Assembly: GCA_002049455.2 (NCBI GenBank)
Contig: KV918894.1
Span: forward strand, 124,001-188,000
Length of the DNA: 64,000 nucleotides
Source of the DNA: Porphyra umbilicalis
Taxonomy: Eukaryota; Rhodophyta; Bangiophyceae; Bangiales; Bangiaceae
Direction of reading: 5' to 3'
Of this stretch, positions 1 to 64,000 are shown one piece after another; position 1 is the first letter of the stretch; every line of letters begins with the position of its first letter. The notes under the pieces are model-generated. The model had not been told where the DNA came from. It was given only the letters and a program-made list of their open reading frames with translations, and made no database searches. Both the position numbers and the translations under genes were made by a program.

Positions 1-3000
1 TAAGGTCGTCGACGTACACGAGGATGAAAGTGCACCCGTGCACGGGGTGGTGCCTCTCATAGAGGCACGGGTCCACCTTGGACCGGACCGCTCCCATCTC
101 TTTAAGCTCTTTGTCGAGCTTGATGCCCCACAGCCGCCCAGCCTGCTTTGTCTCGTAGAGCGCCAGGTTAAGCCGACACATCTCCTCCAGCCCCTCCGGT
201 TCGACACCGTCGGGGAAATTGATGTACATCTCCTTGTACATCTTGGCGTTGAGGAGGGCTGTCATGACGTCGACATGGTGAATCTCCCAGCCCATGGATG
301 CCGACACAGCGAAGAGAGCACGTGTCGTGGCCGCGTTGGGTACCGGAGCCCACGTCTCGTCAAAGTCTTGTCCGGGCACCTGGTTAAACCCTTGGGCCAC
401 GAGACGAGCCTTGTAGCGCATGAGCTTGCCCTCCGCGTCGTGCTTGATGTCGAACAAGAATCGCGTCTTGATGGCCTTGTGATTCTTGTTGTTCCCCTTG
501 GTCTTGGACCAGGTGCCAAAGGTGTTTGTGTGCCGCCACCTCCTCCTGAATGGCCTGCTTTCACAGCGGCCAGTCAGGACGAGCGCGCGCCTCCTTCTCG
601 TTTGCAGGCGGCTTTTGCAAGTCCCAGCCCGCCTCAGCCGCGGAAGCGTTTCAGCTTGCCAGGTATGCCTTGGGTTCCTTCTCCCACAATGATACCTTGG
701 GAGCTGGCTTGCGCTGCGAGCGACGAGGCCTCGGTGTGACGCTGTCACTGGCCGCAGGTGCTTGAGCAGCTGCGGGTGTCGAGCCACCGACGCTATCCTC
801 GTCCTCAGCGCGGCTATCGCCAGCAAAGAAAGGAGAACCGACTTCGTTGTCGCTGTCAGAGGTGTCGTCGGGGGAGTACTCGTCCTCTCGCCCGCCTTCT
901 GCGCCGAGCATGTCCATTGCCCCTTCCGTGGCGCAATCCTTGTCGCCTTCATATTCCGCAGTCAGCCGGGGACCAGCGCTTGACCCGACTGCTGACGTCT
1001 CGCCCTTCGCCCGGTTTTCCTTCATCAGCACGTCCCGACGCTCGAAGACTTCGTTTGTCTCGTCCTCGAGGATGCGGTAGGCCTTGCCACCCACAGTGTA
1101 GCCGACAAAGCGGCCGACGTCGGTCCTTGGCTCCAGCTTGCGCTGCTGCTTCTTCGGCTTCAGCGCCCACGCCGTACTCCCCCAAACGCGGAATCCCGCG
1201 ACGTTGGGGCGTCGACCCGTCAGCGCCTCGAGCGGCGTCACATCGAGCCCCGCCTTAGGAGGTCGGTTGAGCACATGGACAACGGAGGCCAACGCCTCGG
1301 CCCACAGCTCTTCCTCCGCGCAGGCGACAAGCAGGGCAGCACGCACGCGCTCTATCAGCGTGCGGTTCACCCGCTCCGCCTTGCCGTTTTGTTGCGACTT
1401 GTACGGCGCCGTCATCTCAAACGTGATGCCCTTATCCTCGTACCAGGCTCTAAGATCGTTCGTGACGTACTCCTTTGCACCGTTGTGACGGACAAGCTTC
1501 ACTTTCACGCCCGTAAGCGTCTCAAGCTGCTTGATGCGCGTCTTGAGCACCTCCGGCGCCATCCCGTTTGTCTTGATAGGCGTAGCTGTGATGAATCCCG
1601 TTGAGTCCTCCAGCGCCGACATAAAGCAGAGGGAGCCACCGAGCGACTCAGTGAGTGGGCCACCAATGTCGGTGTGCACCAGTTCGCACTTGGTTGTCGC
1701 TGTCGACGAGTGGGGGCTGGGCGACTGAACCATCTTGCCGTCCACACACGGCACACACACCGTGCCAATGACGCGCTTGGCGTCTGCCACTGAAGCCGGC
1801 ATGCCGTCGACCGATATGGCCGCCCGCTTAAGGTTCTCCAACCCCAAGTGGTTGAACCGACGATGCCACAGCTTCGCCTCCCCAGCGATGCGCGTCGATG
1901 CCGCGCACGCCGAAGCCTTGACCGGCGAGATCTTGAGCAATAACTGCTCCAGGTCGTTGACCTTGCAGACAACGGACGCCTTGTCGAGCACTCCGCTCGA
2001 ATGAACAGCATCCCCGTCGCTGAGGATGTAACAGGCGTTTCCGACAAACACTACCGCACCACGATTGCGGTCAACCGCTCGAACCGAGAGCAGGTTGCTG
2101 GTCAGGTCCGGCAAGAGCATGGCCTCCCCGAGCACCATGGGCGTCTTCGTTTTGCACTTGCAAACGTCTATGGAGACGTGGCCGTGCCCCTTGATGGACA
2201 CCTTGTCGCCGTTGGCCAATGTGACCTCGGCCCCGCTTCCCGCCGTCCGGACGGTGAAGCCCTTATCCCCGGCGGTAACGTGGTTGGTTGCGCCAGAGTC
2301 GAGCACCCAAGTTGATGAACACAGGCAGCTCAAGCGAGCCTTGCTGCTCCCGGCATTGCCGGTGGAAGCAGTGTAGGCCAGAGCGGCACCCGCGTGGGGC
2401 CCGCCGCCGTGGCCGCCTTCACGACCACCACCGCCGGGCTTGCCTTTGCCCTCGGCCTCGTCCGCCTTCTTCTTGTAGCAGTCGCGTGGCCTGTGTCCCT
2501 TCTTGTTGCAGTAGAAGCACACGACCGACTTCTTGTCAAACGGCTTCTTAGGCGCCGCTGCCGCAAAGGCTTGTGACTTGACACTGCCAGAAGGCTTGGA
2601 AGCGCCGACAGAAATGCTCCGCTGCTCGACTTGGAGCAGGTGAGCCGTCACGTCCGACAGGACGAGCTTGGTGTCCTTGTTCTCCAAGACCGTCCTGAGC
2701 ATCCCGTACTCTGCCGGGAGCCCTGCCAGGACACGCAGCGCAAGCGTGTTGTCGTCCACCGGGTTTCCGAGCATGGCAAGCTCGTCCCGGAGCATCTTGG
2801 CGCGCGACGCAAACTTGATGATGTTTTCGTCGTCGCCTTTCTTCAGGCTGCTCAGCTCGTCCATGGGCCGCAGCAGCTGCGCGTTGTCACGTGCCTCGAA
2901 CATGACCTTGAGCGCGTCCCACGCCTCTTTGGCCGTGTCCACCGACGTGACCGTATTGAGGTGCACGGGCTTGACCGACATCTAGATGGTCGCCTGCGCC

Positions 3001-3753
3001 GCCTCGTTTATGGCATCCTACGCGTCGACCACCGGGTCGGACTTCTTTTCGTCGGTCGAAGATGCCGGTCGGTCCGTCACGACCGCCGCCCAGAGCTTCT
3101 CCTTCTTGAGCTGCGCACGCGTGTACGCTGCCCGCACCTTGTAGTCGTCATCCAGCTGCGCAAACCGCGGGCCGCCATAACGGCCGTGGTCTGCCATGTT
3201 AACGACCTCGGCGCCGCAGAGCGCCGCACTAACGACGAAGGGAGCGGCACACGCCAGCCCGACGCCGGAACACACCGCGATCCCAGCGACGTCGTCTCAC
3301 CAGCGACAGCATGGAAAACGACGGTTACCACCAGCGACAGCTGGGCCCATAACTTCTGAAATGAGCGGTAGTTGGGTGGATGCGTTGATTTACTCGAGAG
3401 CGGTCTGAGGCGCGAGGCCAGTATGCTCTTAAAACCTCCGTGTGCCTCTCTCGCCACGTTCTGCCGGCGCACTCCCCCGCCAGCGCAGTGCTCCCTCCCT
3501 CGGAGGGTACATGCTCTCACCACCCCACAAATCGCGACGCCCCTCGATGACCCCACGAGAATCTCCCCGAGCTCAGCTCCAAAAAGAGCTGCCCTCAATA
3601 CACAAGTACAAGTAATTACATCACACACATACAGCAATGCATGACAATGGCACAGCAAAACAAGCCGATGACCGCATCAATACTCCCGGAATTAGCCAGG
3701 CAGTCCGCGGTAACTCCGACTTACCTGCGCGGGCTTGGGGGGCTGCCTCAACA
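1..3753 (-). mobile_element. Ty1/Copia LTR fossil, left copy (runs off the window edge)
   Basis: Read on the minus strand, the element runs from its 5' LTR (3357-3753) through gag, a CCHC zinc knuckle (near 2.5 kb), aspartic protease (DSGAT motif near 2.3 kb), GAG-pre-integrase, an integrase core and the first part of reverse transcriptase, then leaves the window at base 1. The order protease-integrase-RT is the Copia order. The 3' half and 3' LTR lie outside the window. It is a near twin of the element at 10270-13766. It looks broken, with a few coding breaks, and should be treated as a fossil. It sits inside a Gypsy integrase region (3754-4262). Confidence 0.9.
3357..3753 (-). repeat. 5' LTR of the left Copia copy
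   Basis: This 397-bp LTR starts TGTTGAG and ends in CA on the minus strand. It mirrors 10270-10666. Just inside lies ATGGGCCCAGC, which is shared with the other Copia copies and marks the presumed primer-binding region; I could not match it to a specific tRNA. Confidence 0.75.
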
Positions 3754-4262
3754 GTCCGGGGCAGGGGGCCAAGTATGTCAATGGCCAGCGCTGCGAAGGG
3801 TTTCGTCGCGGGGAACAGCCTCATGAACGCTTCACTCTGCGTACCCGTGAGCCGTTTCTTTGCACAGGTGGGGCGAACTGCCACCCACCCGAACACGTCC
3901 CTTGCCAGCGAGGGCTAGTAGTATTGTTCGCACAGGGTCTGGTACATGCGCGTCCCACCTGGATGCGCAGGCAAGGGGGAGGAATGCTCCGCCCGTAATA
4001 CGTCCTTGACCAGGACCTGGGAAACCAGTACCTGCTGGATCCCCTCTCGGTGTCCGCGACGGCACAACAACCGGTCCGCGTTCTCATAGAAGCGCGTGGG
4101 AGTGGGGGAGTCAAGCAACCTCTTGAACCCCTGACCAAACTCGTCTGTCGCCTGCTTCTGGGCTAGTTCGCCCAGGGGTATGCGGGCGGTCTCTCTGTTC
4201 TCGAGGAGTCGGGGGTCGAGTACCGCCCCCGACCGCGTGGTCACCCCAACTGTGGGGATCTC
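3754..4262 (-). mobile_element. Gypsy integrase N-terminal fragment (fossil, left arm)
   Basis: The minus strand encodes the linker and the HHCC-type start of a Ty3/Gypsy integrase (HPGGTRMY followed by DILGPLPRT). It is the mirror of 9761-10269. It ends at 3753, where the Copia LTR begins, and at 4262, where the inverted-repeat arm stops against a different Copia copy. It is a fossil fragment. Confidence 0.8.
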
Positions 4263-7200
4263 CAGCAAAGAGAGCCCGTGTGGTGGCCGCGCTGAGCAGC
4301 GGCGCCCAAGTTTCGTCAATGTCCCGCCTCGGCACTTGGTTGAAACCTTGGGCCACGAGGCGGGCCTTGTAGCGTGTCATCTTGCCTTCCGCGTCGTGCT
4401 TGATGTCGAACACGAAAGGCGTCTTGATGTTCTTGTGCTTCTTGTTGGTCACCTGAATCTTGGACCAGGTGCCAGGCTTCTCGCGTGCTGCCACCTCCTC
4501 CTCGATGGCCTGGTTCCAACACGGTCAATCAAAAAGAGCACGCGCCTCTTTTTGGTTTGCTGGGGGCTTGTGTTGGTCGAAGCCCGCCTCAGCCGCACTC
4601 TTGGTACTGCTTGCCAAGTACGCCTGGGGTTCCTTCTCCCACCCTGTTACCTTGGGAGCTGGCTTTCGCTTTGAGCGACGAGGCCCAGGTGCGGCGCTGT
4701 CACAGGTAGCAGGTTCTTGACTGCCCGCCGGTGTCGAACCATCAGAGCAATCCTCGACGTCCCCCATGCTATCTTCAGCGAAGGAGGGAGGACCGACTTC
4801 TTCGTCGCTGTCAGAGGTGTCGTCGGGGGCGTACTCGTCCTCTCGCCCGCGTTCAGCGTCGAGCATGTCCATTGCCCCTTCCGTGGCGTCATCCTTGCCG
4901 CCGTCATTGCCCGCCGTCAGCCGGGGACCAACGCTTGACCCGACTGCTGACGTCTCGACCTTCGCCGGGTTCTCCTTCATCAGCACGTCTCGACGCTTAA
5001 AGACTTGGTTCGTCTCATCTTCAAGGATGTGGTAGGCCTTGCCACCAACCGTATAGTCGAAAAAGCGGCCGACGTCGGTCCTTGGCTCCAGCTTGCGCTG
5101 CTGCTTCTTGGGTTTGAGCGCCCACGCCCGGTTCCCTCCAACGCGGAATCCCGCGACGTTAGGGCGTCGACCCGTCAGCGCCTCGAGCGGCGACACTTCC
5201 AGCCCCGTCTCGGGGGACCGGTTGAGCACAAGGACGACAGAGGCCAACGCTTCAGCCCACCGGTCTTCCTCTGCTCCGGCATCGAGCAGAGCAGCACGCA
5301 CGCGCTCCATCAGCGTGGGGTTAACCCGCTCCGCCTTGCCGTTCTGCTGCGACTTGTACGGCGCTGTCATCTCCGACGTGATTCCCTTGTCCTCGTACCA
5401 TTCCTTGAGGACGTTGGTGACGTACTCCTTGGCACCGTCATGACAGACGCGCTTGAATTTGAGACCCATCAGCGTCTCAAGGTGCTTGATACGCGTCTTG
5501 AGAACCTGCGGTGCCATCCTTTTCGTCTTGATAGGCGCTTCCGTGATGAACCCCGTGGAGTCCTTCAGCGCCGTCATAAAGTAGATGTAACCACCAAACG
5601 ACTCAGTGAGTGGGCCACCAATGTCGGTGTGCATCAGTTTGAACTTGGTCGTCGCTGTAGACGAGCGGGGGCTCGGCGGCTGCACCATCTTACCGTCAAC
5701 ACACGGCACACACATAGTGCCAATAACGCGCTTGGCGTCTGCCACTGACGCCGGCATGCCGTCCACCATTGTGGCCGCCCGCTTAAGGTTCTCTAACCCC
5801 AAGTGGTTGACACGACGGTGCCACAGCTCGGCCTCCCAAGCTATACGCGTGGATGCCGAGTTAGCCGACGCCTGCATCGGCGTCACCTTGAGCACATACT
5901 GCTCTAGGTCGTTCACCTTGCCGACCACCGACGCCTTGTCGAGCTCTTCGCTCGAGCGAACAGCATCCCCGTCGCTTAGGATGTAGCAGGGGTTGTCGAC
6001 AAACACCACCGCACCTCTATTGCGGTCGACCGCTAGAACCGACAGCAGGTTGCTAGTCAGGTCCGGAACGAGCATAGCATCCCCAAGTACCATGCGCGTC
6101 TTGGTGTTTCCTTTGCCAACGTCCATTGAGACGTGGCCGTGCCCCTTGATGGACACCTTGTCGCCGTTGGCCAAGGTGACCTCGGCCCCGCTTCCCGCCG
6201 TCCGGATGGAGAAGCCCTTATCCCCGACGGCCATGTGGTTGGTTGCGCCAAGGTCAAGCACCCAGATTGATAACCCGCGTGTGCTCCCGAGAGCCTTGCT
6301 GCTCCCGGCATTGCCGGTGGAAGCAGTGTAGGCCAGAGCGGCACCCGCGTGGGGCCCGCCGCCGTGGCCGCCTTCACGACCACCACCGCCGGGCTTGCCT
6401 TTGCCCTTGGCCTCGTCCGCCTTCTTCTTGTAGCAGTCGTGCTGCATTTCCCCATTCTTGTTGCAGTAGAAGCACACGACCGACTTCTTGTCAAACGTCT
6501 TCTTGTGCGCCGCTGCAGCAAAGGCTTGTGACTTGACACTGTCAGAAGGCTTGGACGCGGCGACGGTACTGCTCCGCTGTTCCACTTGCAGCAGCTTAGC
6601 CGTCACGTCCTTCATGACGAGCTTGGTGTCCTTGTTCTCCAAGACCGTCCTGAGCATCCCGTACTCTGATAGGAGCCCCGAGAAAACAAGCAGTGCGAGC
6701 GTGTTGTCGTCCACCGGGTTGCTGAGCATGGAAAGCTCGTCCCGGATCATCTCGGCGCGCGACGCAAACTTGATGATGTTTTCGTCGTCGCCTTTCTTCA
6801 GGCTGCTCAGCTCGTCCATGGGCCGCAGCAGCTGCGCGTTGTCACGTGCCTCGAATATGACCTTGAGCGCGTCCCACGCTTCCTTGGCCGTGTCAACCGA
6901 CGTGACCGTGTTGAGATGCACGGGCTTGACCGACATCTGGATGGTCGCCAGCGCCGCCTCGTTCATGGCGTCCCACGCTTCGACCACCGGGTCGGACTTC
7001 GTGTCGTCCGAACCAGAAGCAGGGCGGTCCGTCACGACGGCCGTCCACAGCTTCTCTTTTTCGAGCTGCGCACGATGGTACGCCGCTCACATCTGGTAAT
7101 CGTCGTCCAGCTGCGCGAACCGTGGGCCGCTAAGGCGGCCGTAGTCCGACATGTTGACGACAGCGGCGCGACCAAGCACCGCACTAACGACGTCGACGGC

Positions 7201-7295
7201 GGCATCCGCCGGCGCGACACCGGAACACACCACAACCCGAGCGACGTCGTCCAACCAGAGACTGCATGGAAGACGACGATGACCGCCAGCGACAG

Positions 7296-7547
7296 CTGGG
7301 CCCAGAACCTGTGAAGGTCGAAAAACCAAATACGCCACGTGACCAATGTGACTGGTCCTGCGGAGTTGCTGAATCCTATTCAACACACCCACCAACTCCA
7401 CAGCGACCAGAAACCATTCCTCGATCGACTCAAAATTGCCAACCTGCAATTTCCAACCCGGCCCCGAAACCCTGGGGCAAGCCGCGGGATTCGAACCTGC
7501 GACATCTGTGAAGCTGATCGCGCGTGCTGGGCCCATTACCGGTGAAG
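7296..7547 (-). other. 231-bp leader segment between 21-bp direct repeats, with a tRNA-like B box
   Basis: Two 21-bp near-repeats (CTGGGCCCA, three variable positions, GTGAAG) lie at 7296-7316 and 7527-7547. The segment between them is absent from the other Copia copies. Its minus strand carries a tRNA-like stretch at about 7480-7530, with a GGTTCGAATCC B box at 7487-7497 and an upstream part resembling the anticodon arm of a tRNA-Val(CAC). The anticodon stem does not pair, so this is not a functional tRNA call. Confidence 0.5.
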
Positions 7548-7960
7548 CGGGAGGTAGATAGGTGGATGCGTTGGTTTACTTGGATAGCGGTCTTGGGCCC
7601 ACTAGGACCGCATGATATACCCCAGGCGTCCCCTCTGCCAGTCGCAGAGAAGATCCCCTCTCAGTGCTCCCGCAGGCCCTTCCACTCTCCGCGTGTGCAG
7701 GGTCTGCGGCGCACCTCCCAAAGCGGAGCTTGCGCCTCCCCAGTGCTAAGCCGCCCACCCCAGCACAATGCAGTCACCACGCCACGCACAATCTCCCCGA
7801 GCTCACCACAAGAAGGGGGGAGCTCACCAAGAGATACACAAATGAAATACAAACAAGTACACGTCATACAAAATGGAATGCCAACAAGTACACGGGCTTG
7901 AGTCACCAAGAGCCCGCGTGTAAATATAGCTCCAATGGAATTTCCGAGCGGAGCTCAACA
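7543..7960 (-). repeat. 5' LTR of Copia copy B
   Basis: The LTR is 418 bp, begins TGTTGAG and ends in CA on the minus strand. It differs from its partner LTR at 15319-15736 at roughly one base in twenty, with an almost identical central block. That suggests a moderately old insertion. The target-site duplication is GCACT. Confidence 0.85.
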
Positions 7961-10269
7961 GCACTTGGGCTCCAACGATGCCACGGAGCACCGGATCGAG
8001 TTGAAGCCGGGCTCCAAGCCTGTCCGGCTCAACCCCTACCGGCTGGGTCCCCGAACTAAGGAATTTATCAAGGCTTCAGACGACCGAATGCTCAAGCTTC
8101 AAGTTATAGTGCCTACCAAGATTGAATGGGCTAGCCCGGTGCTACTCATCCCGAAACCTGGAGGGAGTCCCCGGTTTAGCATCGACTATCGGCAGTACAA
8201 CGAGCGCACAGCACGTGACTCGTATCCGTTACCCCGAATGGACGACTGCCGTGAGTCTTTGCGGGATGCCCAGTTCTTCTTCTGGTTGGACTGCAACGCG
8301 GGATTCTGGGAGATCCCCCTAGCCGAGGAGGATAAGCCGAAGACGGCATTCACTTGCCACTGTGGGACGTACCAGTGTACGCGTGTTCCATTTGGCCTGT
8401 GCAATGCCCCTGCCACTTTTCGGCGGGCTATTGACATGATCCACTTCGGATTCAAGTGGAAGAATGTGCTCGTCTACTTAGACAACCTCATCATCTTCTC
8501 CGCCGATGCCGAGTCGCACCTGTCCCACTTGGACACGGTGCTCACCTTACTCGGGAAGCACGGGGTCACCCTCAAGGCACAGCAGTGTCACCTCTTTACT
8601 AACGAGGTGGAGTACCTTGGCCATGTAGTGCGGCCAGGACGCTTGAGTGTGAACGAGAAGAACCTAAAGGCCATCAACAAGGCCAGCTTCCCCCAGACCC
8701 AAACCCAACTGAGGAGTTTCTTGAGTATGTGCAATGTTTACCGTCGGTTCACGGTAGACTTCGCTAAGACAGCGAAGCCGCTGAACAACTTGAACAGCTT
8801 GAATCTTCCGAAGCCGTTGGGGCCCCCCACCCCGGAGGAACGGGCCGCGCTCGACAAACTACCCGAGAAGCTATGCCACCCGCCCATCCTCGCGATACCG
8901 CGCAAGGAGGGGAAGTACATCACTGATGTGGATGCGAGCTACGGCCAGCTAGGGTGCTGCCTACTACAGCATTGACTCAATGTCAAGTACCTGCCAGTAG
9001 GCTACTTCAGTGAGGGCCTACTGCCGGCGAAGAAGAACTACACCGTCACCGGGATTGACGGACTAGGTGTGGTATGGGCGGTCGGTTTACTAAGACCGCA
9101 CATCGAACGCACCCAGTCATTGGTGATCCCCCAATTCTGTCCTCATCGACCAGGAACGGTTCCTGGCGGCACGGTTCTTGTGGAACTGGCCATCTATTGG
9201 TTAAACGCAGGGGTAAACAGCTGCTCAGCACGAATCTGAGACGTTCTGTTGGCTTTCCCACCGCCACTTCCGTGCAGAACCGAGATCCTTCTATTTCTTG
9301 AGATTTTCTTCCGATCCCTTCAGTGTCAAGGGAGCAACCGGCCCGCAATCGTTGGGAGATCGAGATTTTCTGGGAGATACGCAGAAAAGTGCAGAAAAAC
9401 GAAGGCGTCGATTTTGCGATTGGGGGCCGTACGGGCACATTCTGTAAAGATCGGGCCGGACATGCACTGCTGTCGGACTGCTCGACGAATGAGAGATCTG
9501 TATTCATTGCCGTTCCACTACCGTTCCGGGGCGATGAGGACAGAATTGGGGGATCAGCAATACTCATCCGGTGTGACCACAAGGCATTGAAGTGGATACA
9601 AACCACGACGGCCTGCACCAACAATCGACTAAATCGTTGCCGCATCCTCCTCTCGGAGTTCTACTATGATGTGGAGTACAAGCCCGGTCCCCAACATGCG
9701 GTGGCCGACGCACCGACCCGCATCCCGACTGAGGGTCTGGACACAGGACCCATCTCCCAGGAGATACCCACAGTTGGGGTGACCACGCGGTCGGGGGCGG
9801 TACTCGACCCCCGACTCCTCGAGAACAGAGAGACCGCCCGCATACCCCTGGGCGAACTAGCCCAGAAGCAGGCGACAGACGAGTTTGGTCAGGGGTTCAA
9901 GAGGTTGCTTGACTCCCCCACTCCCACGCGCTTCTATGAGAACGCGGACCGGTTGTTGTGCCGTCGCGGACACCGAGAGGGGATCCAGCAGGTACTGGTT
10001 TCCCAGGTCCTGGTCAAGGACGTATTACGGGCGGAGCATTCCTCCCCCTTGCCTGCGCATCCAGGTGGGACGCGCATGTACCAGACCCTGTGCGAACAAT
10101 ACTACTAGCCCTCGCTGGCAAGGGACGTGTTCGGGTGGGTGGCAGTTCGCCCCACCTGTGCAAAGAAACGGCTCACGGGTACGCAGAGTGAAGCGTTCAT
10201 GAGGCTGTTCCCCGCGACGAAACCCTTCGCAGCGCTGGCCATTGACATACTTGGCCCCCTGCCCCGGAC
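7961..10269 (+). mobile_element. Ty3/Gypsy fossil: RT, RNase H and integrase start
   Basis: The plus strand encodes a Ty3/Gypsy reverse transcriptase (palm blocks between about 8.0 and 8.6 kb), the connection region, RNase H (8.9-9.7 kb), then the linker and zinc-finger start of integrase up to 10269. RT before integrase identifies Gypsy rather than Copia. A Copia LTR abuts it on each side (7960 and 10270), and a 441-bp MITE interrupts the RNase H region at 9120-9560. The gag-protease part of probably the same element lies at 15737-18460 on the opposite strand. It is a broken fossil. Confidence 0.9.
9120..9560. mobile_element. MITE with about 35-bp inverted ends inside the Gypsy fossil
   Basis: The left end (TTGGTGATCCCCCAATTCTG) and the reverse complement of the right end agree over about 35 bp with three mismatches. 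The right flank is TA (9561-9562). The left flank is CA (9118-9119), consistent with a mutated TA duplication. The terminal TTGCTGATCCCC pattern matches the MITE at 41069-41464 and resembles the Tc1-like element at 51964-55703. No transposase is encoded. It must be younger than the Gypsy insertion it interrupts. Confidence 0.85.
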
Positions 10270-13200
10270 TGTTGAGGCAGCCCCCCAAGCCCGCGCAGGT
10301 AAGTCGGAGTTACCGCGGACTGCCTGGCTAATTCCAGGAGTATTGATGCGGTCATCGGCTTGTTTTGCTGTGCCATTGTCATGCATTGCTGTATGTGTGT
10401 GATGTAATTACTTGTACTTGTGTATTGAGGGCAGCTCTTTTTGGAGCTGAGCTCGGGGAGATTCTCGTGGGGTCATCGAGGGGCGTCGCGATTTGTGGGG
10501 TGGTGAGAGCATGTACCCTCCGAGGGAGGGAGCACTGCGCTGGCGGGGGAGTGCGCCGGCAGAACGTGGCGAGAGAGGCACACGGAGGTTTTAAGAGCAT
10601 ACTGGCCTCGCGCCTCAGACCGCTCTCGAGTAAATCAACGCATCCACCCAACTACCGCTCATTTCAGAAGTTATGGGCCCAGCTGTCGCTGGTGGTAACC
10701 GTCGTTTTCCATGCTGTCGCTGGTGAGACGACGTCGCTGGGATCGCGGTGTGTTCCGGCGTCGGGCTGGCGTGTGCCGCTCCCTTCGTCGTTAGTGCGGC
10801 GCTCTGCGGCGCCGAGGTCGTTAACATGGCAGACCACGGCCGTTATGGCGGCCCGCGGTTTGCGCAGCTGGATGACGACTACAAGGTGCGGGCAGCGTAC
10901 ACGCGTGCGCAGCTCAAGAAGGAGAAGCTCTGGGCGGCGGTCGTGACGGACCGACCGGCATCTTCGACCGACGAAAAGAAGTCCGACCCGGTGGTCGACG
11001 CGTAGGATGCCATAAACGAGGCGGCGCAGGCGACCATCTAGATGTCGGTCAAGCCCGTGCACCTCAATACGGTCACGTCGGTGGACACGGCCAAAGAGGC
11101 GTGGGACGCGCTCAAGGTCATGTTCGAGGCACGTGACAACGCGCAGCTGCTGCGGCCCATGGACGAGCTGAGCAGCCTGAAGAAAGGCGACGACGAAAAC
11201 ATCATCAAGTTTGCGTCGCGCGCCAAGATGCTCCGGGACGAGCTTGCCATGCTCGGAAACCCGGTGGACGACAACACGCTTGCGCTGCGTGTCCTGGCAG
11301 GGCTCCCGGCAGAGTACGGGATGCTCAGGACGGTCTTGGAGAACAAGGACACCAAGCTCGTCCTGTCGGACGTGACGGCTCACCTGCTCCAAGTCGAGCA
11401 GCGGAGCATTTCTGTCGGCGCTTCCAAGCCTTCTGGCAGTGTCAAGTCACAAGCCTTTGCGGCAGCGGCGCCTAAGAAGCCGTTTGACAAGAAGTCGGTC
11501 GTGTGCTTCTACTGCAACAAGAAGGGACACAGGCCACGCGACTGCTACAAGAAGAAGGCGGACGAGGCCGAGGGCAAAGGCAAGCCCGGCGGTGGTGGTC
11601 GTGAAGGCGGCCACGGCGGCGGGCCCCACGCGGGTGCCGCTCTGGCCTACACTGCTTCCACCGGCAATGCCGGGAGCAGCAAGGCTCGCTTGAGCTGCCT
11701 GTGTTCATCAACTTGGGTGCTCGACTCTGGCGCAACCAACCACGTTACCGCCGGGGATAAGGGCTTCACCGTCCGGACGGCGGGAAGCGGGGCCGAGGTC
11801 ACATTGGCCAACGGCGACAAGGTGTCCATCAAGGGGCACGGCCACGTCTCCATAGACGTTTGCAAGTGCAAAACGAAGACGCCCATGGTGCTCGGGGAGG
11901 CCATGCTCTTGCCGGACCTGACCAGCAACCTGCTCTCGGTTCGAGCGGTTGACCGCAATCGTGGTGCGGTAGTGTTTGTCGGAAACGCCTGTTACATCCT
12001 CAGCGACGGGGATGCTGTTCATTCGAGCGGAGTGCTCGACAAGGCGTCCGTTGTCTGCAAGGTCAACGACCTGGAGCAGTTATTGCTCAAGATCTCGCCG
12101 GTCAAGGCTTCGGCGTGCGCGGCATCGACGCGCATCGCTGGGGAGGCGAAGCTGTGGCATCGTCGGTTCAACCACTTGGGGTTGGAGAACCTTAAGCGGG
12201 CGGCCATATCGGTCGACGGCATGCCGGCTTCAGTGGCAGACGCCAAGCGCGTCATTGGCACTATGTGTGTGCCGTGCGTGGACGGCAAGATGGTTCAGTC
12301 GCCCAGCCCCCACTCGTCGACAGCGACAACCAAGTGCGAACTGGTGCACACCGACATTGGTGGCCCACTCACTGAGTCGCTCGGTGGCTCCCTCTGCTTT
12401 ATGTCGGCGCTGGAGGACTCAACGGGATTCATCACAGCTACGCCTATCAAGACAAACGGGATGGCGCCGGAGGTGCTCAAGACACGCATAAAGCAGCTTG
12501 AGACGCTTACGGGCGTGAAAGTGAAGCTTGTCCGTCACAACGGTGCAAAGGAGTACGTCACGAACGATCTTAGAGCCTGGTACGAGGATAAGGGCATCAC
12601 GTTTGAGATGACGGCGCCGTACAAGTCGCAGCAAAACGGCAAGGCGGAGCGGGTGAACCGCACGCTGATGGAGCGCGTGCGTGCCGCCCTGCTTGTCGCC
12701 TGCGCGGAGGAAGAGCTGTGGGCCGAGGCGTTGGCCTCCGTTGTCCATGTGCTCAACCGACCTCCTAAGGCGGGGCTCGATGTGACGCCGCTCGAGGCGC
12801 TGACGGGTCGACGCCCCAACGTCGCGGGATTCCGCGTTTGGGGGAGTACGGCGTGGGCGCTGAAGCCGAAGAAGCAGCAGCGCAAGCTGGAGCCAAGGAC
12901 CGACGTCGGCCGCTTTGTCGGCTACACTGTGGGTGGCAAGGCCTACCGCATCCTCGAGGACGAGACAAACCAAGTCTTCGAGCGTCGGGACGTGCTGATG
13001 AAGGAAAACCGGGCGAAGGGCGAGACGTCAGCAGTCGGGTCAAGCGCTGGTCCCCGGCTGACTGCGGAATATGAAGGCGACCAGGATTGCGCCACGGAAG
13101 GGGCAATGGACATGCTCGGCGCAGAAGGCGGGCGAGAGGACGAGTACTCCCCCGACGACACCTCTGACAGCGACAACGAAGTCGGTTCTCCTTTCTTTGC

Positions 13201-13766
13201 TGGCGATAGCCGCGCTGAGGACGAGGATAGCGTCGGTGGCTCGACACCCGCAGCTGCTCAAGCACCTGCGGCCAGTGACAGCGTCACACCGAGGCCTCGT
13301 CGCTCGCAGCGCAAGCCAGCTCCCAAGGTATCATTGTGGGAGAAGGAACCCAAGGCATACCTGGCAAGCTGAAACGCTTCCGCGGCTGAGGCGGGCTGGG
13401 ACTTGCAAAAGCCGCCTGCAAACGAGAAGGAGGCGCGCGCTCGTCCTGACTGGCCGCTGTGAAAGCAGGCCATTCAGGAGGAGGTGGCGGCACACAAACA
13501 CCTTTGGCACCTGGTCCAAGACCAAGGGGAACAACAAGAATCACAAGGCCATCAAGACGCGATTCTTGTTCGACATCAAGCACGACGCGGAGGGCAAGCT
13601 CATGCGCTACAAGGCTCGTCTCGTGGCCCAAGGGTTTAACCAGGTGCCCGGACAAGACTTTGACGAGACGTGGGCTCCGGTACCCAACGCGGCCACGACA
13701 CGTGCTCTCTTCGCTGTGTCGGCATCCATGGGCTGGGAGATTCACCATGTCGACGTCATGACAGCC
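9761..13766 (+). repeat. Right arm of the 4-kb inverted repeat
   Basis: This mirrors 257-4262. It carries the Gypsy integrase start (9761-10269) and the 5' part of a Copia fossil from its LTR into RT. Beyond about 13766 the two sides diverge abruptly, which suggests the Copia element on this side is a mosaic of two copies. Confidence 0.93.
10270..10666 (+). repeat. 5' LTR of the right Copia copy
   Basis: This 397-bp LTR starts TGTTGAGG and ends TTTCA. It is followed after a few bases by the ATGGGCCCAGC leader motif. It begins directly after the Gypsy integrase block and mirrors 3357-3753. Confidence 0.78.
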
Positions 13767-15318
13767 TTCCTCAACGCCAAGATTGACAAGGAGATGTACA
13801 TCAAACTCCCCGACCGTATCGAATCGGAGGGCGTGGAGGAGATGTGTCGGCTTAACCTGGCGCTCTACGGGACAAAGCAGGCTGGGCGGCTGTGGGGCAT
13901 CAAGCTCGACAAGGAGCTCAAGGAGATCAGGGCACTGCGATTCAAGGTAAACCCGTGCCTCTACGAGTGGCGCCACCATGTGCACGGGCGCGTCTTCATC
14001 CTCGTGTACGTCGACGACCTTATCGTGGCGGGCGAAAAGCTGTCTGAAGTTGCAGCCGTCAAGCGCTCTGTGTCGGCAAAGGTCGAAGTACTTGACATGG
14101 GGGAGGTAAACGACTTCATTCGCATGAAGGTCATGCGTAACCGTGAGTCGAAGACGCTCACTCTAAGCAACCCGGGGCACACGATGACGCTGCTGGAGGC
14201 GTTTGGGATGGAGACCTCCACCCCAAACAAGGCGCCGATGGCGTCGGGGGTCAATCTAGCGAAGACGGGCGAGGTCCTGCTACCGGAGGGTAACCAGTAC
14301 GCCAAGTTGGTCGGCTTCCTCCTCTACCTGTTCACCAAGACAAGGCCGGACATCGCCTTTGCCGCGAAGGTTGTGTCGCGCTTCATGTCTTGCCCTGACC
14401 AGGACCACATGCGCGCAGTAAAGGGGGTATTGCGCTACCTGCGCGGGACAACCTGCCTTGGAGTGGTCTACCGCGGCAGCGGGCCGCTGCAGGGCTTTGT
14501 CGACGCCGACTGGGCGGGCGACGTTGACGGCCGTCGGTCGACGACAGGCTTTGTCCTCACCCTCAATGGCGGGCCCATCGCGTGGGCTAGCAAGCGCCAT
14601 TCGACGGTGCGAACGTCAACGGCTGAAGCGGAGTACGTGGCCGCCACGATGGCCACGAAGGAGGCGCTGTGGCTACGCAAGCTGCTGTCGGCTCTAGGCG
14701 TCGATGGCGGGGCTGTGCCGATGGGGAAAGACAACCAGGCTTGCCTCGCGTTGGTCAACAACCCCCAAGCCACCGGGCGTACCAAGCACGTGGATGTCGT
14801 GTACCACATGGTCCGTGCCTACGTGTCGCGCGGGGACATGACGGTCTTCTTACTCCGTAGCGTGGACATGCCGGCAGACGGGCTGACGAAGCCGCTGCCG
14901 GCCCCAGCGTTCGTATTGTTTCGCCGCGTCATTAGCGTTGGCGCCGATCTGAGCAACGCGGGGCTGGGCGCAACGCCGGCCCCACGTCCTGCTGACACGT
15001 GCTGAGCCCCTCCGTGGTCGGCCGAGGTCTTTGGCGGAGCGACCATCGTGACGTGCCGCGTGCCCTTTGCGTTTGGCATCGGGTTTGCGGCGATTTGGGC
15101 CATTTCTGGTGCTCGGACGGCCGGCTGGGGTATGTCATGCTTCTGTCCGAGTCGGCGGCAGTCGACTAAGTCCCTCTTGAGTTTTGACACTGACGGCGAT
15201 TTTTTTGTTTTGGACGGTGACAATACCGTCTACAAGAAAACTCGCGCGGAGTGCTTTGGCTGGTATCGATACCAGCCGTTCCGGTGCACTTCCATAAACT
15301 CCAATGTAGTTGGAGGAG

Positions 15319-15736
15319 TGTTGATCTCCCCTCCGGAACTCCATTGGAGCTATACTTACACGCGGGCTCTTGGGGACTCAAGCTCGTGTATTTGTTGGCA
15401 TTCCATTTTGTATGGCGTACGTGTTTGTATTTCATTTGTGTATCTCTTGGTGAGCTCCCCCCTTCTTGTGGTGAGCTCGGGGAGATTGTGCGTGGCGTGG
15501 TGACTGCATTGTGCTGGGGTGGGCGGCTTAGCACTGGGGAGGCGCAAGCTCCGCTTTGGGAGGTGCGCCGCAGACCCTGCACACGCGGAGAGTGGAAGGG
15601 CCTGCGGGAGCACTGAGAGGGGATCTTCTCTGGGACTGGCAGAGGATACGCCTGGGGTCTATCAGGCGGTCTTAGTGGGCCCAAGACCGCCATCCAAGTA
15701 AACCAACGCATCCACCTATCTACCTCCCGCTTCGCA
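15319..15736 (+). repeat. 3' LTR (partner of the LTR at 7543-7960)
   Basis: The LTR is 418 bp, starts TGTTGATC and ends CGCTTCGCA. It is preceded by a short purine run (TGGAGGAG) and followed by AGTGC, the complement of the GCACT flanking the LTR at 7543-7960. It has the same length as that LTR, with about five percent divergence. Confidence 0.88.
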
Positions 15737-18460
15737 AGTGCCCACTCCAGAGGGCTCGGTGCTTCTCCAGTAGGGTGAGCACGTGAGGCCGCAACCCGTC
15801 GGGCATGTTCGAAGTATGAACGTGGGGCTCCTCCACGGGGTCTGTCGCGTCGAGCGCGGTGTTCGGACTGAGACTGGGTGCAGCCCAGTCCTCTCGGGAT
15901 ATGGCGGCAACCGTGCCGGAGTAGGCCGACATACGTCCTACGACCATGCTCTTGGGCAGCCGCTTTTTCTTATTCCCCGTATGGGTTATCTCCACCCACC
16001 ACGTATGGTTGGCGGTGCATTCCATGGTGCCAGTTGCAACACGCACGCGGTGGCGCTCATGCACTCGATGGCGCTGAATGATGACCCCATTCCCTTGGAA
16101 TGACGTCTGTACCGGGACGTCTCCCCGGGACCGCGGGGGTAGGACCACCTCGTGTGCCAGGCGCACCTTGGCGTCCACCTCACTAGCTGCATCAGCCTTG
16201 CTGGGTTGGTCCGCCCTGGCATACGACACCGTCTTACCCCGACGAAGGATGAGGAGCTTACATTCATTTAGCAACCGGATGTCACCCTTGGGCCCGCAAA
16301 TGTTGGGGACATGGACGTCAGTGTAGTCGGTCCCTAGGAGTAGGGGGACCGACATGCCGCGCACTACTCCACACGTGCCTGGGCTGGAGTTAGTTCCGAC
16401 TCGCACCGTGAGAGCCACGGTGCCCGTCATGGGAAGGAGTCCCCCATTCACGTCGAACAACCGAGCGGTCGCCGCGTTTAAGAGCGCCACAGTCATCTCT
16501 GGGGGGAGTTGCGCTTCCCGTACAAGGGAGACACACGACCCCGTGTCGACAATGACGCGGAGGGCTAACGCACGGCCCGCGTCCGACCAGACGCGAATGG
16601 CCACCTGATAGTTGAAGCCCGTCAGGACGGCCACCAAGTTCCGGCAGCCAACCCCCTTCGGGAGGGTCGCGTCCCGAGGGCGGATCCCCTTGGGTAGGGA
16701 TAGGATGCGTACTGGCATCATAGCCACGCCCCGGATTGGGTCCACCGGTTGCCGCGGGGAGGGTCCAGCACAGGTGGTTACTCGTTTCCCTTCTCGGACT
16801 CAGAGGAGGTGGCGGGTCCGCTCTCGGGCTCGGTTTGCGGCTCCCCCTTCTCAAGCGGCGTCGACTCCTCGCCGCTTGAGCTGAAGTCCTCTTGGAAAGT
16901 GGCCACGGCTACTCGCCGGCCCGTTCGCTGGGTATCAAGGGAGCCCGAGGACGTCCCTAAAAAGGACCACCGACTGTCTATGGCCAATCGGTCACGTAGG
17001 CGTGCGTCCAAGTCGGGGTGCACCTCGGCCCAACGACCCACCTTGCCACACTGCCAGCAAGGGTACTCTCCCGCCCAGGGTTTGGGATTGGGAAGTCTCA
17101 TCCTTCGATCGAGATCGGTAGCGCGGGTAATCACCGCCCCCGGAAGTCGAGCCGCCCGGGGCCTTGGGTCGGGACAGATCGTACCGGGGGCCCGAAGTTG
17201 GGGCACCCACGCCCCAACGCCCCGACGGCTCGGACGGGGGCGTCCCGCTGTGGGTTACCCCGTGTTCTTCCGGTGACCTGGGGAAGGGCGGCCGCACGAG
17301 CTTGCCTCCGGAGCCGGGCCTCCTCCGCGAGCGCTTATCGCTCCTTGGTCGGCTCCTGAAGCTGCTCAAGGCGTAGCCAGCGGTGCTCGTCGCCCTTAGT
17401 CTGGGCGCCGCGAGCCAGCTCCGCCATCGTCATGCCGGTGGTGTTTCGCTCGAGTACAGTGGAGCGCGCCGCGCGGTGGACCCCTTCCGCAAAGCGCCCC
17501 TCGAGTGCGCTCTCCCCGTACATGAACCCGCACTCGGTTTTGAGGCGGCGGAGGCGCTCGGCGAAGGACAAATCGTCTTCGTCGTCCCGTTGGACTGTGA
17601 CGTTAGGGGTCTCGGAGAGAGTAGCCACCGAGGCCTCGTCGACGTGACGCCCGAGCATCCATTTTCTGAGTTCCAGGTAAGAGGGGACCTCGCCGGGGTT
17701 ACCCGCCCGACGAGTTGGCATGACCATCATCATCTCTGACTTAAGAGGTTCCTTGGTAAAGTCTTGAAGGATGTAGAAGGCTTCGCCTATGGAGACGTGG
17801 TTGTCGTCACAGGCCTTTGCGAACTTGCGCAAGAGCTGGAAGACCTTGGACGGGGGGCAGCTGTCCCACCTGTCGTGTACCCCGAGGGACTGAGCCACGT
17901 CCTTCTGGCGCCGGCCAAACGTACGGGCCTGGCGCAACGTGTAAACAACCGACTGGTTGTCTAGCGCGTAGGTCTCACAATCAAACATCACCCGGTAGTA
18001 CGGGTGGTTCACCACAATCTTGGGCGGCACCACCCGAGTTGGGGGTGTCGGGGTCGTTTGAGTCCGCGACCCCTCCGCTTTCGGACCGGTCGCGGAGGAG
18101 AGTTGCGTCGGGAACCCCGAGTAAATCCCCCGGGGTATCTCTCGCGCCGCTCCCCCGCCTTGCTGACCCCCGGCCGAGTCGGCAGTCGGTTCGGCCCTCC
18201 GGTCAATACCGCGAGTGCCCTCCCTCGCCGTCGACGGCGTGGGGGTAGCACAAAACGCATCAAGTAGGTCCGCAACAGCTGAATCGTCCCCCGAGCGGGA
18301 GACGCCAGTGGTCGACGACGACGACGAGTTGTCGCGTCGGCGTTGATCAAACGAGCGTCGGGCTGGGCCCCGGCGCTCAGCGGGCCTGGGCGTAGAGCCT
18401 TTCAACATCGTATCTAGCGATCGGGTAGCTTCGGACCGAACGACCTCGGCCACGGTGTCG
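15737..18460 (-). mobile_element. Ty3/Gypsy fossil: gag and protease part
   Basis: On the minus strand, a gag region (about 18.45-17.3 kb) is followed by a cysteine/histidine cluster resembling a gag zinc knuckle (about 17.05 kb) and a retropepsin-like protease (DTGS motif near 16.55 kb, about 16.7-15.75 kb). It ends at the Copia target site, where the coding sense continues in the block starting at 7961 on the other strand. This supports both being parts of one Gypsy element split by Copia insertion and inversion. It is broken, with several breaks. I could not prove an LTR upstream. Confidence 0.8.
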
Positions 18461-19180
18461 CGCCACGCGAGACCCTGGCCATCCCTGGCACCCCGTGAAC
18501 CTGGGAGGGCGCGACCAGAGCTCCCACCCGTCGGCTTTCATGCCGATTCTGGTATCGCCCCCCCCCTCCCAAGCACCGAGAGGGGATCTCCCAGGATACG
18601 GTAGAAGGGTGCTACGTGACACCCTCGCGGCGCCCCGGGGTCAGGGGCGCAGATTAATCTAAGTCAATAATCCAAGTCGGGTTTACACAAAATTAGGCCC
18701 TTAACTAGGGGCCCGCCCGGGCGGGGTACTAGTCCCAGGGAAGTATTGGGATTGTGGTTATGATTGGTGAGCCATGGGATGAGCTCAAGTGGGTCACCAA
18801 CGGCATAATTTGAAATATGTGGCAGTGGGACATCTTTCTTGGGAATCTGGTTCCCCGAGTGTGAGAGCCATGTGCCGGCCCGTCACAGTTTCCCTTGGCT
18901 AAACCGTGCTTACGGTCCGTTCACCCACGTGTGGCCAGAATTCGCGCAAGCGACACTGATCGAATACGATCCGTCGGTCCCAGCGCTCCTCAAAGGGCTC
19001 CTTGTACCACCGGTACATCACTTGATTCAATCTTTCGTCGCCTGGCGACCTCCACCGAGGAAGCGACCGTGGTCATCCCACAATGGACAAACACCAGTTG
19101 GTACGCAACCGCCATACTCGCATGTCTCGAGTACGAAGTAATTTTATCAACAGATGCAAGGGGTACGAATCCCACACCAT
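18461..19180. other. Stretch without a recognisable gene
   Basis: This is probably Gypsy leader and possibly LTR sequence in the first 350 bp (minus strand), followed by unremarkable sequence. A 14-bp GC palindrome (GGGCCCGCCCGGGC region, about 18708-18722) is present. I see no supported gene here. Confidence 0.5.
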
Positions 19181-19638
19181 CGCAGCGAGCCCAGAACCAT
19201 CGTCAAAAGCACGTCTGTTTTTGTCTGTTTTCAGCCTCTTGGAGACCCGTGTTCCTGCTTCAAGAAACAGAATTCCTGTGCAAAAAACAGATCGACCCCC
19301 CTTGACAGGCTCTCAGAGGCCATCTCATGCGAGGTCCTTGCATATTTGCGTTTGCGAGAACAGGAATCGTTCCTCACTCCACACATTGCGCCTGCTAGCA
19401 GGGCCATTGACGCTTCTCCATCTCTCTCTCTTTCTGGAAGGGTGAAGTGTATACGTCTTATGCTGTGTCTCTCTTTTTACGAGTGGAGATGTATCTATCC
19501 CGGCGAACATATGATTTTGGCGCCTTTTCTGGAAAAAAGCAGCCCTGACAGAGCCCCAGGGCGGTTTGCAGATTATCTGTTCGTCCCAAAACATTCAAAA
19601 GCAGACGTGCTCTTGACGACGGTTTTGGGCGCGCTGCG
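19181..19638. mobile_element. 458-bp MITE with about 40-bp terminal inverted repeats
   Basis: The left end (CGCAGCGAGCCCAGAACC) and the right end, reverse-complemented, match over about 40 bp with a few mismatches, continuing through a shared AGCACGTCTG block. The flanks are CAT (19178-19180) and CAT (19639-19641), a plausible 3-bp target duplication. A 3-bp duplication would suit Harbinger or CACTA relatives, but the family is not proven. There is no coding capacity. Confidence 0.75.
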
Positions 19639-19824
19639 CATTGGCCACGCTGCCCTGCCACTTCCTTCATCGCTATGATGATAAACAGAAAAACTGAGAA
19701 GTGGATACAAACATGTCAAACGACAATCAATCACAAGACGAAGAAACATCACCACCTTAAACGCGTAAGCCCCAGACATTGGCACCCCCTTCCGCCAGGA
19801 GCTGCCGAGCAAGTCACTTAACAG

Positions 19825-21426
19825 TCAACCCTGCGACTCTTCCTCCTCATCGCCACGACGCGAGTCGCGACGGCAAGGGTGGCGAGAGCCAACGCTGGCC
19901 CCCGCCTTTTGGGAAACGCTTCGTGCACGCCTGTTGCGTGCCGACGGCGGGGCGCCGCCTGACGGCCCCCCTTGCGCATGAGCGCGACGCCCCAGAACGC
20001 TCTGAGCGTTGAAGCGCGTCGGCGCTACCGCCTTCTCCGGCTGAACAACCTCCAGGTGCTGAGCAAAGCGCTCGTTGTTGGCATCACCATCAACGAAGCG
20101 AGCGACGGCCTGCCCAATAAAGGCCAAGGCCGACTCATCCCCTCGCCCGTCCGCTTGCTCCACAGCATGGCGCAAGCCGGTCACTTGAACGACCCAGGCA
20201 TGCGCCACCGCTGACACAGCGGCCCCACGGGGCTCGCGAAGGCGCACTTCGCGCACGCGCGCCGACCCAAACAGGGCAACCGCCTCAAAGGAAGAGGCAC
20301 GCGTCGGACAAGTGGCCGCGATGGCCCGTGGCGGCGATATCGACCGAGAACGATCGCGACGCGGCGACCGCGAGCGATCGCGACGCGGCGAGCGCGGACG
20401 GTGGTATCCACCACGATCGCCACTGATGGCATAAGCCCCCCCCGGATGGGTCTGCCGACCACGACGCCACACCCCGAGGTGACTTGGAGGAGCCGGTGCC
20501 ATATGGGCAGGCGCGTTCGGGTCAGGTGCCCAATCGGAATCTGCACACGCGTGTCGAAGGCAACAGCCGAACTTCTTGGTCGCATCGACCGTCACGCGCA
20601 CCTGTCGCGCCTCGCCGGTTTCTTGGTCCCGACGGACCACGTGCTTAAGGACGACCCCCCAAGGGAACACGTCCATTGCGCGGCGCACCTTTCCATACAA
20701 GGCATGTGCCGCCTCGCCGTCGGGCTCCTCACACAGTTTGGACGTGTCCAGGACGTCAAAGTGACGAAGTGTCTTCTCGTCCAGACGGACAAAAACCTTG
20801 TCCTCTTGAAGGGTGCGAACCCAAGCAGCAATCAGATTGCAGTAGTACTCCGAGTACACAATCTGCCAACAAAAACTATAATCGTTTCGCAACGAGTCTA
20901 CCAGGTACGACACCACAACCGGGGTCCCCACCCAAAGATCGGTCTTGAGCTCCCACTCGGGGACTGATGAAAGCCATCGAGACAAGTCAAACGACTTCGG
21001 CGCCCGGAAGAATCCGGCTGACCACTCCGTCGGCAGCAGCCCGTTGCCGCGGAAGAACCGTGTGTCCGCCGCGCGGCAATGATCGGTCGCGAACAGCGGC
21101 AGCCGAAAGAGGTTCAGTAGCTCGCTCATGCGAGGGCTTCGATCTTCATCGACCGCATCGTTGTCCTGCGCCGCCACCGGCGTAAGCTGATCCAGGTACT
21201 CCGCCAAACCGACATCGTGGCCGATCGGGACCTTGAGATCCGTGGCCAGCGAGCGCCCGAGAAAGACGGCCTTCGGCGAGTTCCGCAACAAGCGGCAAAA
21301 CGAGTTGGCTGCCGCCTCGAAGGTCTCGGTCCCCCTCACGGAAAACAACAAAGCGGTGTTGTAAACCAGACGGTGGAATGGGTGAAAGGGCGCTTGGTAC
21401 CGAATGCCTTCGTTGCAAAACGACAT
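19825..21426 (-). CDS. Uncharacterised 533-codon ORF with an Arg/Ser-rich segment
   Basis: I do not recognise this protein. Residues 1-300 are of mixed composition, aromatic- and charge-rich, and look globular (for example an SEYYCNLIAAWVRTL block). Residues about 330-370 form an Arg/Ser/Pro-rich basic stretch with two copies of RSPRRDRS, like nuclear RNA-binding or nucleocapsid-like tails. The last 160 residues are Ala/Arg-rich and end acidic. Codon use and length argue for a genuine past or present gene. It could be an accessory protein of an unidentified mobile element or a lineage-specific gene. No partner gene or inverted ends are evident. Confidence 0.55.
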   Translation of the reverse strand: MSFCNEGIRYQAPFHPFHRLVYNTALLFSVRGTETFEAAANSFCRLLRNSPKAVFLGRSLATDLKVPIGHDVGLAEYLDQLTPVAAQDNDAVDEDRSPRMSELLNLFRLPLFATDHCRAADTRFFRGNGLLPTEWSAGFFRAPKSFDLSRWLSSVPEWELKTDLWVGTPVVVSYLVDSLRNDYSFCWQIVYSEYYCNLIAAWVRTLQEDKVFVRLDEKTLRHFDVLDTSKLCEEPDGEAAHALYGKVRRAMDVFPWGVVLKHVVRRDQETGEARQVRVTVDATKKFGCCLRHACADSDWAPDPNAPAHMAPAPPSHLGVWRRGRQTHPGGAYAISGDRGGYHRPRSPRRDRSRSPRRDRSRSISPPRAIAATCPTRASSFEAVALFGSARVREVRLREPRGAAVSAVAHAWVVQVTGLRHAVEQADGRGDESALAFIGQAVARFVDGDANNERFAQHLEVVQPEKAVAPTRFNAQSVLGRRAHAQGGPSGGAPPSARNRRARSVSQKAGASVGSRHPCRRDSRRGDEEEESQG

Positions 21427-21429
21427 CGT

Positions 21430-22100
21430 CGGCAGCCGCGCTCACCGCATCTCAGCCGCATCTCACTCCACTTCGGCTGCATTTCGCAGACCATGGCATT
21501 TTCGGAAGCTTCGCACGACAGGCCTGCAGATGTCGTCATATGTGAGTCCAGATGCAAAGATTCTTTGCAAAGCAACGTCATCCGTCTAACAGGCTGCGGC
21601 GGGGGGATGTATAATTTGATTCATTTATTTCCTACTTCATTCAAGCCCTAACGGCTCGCTAATTCTTGTTCAGCCATCCGCCGGTTATCCCGTCATGGAT
21701 GGAGCTTGCCGCCACTTGCCGTCACTTGCATGAAGTTGTCGCCACTTGACTTGAGCTGCCTTCCAGGCAGGCCACTTGACAGCCTGACATCAGCGGCCTG
21801 CTGTGTCTGGCACGCGTGGCCGGTGGTCAGACACACTGTCACAGACACCGGGCACACCGCCCTGACACTGTCGTGTCCTGAAGCACAGCCGTTGCTGCTT
21901 CTGACCTGCGGTGCTGGGGCCCCGGGCGAGTCGCGGCTGTGCAACGGGCCAAGTCGAATTGGTCAGGTTGCATTTATAGTGCACCTGCACTGCATCTCCG
22001 TTCATGTCAACCTCAACACAGGTGCGTGCCTTTCACATATCTCCTGGCCAACTCACCCGCCACAGGCGTGGGCATTATGTCCCCAGCGCGTGAAGGAAAC
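21430..22100. other. Stretch without a recognisable gene
   Basis: There is no supported gene. A cluster of four short GCCACTTG or CCACTTG words lies at about 21707-21780. Confidence 0.4.
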
Positions 22101-22489
22101 AAGTGGGCCCATCGCAGGCAACCAAGAGTAGCACAGGACGAGAAAAGGGCGCAGGGGAGGCCTCAAATCGTGCGTCCATAAAAAGCACCAGGTGGCACGC
22201 CCCCCCACACACACACCCCCACCCCCTCCCCCCTCTCCACCCTAACTTACGCCAACACCCGTGCCGCTGCCGCCACCGCCGTGGCCACCCGTCCCAAGTG
22301 AGCGGCGGCGGCGAGGGCGGCCTCCTCCCGCCCTCCCCCCCACCTACGCCCCAACCCGCGGCAGGCCGTGGCCTAACGCGCCCAAATCCCTCCGCCCCAA
22401 ACACACACCTACACCTGCGCGCAGCCTCTTGCCGCCCTCCCCCCAATACAGGCCCAAGCCCGCGGGCTGCGCCGCCACCCCCCGCCACC

Positions 22490-23330
22490 CCCCCCCTTCA
22501 AACCGGGGTCGCCGTCGCCGCAGCCACCGCCGCTGCCGCCGCCGTCGTGGGCGTCGCCGTCGCCGCCGCGACCACCCTTGCCGCCGACATCGGCGACGTC
22601 GGCGCCGTCGCTGCCGCCACCGCCGTTGCCACCTCCTTCGGGGGCGTTGCCGTTGCCGCATCAACTGCCATTGCCGCCGCCGTTGGGGGCGTCTCCGTTG
22701 CCGCCGCTACCGCTTTTACCGCCACCGCCGTTGCCGCCGCCGTCGGGGGCGGCGCTATCGCCGCCGCGAGCACCCTTACCGCCGACATCGGCGCCGTCGG
22801 CGCCGTCGCTGCCCCCACCGCCGTTGCCGCCTCCTTTGGAGGCGTTGCCGTTGCCGCCGCAAGTGCGATTGCCGCCCCCGTTGGAAGCGTCGCCGTTGCC
22901 GCCGCCACCGCTTTTACCCCCGCCGTAGGGGGTGTCGCCGTTGCCGCCGCTACCGCTCTTGCCGCCGCCATCGGCGCCGTCGGCGCCGTCGCTGCCGCCA
23001 CTGGCGTTGCCACCGCCGTTGGGGGCGTTGCTGTTGCCGCCGCCACTGCCGTTGCCGACGCCGTTGAGGACGTCGCCCCTGCCGCCACCACTGCCTTTGC
23101 CGACGCCGTCTGCGCCGTCGGTGCCGTCGGTGCCGCCGCCGTTGCCGCCATTGGCGCGGCCGCTGCCGCCGCCGCCATCGTCTTTGCCGCCGTCGGCGTC
23201 TTTGCCGCCACTGCCGCCGTCACCGCCGTCGCCACCGCCCCTGCCGCCGCCGCCGCCGCCGCCGTCACCGCCGTCGCCGCCGCCGTCACCGCCGTTGCCC
23301 CGCCTCCCCGCGGCGGCTCCACAACCACAG
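22490..23330. repeat. GCC-rich minisatellite
   Basis: The block is degenerate and GC-rich, with recurring phrases such as GCCGACATCGGCGCCGTCGG and TTCGGGGGCGTTGCC. Most frames on both strands stay open because the triplet composition excludes stops. The readings are Ala/Val-rich on plus and Gly/Asn/Asp-rich on minus, so open length is not evidence for coding. The longest plus frame spans 22103-23971. Confidence 0.7.
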
Positions 23331-23822
23331 CGTGCCCGCGGCTTGGCGGCGTGGGCGGGCGTCGGGAGGCGGCGGCGGTGGACGCGGCGGCGGCGTCGGC
23401 AGCGGCGATGGCGGTGGTCGCGGCGGGCGCGCCGACCACCCTGCCGCCGACGGCGGGGCGGACGTTCATCACGCCGACTGCGGCTGTGAAGGCGGCGGTG
23501 AGGACGGCGGTGAGGAGGAGGCGGCCGCACGAGCCCAGGGCGGTCCACGTGTGGTGGCGGGGCCGCGCGGGGGCGCCGCCACCGCCGCCGTCGCCGCCGC
23601 CGCCGCCGTTATGGCAGAGGGCGAATGGGTGGCACGGACGAGGGAAAGGGCGGTGCCGGTGCCGGTGGTGGCCGCCGCCGCAAAGGCGGCCGTCGACCGC
23701 CGTCGCGTCACGGACAGCGCGGCGCGGCGCGTGGCCGCCCCGCCGCGGCCGCCGCCGCTGCCAGCCGCCCCGGCGCGCGGGGTGTCACGGCGAGCCGCGT
23801 GCGCGGCGGCGGGGCGGGGCGG

Positions 23823-23825
23823 TGC

Positions 23826-23866
<41 letters not shown>
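23823..23866. repeat. (GGC)n microsatellite
   Basis: About 13 consecutive GGC triplets lie inside the GC-rich region. Such a tract can form hairpins or quadruplexes and is prone to length change. Confidence 0.85.
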
Positions 23867-23889
23867 CGCGGCCGCCACCCCCCATTTCC

Positions 23890-25020
23890 TAGCCTTGATC
23901 GAGGGGGAGATTCCGCGGGCTCCCACAAGACATACACAATCATCGTGATCGCCAGTTCGCCACGGAGGTGACAGAACCATTCAGAAAAGAACATCGAGCA
24001 CTGATGTACAAATGACGAACGATTTTCGTTCAAAAACAAGAAATCGGAATTCGAGAACGAGAAAAAGCCGCCGAAGATGTGAAGAAATCCTCCGGTAGTG
24101 CAATTGTGGGATTCTTCGGCCTATCACAATGCTCATAAAGAACAGTTACGCGAAACAGTACATACTGTTAAACGACTTATTCAAGGATGCTTAAGAATTG
24201 AAATATTATCAAGAAAGTTTTTGAGCACATGACTATTCTTGAGATCAGTTCTTCAAATGCTCTTCGGTAGTTCTTTGTGGCGTGCTCGTGCTTGACCACT
24301 GCAGCGGCGGCCATCCAGACTGTGGTAGTGGCAACGGACGCGGTTGCAAACAGTTCGTCAGGCACGGCGACTCTTGTGGGCGAGACGGCACACGTGTGGC
24401 CCCGACGGTCGCGACAGTCCATGCCACTGTCCGCCATCCCCCCGCCCGACTGTCCGCCATATCTTCGCCCTACTTTCCGCCCCGCCCCACCCCGCCGCGC
24501 CTCCCCTCCCCCGCATAACCCCCCTTCTAACCCGCCACTGCCCCACAGGCGCCGCCGCTCTGGCCGGCCCCCTCCCCCCCCATCGCCTGTTTTTCTCCCT
24601 TCGCCTTCGACCGCTTTTGGCTGCGCGCTACCCTCCAATGCCCCTCCCCCCCGTCCCCCCAACCCATCATGGGCGGCGGCGGCGGCACTGTCGACGGCGA
24701 TTCCCCCCTTCCTCCGCCGCCCCCCTTGTCTGGAGGGGGCGGCTGGACGTGACCGCCGCCGACGGGGACCTGGTGCGGCACGTCGCTACCGTGCGCGTGG
24801 GCGACATTGCGGACGAAAATGACCTGGGGGGGTGGGCGGGTGGGGCGAGGGGGCGGGGGGGGGGGGTGGCGCGGTTGGTGCGCCCTGCAGACGCGGACCT
24901 CCACGTACACACGTACGTGCTAGAGGGGGGTTCTGGCTGGAGGGGGGTTCCACCGCCGCCGGCGGGGGGGGCGGCGCCGCCGACGGCGACGCGGGCCCCG
25001 ACGGCGTTGCCCTTCACGGC
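23890..25020. other. GC-rich stretch without a convincing gene
   Basis: An AT-richer segment (23890-24280) is followed by proline- and glycine-rich open frames on both strands. None shows a recognisable domain. Confidence 0.4.
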
Positions 25021-25025
25021 GCCGA

Positions 25026-25146
25026 AATCAGAGCCTGAATCACTGCTAAACGTGTCATAGAGATGCTCTCAGACGGCCTCGAATGCCCTTTTTCTGAGGC
25101 TCGCGCACAGGCCAAGTCATTCGGGAGTGTCTTGGCCGTGAGACCT
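25026..25146 (+). repeat. Spaced direct repeat, copy 1
   Basis: About 121 bp, similar to 25256-25377. It shares the core GAGGCTCGCGCACAGGC followed by TCATTCGGGAGTGTCTTGG. The two copies lie about 231 bp apart in the same orientation. Confidence 0.85.
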
Positions 25147-25255
25147 CTGTTAGCATCTACATGTTTTTGCTGACATTGTACTGCATTGGATGACATTGGA
25201 TGACATCTCACTCGTCCGACCTCTTCCACGAGTGGAAGCTCTTCGGGTCCTCGCC

Positions 25256-25377
25256 AAATCAAAGTCCTGAATCACTGCGAAGCGTGTAATGGCAAGGCCC
25301 TCAGACGGGCTCAAAGGCCCTTTTCCTGAGGCTCGCGCACAGGCTAAGTCATTCGGGAGTGTCTTGGCCGTGAGAGC
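25256..25377 (+). repeat. Spaced direct repeat, copy 2
   Basis: This is the second copy of the repeat at 25026-25146, with about ten percent differences. Between the copies lie short tandem words (GCATTGGATGACATTGGAT). No gene is associated. Confidence 0.85.
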
Positions 25378-25379
25378 TG

Positions 25380-27280
25380 TTCAACCCAGAATCGTGGTCG
25401 CATTAGAGACGCCCGTCCTTTCTGTGGGTCTCTCTGGCGGCGTCGAGAAGGCACACCTGCGTGATTGGCGATTGTTAGACCACAGGTCCAACGAATCATC
25501 TGACATCAGTCCTGCACGGACTCGGTTTACTTCCTGTAGCCCCCCAGCACGTGGTCAAAAAATGTTCCCTGTGTCTTTTTACAGGTAAGGTGACGCTCAC
25601 TTGGGCCACTGGACGCACTGGGGTGGATTGAGGACCCACCCTAAAGCTTTTGATGCAGTTGAAATGATGTCCTAACCGGATCAGAAAACTCCAGCCGACA
25701 CAGTTGTTGCGGATGACCGGATGGTTGCACGCATTTGCCTGCCTTTGGTATCATTATGGACTGCCCTACGGTCAGGTTGGCGGTCAAGTCCTCACGGTCT
25801 CAGTCTTGGAATCGACCGGTCGCGGCCAAGGACATTGCAGCAGAGAAATGACATATACGGACTAGAAAATGACGACAAGATGCAACCATGTATTTCTTGG
25901 AGCACGTCGAGAGCCGTCCCGATGTCATGTACAGCGCTCGAGATGCGGTGCGATGCAGAAATTGACTTCCAGATGCAGGTGGGCGCGGCTGCCGACGATG
26001 ACCTCGCAGATACCAGGACCTGTCATAAGGGCAATCCCAGCAACGTCGGCCCCATCTTCCATTTAACCCCATCTGGAGGTGCAACGTGTGGGTCCCTGAA
26101 TGGAAAGACCATCCTGGGGGCCCCATATCCCAAACGTCGCGATGGACTTTGCTACATGGACCATCGAATGCCCTCTGGCCGATTGAACGATAGGGTCTAC
26201 GTTGGTGGGTCCAACGAGGCCCCAATCTGACCTCGCCTCGTATTGCAGGGGACTAGCTAAACGACGATGGCTGATGTGTCCGAAACCGATAGTAGATCGT
26301 GCAGAGACAGTCATTAGATTCATTCGAAAATGGATTCGGGCATGCCACGCGACAAAGGATTGAAGCACAGCTTGCGAATGAGGCCCAATACGACCAGAAT
26401 CGGGCTCAACACGCAATAGCATGGGGTGAATACGACGACACCTGGCAGTGCCACGGCTCCACGAGCAAGAATTTTCGATATCAACGCCTGACACTGGCGA
26501 CGACCCGAGTTGCACGAGGCGCGACACCCGCGATCCGGGCTAGTCTGGTGGACAATCACCTGCGCGAGCGGATCAAGGCACTCTCCGCACCGCAGAGTGG
26601 TCCTGCCAAACAGCGTGCATCGCCCGTGTACCATCTCTCGGGAGTGCAAGCTTGTAGAATCGAATGCTCTGAGCCGCTCTCGGGTCAGACTCTCCGGTCA
26701 GCGGACGGAAGAGGCGCTCTTTGATTGGCTGTAAATGCAAAAATTCCAGGCCGTGCGCCGGCCTCAAAATGTCTTTCGCTCAGTCCAGGTATTTTCAAAA
26801 TGTTATGTCGCGATCTGGACGCGATCTGGGCGGGACTGGCTCCGCCATCAGTTTTGCAGTGAACGTGATTGGACGCCGCTCGTCTCAAACGGATGGTGTG
26901 GCGGGCAGGTGTGACACTGGGTGAGAGATGAGTGAGCGTTGTGCAGCGATGAGTGGCTTCGCTTGACCGTCGCGCGATCGTGATTTGGGCCTCACACACA
27001 CGTCTTTCGGCTGAGTGCATTGCGTGGGCGGACACCGATGATGGCGGCCATGGCCCTGGCGTCCGTCCCCTCTTCGTGGGCGGCCCAATGAACAGGCATT
27101 GTGAGCTCGGGCGCGCCAGCGAGGGTGTACCCCGCCTCGCCAGGCGACGCATGGGAGGACCCCCACCAGGTTCTTTGCACGTGTCCGGCGGGCGCAGCCT
27201 TTTTTTGTGGCTAAGGCGGGCCCGGGCGGGCCTGGTCACGCGCGCGGCCACACACCCGTTCGTCAGGCGCGCGCAGTGCC
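25380..27280. other. Stretch without a recognisable gene
   Basis: No ORF here has a recognisable domain. A 30-bp segment at 26028-26057 recurs, reverse-complemented, at 34617-34646. Confidence 0.4.
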
Positions 27281-27284
27281 GACA

Positions 27285-27640
27285 CGTGGGTCCTCAGATA
27301 AGCGCCTCCCAGCGTGAACAGTCCGAGGGGGCCGACAGGCGGTCGCGTGCCGTGCGGGGCGACGTGTTGGGGGACCTGTCACGCTGTCCCCGCGCGCGGG
27401 CCCTACGCTCGACGCCTTTTGGCCTCGTGCCGGCGAGGACGGGCGGGGCCCACGCCGTCGCCCTCCCACCCAGGCACGCAGAGGGGGCACGCTGTGGGGT
27501 GCCGCGCGTGGCCCCCACCCGACTCGTTTTCGCGCTGCGTGGACGGGCGCAGGCCTGCCGCCAACGGTCGCCCGCTGTCGCAGGCGCCCCCTGTGGGGGC
27601 GCTGTGGTGGCTCCCGCGCGCGGGTCCGCCGCGTGCCGTG
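27285..27640. repeat. Tandem array of about 110-bp units (left edge of Harbinger 1)
   Basis: About three degenerate units recur around the words CCGCGCGCGGGCCC, CCGCGCGTGGCCCC and CCCGCGCGCGGGTCC at spacings near 110 bp. Each unit contains an imperfect dyad. The position next to the ORF1 end of the element parallels the array at the transposase end. Confidence 0.5.
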
Positions 27641-27912
27641 TGTGTGCGCACCATCCACCGCCGACGCCGCGGCGCCCGCCTCCGTACCCCACTCGCGCGG
27701 CTTCTTTAGCCCGCGCTGACCGTCTTGCCCGCCTTTGCGACGCCCGCGCTCCTGAGCATGACGCGCGGGAAGGGCGCCAACGACTCCCTGCGGCGGCGCA
27801 CGCAGCGGAAGCGTAACGGTACCTGGTGCCCGCCTCCCCCTCCAAGTCCCTGCGAGGACGCTTGTGAGCACCCGCACATGCCTCCGCCCCCCCTCCCCCC
27901 CCTCCTCCGCCC

Positions 27913-28887
27913 ATGCGGCACGGGGCGCCGGGTGGGCATCGCCCGCCCCCCGGCTTTGGTGGTGCCCCAGAGGGCGGGCGACCCCGGCCTTTTAAGCGGC
28001 ATCACTCCCCTCTCGGTCGCGGCCGCCGACATGGCGAGCGCGACGACTTTGAGCAGCAACGGCGGAACGTGCGCTACCGCGGCGATTGGGACGACCGCGG
28101 TGCTGGCGGCGGCCCTCCTGGCCCTGTGCGTGCGGGTCCGCGTGGCGGTGGCGACAACGACGGCTGGCGACGACCGAGCCCCCCTCGGCCGCCCTTGGGC
28201 GCCCCTCCCCGGCCGACAAGGGGCCCGCCATTCTCGCCCAACCACTTTGGTGGGAGCGCTCGGCGCCCGCCGGCTGGTGGACCTCCCGGCCCGCCGCGGC
28301 CTCCGACGCCGGGTCCTCCCCCAAGCCCGCCAAGAGGTCCGCCCCATTTCAGGGGCGGCCGGGACAACTACCGCCCGCGCAGCCCGCCGCGCCAGCTGTG
28401 GGTCCCACCGCCTGGCCCCCCACAGGGCGACTGGCGCTCGCCAAGGGGCGACGGCTGGGACCGCCCGTGCACCCTGCCCCGTCGTCCGGCGGGCCCCCCT
28501 CCGAGTTGGAGGTGGGCTCCCTCCTGCGAGGCGTGGGGCGACGACCAAGTCCCAACCTGGGAGGCTTCACGACCGGCGCCTCTTTGGCGTGTGCCTGATA
28601 CCCCCTCGCCCTGGCGGGTCGACCAGTACGGAGATCTGGGCGACACGCAAGAGCTGCAGTGGGTGCTGACCCAGACGCCGACACGGAGCACTTCCTCGCC
28701 GTGGACCTGGTGGCCCGCGCCGTCGCAGCCGTTGCGGCAGCCGACGTCGGCCGAGCCCCTGAGCCGTCCGGTGTACGTCTTGCAGGGGAACCATCCCTCT
28801 GTCGACCCGACCTACCAGCTCGTCCCTGTACCTCGGCGGCCGCCCCAGCTGTTCCCTGCCCACCCGCCGCCTCCCTACCGGCTGTGA
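27913..28887 (+). CDS. Pro/Gly/Arg-rich ORF overlapping the ORF1 frame
   Basis: The 324-codon frame is rich in Pro, Gly, Arg and Trp, with repeats such as RGPP and RSPRGDG and a Trp/Pro-rich C-terminus. It has no recognised domain and looks intrinsically disordered, like RNA- or DNA-binding low-complexity tails. It overlaps the upstream extension of the Myb frame (open from 28659) in the -1 relation. A similar Pro/Arg/Trp-rich frame precedes the Myb gene of the second Harbinger element, also in the -1 relation. It may be the true N-terminus of ORF1 reached by splicing or frameshifting, a separate protein, or a compositional artefact. Confidence 0.45.
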   Translation: MRHGAPGGHRPPPGFGGAPEGGRPRPFKRHHSPLGRGRRHGERDDFEQQRRNVRYRGDWDDRGAGGGPPGPVRAGPRGGGDNDGWRRPSPPRPPLGAPPRPTRGPPFSPNHFGGSARRPPAGGPPGPPRPPTPGPPPSPPRGPPHFRGGRDNYRPRSPPRQLWVPPPGPPQGDWRSPRGDGWDRPCTLPRRPAGPPPSWRWAPSCEAWGDDQVPTWEASRPAPLWRVPDTPSPWRVDQYGDLGDTQELQWVLTQTPTRSTSSPWTWWPAPSQPLRQPTSAEPLSRPVYVLQGNHPSVDPTYQLVPVPRRPPQLFPAHPPPPYRL

Positions 28888-28907
28888 CGTATTCGCTGCC
28901 CAAGAGG

Positions 28908-30110
28908 ATGGAATCTGCTCTGGGGTGGACGGACGCCGACCGTGTGCCCCTCTGTGAGGCGTACCTGGAGGTGACGAGCGACGCGGTGAAGGGGACTGCC
29001 CGGACCAAGGACAACCTATGGGCGACGGTGCACAAGGTGTGGGGTGAGAAAGTGCGGAGGAAGGGGCCGATGAGAGTGGAGCGCCTTCCAAGTGCGCTGG
29101 AGAAGCAGTTTAAGCGCATTCGGGCGGGTGTGAGCGCCTTCACGTCGCACTACCTGGCTGTTAAGGCCATGCCGACCACTGGCAACCCGACGGAGGAGGA
29201 CATTATCAGCGGCGCTGTGGCGCGCTATTGCTCGCTGGACATTTACGACGCGATCCGAGCGGACCGCAACCAGGACAAGGTCGACGACAAGACGCGCAAG
29301 CGCAAGGCCAAAGTCGCGCACTGCAAGTGGGTCGCGTGTTGGCGCGTCCTGCGGCAGAGCGACACGTTTAGCGGCGCCGCCAACGGCGGCGACGCCTCGG
29401 GCATGGACATTATGGGCGACACGTCGTCTGACGAGGAGGAGAGTGGCAGCGGCAGCGGTAGCGGCCGCAGCCGACGCAACGGCGGCTTTCAGGGTCGCCC
29501 TGTCGGCATCAAGGCGGCCAAGATGCAGCGCCAAGAGGACGTGCAGATGGACGCTCAGGTCAAGGCCAGCACTGAAGCTCTCCACAAGCTCACCGACGCG
29601 CAGCACGAGCGCACTGCCCTTTGCTTTTTTGATTCGCCGCTGATGCGGCACACCCCTGAGGCGGCTCGTTACCGTTTAGCCATTACGCAGAAGATGCTGG
29701 AGCGTGCGGGTGTGGCGAGCTCGTCTGCTATTGACGAGGGAGGGGGTGAGGGGACTGACGACTCTATCGGCGGTGTGGGCGACGGCGTCGCCGGTCTGGG
29801 TGTTGATAACTCGACGGGGACGGTGCGGGCGGCTGCCGGCCCTGCCGCCGGAGCGCGGGCGCCGCCGGGGCGAGGAGCGCTGGCGGCGCCTTTGGGTGCT
29901 GATGGTACATCAGCCTCTGCTCTGGCGGCGGCGGCGGCGGCCAAGGCTGCGCCGGCCCGCGTGCGTCAACACGCCAAGACTGGCGCTGGCCGTCAGTCGC
30001 TGGAGACCAAGCGGCAGGCAGCCGTGGCTCAGCTTGCGCGCAGCCCGAACACGACTCGCAACCTGGACGAGGACAGCGAGTCGCTGGACGACAGCGATGA
30101 TTCCGAGTAG
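28908..30110 (+). CDS. Harbinger ORF1: Myb/SANT-like accessory protein
   Basis: The 400-codon reading from ATG 28908 begins GWTDADRVPLCEAYLEV, a trihelix/Myb-SANT-like start. It continues with the block in which conserved aromatic and basic residues alternate (RLPSALEKQFKRIRAG), typical of the plant NAM-associated/Myb proteins encoded by PIF/Harbinger elements. Next come a Ser/Glu/Gly linker (residues about 165-190), a basic stretch, a conserved-looking helical segment, an Ala-rich region and an acidic tail (DEDSESLDDSDDSE). In this family the protein binds subterminal DNA and imports the transposase into the nucleus. The frame is open upstream to 28659, so the start is uncertain. It ends 59 bp before the T-tract motif at 30169. 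Confidence 0.75.
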   Translation: MESALGWTDADRVPLCEAYLEVTSDAVKGTARTKDNLWATVHKVWGEKVRRKGPMRVERLPSALEKQFKRIRAGVSAFTSHYLAVKAMPTTGNPTEEDIISGAVARYCSLDIYDAIRADRNQDKVDDKTRKRKAKVAHCKWVACWRVLRQSDTFSGAANGGDASGMDIMGDTSSDEEESGSGSGSGRSRRNGGFQGRPVGIKAAKMQRQEDVQMDAQVKASTEALHKLTDAQHERTALCFFDSPLMRHTPEAARYRLAITQKMLERAGVASSSAIDEGGGEGTDDSIGGVGDGVAGLGVDNSTGTVRAAAGPAAGARAPPGRGALAAPLGADGTSASALAAAAAAKAAPARVRQHAKTGAGRQSLETKRQAAVAQLARSPNTTRNLDEDSESLDDSDDSE

Positions 30111-30168
30111 AGGGACCTGTAGTTTGTTGCCTTTGTGTGCGACGTGTTGCGTGTGTATGTTGAGTATG

Positions 30169-30210
30169 ACAAAGGTTTTTTTTTCCCCGTTGGGCAGGGT
30201 TTTTTTTTCC
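30169..30210 (+). terminator. T-tract/hairpin/T-tract motif after ORF1
   Basis: The sense strand reads ACAAAGG, nine T, CCCCGTTGGGCAGGG, nine T, CC. The CCC/GGG core can form a short hairpin between the T tracts. The same 42-bp motif occurs in the sense orientation after the transposase gene (31633-31674), so the two copies form an inverted pair. It could be a transcription end or 3'-processing signal, or the inverted ends of a 1.5-kb insertion. The function is inferred. Confidence 0.5.
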
Positions 30211-31632
30211 TACACAAGTATCATTGCTTGCCCACGTGCGGTATGAAAAGGACCGAGCGCGCAGCGTTTGCCTATGACCCCCCGCACCCCCCGCACTCTT
30301 TTCCGGCCCGAGTCGCATCATCCACACCAGCTAAACACGCGCCCCCCCCCCCCGCGCGCTTGACATGCGCGCACATCTCCGTCGCAGCGGCCGACCAGGG
30401 CGCGGCGCGTGGGGTAACGCGCGGTGTGGACCTGCGCTGCCCCCCGGCGGCGCGCGATGCGCCCCGCCCCGCTGGAGCGCGATGCGCTGCCGCCGCGCCG
30501 CGTGCCGCTCCTCGGCTCCGCGCCGACGCACGACGCCGAGGGAGCGGCGGCTACACGCGCGCCCCGCCCCTTGCCGCTCGACACCAATGTGATGCAGGCG
30601 GCGCGTCAGGGCGGGGCGCCGCAGGCGCAGCAGGCGCGACAGCTCCTCGGTAAGGCGGCGGCCACCGACGCGACCGCCGACACCTCTGCCGCCGCCGCCG
30701 GCGCCCCTGCCGCTGACGCCACCCCCGCCGTCGCCCACCCTCGCCTGCGGAGAGGGGCGGCGGCCGCGGCTGGCGGCAGGGACGGCGGCGCTGTGGCGCA
30801 GCAGGAGGGCGGCCGCGGCGGCTGTGGCCGCAGCGGCCTTCTCAGGACAGGGCCCCCGGGGGCCGTTTCCAGCGTTGCGAAGCCACCGCGAAGCCACCGC
30901 GGTGGACGGCCCCACCGACAGCAGCGAACGTGTTTCATCGCGAGTACGGCTGAAATGCAAATATAGTATTCAGCTGTTTTGTGCTCATTGGTCGAACGCC
31001 GGCATTTCCGGCGTTTTGGATTGTGATTTCGTCTATACTAGGACAGATCCGACTGTAATTCCAAGCTTCAACAAAACGTTTATTAAAATGAGTGTTGTGC
31101 AGCCAATGAACACCCGTTCTCTTTGTAAAATCCCAAAGCGTCAGTGGCCTGCCGCCGAAGGTTTCCGTGTCTTTGTCGAAGACCACGCTGCTGTTGGCCC
31201 GTCGTTGCCAAGGCCAGCAGCTCGTCAGAGCAGAGCCCGCCGCCGCCCGCGAGCGGCTGCGTGTCGTCGTGCGCGCTGCCCCTGGCCGCGAGCGCCGGCG
31301 CGCCCTCCCAGGAGCCGGTGGCCCCAGCTACCATCGGTGCGTCGTTGCCTCCCCGGGCACCGCCGACGGGGGCGCGGCGCTCTGCGCCTCTCCTCACGGT
31401 CGCAGCCGGCCCTTCGCTGGCGACTGGCGGCGGCACGTGCGGGTCGGCCGGCACCACCAGCGCCGCCTGTTGGCGCCCCTCCGCGCGGCCGACCGGTCCC
31501 ACGTGCGACCATCGCATCTCTGTGCACGCCGCCCGCGGGCGACTGCTTGTCCTGTTCCGTTTTTCCGGATCCGCGCGCGTGCGTTCCAACTGGCTCAGAC
31601 CTACCGGGACACACAATGGACTACCATGTCAC
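30211..31632. other. 1.4-kb spacer between the two T-tract motifs
   Basis: Ala- and Gly-rich low-complexity sequence surrounds an AT-richer island (30950-31130). No convincing gene is present. The second Harbinger element has only about 180 bp between its convergent genes, so this spacer may be a later insertion. Confidence 0.45.
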
Positions 31633-31674
31633 GGAAAAAAAACCCCTGCCCAACGGGGAAAAAAAAACCTTTGT
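31633..31674 (-). terminator. T-tract/hairpin/T-tract motif after the transposase
   Basis: Read on the minus strand this is ACAAAGG, nine T, CCCCGTTGGGCAGGGG, eight T, CC. It is nearly identical to 30169-30210 and starts about 18 bp beyond the transposase stop. See that entry for the two explanations. Confidence 0.5.
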
Positions 31675-31691
31675 GTAACCGTACAGCTGCT

Positions 31692-33218
31692 CTAGAAAAC
31701 ATAGGGTGCCAGCAGCTCGCCGCGGTCGCTCCACACGTGCGCCGACAGGTCGGCACGGAGTTGCGCGTGTTCGGTGGGGTTGCGAGTCTCGCCCCAAGCA
31801 TCAAAGACAGCAACCATGCCGCCCGCGGGCGGCTGCCCCACAGCGTTCAATGCGGGGGGCGGGTTAGCAGCATCGACAGCGTCGGCCGGGCCGGCGGCGC
31901 CGCCGCCGCCAGGCGCAGGTCCCCCGGCGGCAGCAGCGCCACCATCCTCCGCCCCACCGTCGTTCCCATCATGACCCCCCGCGGCGGCAGCAGCCGCGCC
32001 TGCAGGACCCTCACCCTCACCACCCGCACCCCCTCCCTCGTTAGTCCCCCCTCTGCGGCGGCTCAAAAAGCCGTCTCGACGGCTCTCCACGCACATGTTG
32101 TGCAAAATACAGACCGCCTTGTACGTGGTGATCAGCTGCTTCACGGAGCGGTACCGTTCTGGGTGCAAGGCGATGTGAAACCGCTTTGTCAGAACGCCAA
32201 ACAGCCGCTCAACGTCCTTGCGAATGGCCTCCTGCAGCCGGTTGAACGTCTTGTCCTCGTCGGTCATAGGCATGGGGTGGGGGGACACTAGGAACGCGTA
32301 GCGAGGGTAGATGCCGTCGACTAGGTAGTAAGGTAGCGTGCGGGTGGTCCCATTCACGGTAAACGTCACGCCCCGCGGCGGCCACCGGCCTGCCGTGACG
32401 TCTAGGTAGAGAGGCGACTGGTTCAAAACGTTGATGTCGTTCAAACTGCCGGGAGCACCGACAAACAGGTGCCAAATCCACAGGTCCTCGTCGCATACGG
32501 CCTCGACGACAACGCCGCGCGAGCCCTTCCGGCTCTGGTACGCGCCCGCCATGCCCGTCGGGCACTGATGCCACTCCCAGTGGGTACAGTCCAGCGAGCC
32601 CATACAGCCGGGAAAGCCGCGCTCTGCGTTGCGCGCCATCATAGCCTTGAGCTCCGACTGGTTGGGACGGCGTAGGTAGGTCGATGCCCACCGCCGCACG
32701 ATGAATTCTAGGAGAAGCTTCGTCGCCTGCGCCACCGTCGAGCGAGAAAGGCGCACGTACTCGTCCGACCGGTCGGCCGCCTCGCCGTACGCGATGACGC
32801 GGAAGGCGGCCACGACCTTTTGCAGCGGGTGCGCCTGCAGGCGACCCGTCGCGTTGATGCGCTGCTGGAAGAACGGCTCGTCCTTGACGGCCAGGTAGAT
32901 GCGCCGAAACACATTGCGCGGCACACGGAAGCGCGTCTCGAAATCACGGTCGTCGTAGATCGGCGGCTCCGCGTTGACCCCGAAGTAGTCACGCTGGATG
33001 TTGAACAGGCCAGCGGCAAAGTCACGCCGCTTGTTGGGCCGACGCCCAGGAACAGAACCGCGGTAGTGGCGACGGCGGTGTCCGCGGGCGGCGCGCGACC
33101 GTCGTCGAATCAGCATCAGCAGGCCCATGTGGGATTGCACCGCAGCGCAAACGACGGCGCCATCTTCCTCGGCCAGGAGAGAGGCAGCGCTGGACAGCCC
33201 CGTCTCGGCAGCTTCCAT
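31692..33218 (-). CDS. PIF/Harbinger transposase (DDE_Tnp_4 type)
   Basis: The 508-codon frame from ATG 33218 contains the Harbinger nuclease. An N-terminal basic region (residues about 35-60) precedes the conserved block FRVPRNVFRRIYLAV. The first catalytic Asp lies in GSLDCTHWEW, the second in YYLVDGIYP, and the Glu in KDVERLFGVLTKRF, followed by CILHNMCVE. The C-terminus is Gly/Ala-rich and ends ELLAPYVF. The frame is open further upstream to 33455, but the chosen start gives a natural N-terminus. The enzyme would cut and paste the element in the nucleus together with ORF1. All three acidic residues are present, so the coding region looks intact. Confidence 0.92.
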   Translation of the reverse strand: MEAAETGLSSAASLLAEEDGAVVCAAVQSHMGLLMLIRRRSRAARGHRRRHYRGSVPGRRPNKRRDFAAGLFNIQRDYFGVNAEPPIYDDRDFETRFRVPRNVFRRIYLAVKDEPFFQQRINATGRLQAHPLQKVVAAFRVIAYGEAADRSDEYVRLSRSTVAQATKLLLEFIVRRWASTYLRRPNQSELKAMMARNAERGFPGCMGSLDCTHWEWHQCPTGMAGAYQSRKGSRGVVVEAVCDEDLWIWHLFVGAPGSLNDINVLNQSPLYLDVTAGRWPPRGVTFTVNGTTRTLPYYLVDGIYPRYAFLVSPHPMPMTDEDKTFNRLQEAIRKDVERLFGVLTKRFHIALHPERYRSVKQLITTYKAVCILHNMCVESRRDGFLSRRRGGTNEGGGAGGEGEGPAGAAAAAAGGHDGNDGGAEDGGAAAAGGPAPGGGGAAGPADAVDAANPPPALNAVGQPPAGGMVAVFDAWGETRNPTEHAQLRADLSAHVWSDRGELLAPYVF

Positions 33219-33539
33219 GCCAGCAGCGGAGGGGAGGGTCGCGGGCGAGCGCGGGCAAATGGTGGTGGAGCACGGAACACAAGGATAGGGGTCGTAAACG
33301 TGGTGGGGTAGCAAAGAAAGTGCGGCGGGTGCGCGGATCGTGCGTCTCAAGCCGACGACAGGGAAAGTGCGGGCGAAGCGGGCACGTCGTGGACGAGGAA
33401 CAGGGCAACAGAGTAGCGGGGGGCCGACGATGCAGGTAATGGCCGGACGCGTCACAACGATGGGCGCGACGTCGATGGGTCGGGTGTGTGCACGGTGCGG
33501 CAGCGCGGAATGAGGAGCGACGGACCGAGCCCCCCCCTC

Positions 33540-33998
33540 TCAAAACGCACTGTGCGCAGTGGTGGACCACCCCCACCCCCGAAAAGGCTGCGCGGGAGCC
33601 AACGAGGCACCGCGTGGTCCAGGATCGACCGCCGCACCCCCACTGAAAGGCACTGTGGGTGGTGGCGGACCACCACCCTCCCCGATTGGGCCGCGCACGA
33701 GCCAGGAGGCGACCCGCGGCCGCAGCCCACCCCCCCCCCCCCTCTCAAATAGCTCTGGGTGCGGTGGCGCACCGCCTGCCACATGCAAATCTCTGTGCGG
33801 GTGCCCGCCCAGGGGCCACGCGCGATCCCCTCCGACCCCCCCCCCCCCCTCCAGAGGCTCTGACGCAGTGTGGGGCGGCCTGCCACCTCAAAATATCTGT
33901 GTGGGTGTGGGACCAGGCCGCCCGCGCGACCTCGTTCAACCGCCGCACACCCCCTCAGTGGCGCGCTGTATCAGTGGTGGGCGGCCCGCCACAACCTA
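33540..33998. repeat. Tandem array of about 100-106-bp units (transposase edge of Harbinger 1)
   Basis: Units begin near 33548, 33651, 33751, 33857 and 33963 with variants of CACTGTGGGTGGTGGCGGACC followed by C-rich runs. Each includes a GGTGG...CCACC dyad. The array lies just upstream of the transposase gene, a place where transposase or Myb-protein binding sites are expected. That role is inferred. Confidence 0.7.
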
Positions 33999-33999
33999 A

Positions 34000-35530
34000 C
34001 GACCGCATGGTCGTGATGGCGCCACGCGAACCATCCATCGTCCCCACGCCAACAGGCCCTCAAGAGCCCAGATCGGGGGTCACGAGGCGAGAGAGAGTCC
34101 CACTCCACGCCTGCCTGAGCCACATGTCCGATCCCGTCCCACGCGGCCCACAATGACGGCCTGCGTCGGAATCGAATCACGAGACGCCAACCACCTGCGC
34201 TATCAGCCTGGTTCAATGGACGAAAGCTTTTGGACCGCTCTCGAATGCTGAGGTCGGGCCTCATCGCCAAAGAGTGCAGGTCCGCACCATTATCTTTCAA
34301 AACTGATCAAGATCATCCCAACACACGTTGCGCGCTCAACCAATATATAGTAATACATGTTTGGTTACACTCCACCAATGAGAGCACAGAACGCATTGGG
34401 GCCGACGCCGGACCTGCCCCATTTCGCTTCACGAATGGGGCAGGTCCAACGCCCGCCCCATTTTTGCGCTTCGGAGTTGTCTCGTACTTCCAGGATTCCA
34501 TCATGACCATTGAAGGCCAGAATGGGGTCGATCACGTTGACAGAAAAGCCCAGTGGCCCCATTTCCTTAATAAAGAGACACGTTTCTGCTTCGTGGCACA
34601 ACGTGTAACGAATATGAGATGGGGCCGACGTTGTTGGGATTGCCCTAAGTATCGTTTTCAGCATCGGGTACGGTATATACAAATCGTTGAATTCAAGTAC
34701 GAGTGCTGGCCACGTATATCTTCACGTGTTTCAATACGAAATATACGTTGAAAAAACGGGTACGAATCAATTCCGAAATTGAATGACTTGGAACAGCTGC
34801 CGACTTTTAGCAGCGCCAAGAGCCCATTTTTCCCGAGCATGTCGGATCTGTTATGTCACGTGAGTCATCATGTTTGCGGCGCTGTCAACGGCTCACGTGA
34901 GAATTCTAACGGGCGCGCTTTCGCGAGCACACGACGGTTCGGAGAATCCATTCCAACTAGATCCGTTGTAGTATTCAAGTCAAGTCCAAAGATCAACTAG
35001 GACTTAGCGGAGGTGAAGCGACATAATTGTATTCGAAAAGCGCGCTCTTCTGGCTTTAACTCCCCTGTCGGTCGTAATTGAAAGATACCCACGGCTACCC
35101 ACTCAGTTGTTGATTTGGGTGTGGGTGCCAGCCGCCTTGCTGCCTACGGGTAGGGGAGTTCAGACACTTACACCTGTAAAAACACCCCATCACAATATAC
35201 GTATGGTAGGGCCTGGTATATACGGCGCTGTGGCCCCAGGGTCCCAAAGAACGGGTCCCCGTGGGCCTCGGCCACGCGGTCCCCAGCATGGCTGGGCGCG
35301 CCGTGTTCGGCCAACACGTCGACAAAGCCCGGCAGGGCTCGTACCGCGCGTGAAGACTCCGAGAGTGCGCGCGAGCGCGGTTGCGAATGCAAATGTCATA
35401 CAGACCTTGGTCAGCGATGACCGGGACCCCGTCAACCACCTCGGTTGGGCTAATGTGCGCATAGAACATGCCGCTAGGCCTATTCTGACGCAGCATCTCC
35501 GGGACAGTGGACCGTTCGACATCGGGTCCA
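34000..35530. other. Stretch without a recognisable gene
   Basis: At 34150-34215 the minus strand has a tRNA-like A-box word (TAGCGCAGGTGGTTGGCG) immediately followed by a B-box-like word (GATTCGATTCC), with the anticodon-arm spacing missing. A self-complementary 12-bp word pair (ACCTGCCCCATT...AATGGGGCAGGT) lies at about 34408-34445. Nothing else is supported. Confidence 0.4.
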
Positions 35531-35629
35531 TCACCCTCTACGGCGTGAGCCACGGGCGCCTCGCCGTTGGCGTTTCCGTCGTCGACTGCCATTGCTGCTT
35601 GGCCCGCCATGCTGGTACCTGGGTGCGAA

Positions 35630-36100
35630 CCCTTCCCTCCCCCGTTCGAAGCCGCAAGGCAAACTGCCCACGCCGCAAGGCAAATCGCTAACGCCGTCGG
35701 CCGTCGTCGCCGCGCCGAAAGGCAAACCGCCCTCGCTGCAAGGAAAATCGCCCGCGCTGGCGGCAGTTGTAACCGCGCCGCCGGCAGTTGCCGCCGCGCC
35801 GCCCGGCAACCCGCCCGCACCGCAAGGCGAACCACCCGCGTCGCCGGCCTTTCCGCCCTTGTCGTCGTCGGCCTCGCCGCCGGCTTTGCCGGCCTTGCGC
35901 GCCGCCGCCGGGCTCGCCGGCATTGCCTCCCTTGCCGCCGTCGCGCTTAGCTGCGGGGCTGGCCACCGGCGCCCACGGGCCCGTCTCCCTGGCCGCCGGC
36001 CTTGCTGCCCTGTCCGCCTTTGCGCGCCGCCACCGGGCTTGCCGCCCTTGCCGACTTGCCGCCCTTGAGCCCCGCCGCCGGGCAGGCCGCCCCCCCGCTC
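35630..36100. repeat. GCC/CGG low-complexity block
   Basis: Degenerate repeats of GCCGCCGCC and CAAGGCAAACCG-type words read as Gly/Ala/Arg-rich frames on both strands (the longest is minus 35531-36169). Coding is not supported beyond composition. Confidence 0.5.
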
Positions 36101-36750
36101 CAACCCCTTGCCTACACTCACCGGGTCCTTAAGCTCGCGGTTGGCCACCTCGCGGTAAAGCACCCCCACTCAATCAATGCCGTTGGGCCTCAACCTGTGC
36201 GCGAGCACGAAGACACGAAATGGCCCCGTGTCGACAAACACGGACCCGCACACGACACGGTGGTGACCGGTCTCAGGGGACGTACCCCCCCCCCTCGGTG
36301 ACACGGACCTGCGTCCCGGCTTTTGCCCTGTAGTCAAACCCCGCCGAAGTAGGTGCCACCCGGCACCAACGACGGAAACCCCAGCACGTGCTGTACGACA
36401 CGTCCACACACCGGCGGGTCTTAACCACGACACTCGTCACACGGAACCCGGCCGCCTGGCGCACACTTAGACGCAGACCCGCCTGCGCGGGCGTGCTTAC
36501 GCGTAAGCGTCGATCTGACTCGCAGCGCAAGCTGCGCGCCACACACGCACGCGCGTGCGTGGCCAAACGGTCGCGACAGGCGACGGCGAACCGCCACCTC
36601 CCCCCGACCGGGACTGGGCGGCGCCCCTCCACGACTCTCGCCGCGAGGGCGGTTACGCCCGCGCGGGCCCGTAAGAGTCTGCGATCTCTCAATCGGGCTT
36701 CACCGTCCTCGGACCTTACCGGGACGGTTCAAATCTCGCGTTGGAGGTAT

Positions 36751-37660
36751 GTAGCATATCTCTGCTCCCAATCGGCAATTGGCCACACGTAGCCCCATTG
36801 ACGGGCCAAAGCCCATGTATTGTGGGAATTGGCCTGTGGCACGCCCTTTGGGGGGTTACTTCCGCTTTTTTCAATTTTTATTGTTTGTTTGCTTGCCTGT
36901 CCTCTCTATCTGCCGGCACTCATTACCATTCCTTGTGATCGGACGGACGATCAACCAGTGCGCTCGTTTAAATGAAATCACCATGGGTCCGGGGTAGCCG
37001 TCGTGGTCACCACCCGGCACCCCATCGGATGCCATTCAACAAAAGGTCTTTCTTCCACGCCGCGACGGCGATAGAACTCGCTTTATTGCTTGGCGACGGT
37101 CGGTCCCAACACACTGGTAATTGCACCAACGTTATTAATACCACACCCCGCGCGCCGAGCGACCGTATCAGCAATGTCACAGTGCCACGAGGCAGCAAGA
37201 AGGTTCTGGGGAACACCGCGCCGTGAGGCACCATGCAGGTGATTGCATCCCACGCTGCTCTACCGAATGTTGTTTAATAACGTTTGTGCAATTACCAGTG
37301 TATTGGGACCGTCCGTAGCCATGAAATAAAGCAAGATCTACCGCCGTCGCGGCGAGGACGAAAGCCCTTTTGTTTAAGGGCATTCGATGGGGAGCCGGGT
37401 TGTGCCCACGACGGCGACGCCGGACCCAGGGTAATTTATTACAAACGAGGGCACTGGTCGATCGACCGTCCGATCACAAGAGATCGTAATGAGTGACGGC
37501 AGATGGAGAAGACGGGCACGCAAAGGAACAAAAAAAATTGACAATGCGAAAGTAAGCCCCCAAAGGGCATGCCACAGGCCAATTCGCACAGAACGTGGGC
37601 TTTGGCCAGTCACCGGGGCTACCAGTTGCAATCTGCCAATTTCGGGCGAAGATATGCTAC
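36751..37660. mobile_element. 910-bp foldback element with inverted arms of about 400 bp
   Basis: The left arm (36751 to about 37150) and right arm (about 37265 to 37660) are reverse complements with roughly 80-85 percent identity, starting GTAGCATATC on each side. Matched landmarks include GGCCAAAGCCCA, GAATTGGCCTGTGGCA and TGGTAATTGCA. The short middle is not repeated. Long arms suggest a foldback or Mutator-like non-autonomous element. No clear target duplication was found. It lies directly upstream of, and probably inside, the Copia fossil at 37661-39263. Confidence 0.8.
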
Positions 37661-39263
37661 ACAAATCTTTTGGGGCAATGGTACGTGGGAGATGATGCCG
37701 ATCCCATCCGGGAAGAAGGTGACGCCGACGGCGCTGCTCTGCGAGCTGAAGCGTGGCGCCAATGGGGAGATCGTCAAGTCCAAGGAACGGCTTTTCGAGC
37801 GCGGGGACACTCAGATCCCGCTGATTGAATACACGACGACCTGGGCGCCTGTGATCCGCAACACCACCCTCCGTATGCTCCTGGCACACTGCAACAGCCA
37901 CGACCTGGCGCTTCTGCAGCTTTACGTGGCCACAGCGCTTCTCAACGGTGAGTTTGAGGAGGAGCTCTACGTTCGCAAGCCGCGCGGCTACGAGCGCGGG
38001 GCACCCGGGCTGGTGTGCCGCCTGCGCAAGGTCCTCTACGGGCTGAAGCAGGCGGCACGGGCGTGTGACTGGAAGTTACCCGAGACCCTGGAGCGCGCCA
38101 TGTTTGAAGCGTGCGAGGCCGATGAATGCCCCTGTAAACGTGTTGGGCCCGGGGGAGATTTCTGCCTCATCCTGATGAATGTGGACGACCTCCTCGTAGC
38201 TGCGCCCACGGTGGACGCGACGCAGGCGGGCCAGGCGGTGATCACCACCGCATTTAAGAGCAAGACGATGGGGGAGCCGGCCTACTTCTTCGGCATACAT
38301 ATCGAGCGTGATGGCGGGGCGCGGGCGACGCGGGTGCATCAGCGCCAGTACATCTCCTCGCTCGTGAGGCACTTTGGGCTCGAGGAGGACAACCCGGTGC
38401 ACCTGCTCATGGGCGCAGGCGCCCACCTCAGGAAGGTTGGGCGGTACTTGGATGCGGACCTGACCGAGCTGTACCAAGAGCTGATCGGGTCCCCGTTGTA
38501 CCTGAGCACAAACACCCGGCCTGATATCAACTTTGCTGCGGAACGGCTCACACAACATGGGGCTGCCCAGACGAAGGAGCACCTGGCCGCTGGCAAGGTG
38601 GTCTTCCGCTACCTGAAAGGGAGCGCTGAGCTGAGGCTTTGCTTCACCGCGGCGGGCGAGCTCACCGGGTTCTGTGATGCCGAATTTGCGGCGGACCGCG
38701 ACAACATGCGTTCGACGTCCGCCATGGTTTTCCTCTGCGGTAGGGCCGCGGTGGCCAGGGGCAGCAAGTTGCAGTCGTCGGTGGCGGCGTCCACTTCGAA
38801 AGCAGAGTACATCGCGGCGGCGGGAGCGGCCAAGGAGAGCATGTGGCTCCGATTGCTCCGGGCGTTTGAGACGGAGGAGGCTGGCAGCGTCGCGCTTTGG
38901 TGCGACAGCCAGAGCGCCTTGGCGCGTTTGCAAAACCCCGTCACCAGTGCACGCACGAAGTACATTGACGTGTGCCACCATCTCGTGCGGGAGCGCGTCT
39001 CTAACGAAGCGCTCGTGGTGCAGTACGTCGGGACGGCGGATCAGACGGCCGACATCCTGACCAAGCCCTCGGGAACGATCGCGCTCGCTGGGGGGACTTG
39101 GGGCCTCGGGATGCGCGGCCCACCCCAGGGCGTCCCACGTGGAGGGGTGTTGGAGCTCATTGAGCCGGGGGAGGGGGGCATGATTATTACGTCCCCCCCC
39201 TCGGGGGCGGCACCCACAGGGACGGGTGTCCCTGCAGGTACCGTGCCAACTGACAATCAGTAG
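37661..39263 (+). mobile_element. Ty1/Copia fossil of a second lineage (RT-RNase H part only)
   Basis: The plus strand encodes a Copia reverse transcriptase (VDDLL block near 38.18 kb) and RNase H (AEYIAAAGAAKESMW near 38.8 kb, then CDSQSALARL), with a Gly/Pro-rich tail. No gag or integrase is visible upstream, where the foldback element begins. It is only distantly related to the 1-16 kb Copia copies. It is a truncated fossil. A possible TG...CA LTR-like segment lies at about 39318-39558 but has no partner in the window. Confidence 0.88.
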
Positions 39264-41060
39264 CACCGCAAGGAAGCACGACCGGGACGGAAGTCTCCCC
39301 CCGAGGAGATGCACTCGTGTTGGACGAGCGATGTGACGACCGAGAGTGCCGGGTGCCGCCAGCGTACGTGGAGGTGCACGGCGCGACCAGGCGAGGGAGG
39401 GACTGCGCGGTGCGGTGCGGTGCGTTCTGGGGCGCCGACGAGCAGCTGCCCGTGAGACGGGGAATGCCTGGGAGAGTAGATAGAGGGTAACGCCCGGGGA
39501 CTAGCCCAGGAGGCGAATAGAAAGGAGACCGACGACTCAACCCTACTCGACACCTAGCAGGGCAGCACGCGGGGCAAACTGCACGCGTGGCCTACGGGTC
39601 GGTTTCGCCAACGCTGGCGGCGGGCATGATCACACTGTTTTGGCAGCAAGGTTGCCTTGTCTGGGCGTTTTGGGGGTGCATTCTCCGAGGCTTGTCGTTG
39701 CGCTTCGCATATTGCTCAAGTCTATTGGCCAGCAGCACGTGTGCGGCTCGGAGGACGGCTCAGCGTCTGTCCTCGCTCCGTTCTGTTCTTGTGCTTAGCT
39801 CCTGTACCCTGGGTAGCATTGCGACGCCGGGCCGCCTCGACGCGGCGAGGCGGCTGCCACAACACTCATTAGAATGCGCTGGCGGGCAGATGCCGTCGGT
39901 GGCCCAACGCATTTTGGCGAGTGGCGGCGACCCTGCCGCCAACCTGAATAAGCCTGTGCCCGGGGGCGCCCGCCTCCTGCTGCTTGGTCGTGACGCGGAC
40001 GGCGTCCCACCGGAGGCGCAACGGAGCGCCCCGAAGCTGGCGTCGCTCCTTCCACTCCGAAGGGACGCCGCCGCCGTTGCCGCAAATATATAGAGCGGAG
40101 GAGGTGCGCGCACGCCCCGTTCGTGCAAAGTCGGCGCGTGGCGCTGCCTGCTCCTGGACCCGTCTGTGTTGAGGGAGGTCACGCCCCTGCCTCGGGGAAC
40201 GCCCCCCCCCTCGTTTATACGTAACAATAGTGACGGCGGCAGGGTGGCCGGTACAAGACCGGCGCCAGACGCCACGTACTGCCGTGCCGTGCACCGCGGC
40301 AGCGACCATCTCTTTTCGCGCGTCGACCTTCTCTTCCGACGCTACACGGCCGCTGCCACCCTCCGCTTTCACGGGAGTATAGCGGCCAACCTTTTATCCG
40401 TGCGGCGGTGCCTGTGCCGACCCCAGGCCTTTCTATGGGTACGAAAATTTGGCTTGAGTTGTTTTTTACGGACTTCTTGTCAGTTCGGGTATCTTACAGC
40501 AAATACAGCTTCAGATGGGTACCAATGACGAAAAATACTGCCACCCGCAAGTACAGACACTCAAAAGTCTCAAGCATGAAACACGGGGGGCTTCGCTCTG
40601 GAACGCGGGGTCCGGTTCTTTCAAGCACGGTGCTGGTTGACACATCCACAATTGCACACTGTGAAGCTGCTTGCATCTGTCCTCGACCGGTGTGCCCAGC
40701 CAAGCCGTGCCATGAGATGATGCAGGGAACCACCGAAGCAGTATCCTCTGTTCTTCCCTTATCCATGCTGTACTCTGCGGGGAGCGGCCCTCCCATCCTG
40801 CTGCTTCATGCTTTCTAACGCACATCGTCGCGAAGGTTCCCCTCATCCCAGCCCTTTCAAGGAATCCCCACCGCCCCCCTCACCCCCACCCCACCGCTCT
40901 TCCGCCTGCCCCCCCCTTCCACCCTGCCTCCCACCCCGGCGGCAACAGCAGCTAAAGCCACGGTTGGCATGCCGTCCGGTACCACAGGCTTCTGGTTCTT
41001 TTCTTCACTGGACACAGCAGACATTGACAGCAAAGCTTTTCTCATGCTGTCTGCATATGC
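39264..41060. other. Stretch without a recognisable gene
   Basis: It includes the possible LTR at 39318-39558, a TATA-like word (AAATATATAG, about 40082-40091) and C-rich runs. No supported gene is present. Confidence 0.4.
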
Positions 41061-41068
41061 ACTGCATA

Positions 41069-41464
41069 TTGCTGAATTCCGAATTTGTCCTGAAAGACAG
41101 AGACTGACGTACGGACCGACTCTCTCCACCTATCAGACGTGCCTTTGGGGCTGACTTGGTGCTCCTGGTTGCTTACATGCGCCCATACAGCCTGGACATC
41201 ATCATCAGCTACTCTTCTTTTCTGCACCTTTGGCGAGGAGACAATGGAAAATCTCTGGATCTCGCATGGGCAGCTTGCTCTCTGCCAAGAAAAGCGGATC
41301 GAGCGGCGACAGACAGTGCGTTCTGCGGGATGCAAGGTCCTTGCACCGAACGCGGGCTTTCTATTGGCATCGATGCCTTCTTACTGTCGATATAGACCCA
41401 AAGAGTGCTTTTTTTCACAGTCAGTCTCTGTCTTTGTGCCACAACAAATTTCGGGGATCAGCAA
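41069..41464. mobile_element. 396-bp MITE with TA duplication
   Basis: The flanks are TA at 41067-41068 and TA at 41465-41466. The left end (TTGCTGAATTCCGAATTTG) and the right end, reverse-complemented (TTGCTGATCCCCGAAATTTG), agree, and an AAGACAGAGACTGAC block follows on both sides. There is no coding capacity. The TA duplication and TTGCTGA start link it to the Tc1-like element at 51964-55703 and to the MITE at 9120-9560. Confidence 0.88.
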
Positions 41465-41469
41465 TACTC

Positions 41470-44400
41470 ACTCGGCCGGTCTTCTGAAGTACATTCCCGC
41501 TACCTCCGAGGACATGCCAGTGAATTCCTGGACCCCATCAATTCGGAGAGTTCGGGTGTCCTCGTACTCGTACTTGCCAAAATACCTGATGGACAAATAC
41601 CCATAGCAGAACCTGTCCGACTTGCATCGGTCGAGGCAACCGCCTTTGTCTGGATGCCCGTTTATCGGAGACCCGCCTCGGCAACGAGGAAGGCAGCAGG
41701 GGGACGATTGAGAGGACCCGGTATAATTTTGCGGGACAAATCCACGTCGCTGGCCCACGCTCCTCCCGGCAAATTGTTCTGCTTCGGCCCAGACTGGTAC
41801 ATTTGAGCATACTGCTATACTGCGATCTCATTGGTAAACCGATTTTTTGATGGTCATTTTCGCTGCTCCAGCTGCGAAAACACCAGCACCCGTTTTGTTC
41901 TCGAGCGACTCCCGACCGCCACAGACGCGGCTCAATTGTCTCTTGGCGACCTGACCGTAGGCTCGTCGCAGCTGATCTCTCGAGGTGCTGGTGTAATGCT
42001 CAGACCTAGCAGTGCAGGCTTGACAAGGCGTGGGCTATGCTGCACGCCCCGGTTGTCCCGCAAACCGCAGGAAATGGCCTGCACAGGCGCGCGATTCGGG
42101 TATGACTCGTGCGCAGGCCCAGGCGTGACAAGGGAGTCACTGGGGCGTGATCCACTGAAGGGTCTCGAGCCTTCTCAAGCCGCGCTCTGAGAATGAAGGG
42201 GCAGGTCCAGCATCTTGGCGTGTGGGCTCTCTGTCGTACCGACGATCGATATTATGGCATCTCACGTCCACAGATTCGCAGTGGTCTGAGATTCTTTTGC
42301 AATCTAGAAGAGCTCGTGATCTGCACACAGAGGGCTACGATTCGCCGAGAAGTCCCCTGCGCTTCTTCCATAAACCCCAAGAGAGGGCACTGGCTTCGTG
42401 CACTTCCCTTGACCTGAAGCGTGTCATTTTTGACAAAAATAGGAGAGTAAAAAGTACGGTGCGTTCTCGTTGTAAACGACGGCTGATTCATCTCAAAATA
42501 ATTTAAAATGGTTCACACGGACTAGAATGCAAGACTTGCGACCCATAATCTCTTATACACGATTCTCTTATATTGCAGTCTCCCCAATTTTAGCCGATCC
42601 CGACAAGAGCAACTGTGCAGAACAGATGCACGACAGCCAACCATCCGGCCGGATACCTACTCTTGACCAATCAGAATTTGTGCGGTCTATAGGCTGTTCT
42701 TGTTCGGGTCGGCCAGAATCGAACGAGACTGTAAGAGCTTTGTTAACAATGAGATGCTATCCCCATATTCAAGCCACGTTGCACAACGTGTCCCATTAAG
42801 CACCTCAAGTCCGACGTAACACCACTTTTTAGACGAAGAAGCCCTTTTTTTGTTCGGGCCATGGAAATCGAACTACCTACTTGATTCTGGCATCCGCTGA
42901 CCAAGAATAGCTGTGCGGCTATCGCTTTTCTATTTCGAGTCGGCATAGCTTTTAGGATAGCCGAGGCCATCTCACGGGGGCCTCTGATTGGTCCATGTGA
43001 TGAATCAACGACCCGTTTCACAGCAAATAGTAGCACGTGGCTGCAACGTGTGCGCCACGTCTGCAAGATTGACTGCCAGTTTCTTCTGGGCAGAGGTGGT
43101 GGGAATGTCCGCAAGAGCTGTCGTGCATGGCAATGGTCCTACAGTGACGTCCTTCTAGGCGTGGTCGTCATCAAGCGGTGCGCATGTTGACCTGATTCTT
43201 TGTCCGTCTGCCGACGAGCGTTCTCTGCGCCTTCGTTATGGTTGATACGGCTGCTCACCACAGTTGTCATCTGCCGCTGTAGTGAATCAAGTTCTGGCAG
43301 AAAATATCGTCTTGATCGGGCCCAGACAAGGCCTGCTGTAAGGAAACCTGCAGGTACTTAGGCTCATGACAGCACAGCAGCCAACCGCTGACGTACATAA
43401 GGCTGTCTAAGGACGCGGACTTGGTTGTAGAATGGAATAGCCGATAGCGATAGCCTGAGTTGTTGGCAATGCTCTAAGGGCGGTGCCACCAACGTGCGTT
43501 CGACGCCATATTTACGACACGTTGCAGAGACGTGGCATATATGGTGCGACGTGGCGGAACGAGCGTTGGTGGAACCAGAAAGGCCGTCGAACGCGTCCTC
43601 GTTTGGCGCTATATTGAATATCCAGCAGTTATCGCAATCGAGTAAGTACATTACATTCAAACATGAATGGCGTCGAACGCGAGTCGACCGTCCGCATATC
43701 GGGGGTTATATAGGAACGTCTAGGGGCCGTTCGACGCCCAAAACGAAACTTGGAAGGCCAATGTGGTGTTTTAGAGCTTCGAAATCACTCAAACGACGAT
43801 CGCCAACGCTTCCAAGAGGGTGCCACGTGCGGGGTGTACGATCGGTGGGGATGACCGAGAATGACGAGGCAGGAGCGATGCCGTGGAATGAAGCGACATG
43901 TGATTTCGTGATGCCCTGGCGCGTCCGACAATGGCCCACCGGTCCATGGCTGGGGGCGGCGGCTCACACTGGCGACCCGGTCCACGTCGGGCCCCGGTCT
44001 GCTGTTGCAGAGATATCGGGACGGGTGGTCCCCGCGGCCACTGCAAGACGCCGCCATGTGTCAGCAGCAGGTACTAGTCACGTGGCCAGCGGGCCTCTGG
44101 AAAGCGGGTGATGGGACGTCGCGTGGGAACACGTGTGTTAGAATTTCGACCGAGAGGCGGTTGGGCACGAGTGTGATGGACAGGTGACGGCCGGCCTGCG
44201 CGAAGCGTCAGTACGTGACGGGTGCCCATGACACGCAGGCCGATGGTCGTTTGTCACATGGTGTCATGTCTCGCGAAACTCTGGGCGAGGCAGGGCATGT
44301 GATTCATCAGTCGGTCACAGTTCACACGGTGCGACGATGTAGTGTGCGTCAAACGTCCGGCGGTCATACTTCAGACATTACGTGACGCATGATCAAGATA

Positions 44401-44510
44401 CGGGCCGGCGCGCCGAGGCGTGAAGAGGCTGACCACACCGAGGCCCAGCCATAGCACGGTCGGTATGAGGCCCCTTGTTTTTTGTATGGATTAAGAGGGT
44501 CACCCTCTCG
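41470..44510. other. Stretch without a recognisable gene
   Basis: No ORF with a known domain is present. A 14-bp inverted pair (GCGTTCGACGCCAT) lies at about 43495-43508 and 43666-43680. B-box-like words occur near 42715 and 42870 but do not fold as tRNAs. Confidence 0.4.
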
Positions 44511-44514
44511 TACG

Positions 44515-44960
44515 TCGCTGTTTTCGGGGGGGGGGAACCCCGCAGGCACCTGGCGATGGCGGCACGGACGGGTCCCCTTCCAGCAGCCCCAAATTTCGGG
44601 GTGCTCGGTGGCAACCACTGTGTGGATGACTGTTTTCGGGCGTGGGGAGCGGCTGGCCGCACGGCAGCCGCCGCAGCGACCGGACCCCTCCCAGCCTCCC
44701 AGTTTTGAGGGTCATCGACGGCCACCGGTGCGCGAAGGGCCGATTTCGGGGGTGGGGAGGAGCGATCAGGATGCCGGCAGCCACAATGGCCGGAACTCCC
44801 CCACACTGGCCTGAAATTGAGGTCCTCGACTGCCACCTGTGCCTGGATGGCCGATTTACGGGGTGGGGACAGGTGAGCCCCACGGGGGCGGCCACAGCGC
44901 GCTGCCCACCTTCCTCAGTGGCCCCAGTTTCGATGGTGGTCGAGGCGCACGGGTGAACGA
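44515..44960. repeat. Tandem array of about 111-bp units (transposase edge of Harbinger 2)
   Basis: Four units are anchored by TGTTTTCGGG or CGATTTCGGG words at 44519, 44631, 44741 and 44852, giving a period of 110-112 bp. Each carries GTGGGGA, a GGCCG-rich dyad and a GGTCxTCGxCxGCCACC box. The array sits directly upstream of the transposase promoter region, as in element 1. Confidence 0.8.
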
Positions 44961-44976
44961 CAAGGAGCCGAAGGCC

Positions 44977-44983
44977 TATATAA
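44977..44983 (+). promoter_or_regulatory. TATA box candidate for transposase 2
   Basis: TATATAA lies at the inner edge of the tandem array, about 230 bp upstream of the transposase ATG at 45213. In this GC-rich setting the word stands out. Confidence 0.45.
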
Positions 44984-45212
44984 TGGCACCGACCCGTACC
45001 ACCGACCAGGCCCACCGACCCATCATCGCACCGCGTCCCCTGCACCCGACGTCCGCTTCACGACACCACACAGCCACCCATGCGGCGTGCGTGAATGACC
45101 ACCCTGCCCTCCCCTATTCCCTGTCCCCGTGCCATGCGCCTGCACGTCGCCCCCCTGCCCCCTGCACCTGTGCCCCGACCCCGTGCCCGCCAACATCGCG
45201 TGTCGTGTGACC

Positions 45213-46320
45213 ATGCATCCTGCGGACGTCATGGACGACGACCTTGAGCTGGCCTCTGTCCTTGCCGTGAGCGCGTCGATGACTATGACGCGCTTGCGTA
45301 CCCTGTGCCTGGAGGTGCGCCGCTCTGTGGCGGAGCGACGCCGGCGCTGGCGGCGAGGCTCGATGCCCGGTCGCGGCGCGAACCTGGAGCGCGGGTTCGA
45401 CATGGTCGTCAAGCCCATTATGATGGACTTCTTTGCGTGGCAAGGACGGCTGCCCCCGTAAGGGGATGAGGTGTTCACCCGGCGCTTTCGCGTCGGCAGA
45501 AACGTCTTCCTCGAGATGCATGACAAGCTGCATGGCCGCCCCTTCTGGCGTCAAGACGTCAACGCCACGGAAAGGCCACAGTCGCACGCGCTGCAGAAGG
45601 TGGTGGGCGCCTTCGGCGTGGTAGCTTACGGCGATGTCTACGACCGCGCGGACGAGTACGTACGATTGAGCAAGGACACCATTTATATCGCCGTCCACAA
45701 GCTCATCGACTTTGTCGTGGAGGAGTACGCCGCCTCGTACATACGCGCGCCCTCAGACGCGAAGCTGCGCGTCATCCTGTACCGGAACAAGGCGCGCGGA
45801 ATGCCCTGCTGTATCGGCTCAATCGATTGCTCGCATTGGCGGTGGCGCTCGTGCTGACGGCGCTGCACGGCCCGTACCTCAACCGCAAGGGCTACCGCTC
45901 GGTTGTGCTCGAGACTGTGTACGACGAAGACACGTACGTATGGCATGTGAACGTTGGGGCGGCGGGCAGCAACAACGACGTCAACGTGCTCAAGCCGTCA
46001 CCCCTCTACCATGCCATCGTTGCCAGCATCTGGCGGCCCCGAACGATGACATTTACCGTCAACAACCGGACACGCACGATGGCGTACTACCTCGCCGACG
46101 GAATCTACCCGCATTACGCCTTTTTCGGCGCCCCCTATCCTGACGCCGACACGCCCAAGAAGCGCACGTACAATCGCCTACAAGAAGCCCTACGCAAAGA
46201 TCATAAGCGCCTTTTTTTGCAGTCCTCACGGGGCGCTTTAACGTGTTGCTCCACCCCGCATGATTCACCACGGTTGAGAAACTTATCACAGAGAGCTTAT
46301 CAGGCTTCGTGAGGAGCTAG
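45213..46320 (+). pseudogene. PIF/Harbinger transposase 2, decayed
   Basis: Homologous to the transposase at 31692-33218. The blocks FRVGRNVFLEM, GSIDCSHWRW (first Asp), YYLADGIYPHYAFF (second Asp) and RKDHKRLF are all recognisable. The frame is interrupted by an in-frame TAA at 45459-45461, a small frameshift near 45853, a T7 homopolymer frameshift near 46212, and a TGA at 46261-46263. The TGA stands where the intact copy has Arg, which fits CGA to TGA. The C-terminal part merges into an Ala-rich open stretch. It is almost certainly inactive. Confidence 0.88.
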
Positions 46321-46409
46321 CAGGCTGGACGGATGTCTAGTACTTCCCCGACCCGGCTTGGAGAGACCCGCGTGAGCACACGGTAGCGGCCCAGATCTGC
46401 ATTTGTGAG

Positions 46410-47342
46410 GTGGGGGTGCTTGTATTGAGGCCCGCATCAGCTCGCACCTTGCGCTCGCACTTGAGAGCACCAGATCCGTTGCCGTACCGCGCCCTGCTGC
46501 CGGCGAAGCGTTGGCTGTCAGGTTCCTCGCTGGAAGCCGCCGAGGCGGCGCCCGTGTCGTCCTCGACGCAACAAGCCGATACGGTGGCCCTGCCGGTGGC
46601 CGCGTGGGCGGCTGCGGATAGCGCGGGTGGTCAAGCAGCTGTGCCTCTTGCGCGTGCTGGTCTGGCCACCGCGGTGGCCGTGCCAGCGGCCGCCGCCGCG
46701 GCCGTGCAAGCGGTCGCGCCCGCCGCCGCGCCTGCTACCGAGCCCGCCGCAGCGCGTGCTGCCAAGCCCGCCGTCGCGTCGGCCGCCGCGGCCGTGCCGG
46801 CGGCCTTGCCGGACGCTGCCGCCTCGGCCGTTTCGGCGGCCTTGCCGGCAGCAGGCGCCGTAGCTGTGCCGGCGGCCGCCGCCGCGGCCATGGGGGCTGT
46901 CGCGTCCGCCGCCGAGCCCGCCGCCGCACCCGCCGCTGTGTTAGTCTGCGAGCCCGCCGCTGCGGCCATGCCGGCGGCCTTTCCGGAGGTCGGCGCAGCG
47001 ACCTTTCTGGCGGGCGACGCTGCGGCCGTGCCAGCAGCGGCGTGTGACGGACGGTCGGCAGCAGCGACCGCGGCATCTCCGACTGCATTGGAGGCGGCGT
47101 CCTCACCAGCGTCCGATGACAGCTAGGCGGTAAAGGTGGCTGCTGTGCGGCCACCTGCTGTGGTAGATTTGGAGCAGGACGAGAAGAGGACAGCGCACGC
47201 CATGGAGGTGGCGGCCGCTCTTCGGGCGCGGGCGGCGGCGGCCGTGGCCGTCGGTCGGCGCTTCACGCGCTCGATGGAGAGGCCGCCGGTTCTTAGTAAG
47301 CCGCGTGTTGGTGTGCAGCGTGGGAGGCGTAGCAGGCGGTAG
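46410..47342 (+). other. Ala-rich open stretch downstream of transposase 2
   Basis: Two adjoining frames (46410-47126 and 47136-47342) read as Ala/Pro/Val-rich, then basic at the end. The position matches the Gly/Ala-rich C-terminal tail of the intact transposase, so this is probably the decayed tail rather than an independent gene. Confidence 0.45.
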
Positions 47343-47424
47343 CGCCGCGTTCAGGGATAACGACGGTTCATTGACTATAAGAGGCGAGATGTACGCGTTT
47401 GAAGATGGGTGATACTTGTTTCAA

Positions 47425-47457
47425 GGCAAAAAAAAAACCCGGAAGGGCAAAAAAAAG
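47425..47457 (-). terminator. T-tract/hairpin/T-tract motif between Harbinger 2 genes
   Basis: On the minus strand this is eight T, GCCC, TTCC, GGG, ten T, GCC. It has the same architecture as the motifs at 30169-30210 and 31633-31674, although the hairpin bases differ. That argues for a conserved 3'-end structure rather than only a shared insertion. It lies about 65 bp beyond the ORF1 stop. Confidence 0.45.
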
Positions 47458-47521
47458 AAACTTCCTTCCGTCGTACAACTATACCCACTCAAGCGCAGAA
47501 GCACACAAAGAAGAGAACGAA

Positions 47522-50500
47522 CTACTCGCTGCCGCTGCCAGAGATTTCATCGCGGTCGTTGTCAGGGTCATCAATGTCCTCAATGCCTGCAGCGACTTCA
47601 CTGGAAGAAGACGAGGAGCCATAGATGGTGCGGGTTGGTACGCGGCGCCGATTCACCGCACGCTGGCGGCGGTGGGTAGGGAGGCTAGGCGCCGATGAGT
47701 ACGAGGACGCGGAGCCACTGCGGCGGCGTCGGGCGCGGCGCAAAAGCTCGTCGTCCTCGTCAGAGTCTGGGTCTTTGGGCGTGGTGCGCTGCGGCGCTGT
47801 GTCCTTGGCGCGCCGGAGAGCAGCAACTGCCTCTTTCATCATCGTCGCCACGTGAGACGGCGTCTTGTTTAATGCCATCTTCTTGGTGCGCATGGATGCC
47901 GTGCCCCTCGACGCCGGGCAGGCGTCGAGTGCCGCTGCCCAACGCGTCTGGCTTCGGTGGTCATCCCCGGCCACAACGATGACGTCGGACTCGAATGCAT
48001 CGCCATGGTGCACCGGATTGGATGCGGCCGCCGATGTGTTTTGTCCGTTGGCCGCGTGCGCGGCCGCCTCACGACGCATGCGGGCGGCCGCTTCAGCACC
48101 CTTGCGCTTCGCCTCACCGTTGGCCTTGTCCATGTGCGCCGGCCGCCGCACCTTGCCTTGCGCGTCGTCGATGGGCACCCCCTGCGTTACCTTGTGTCGC
48201 GCCGTCCCGTTGCTTGGCAACCTGTCTCGCTTGTCACGCATGGAAGATGTCGCGCCCACGTCAACCATCGCCACAGTAAACGTGTCCTCCCCAATAAAGT
48301 CCAACAAGGTTGATGTCTGGGACTCGGGGCGCGCGACCGTCTGGCGACCGTTATCGTCGCCGGTCTGCGTCGCGGCCACAGCAGCCGCAACTGGGGCCGC
48401 CACAGCTGGGTCAGGCACGCGCGTGCTCGTTGGGGACGAACGCTAGCTCGAAGTTGCGGCGTCCGCGACGCCGCCACAAGTTGGACCGGTTGCGGCGTCC
48501 GCGCGGCCGCCACGAGTTGGACGGGTGGCCGCGGTACCAGCGGCCGCTCGAGCTCGACACGGACGCTCAGCGGCCGCCTTGGCCACATCATACCCCCTGC
48601 TCAGTCGAGAAGCTTTTATGGCGGCCTTGAGAAAGGCTGCACGAGCATCCGAAGAAGCAGCATGACTGGTCGTCTGCTCGTCTGGTACGTCCCGCCGGGG
48701 CGGCTCGACGACCTCGACGCACTTGACTTGGTCTTCGTCCTCCGTCGCGGCCGCCCCGCCGGCGGCAGCGTCCGTAACCCGCAACCACCGCTGGAGCTGC
48801 CCTCGTAACCATGCCTCTCCTTCTGGTGTGGCTTGTACGTGGGCCTGTCACCAAAAGGCCACGTCATTCTGGTCCCGCATCATAGAGATGCGCTCAGCTA
48901 ACGACTTGGCGAGCGAAGCCAACGCATCGATGTGAGCGGCGGATACCCGAGCGTGCTCCGCCGCCTCTCGTGCATTCCGGCGCATTGCTGCTTTGGCGGC
49001 CTTGGTACCTACAGGCAGGTCAGTCAAACCAGCGGCCGACGGCGGCCGTTTGCGGCCGCCGCTGACTGTCTCCTTGTCGTCCTTTGCTGTCATGCTAGAA
49101 TCCCCATAGACCGTGTACCGCATCTTCTTGAGGGTATTGATAGACTCCTCCGGGCTGAACTTGAGGAAGTGACGCAGGTAGGTCCACATCAGGTAGAAAA
49201 GGCACTGCGTGGCCGCCTCCTCCCGGCGCACGCCGGCATAAGGGTCCTTGTTGTTGTACAGCGCTACGGCGGCCATGTCCATGTCTGCCTCCGTCGGCGA
49301 CTCCATCAATTCCCGCTGATGCACGGAGATGAAGCATCCATTGAGTTTGTGGACGGCGTTGGTGATTTCATAGCGGAACATGCGCTCAATGCGCTTGTTC
49401 GACCGCTCCAGGCGCTTATCCAACTCGGGAAGGTCGGCCTTGATGATTTAAACTCGGATGTTGACGACCATCTTGTCGTAGAAGGCTTGCATATCCTGGC
49501 AGGTCCCGAGCACAGGGTCCGTCGTCGTCTGCCCCCACCCCTTACCAACGCAGAGCGCCTCATCCGCCGTCCACGCAGTGCTGCGGCTGCTGCCCTTCTT
49601 GGGCACGGGCCCGACGATTTCTAGCGCCTCACTCGCCCGCCGAGAGGCATTCGCCTCCACCGCTGCCATGGAAGCCGAGTCTTCCCGGCAGTTGAGTGAC
49701 GCAGCGGCCGCGTCCGCGGCCGCCGCGCCATCCGCATCACTGAAGGCCTCCGTAGGGGAGGCCAAAGCACCACGTGCTACGCGTCCGACGACGGGGGGCA
49801 GAGCTTGTCGGCCTCCTCCTCGTTGTCCTCCTCGTCCGTCGGATGGGGGGGCCGTTAGTTCTGCTGAAGCCATTGCTGCCGCCATTGCGCGTACAAGGCC
49901 GCCTACTCGTCTGCTGCCGACAGGGACGCTGCAGCAGAGCTGGCGAGCTTTTCCAGCAGCGAACCGACGAAGTCGGTGCGCACCGTCGGTGTCCGGCGCA
50001 CTTGCCCCGTCTCGTCGGCTGCTGAGCTCGGCTCCGCTAATGGCGACGGCGTCGGGATCTCCTGGTGTGGCGGAGGCGTCGAAGACCTCCCTGCGGCCGC
50101 CTCCAGCGGCGGCCGCGCCACACGTGCCGCAGGTTGCTCCGGCGGTTGTGATGTAGGAGGCCACGGGCCTGCAGCGACTTGCGGCCTCAGAGGGGTCGTC
50201 GCCCGGTGGTCCCCGTACTGCAGGCGTGCCCAAGGCGGAGTCACCGGCCTGGCTGGCGGAATTGTCAGTGGCCGCTGGCGCTGCTGCAGCGGCCGCCAAT
50301 CTTTTGGCTGCCAAAGCGGCTGCGGCCGCTGCGGCGGCGGGCCGTCCGCCCGCGCTGCCTCTTGACGGTGAAACGCGTTGGTAAGGCGGGGCGGGGGCCG
50401 CCCGTACCACGTCGCCTCTTGGTGAAGAACCTCCTCGTACGGCGGACGCAGCGAGCCCCAACGACGGGGCAAATAGTCTGGAAGGGCGTACTTCGCGGGC

Positions 50501-51148
50501 GGGGGACCCGACCGAGGCGGAGGCGTCAGAGAGGGACCGAGACCGCAGCGGAGAGAGCCCCGCCGAGGATAAGAAGCACGAGGGAGATGGTGTGAGGGGC
50601 GTCCAGACTCCCACCGAGGGGGGGAAACGCGGGGGGGATGATCGGCCGCGTGAAGGGAGGTCCACCGCGGGGGAGAGGCGCGTGGTGGGGAGTACACCGG
50701 GCGGGGAAAGCTCCACCGAGTGGGCGAGGCGCGTGAAGGGCCGCACGCCGAGCCCCACCGAGGGGGAGATGTGTGAGGAGGGGCCAGTGGCTCGTGCACG
50801 TGTCGGTGCACTTGGTCCAGGAGCGGTCGGTGCCCCACTGGTTGCACCGCGTGCGGCGGCCGCTGCGGCTGCAGCGGTCGCACCGGCGGCCGCAGCGGCC
50901 GCTGAGGCTGCGACAGCGGCGGCAAAGGCGCTACGCTCGACTTGTGAGTCAGAAAAAAATGACCCGCCTGCGTCGTCGGCCGCACAACGCGCGACACGGC
51001 CGCCGCCGACCACGGGCAAAGGCACTCGGGCGGGCACAGAGGGTGGTGCGGGCCGATGTCCTGCGCCCGCCGGCACATGACGCACAGCTGACGCAGCCCG
51101 CGCCGCCGCTTCTTCCTGCTGAAATAGGGCAGAGGAGGCCCATAACAC
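47522..51148 (-). pseudogene. Harbinger ORF1 copy 2 (Myb/SANT-like), interrupted by in-frame stops
   Basis: One reading frame runs from 51148 to 47522 on the minus strand with no frameshift. It is interrupted by three stops: TAA 49448-49450, TGA 48848-48850 and TAG 48443-48445. The Myb-like domain (AWTADEALCVGKGW onward) crosses the first stop and continues RLERSNKRIERMFRYEI, aligning with RLPSALEKQFKRIRAG of element 1. The tail is acidic (DDPDNDRDE), as in copy 1. The N-terminal 350 codons are Ala/Ser/Pro-rich. An overlapping Pro/Arg/Trp-rich frame (51078-49903) lies in the -1 relation, as in element 1. It is probably inactive unless the stops are edited or read through. Confidence 0.75.
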
Positions 51149-51149
51149 C

Positions 51150-51960
51150 AGTGCGGACGCCTCGGCGGAGGCGGTAGCGGCGGCGTGGGGGGAGGGGTGC
51201 AGTCACTGTTGGGGTGGAGCGAGGAGAACAGTGCGCGGGGTCGCGTGCGAGGTCCTCCGCGGCAACATGCGCGCGCGCACGTTGTGGCGGTGTAGTCCGT
51301 CGGTCGATGAAAATGAGACAGGTGTGATCGCCGACGTCCGTTCGCATACCCTTCACAAACAGAGGTCCGTCACACAAAAAGGCTCACTCGAGAGGCGCCC
51401 AGACGGTTGTATCCGAGACACGCGCAGGGGTGACGTCGCAGGCCGCCGTGGGGATGGGTGACGCTTGGAAGATCTGCGCGGGGACCGGGCAGGCGGCCGC
51501 TACGCTGCGGCCGCCACTGTTCCTGCAGCCTCTGTCTCACAGTACACCACGACCGCGTGGACGGCCCAACCTGCGCGTTTTCGACTGGTGGGCCACGGCA
51601 GCGGGCGGGCGCACCCTGGCGGGACTGTGGTGATTGTGTAGGTTGCTGGTCCCGAGGGGCCGCGCCCGGACGTCCTGGCGTGGTTTACACTGCGGACCAC
51701 CGTCTTAAAACGACGAGCACGTCGGCGCGGCCCTCGCCGGTGGACCCGAAAATCCCATTCCATCCAATCGGTGTCGCTCCAGACAGGTGGCTGCATGCCC
51801 GGATCTGGCCAGATACCTTGTGATCCTCAATGACCCACCGCCATCACGGGTAGCACAGGTGAACAGGTGTCCGGCCGCCCAAGTTGTCACGAGATAATGG
51901 TCAGATCTCAGTCAGCCGATGGCTGACGTGAACCAATTGGGCGACACAACATGTGATTGG
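51150..51960. other. Stretch without a recognisable gene
   Basis: It presumably includes the outer end of Harbinger 2. The GCGGCCGC-type dyad at 51491-51513 (CGGCCGCTACGCTGCGGCCG) is a short hairpin. No ORF is supported. Confidence 0.4.
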
Positions 51961-51963
51961 GTA

Positions 51964-52010
51964 TTGCTGACCTCCAAAAAATGGCGATTGCAGTGTGGTT
52001 GCAGTGTGCA
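51964..52010 (+). repeat. Left terminal inverted repeat of the Tc1-like element
   Basis: It starts TTGCTGACC after the TA, with two GGTTGCAG-type subterminal words (GCGATTGCAG and TGGTTGCAG). It pairs with 55655-55703. Confidence 0.85.
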
Positions 52011-52477
52011 GGCAAGTGTTTGAAAGATGGTAAACACTTTGTAGGGGCTTAAGTTTTTATCGAAAGAGACATAAGACGACTTGATTGATAGTCTAACTTG
52101 TTTGTTAACTACACTTTAAATCCAATCAATGTTGAAATTGGTGCCCAGGGCTGTTTAGCCGTGGGTGGCGCTTTCTGCAGCGGCCGTCTGTGCCCTCAAA
52201 CGGCTCCGTGTGGAGCACTCTGCAACCTCCTGGAGATTCCGTGAGATTTTTGCTCCTCCGAACCCGTCGCTCAGAGCATAGCATGCCGATAGCGGCGAAT
52301 CCCGCACATAAACATGGAGATCTGCAGATATCGGGAGATTTCTTGGGAGGCGATACCCACTTGGACCGCGGTTCTGGCTTGGCAGATGCGGGTCACCATC
52401 GCAGTGTCTTCCTGCTTCTGACATTTCCCGCCTGCCCCATCCCCTTCGACCCTTTATCCCCCCTCCGACTCCCCACG

Positions 52478-53578
52478 ATGACGATTCCTGACGAGCTTCG
52501 GCGGGCTGTTGTCTACCAAGTGGTTGAGCTCCACAAGCCCGTCGCCGTCGTGGCTGCTGAGCTACGCATCTCTCTGCGGTCTGCAGAGCGCTTTCTGCTG
52601 TACCAGCGCGTTCACGGGGACATCCACCCTCACATGAACACCCGCGGAGTGCACGAGGACGATGTGCGCAAGCACGCGGGCATCCGTGGTCCAGTATGCG
52701 CTGCCGTCGAGGCGTACCCGGAGCCCTTCCTCGACGAGGCCACCGTCTTCGTCAGAGAGGTGCAGGAGCTAATGGCGAACGACGTGCGGGTGTCCCCTGA
52801 GTCGGTGCGGCGCATCCTTGCAGCGAACGGCATCACGCGCAAGGTCATCGAGACCAACTTCCGGCAGCGAAATGAGGCCGCGCAGGCCGCATGGGTGGCC
52901 GCCCAGTGGGTCATCCCGTAGGAGTGTCGCGTGCACATTGACGAGGCGCACCGCCGCGGCCAGGCGGCCAACCGCAGGTGGGCGTGGGCGCTGCGTGGCG
53001 CCCGCGCCGAGGGCTACATCGACGCTTCCAAAGGCGTGGCGACAAGCTTTATTGTAGCCATAACGCACGGCGGGCTGGTGGATTGGAAGCTGACAAAGCC
53101 GCCTTCTGGGCAGTCGTCCCTTGACTTTTTACTGTTTTTGATTAACTCGGTGCTGCCCGCCATGAACGAGTACAACCCCGCGCTTCCGGGGGACCAGCAA
53201 CAGCCAAACTGCGTGCTCATCCTCGACAACGCCCGCGTGCATGACCACGCGGAGGCGGCGGTTTTGGAGGCGGCGGGAGTGATGGTGTGTTTTTTGCCTC
53301 CGTACAGTCCAGACTTCAACCCGGTGGAGGATGTCTTTTCCGTTGGGAGTAGCTGGCTGCGTCGCCAGGTAACATCCGAGCATTTCTCAGCGTGGCCGTT
53401 TTCGACACTCACCTCAATGCCTCTCCACATCACACCTGAAATGTGTGCTGGCTTCGTCAAAGCGGCGGAACGCCGATGCGCAACGTACGCGCCCGAGTCA
53501 AGTACCCGAGAAGGCATGCAACACAACAAAAGACGGGAGCAAAAGAAGAAAAACAGCTTCCTCATCCATCCCCCATAA
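52478..53578 (+). pseudogene. Tc1/mariner-like DDE transposase with one in-frame TAG
   Basis: The frame starts at ATG 52478 (MTIPDELRRAVVYQVVELH) with a helix-turn-helix (residues about 5-50, VAVVAAELRISLRSAERF) and a second helical DNA-binding region to about residue 145. A DDE_3-type catalytic domain follows: HIDEAH with the first Asp, LILDNARVH with the second, and PPYSPDFNPVEDVF with the Glu 33 residues later. TAG at 52919-52921 interrupts the frame just before the first Asp, and the protein sense continues in the same frame, as expected from one CAG to TAG change. All catalytic residues remain. It may be a recently inactivated copy, or may rely on read-through. Confidence 0.85.
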
Positions 53579-53890
53579 AACGACAACACGCGCGGGTCGG
53601 CGCGGCCCGTCGGCCGCGCGACCGCGACCGCCGCCAACGCGCCGACCTTGCCGCCGCCCGTCGCCGCCCGCCGCTCGCCGCGCGCGGGGCCGCCGCCAGC
53701 CTCGTGGTGGCGGCGGCGGCGGCGAACCACAGCGGCGTCGCCGCGCGGCTTGCCACCGTGGTGGCGGTGGGTTGGCGGTCGTTGGCCGGCGGCGACGGCG
53801 CACCCCGCGCCAAGAGCGTCCTGCCCCCCCCCCCCAAAATAACGACACGCGCGTGTTGGCGCGGCCCGTCGGCCGCGCGACCGCGATGCT
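53571..53890. repeat. Spaced direct repeat with a strong hairpin downstream of the transposase
   Basis: Two copies of about 55 bp (53571-53630 and 53829-53887) begin with a C run and AAAACGACA, and contain CGCGGCC CGTC GGCCGCG, a 7-bp perfect stem with a 4-base loop. The sequence between is GC-rich and low-complexity. It lies in the spacer between the convergent genes and could act in transcript end formation, which is inference. Confidence 0.6.
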
Positions 53891-54117
53891 GGCACGTGCG
53901 GTACTCCGCGTGTTGAACCGGCGGCGGCAGTCAACGACCGCCCGCGGATCTGGCAGCGCGGCTCCCGTCCGGGTGAGGCTCCCATTACACTTGCTGCGAG
54001 GTGACCGTTGAGGTCGATCGCTGCGGAAGTTTTTCCTTTTCGACCTGTGGGGCTGTCTTTTTGGCGAGTGCAAGATAAGTTATCAAACACGGGGAGTCAA
54101 GAACAAAGATGCATTGG

Positions 54118-55157
54118 TCACTCGACGTTGACAGTGCCCATGCGAAGCTCGCGCACGAACTGCTTGAGCACCGCAATAACAGGCTGAGCCTTGAGCCCCG
54201 ATTTTCGAGCGCACTGCACCAGATTCCCCTCCACCTCACCACCAGTCAAAGCTGCAGACGTCACACCCGCCCCGTTAAAAAATCGCTTGATGGCAAACAA
54301 AGTCAATGTGTCTCGTACCTGCGTCAGAATAACCGGGTCTGTCTGCTGGGTGAACTTGGTTGCGGCCGTACGAAGCTGCGCCCCGGTCCGTTTGAAGAAC
54401 GGGTTGGCAGACCCAAGAACCTCTGTCGTCGCGCCGCCGCCGTGCGACACGCCGACCTTCTTCAACACGCGACCCATCGCCGCGTTCAGCGCAGGCGTGT
54501 TCTTCCGCTGCGTCGACAGCGCCGCGTCGATGCGGGTGTAGGTTGACGCCCGGTCCCCTGCAAGCAAGCCGTCGTCAACGACACCGGGAGGGGGATGCAC
54601 GGACCCCGCAGCGGAAGAGTGCGTCGTGTCGGACACATAGGCACCAACAATGCGCGCCGCCACGAGCGACGCGCTCTCGTCCATTGCCGCAGCTGCATCC
54701 GCCTCCGCCGTCCTCGTGCTCGGAGAAGACGACGCGCCACCCAGCCCCGTCAGGTCCACCAAGTTTGTCTGCGCAGCGTGGGTCGCGAATTGCGTGCCGC
54801 TCGAGGCGCCGGCAGACTGAATCGCCCCAGCCGCCGCTTGGCAGACGAGCGCTGGCTCTTCTGCTGCGCGGATGTGAGCGGCAGCTCTTCCATGAGGACG
54901 CGCACGTGAGCTTGCAGCTCCTCGATGTCGAGCTTGTGGCACGGAAAAGAAGGGGGGCCCTTCTCGGGGATGGGTGGCAGGACGGAGAACTCAGCGTGGC
55001 CCTTTTTTTTACACTTGGCGCACTCAGTGCTGCACGTCGTGCAAATGGTCTTGTTGCAAACGCACGCGTACACGGGCTTCTTGATAATGGGGCATCGTCG
55101 GGCATCGTGATCAGTCGACGGGCATCCACGACACTTACGAGAAACTGAAGCTTCCAC
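54118..55157 (-). CDS. Zinc-knuckle accessory ORF of the Tc1-like element
   Basis: It starts at ATG 55157 (MEASVSRKCRGC). Residues 9-22 form a C-x2-C-x4-H-x4-C zinc knuckle (CRGCPSTDHDARRC), followed by a Cys-rich cluster (CVCNKTICTTCSTECAKCKKKGH) that could bind a second metal. A helical segment (LDIEELQAHVRVLMEEL) follows. The frame stays open to 54750; a second frame, -1 relative to it and open from 54942, continues to 54118 with a Ser/Ala-rich linker and a conserved-looking C-terminus (RDTLTLFAIKRFF, AVLKQFVRELRM). An intron, programmed shift or indel near 54.8-54.9 kb must join them if they form one protein. A nucleic-acid-binding partner of the transposase is a reasonable inference. Confidence 0.6.
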
Positions 55158-55654
55158 TGCTCAACAAAAAAGGAACAGGTTAGCCTCAGAACAATGACAC
55201 CGGTACAGGAACGAGAGAAAACACACGGCGCAAAAATGAGCGAGGACACCGACGTGTCGGAACGGCACATCGGGTCATACAGCCGCACAATGAGATACGG
55301 AAGGAGGATCCACTGACACATACCTTCGTGGGCCGGAGTCTCCATGACAGTGGGATGTGCTCGAGATGTGAAAAACTTGACGGCGTTGACGACGAGCACG
55401 CTTCGCGGTCGGGCGTCCACGATGCGTCGTGATCCGGGTCCTGGCATTGATAGACGACGGCGGATCGGTCTCGATCTCATCGTATCCGTGGGCGACCGCA
55501 GCTCGTGCGGTGCACGTCCAATGGGGCCCCATTGGAATTCGAACGTCGTCGGGACGGCAAACGAGGAGTTCTGTGTGAACGCCCGCACTTGAAGAGTGCG
55601 AAAAGCGTTGAAAGCTCTTAAACTTTCATTAGAGATCTTTGTGCATTTCACATA

Positions 55655-55703
55655 TGCTCTGCAACCGCTTACTCTGCAACCGCCATGTTTTGAAGGTCAG
55701 CAA
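55655..55703 (-). repeat. Right terminal inverted repeat of the Tc1-like element
   Basis: Reverse-complemented it begins TTGCTGACCTTCAAAACATG, then GCGGTTGCAGAG and, after a short gap, GCGGTTGCAGAG again. The duplicated GGTTGCAG words mirror those of the left end and are candidate transposase-binding sites. Confidence 0.85.
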
Positions 55704-55705
55704 TA

Positions 55706-56870
55706 TTCCGTGGCTTTCTCACCAACACGAAAGCACTCAAGCACGCTTTCAAAAGCCACCTCTTCTGTCACAGTCTCGGCAGACACTGTTGGTATCGGAA
55801 ACGCATGGCCCCACCGCTCTTTTTTTGGCCTCACGCGGCCATCCACGCCCGAAGGCGCCAATGCCCTTCGTCCTGCGCAGTGGAGCACCGTACGCAGGAC
55901 ATAGGCCGAACACAGGCCATCAAGCGCCACGCTCGCGGAGACACACCGTTCTCTTTGTGGTGCACATCTCACGTGGCTCGCGGCTGACAGTTGGCCTGAC
56001 AAGCCGTGGCAGTAGGGTGGCGGCTGACGGCTAACTGATTGACGCACGACCTGTTGTCCGCAATAGACGCAGACGGAAACCACATATTCAGGTGGCCCGC
56101 GCACCCGACCCACATGCTGTTTTCCTCAACCACGCAGGCACCACGCGAGGGGTCGCCCGTGCTCGCCGGTAGTTGCCGATCCGTCAGGAGGCCACAGGCT
56201 GGGGCACACTGCGATGAAAAGCGACGGCCGCCAAGTGGCCGCGCGCGGCCACGGGTTGCCCGTGCGACTCTTTACCCCCGGCCGCGGCCTAAGCGGCCGC
56301 CTAGAGCATGGCCGCGGCCGCGCCTCTCGTGGCCCTCCTTGCCAGCTTTGCAGGCGGAGCGCCTCGGACAGTGGCGACGCGCGCCGCGGACGCGTCACGC
56401 AGCCGCGTGCGGTGAGCTGGCTCATGGGCTGTCGCGGTTCCCGCGCCCACCGAGTGTGGGGCCGCCGGCGCCGCCGAAGCGGCCGTGCCCCCGGTGCACC
56501 TCGTTGTGAGCTGGGCAGGCGGCGACCGGCACATGGTGCGCCACGTGTAGGCCGCCAAGCGACCGCGCGCGGGGCCTTTTGCTCATCGGGGACGCCTGCC
56601 GCCGCGGATTGTGAGGCCGCCAATACAGAGACGGCGGCCGCGCCCCTCGCGCGAGTCTTCGCCAGCTTTGTCGGCGAGCGGCGCGCAGCCGACAGCACGG
56701 ACGCGTGCCGCTCTATTTCAGCCACAAGCGCGGCCGTCGACTTCAGGATTGGCCGGCCACAGTTGCCGGCCGCACAAAAGTGGGGACCACAGCCCCCCGT
56801 GAGCTTCATGTTCAGCTTGGTGAGCGGACGGCAAGCTGCTGACTTCGCACGCTTTAGAGGTCGCAACGCG
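55706..56870. other. Stretch without a recognisable gene
   Basis: From 56220 the sequence becomes very GC-rich. Two related blocks (56228 onward and 56549 onward, each starting GGCCGCCAAG) lie about 321 bp apart. Open frames on both strands are Arg/Ala-rich and compositional. Confidence 0.4.
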
Positions 56871-56875
56871 GCCGC

Positions 56876-57960
56876 GTGCAGCGCCGCCGCGCACCCAGCC
56901 ACGCGCCCTGGCGTCGCGCCATTGGCCGGATCCGCCGCCCCCCCTGTGCGGCCGGCGGCACGGGGCCTGTGCTCGGCCACACCACGGTGGCGGCCGCGCG
57001 CCCCGCCCACGCGGCACACGCACGTCTCGCCCGCGCTTCTTTGCGCTCGGTCGCTGGCGCCGCGCCCACGGTGCGCGCCGCGACGGGCGCCACGCGGCCG
57101 CATGCTGCGCCGCAGCGGACGCGGCCACGCCCCGCGCCGTCGCGCCATTGGCCGGGCCCGCCGCCCCTCCCTGTCCGGCCGACGGCACGGGGCCTGAGCT
57201 CGGCCACACCACGGTGACGGCCGCGCGCTCCGCCCGTGCGGCACCCACACGTCTCACCCGCGCTTCTTTGCGCTCCGCCGCTGGCGCCGCGCCCACTGTG
57301 CGCGCCGCGACGGGCGCACGCGGCCGCATGATGCGCCGCAGCGGACGCGGCCACGCCCCACGCTGTCGCGCCATTGGCCGGGCTCTCCGGCCCCCCTGTC
57401 CGGCCGGCGGTTCGGGGCTTGTGCTCGGCCACACAACGGCGGCGGCCGCGCGCCCCGCCCGCGCGGCACCCGCGCGTCTCACCCGCGCTTCGTGGCGCTC
57501 GATAGCTGGCGCCGCGCCCACGGTGCGCGCCGCGGCGGGCGCGACGCGGCCGCCTGCTTCGCCGCAGCGGACGCGGCCACGCCCCACGCTGTCGCGTCAT
57601 TGGCCGGGCTCGCCGGCCCCCCTGTCCGGCCGGCGGTTCGGGGCTTGTGCTCGGCCACACAACGGCGGCGGCCGCGCGCCCCGCCCGCGCGGCACCCGCA
57701 CGTCTCATTCGCGCTTCGTGGCGCTCGATAGCTGGCGCCGCGCCCACGGTGCGCGCCGCGGCGAGCGCGACGCGGCCGCCTGCTGCGCCGCAGCGGACGC
57801 GGCCACGCCCCGCGCCGTCGCGCCATTTGCCAGTTCCGCGGCCCCTCCGTGTGTGGCCGGCGGCACGGGTTCTGTGCCCGGACGCACAACGGCGGCGGCC
57901 GCGCGCCCCGCATGCGCGGCACCCGCACGTCTCGCCCGCGCTTATGTACGCTTGGCGGCG
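56876..57960. repeat. Satellite with exact 226-bp period, five units
   Basis: The word GCCATTGG (or a one-base variant) recurs at 56918, 57144, 57370, 57596 and 57822, exactly 226 bp apart each time, although the units differ in sequence. Other shared blocks are GCAGCGGACGCGGCCACGCC and CTCGGCCACACxACGG. Since 226 is not a multiple of three, the long Ala/Arg-rich frames crossing it on both strands are not credible proteins. Confidence 0.9.
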
Positions 57961-58180
57961 AGCCCAGTGGCGCGTCGGACGCCTTCGGCGCCGCCCCCGC
58001 GTCTGCTGTCTTCCGCGCCTCCTTCGCCTCCTTCACCACTGCCACCAGCGGGGGTGGTGTTGGTTGCGGGAGGGGGTTGGGCACTTTCGCGGCCGCCGCG
58101 CAAGTGCTATTCTGCGTTGGGGGGGGGCTGTGCTCCCATTGACTGGGTTGGGGTTTGGAACGGTGGTGTCCGAGGCGGGC

Positions 58181-58205
58181 GGGGGGGGGGGGGGGGGGGG
58201 GGGGG
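58181..58205 (+). repeat. 25-base G homopolymer
   Basis: An uninterrupted run of 25 G. It is likely to form a quadruplex and to vary in length; the read-out of its exact length is uncertain. Confidence 0.9.
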
Positions 58206-58209
58206 CGGA

Positions 58210-58940
58210 CGCTGTGTCGGCCCAGTGGCTGGAGGCGGCGGTGTTGCTCGGCATGAGCCACACCGTTGGGTATGCGGGCGGTCCGGTGGTGGTGGGGTTG
58301 ATCGCGGGGGTGTAGCGATTGCCTAGAGGCCGTCTTGGGGAAGACCTAGGGAGCGGGTGCGCTGCCGGTGGGAGGGAACGGGGGGGACCCTGCATGACGA
58401 GAGGTGCGAGCCAGCTGGGGAGGGGCAGTGGTCGCGGGAAGCCGCAGTGGTGTGGCAGTGGTGTGTATTTGTCCCGCAAACAAACTGGGGTGCTTTCCTC
58501 TCCTTCTCTAGCAAGCGAGCAACGCGGGGCCGAGGGTGGGCTGCAACTCGGTCAGTGGGGGAAGAGACCCCCGACTGGTCCTGTCCGACGGGGACTTCGA
58601 CTCCGCGGCGGCTCTTTCTTTCCCGACATGGCCAGCTACTTCGGCGACACAAGGGCGCACAAAGGAGGAGATGGTATTGTGGGCCACTGCACGCTGGGTG
58701 CCCTACAGCCGTTCTCCCAAAAGGTCCGCATGCCAACTGTGGCAAAAGACTTTCAAATCAGCCTCTACGACCACGTAGAGGCCGATATGGAAACCTTTGG
58801 GGACAGTTGCAGTGCGGGATTTTTTGGAGGTCGGCCGTCAAACAAAGAATTACAGTTTATTCCTCCCAGGAGCCGCAGGAGGACGGGTCTGTCGAATTTG
58901 GAAGTGATTCGAATGTCCTGCCTGCCGAGGTTTCGAATAT
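58210..58940. other. Stretch without a recognisable gene
   Basis: Short open frames without recognisable domains. There are no repeats of note after the G tract. Confidence 0.4.
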
Positions 58941-58943
58941 CTA

Positions 58944-59395
58944 TTGCTAACCTCCAAAAAAGGGCGGTTGCAGAGAGAAGGGAGGCAAAGCCGACGACAT
59001 AGCATAGAAAAGATGTCGGATTGGCTGTTCGACAAGACATAATTGAACTATCGGCTGAGAGTTGCCGCCAGTAATCTTGCAAGCCAATCAGCGTGTCTTG
59101 CACCAGTCACGCAGAGCCATTGCAACCCACAATGAGATTTCCTGAGAATTTTGGGCCGCTTGTTTGGGCCAGGAGAGGGCATGGAGAGGGTTCTGGGCCA
59201 GACCTGTGTTTTCTCATGAGATCAACAAACTTCTTCAGATTGCTTGAGATCCTGATGAGCGTTTCCAGTGCACAGAGCTGCATGATGAGACTGTGTAAGG
59301 AACTCGCATGATTTCTAGCCTTTCCATTGGTCCACGTACGCTGCCGAATGATTGCAACCACTCTGCAACCACCATTTTTTGGAGGTCAGCATTAA
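58944..59395. mobile_element. 452-bp MITE derived from the Tc1-like family
   Basis: TA flanks lie at 58942-58943 and 59396-59397. The ends read TTGCTAACCTCCAAAAAA on the left and, reverse-complemented, TTAATGCTGACCTCCAAAAA on the right. Each is followed by a GGTTGCAGAG word, and the right has the second GGTTGCA copy. This is the same terminal design as 51964-55703, so that element's transposase, or a relative, is the likely source of mobility. There is no coding capacity. Confidence 0.88.
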
Positions 59396-59739
59396 TACCG
59401 TCCCTCTATCTCAATATGCGTACGCTCTCACCAACACCCACTTACACAGACAAGGCGCACTACAGAGGCTCTGGACAAGGCGCACTACAGACGCTGGCGC
59501 TTCTGGAGCCTCCCGGCGGACGCCGCAAACTCCCGTACCCGACGACGGCGCCTAATATCAGTCTCGTCACCGCCACCGGGACCGTGCATGTACCACTCGT
59601 ACCCCACGCGACCATCCCTCTGCCCACCAGCGGCATGCGGCGCATGCGGCACACGTGCAGTGCCTGCTGCGTGACCGTTCACCTCCATACCAAAGCTGGC
59701 GAGGTGGCATGCGACGAGCTGACGTAAAGAGCACGTCAG

Positions 59740-62142
59740 TCACTTGCGCCTGACAGCCACATTCATGCCCTCCATCACCTGCACAGGAAACGCCGACTTG
59801 CCCCTGGCTCCAGGCGCGCTGCGGAGAGGAGCTGCCGCCGCCCCAGCCCCGAGGGCACTCCGCAGCAGCACGGCAGCGGGAACAGCGGGCAGTAGGCCGG
59901 TGCCGACCGTCACCAGTGGTGCGGCGACGCGTCCCGCACGCGCTCCAGCCAGCACGCGCTGGCACGAAGACCGCCAATCGATGGCATTCATGTCCTTTAC
60001 AGCGTCGGTCACTGACATGAGCCCAATGCCACCCACTGGCGAGGATACCGACGCGACGGCGGCCGACGTCTTGCTCTCCGACGCGACGGCGGCCGACGTC
60101 TTGAACTCCGCGTCGGTAGACGTCGACGCACTGTCGTCCGACGGCAACCATTCCGAGCCCGAGGATGGGACAAGCCAAGATGTCGACGACGATATCGTGG
60201 GCGTCGGCGCATAGTAAGGAGAGATCGTTTTGGACTCATACGACGTGCACGAGGCCGTCGCGCCGCTTTGCGCGACGGCCTTGACGGCGGCCGCTGCTTC
60301 TGTCTTGACGGAGGCCGCCGCCTCTGACTCGACGTCGGCCGCCACCGCGCCCGCCAGCGGATGCTCCTCCACGGCGGCCGCCGCCGCCTCTGCCCTGAAG
60401 GCGGCCGCCACTGCGCCCGCCAGCGCCTGCTCCTCCGCGGCTGCAGTGGAAACGGTCTTAACAGCGGCCGCTGCAGTGCACGCGAGCGGCAGCTCGTCCG
60501 CAGCAGCCGCCGCCGCCTCCGCCTTGAAGATGGCCGCCGCGTTGACCTTGACGACGGCCTCCGCCTTGACCTTCACGGCGGCGGCCACCGCGCCCGCCAG
60601 CGGCTGCACCTCCCCCGTTTCGGCCTCGATGGCGGCCGCCGCCACAGCCTCGACGGCGGCCGCCACCGCGCCCGCGAGCGGCTACTCCTCCACGGCGGCC
60701 GCCGCCTCGGCCTTTACGGCGTCCGTCACCGCTCCCACGAGCGACTGCTCTTCCGCCGCGGACTCCACCTCTGCCTTGGCGATGGCAGCTGCCACCGCCT
60801 TGACGGCGGTTGCCGCGTTGTCCGCGAGGAGCTGCTTCTCCGCAGCGGCCGCCACAGCTCCCGCGAGCTGCCGCTGCACCGTGGCGGCCGCCACCTCGCC
60901 CTTGAAGGTTTCCTCCGCCATGTGATTTACGGCGGCCGCCGCTGCCTGGTACTTGACGGCGGCCGCCGCCGCGCCCGCGCGCAGATGCCCCTTCGCGGCG
61001 GCCGCCGCCTCCGCCTTGACGGCGGCCGCCATGGCGCCCGCGACCGGCTGCCTCTCCGCGGCGACCGCCACCTCCGCCTTGACGGCAGCCGCCGCCTCCA
61101 CCTTGACGGCGGCCGCCATCGCGCCCGCGACCGGCTGCCTCTCCGCCTTCACCTTGACGGCGGCCGCCGCCGCCTGGTACTTGACGGCGGCCGCCGCCAC
61201 GCCCGCGCGCGGATGCCCCTCCGCGGCGGCCGCCGCCTCCGCCTTTACGGCGGCCGCTGCAGCGCACGCGAGCTGCTGCTCCTCCGCGGCGGCCGCCGCC
61301 TCCGCCTTGACGGCGGCCGCCATGGCGCCCACGCCCGGCTGCTTCTCCGCATTCGCCTTGACGGCAGCCGCCGCCTTGTTCTTGAAAGCTGCCGCCGCCG
61401 CGCCCGCAGGCTGCTGCTCCACCACGGCGGCCGCCGCCTCCACCTTGACGGCAACCGCCGCCTGGTTCTTCTGCCCTGTCTTGAGGGCGGCCACCACCGC
61501 TCCCACCTGCAGCTGCATCGCCGCCGCCGGCGCCGACGCCGTTTAGCCGCCGGGCGACGCGGCGGCTTGAAGGCGCTGACGCCGCAGTACCTCTTTTCTA
61601 CCGGCTTCCCGGCCGGTCTCGACGGCCCACGCGCGGTCCTTCTCCCGCTCGCGCGCAGCCTTCAGTGCCACGGCCGCGTCGCGCGCCGCCGTGGATGCCG
61701 CTGCGGCTTCGGCGCGCAGCCGCGTGACCTCTGCACGCGCGCGCGCGATGCCTTGTACTGTGCTGGCCGCCAACGGCGTGACACGCGCCCGGCCGGTGTC
61801 GCCCGCGCTCGAAGAGGAATCCATGGCCACTCGCCGCGCGCCCGCGCTCGAAGAGGAATCCTTGGCCACACGCCGTGCGCCGGCGCGTACGCGGCGCCGC
61901 GTGTGCGTGGACGTCGGAGGATGGGGTGGGGGTCGGGGGGGGCGGGAAGACGCGCGCGGCGACAAAGGCGGGTGGGTAGTGGAGCTCTCCTGGACATATC
62001 GGTGCCGGATCACAACGGATGGAGCTCCCCTACACCGACCGGCGCCGACAGCACGTGCGTGCGTCATGCCGACTTCGACCTCAGCTGACTGGCACCCCGA
62101 CAGGCGCCCCGTGCACGTTGACCACATATAGAAAACAGTCAA
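59740..62142 (-). pseudogene. Ala-rich repeat protein frame with two in-frame stops
   Basis: One minus-strand frame of about 800 codons is interrupted only by TAA at 61543-61545 and TAG at 60682-60684. The first 200 codons contain two copies of ARRVAxDSSSSAG and a predicted coiled coil (RARAEVTRLRAEAAAASTAA). The middle holds about 17 degenerate units around AAAVKAEAAAAAEEQPLAGA, strongly helical. The C-terminal part has ESKTSAAVAS repeats and a less repetitive end (DAVKDMNAIDWRSSCQRVL). The TAG stands where the repeat expects Gln, fitting CAG to TAG. It resembles Ala-rich structural or LEA-like proteins in composition only; the function is unknown. Confidence 0.55.
60240..61530 (-). repeat. 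Coding-phase tandem repeat of about 70 bp
   Basis: Units contain GGCGGCCGCC followed by a CTTGACGGCGG or CACGGCGG word. Spacing is mostly a multiple of three, so the Ala-rich protein frame is kept. That is consistent with evolution under coding constraint. Confidence 0.65.
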
Positions 62143-62149
62143 TCGCTAC

Positions 62150-63920
62150 ACCATCCGCGTGCACGGTGCCTGGACGGCTGACGCGTGCCTCCCAGGGGAA
62201 GCAAAACAATACCGTCTGCCGGTGACATCTGACTACAATCGAGGCACTGCCACGGCTCGTTTTGGTGCCTGTGGGGGTCGCCGTGGGGCCTCTCTCGCGT
62301 GGAACTGGGCCTCAATCACAGCGGCGCAACACCCCCGCTCGTGCATCCCGTCGCGAACATGGACCACCAGCACACGCGCACATCAACGTTGGAGCCCTCG
62401 GGCCGCAGGAGGGACCCCCGTCAGGCGCCAGATTGTGCCAGATTTTGCCAGAGCCTCTTGGACGCCAGACTTGGCACGTGGTGGACACAGTCGTGGCTCG
62501 ACGATCGCGCAGACGACCGGGTTTTCGGGCCATATTGGCCATGTCAACTACGAACGTGTCCCCTTCCATCACACGATCGGTGCCGGTCTGCGCGTGGATC
62601 GCGGCGGAATCGCAGCCGGCGGCCCTCTTTCCTACATGTGGCGTACTATGGAATCAAGAGCGAACGGATTGCGACCGGCAGTCTTTCACCGACCCTGTTC
62701 GCATGTTCACCGATGATCCCTCCAATATGTTCCTCTTTTGCTGTTAGTAGCCCCCGTTCTGCCTAACTCCATTGCGGATCTTTGCTCGTCCGTCGAACGC
62801 CGTCGCGGACCCAATCAGATGCGCTCACGTGGCACTTTCATTTAACCATTCGAGTGTCCCAAACGGCACGTTGGTGGCTCCGCCCTAATAATGAGAGCGC
62901 ACTGTATCTATACCCAGCTGGAGAATCCCGCATGTCAAAAATCGTCGTTGCTCCTGAGCTATGGCATATTTCCCGAAGAACCGTTACTCATGCGTCTAGT
63001 CAAGTAAGGCGGACTACAGGCATGGCCCGGCACTCCGTCTTCCACGCACTGGGCAGTTGTACACAGCGCTGCCAGGAGTGGAGCCACTACTTCTGCTCCC
63101 CACGTCTCAACGTGGTGCGAATGGAGGGAGGTACCGCCGTCGATGCATCGGTGCGAGTCACAAGTCAGTTGCCTCTCGTTGTGTCAGCACCGAGGAGGGG
63201 GGAATGGAAGGCTCGATGATATTAGTCTGTGGAGCTAGCTACATAGCATTGCCGTTAAGCCTAAAAACGCCATACTGTGGCGCAGCAAACTCGATGCCTC
63301 ACCGAAACAAGCGTCTCTCGCACCAAGAATCGCCCTCGTCCCTCCCGGCGGTCATCATGGGGTCCCGTGCGGGCCTTTCTGGCTTGCCACGGACACGACG
63401 GTCTATCTGGCACCCATTTTTCTGTTCCGTTTCTCACCTGAACCTGCCACAAGTGCGCGTATCTGATTGAGTCCGTCGTCAGCCAACGAGGACGCGCCAA
63501 TGACGTCTGATACGTCGCGGCCGGCACTGGCAACACAGCGAAGCGTTCAGTGGGGATTGGCGGGGCTCGCCGAGGACACGCGCGATGCCACGGTCGGGGC
63601 TCCAAGCTGTCGCTGGCACGACCTTCCAGTTCTCCGCGGCCACAGCAGCGGCTGCGCAGTCTTAGCGATGACATAGTCAAATGGGGTTGGAATGCGTTTG
63701 CCATTTCGGAACTATTGGACACTGTGTTTCCTCGTCGAGACTCTCCGACGGTGCAATCCTGGCAGGTCTTCGACCAGAATTCTGCTGGAAAGAAGTTCGT
63801 CTGGCGGTTGACTGGACCGAATTACACTGACACGAGCGCACCAAGACCACGAGATATCATAAAGCGCGCCCAATTGTCACACGCGGTCCGGGACCCGCTC
63901 CAGGTTAGTGGTGCCGAGTT
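62150..63920. other. Stretch without a recognisable gene
   Basis: Open frames up to about 185 codons show no recognisable domain. I see no repeats above background. Confidence 0.4.
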
Positions 63921-63921
63921 C

Positions 63922-63961
63922 GTGGCGCCACATGGCTCGGCGCGAGGCCATGTGGCGCCAC
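63922..63961. repeat. 40-bp near-perfect hairpin
   Basis: The arm GTGGCGCCACATGGCTCG, a GCG loop and a complementary arm with one extra G give an 18-bp stem. The outer GTGGCGCCAC is itself a palindrome. It lies close to the window end, so its context is unknown. It could be a foldback remnant or a protein-binding dyad. Confidence 0.8.
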
Positions 63962-64000
63962 ACTGTGGCACCATCAACCCGGCGTAAAAAGCGCAGATCG

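Follow-up and report, generated by a model that had tools for sequence, protein, structure and literature searches.

A decayed two-gene IS630/Tc1/mariner-like transposon of Porphyra umbilicalis with a convergent, co-inherited zinc-knuckle gene

RESULTS

Positions 51962 to 55705 of the window, the 64,000-nucleotide stretch of Porphyra umbilicalis DNA that was analyzed, are a decayed two-gene IS630/Tc1/mariner-like transposon, in which a DDE_3 transposase gene converges on a two-exon gene for a zinc-knuckle protein, here called ZK. Its features are as follows.

51962..55705, unstranded: whole element, TA to TA, 3744 bp, a decayed copy with matching inverted ends and corresponding ends in C61 and C7
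51962..51996, plus strand: left terminal inverted repeat, starting TATTGCTGACCTCC, conserved in other copies
55671..55705, minus strand: right terminal inverted repeat, matching the left arm, with a counterpart in other copies
51986..52004, plus strand: left subterminal doublet, offsets 24 and 35, first site GATTGCAG in the window copy
55659..55681, minus strand: right subterminal GGTTGCAG doublet, offsets 24 and 39
52478..53497, plus strand: IS630/Tc1-like DDE transposase, with a TAG interruption at 52919-52921 and a frame that continues to 53578
55324..55345, minus strand: ZK exon 1 (METPAHE), 22 nt, ATG at 55345, GT donor, predicted from sequence
55157..55323, minus strand: ZK intron (predicted), 167 nt, GT..AG
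54118..55156, minus strand: ZK exon 2, with the CCHC knuckle, a Cys-rich motif, and a helical C-terminal part; one base missing near 54826
53570..53886, unstranded: spacer between the gene tails, a GC-rich repeat with two copies 259 bp apart

The inverted ends begin TATTGCTGACC, and their 35-nt arms are 89% complementary. The GC-rich spacer repeat has additional copies in C61 (copies are named by their contigs in the 83.8-Mb, 665-contig assembly that was searched). Ten of 11 phycobilisome matches in that assembly fall on C665, and the allophycocyanin alpha chain encoded there has PDB chain 5tjf_A as its nearest relative, followed by 5y6p and 6kgx, which are red-algal, in keeping with a red-algal host. 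Matching ends with TA had been proposed in the original prediction, whose interval, 51964-55703, is this element without the TA at either tip. Because other copies have the same ends and genes, the combination in the window is evidently not a chance one.

The transposase gene starts with the ATG at 52478 and is broken in the window copy, with an in-frame TAG and readthrough at the codon where the transposases of C2 and C61, of 340 codons each, stop. The portion of the window protein downstream of its stop matches Pfam DDE_3 (E=1.7e-16), as does the C61 protein (E=2.2e-18), which has catalytic residues D155, D250, and E284. The last two are separated by 33 residues, compared with 34 between the second and third catalytic residues of Tc1. 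All six aligned transposases match the IS630 model (NCBIfam NF033545), with member 1 at an E value of 5.5e-25 and 88.4 bits, under the cut-off of 100, and there are sub-cut-off matches to the N-terminal helix-turn-helix models HTH_33, HTH_23, and HTH_29. The DDE_3 match, the D-E spacing, the terminal inverted repeats, and the TA tips assign the element, at the level of sequence, to the IS630/Tc1/mariner superfamily. The Pfam searches reported no match of the element's proteins to Plant_tran or DDE_Tnp_4, and a search of viral_contigs with the transposase returned 17 loci at 25 to 40% identity.

In ZK, a first motif, C-x2-C-x4-H-x4-C, precedes a Cys-rich stretch. Nine aligned ZK proteins from different elements have invariant C6, C9, H14, and C19 (the CCHC ligands) as well as C38, C45, C48, H53, and C74; the frame is open in C61 and C7, and the window copy is one base short relative to C61. 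The motif is that of a zinc-knuckle (CCHC) protein, with zinc binding predicted. Profile searches of the second protein had been called for with the original prediction, and these gave Pfam zinc-knuckle matches that are sub-threshold only (best E value, 0.011). The top PDB sequence match is weak (E=0.021), with an alignment spanning both Cys/His clusters, and is to AIR2, an RNA-surveillance protein. AlphaFold models of ZK reached pLDDT values of 44.7 (first) and 69.2 (second), and Foldseek found no structural relative (best E values of 0.58 in PDB and 0.25 in the viral set). Pfam searches of ZK gave no match to a Myb/SANT-like domain or a kinase domain, and identification of ZK as a Fanzor/TnpB protein or nuclease was rejected as without Pfam support. 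ZK was not found beyond the host genome by pattern-seeded scans of viral_contigs and genome_contigs.

A DNA search with the element gave at least 97 matches (40 of 274 candidates scored), and 16 loci of the window family were studied by tblastn, each over a limited length of sequence. Both genes, some of them partial, were found at eight loci (C134, C61, C7, C1, C213, C25, C88, and C140), and C61, C7, and C1 have both ends as well. Seven loci have a transposase but no ZK in the stretches fetched (C2, C207, C172, C366, C369, and two on C376), and one has ZK without a transposase in the stretch fetched (C101). Copies without ZK, which the original prediction had named as a sign of chance insertion, therefore do occur, although most are truncated or decayed, and half of the loci have both genes. 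Among them, C172 measures 2.1 kb and has both ends, with three stops in its transposase, C207 has both ends and two transposase stops, and C2 has an open transposase frame and a right end that was not found within the 9.2 kb fetched. Short elements with window-family ends, of about 453 bp (C1 and C440) and 854 bp (C74), resemble MITEs. The DDE_3 match, the knuckle motif, and the other copies bear out the predicted joining of a DDE transposase and a convergent CCHC/Cys-rich gene in one Tc1/mariner-like element.

The subterminal doublets that had been put forward as candidate binding sites at both ends are real and asymmetric. GGTTGCA lies at offsets 24 and 35 at the transposase end and 24 and 39 at the ZK end in C61, C1, C207, and C172, and the offsets are the same in C7 apart from a 2-nt shift at one end. 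Both sites of the transposase-end doublet are GGTTGCA in C61, C7, C1, C207, C172, and C25; the sites are gone from the ZK end of C25, one window site is GATTGCAG, and some eighth bases in C1 deviate from GGTTGCAG. The doublets are absent, however, from the outer 120 nt of four diverged elements (C127, C9, C446, and C254, described below), so that a conserved contact between ZK and the doublets across elements appears unlikely, and as family-specific sequences they were rejected as a general binding site. Because they are not common to other elements, they are just as likely to be putative transposase sites as putative ZK sites. The unequal spacing at the two ends would fit end recognition by some protein. 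TA is read at both tips of C134, C61, C7, C207, C172, C127, C9, and C254; in C446 it lies just within the reported arm, and C1 and C25 have one tip TG.

Protein searches of the genome gave at least 119 matches for ZK (117 of 140 candidates scored) and at least 124 for the transposase (119 of 385 scored), which were merged across gaps of <2 kb into 104 ZK and 113 transposase loci. A transposase lies within 15 kb of 74 of the 104 ZK loci, and the observed orientation is convergent at 68, same-strand at three, and divergent at three; the other 30 have no listed transposase within 15 kb, the best candidates having been scored. Seen from the 88 transposase loci with ≥39% identity, the nearest ZK is convergent at 67, divergent at 4, on the same strand at 2, and lacking at 15, while those with <39% identity (n=25) include none with a convergent ZK, 24 without ZK, and one with ZK on the same strand. 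Two further transposase queries added four loci of the closer kind, of which C116 and C1:660145 each adjoin a ZK locus and, by their positions, converge on it; C45:208202 and C240 are by position not ZK partners. The copies are related by descent, and the pair counts are thus of non-independent events. Fifteen pairs combine a near full-length ZK match with a transposase match, both stop-free as read from the search tables (C61, C7, C127, C51:190599, C268, C160, C2:374174, C106:168085, C254, C29:251647, C23, C163:108923, C87, C353, and C446).

Four diverged elements, C127 (3549 bp), C9, C446, and C254 (8950 bp), have inverted ends starting TATTGC and a convergent transposase and ZK, with one stop in the C9 transposase. 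Their ZK proteins are 33 to 36% identical to that of C61; C127, C9, and C446 are 51 to 58% identical among themselves, and C254 is 30 to 31% identical to these three. C254 also has two 2.27-kb inverted arms between its genes. When the complete C254 element was used as a DNA query, its right-hand part took in seven ZK loci from among the 30 unpaired ones (C178, C315:51181, C136, C158, C162:14437, C163:61322, and C116), as well as the ZK locus of C217, where the nearest listed transposase is on the same strand; these loci are therefore pieces of elements. Two further unpaired ZK loci, on C101, belong to the window family. The original prediction had raised the objection that the gene might also occur as an independent host gene; no ZK was shown to be one, and the nine of 30 unpaired loci that were checked are element-derived (seven C254-type and two window-family).

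Further copies with both genes, and purifying selection on the second, had been proposed as the check, and several copies and the four diverged elements provide both. The dN/dS ratio of ZK is 0.22 for C61-C7 (bootstrap 0.15 to 0.32), with an unsaturated dS of 0.52, and the transposase ratio of this pair is 0.19. Ratios for C9-C446 (0.20, bootstrap 0.15 to 0.27), C254-C268 (0.16, 0.11 to 0.22), and C127-C64 (0.22, 0.13 to 0.31) are rough because dS is >1.4. Higher values are seen in some pairs that contain decayed copies (C61-C140, 0.43; C1-C88, 0.57), and values between diverged elements (0.24 to 0.65, except for C9-C446) are little informative because dS is saturated. Transposase and ZK distances correlate across six elements (r = 0.88), and one of 720 relabellings, the true one, reaches this value; ZK diverges faster than the transposase except in the closest pair. 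ZK has thus been passed down jointly with the transposase through the radiation of the lineage, under purifying selection.

Among the transposases that are 31 to 37% identical to the C61 protein is that of C111, where convergent frames with C..C, H..C, and CxxCx4H motifs are likewise present. The protein of the C111 main exon (ZK2) has 73 matches in the genome. Of the 38 listed transposases of this lineage, 20 have ZK2 within 15 kb, always convergent, and 18 have none. The right end of this element type is placeable because copies break off at nearly the same position, and neither a left end nor an inverted end was found in the 800 bases fetched upstream.

DISCUSSION

Sleeping Beauty and Mos1 are textbook one-protein Tc1/mariner systems, and the original prediction held that classical elements of this group encode only the transposase. 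As a general statement this does not stand, and passages in several reports describe multi-gene Tc1/mariner elements (TBE, Tec, and Fanzor-bearing Mariner) in ciliates, viruses, and an oomycete (PMC4724952, PMC7325037, PMC3627910). The TBE elements of Oxytricha are described there as Tc1/mariner elements with one ORF reversed and all ORFs under purifying selection, the zinc-finger ORF being the least conserved (PMC4724952, PMC7325037). By the same description TBEs are set apart, with three ORFs, telomere-like tips, a kinase domain in the zinc-finger ORF, and a reversed ORF that is the 22-kD one of unknown function, whereas in the window element two genes were found, the tips are TATTGCTGACC, Pfam gave no kinase match, and the reversed gene is ZK. 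Tec elements of Euplotes are likewise multi-gene, with one ORF in the complement, but the passages on them give TIRs of ∼700 bp and a site-specific recombinase as the second ORF (PMC7325037). In the viral and oomycete elements, too, a Mariner transposase is accompanied by additional genes, and TA is duplicated, the extras named in that account being Fanzor1, endonuclease, and methyltransferase genes (PMC3627910), and ZK has no such Pfam match. The window element resembles bacterial IS630 elements in that its type of transposase matches NF033545, but it also carries another gene, for which an intron is predicted. To our knowledge, IS630-family insertion sequences encode the transposase only. 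Among the literature matches listed, subscription papers and Repbase aside, there is no Tc1/mariner element of a red alga that has a zinc-knuckle partner. The multi-gene Tc1/mariner plan is thus already known, and a zinc-knuckle gene in a red-algal element would be a variation on it.

In favor of a host zinc-knuckle gene having been trapped accidentally within a single transposon copy, seven of the 16 window-family loci show no ZK in the stretches fetched, and 21 of the 30 ZK loci that lack a listed transposase are outside those checked. However, the layout is common to many copies and to the four diverged elements, and seven unpaired ZK loci are parts of C254-type elements; contradicted by the copies with both genes and rejected on comparison of copies and families, chance capture is very improbable. 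We give still less credence to membership of PIF/Harbinger, transposons with two tail-to-tail genes for a nuclease and a DNA-binding partner. The convergent two-gene plan is shared, being stated for autonomous Ectocarpus Harbingers in a passage on those elements (PMC12477816), but the transposase is of another family, matching DDE_3 and the IS630 model and not the Harbinger-type nuclease models (DDE_Tnp_4 or Plant_tran), the tips have TA, and ZK has no Myb/SANT-like Pfam match. We therefore rejected membership. The likeness to Harbinger in the original prediction holds for the layout but not for the transposase family or a Myb/SANT-like partner, and it is an analogy in layout alone. Elsewhere in the window, an ORF at 31695-33455 matches Harbinger-type nuclease models.

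From what is known of the family, cleavage by the transposase very probably takes place at the TTGC ends, and insertion at TA. We propose that it would cut the element out and paste it into TA sites, while the convergent gene would supply an accessory protein owned by the element, with two Cys/His clusters, the first a CCHC knuckle, and a helical C-terminal half. ZK would work with the transposase on nucleic acid, for example at subterminal sequences or in the assembly of a paired-end complex. The element has kept ZK, and ZK therefore presumably does something for it; its retention in place and under selection in many related copies points to a contribution to the movement or survival of the element. 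The conserved knuckle, the second Cys/His cluster, and the modeled helical tail (pLDDT 69) would fit an adaptor linking nucleic acid to another protein. On balance we consider it probable that this element-owned, co-inherited, and selected protein is a nucleic-acid-binding partner of the transposase, which it may contact and which may need it for transposition.

ZK might instead be owned by the element and act outside DNA cutting, binding RNA or chromatin against host silencing or regulating transposase expression. Single-stranded RNA is a frequent ligand of CCHC knuckles, AIR2 is the weak PDB match, and the faster divergence of ZK than of the transposase outside the closest pair is as expected of a conflict protein, but ZK is constrained (dN/dS of 0.16 to 0.22), and positive selection is not seen in whole-gene or thirds-of-gene ratios. 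We regard such a role as a real possibility but an unlikely one, and contact of ZK with the transposase or the ends is favored over protection from silencing.

The second lineage bears on how often the two-gene plan arose. ZK and ZK2 may have been acquired independently by two transposase lineages, the plan then having arisen more than once, and we place this a little short of an even chance. Homology of ZK and ZK2 is not supported by hhalign (probability 0.9%, E value 0.06, with shallow profiles of six and two sequences). Against independent acquisition, the two genes share position and orientation and, by eye, the order of Cys/His clusters (C..C..H..C, CxC, CxxCx4H), and the shallowness of the profiles tells against it as well. 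It is also conceivable, if rather doubtful, that for Tc1/mariner-like elements in this red alga transposition by two components is both the norm and the original state, with both lineages derived from an ancestor with an obligate convergent zinc-binding partner and ZK and ZK2 forming one diverged family. Were that so, there would be an IS630/Tc1/mariner branch whose transposase, like that of Harbinger, has come to depend on another protein encoded by the element.

In genome annotation, ZK genes could otherwise be listed as orphan host genes. The retention of a selected second protein in a radiation beyond those of ciliates and viruses makes it testable whether such transposases can come to need a partner, and many natural element pairs are available for matching partner, transposase, and ends.

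Organization of the inter-gene spacer and of related elements

The two convergent genes of the transposon, coding for a DDE transposase and a zinc-knuckle protein, are separated by spacers that differ in repeat content.

C254:80700-90500, complete two-gene element (L054), 8950 bp
Window 53570-53886, 259-bp GC-rich repeat in the inter-gene spacer
L032 (a further element copy) 3788-4510, 259-bp GC-rich repeat in the inter-gene spacer

The number of 259-bp repeats varies between the window and L032 copies, and in the C254 element the gene tails are separated by two inverted arms of 2.27 kb each, together with 484-bp tandem repeats. Three short MITE-like elements (L047, L048, and L049; 453, 453, and 854 bp) have the same ends as the window element. 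All retain the paired GGTTGCA sites at offsets 24/35 from one tip, with the first site altered in L049, and the other end has a single GGTTGCA at offset 24. The terminal repeat also has four matches on contig C4 (at 431010, 435235, 439460, and 443685), spaced by exactly 4225 bp, as if an element copy had been trapped inside a tandem array.

A sister transposase lineage, including L073 (contig C111) and L074 (C131), carries a second gene of its own, ZK2, which is rich in Cys and His and convergent with the transposase gene; a Pfam search of its product gave no family over the cut-off. ZK2 is present within 15 kb at 20 of the 38 transposase loci of this lineage listed in searches with three transposase queries; the 18 listed transposases lacking it in that interval include C131:156832, C71:172406, C63:205538, and C253:99938.

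Other mobile-element genes and candidates in the window

651-2981, -, ORF, Copia-type polyprotein (Pfam)
11042-13372, +, ORF, near-identical to the 651-2981 ORF
28659-30107, +, ORF, sub-cut-off NAM-associated match (Pfam, E 4.6e-4)
31695-33455, -, nuclease ORF, Plant_tran match (Pfam, 1.5e-63)

We note that the ORFs at 651-2981 and 11042-13372, compared by eye, are nearly identical and lie on opposite strands. The ORFs at 28659-30107 and 31695-33455 are convergent, a candidate pair sharing the window with the mariner-like element, and from their sequence matches they possibly constitute a two-gene PIF/Harbinger-like unit.
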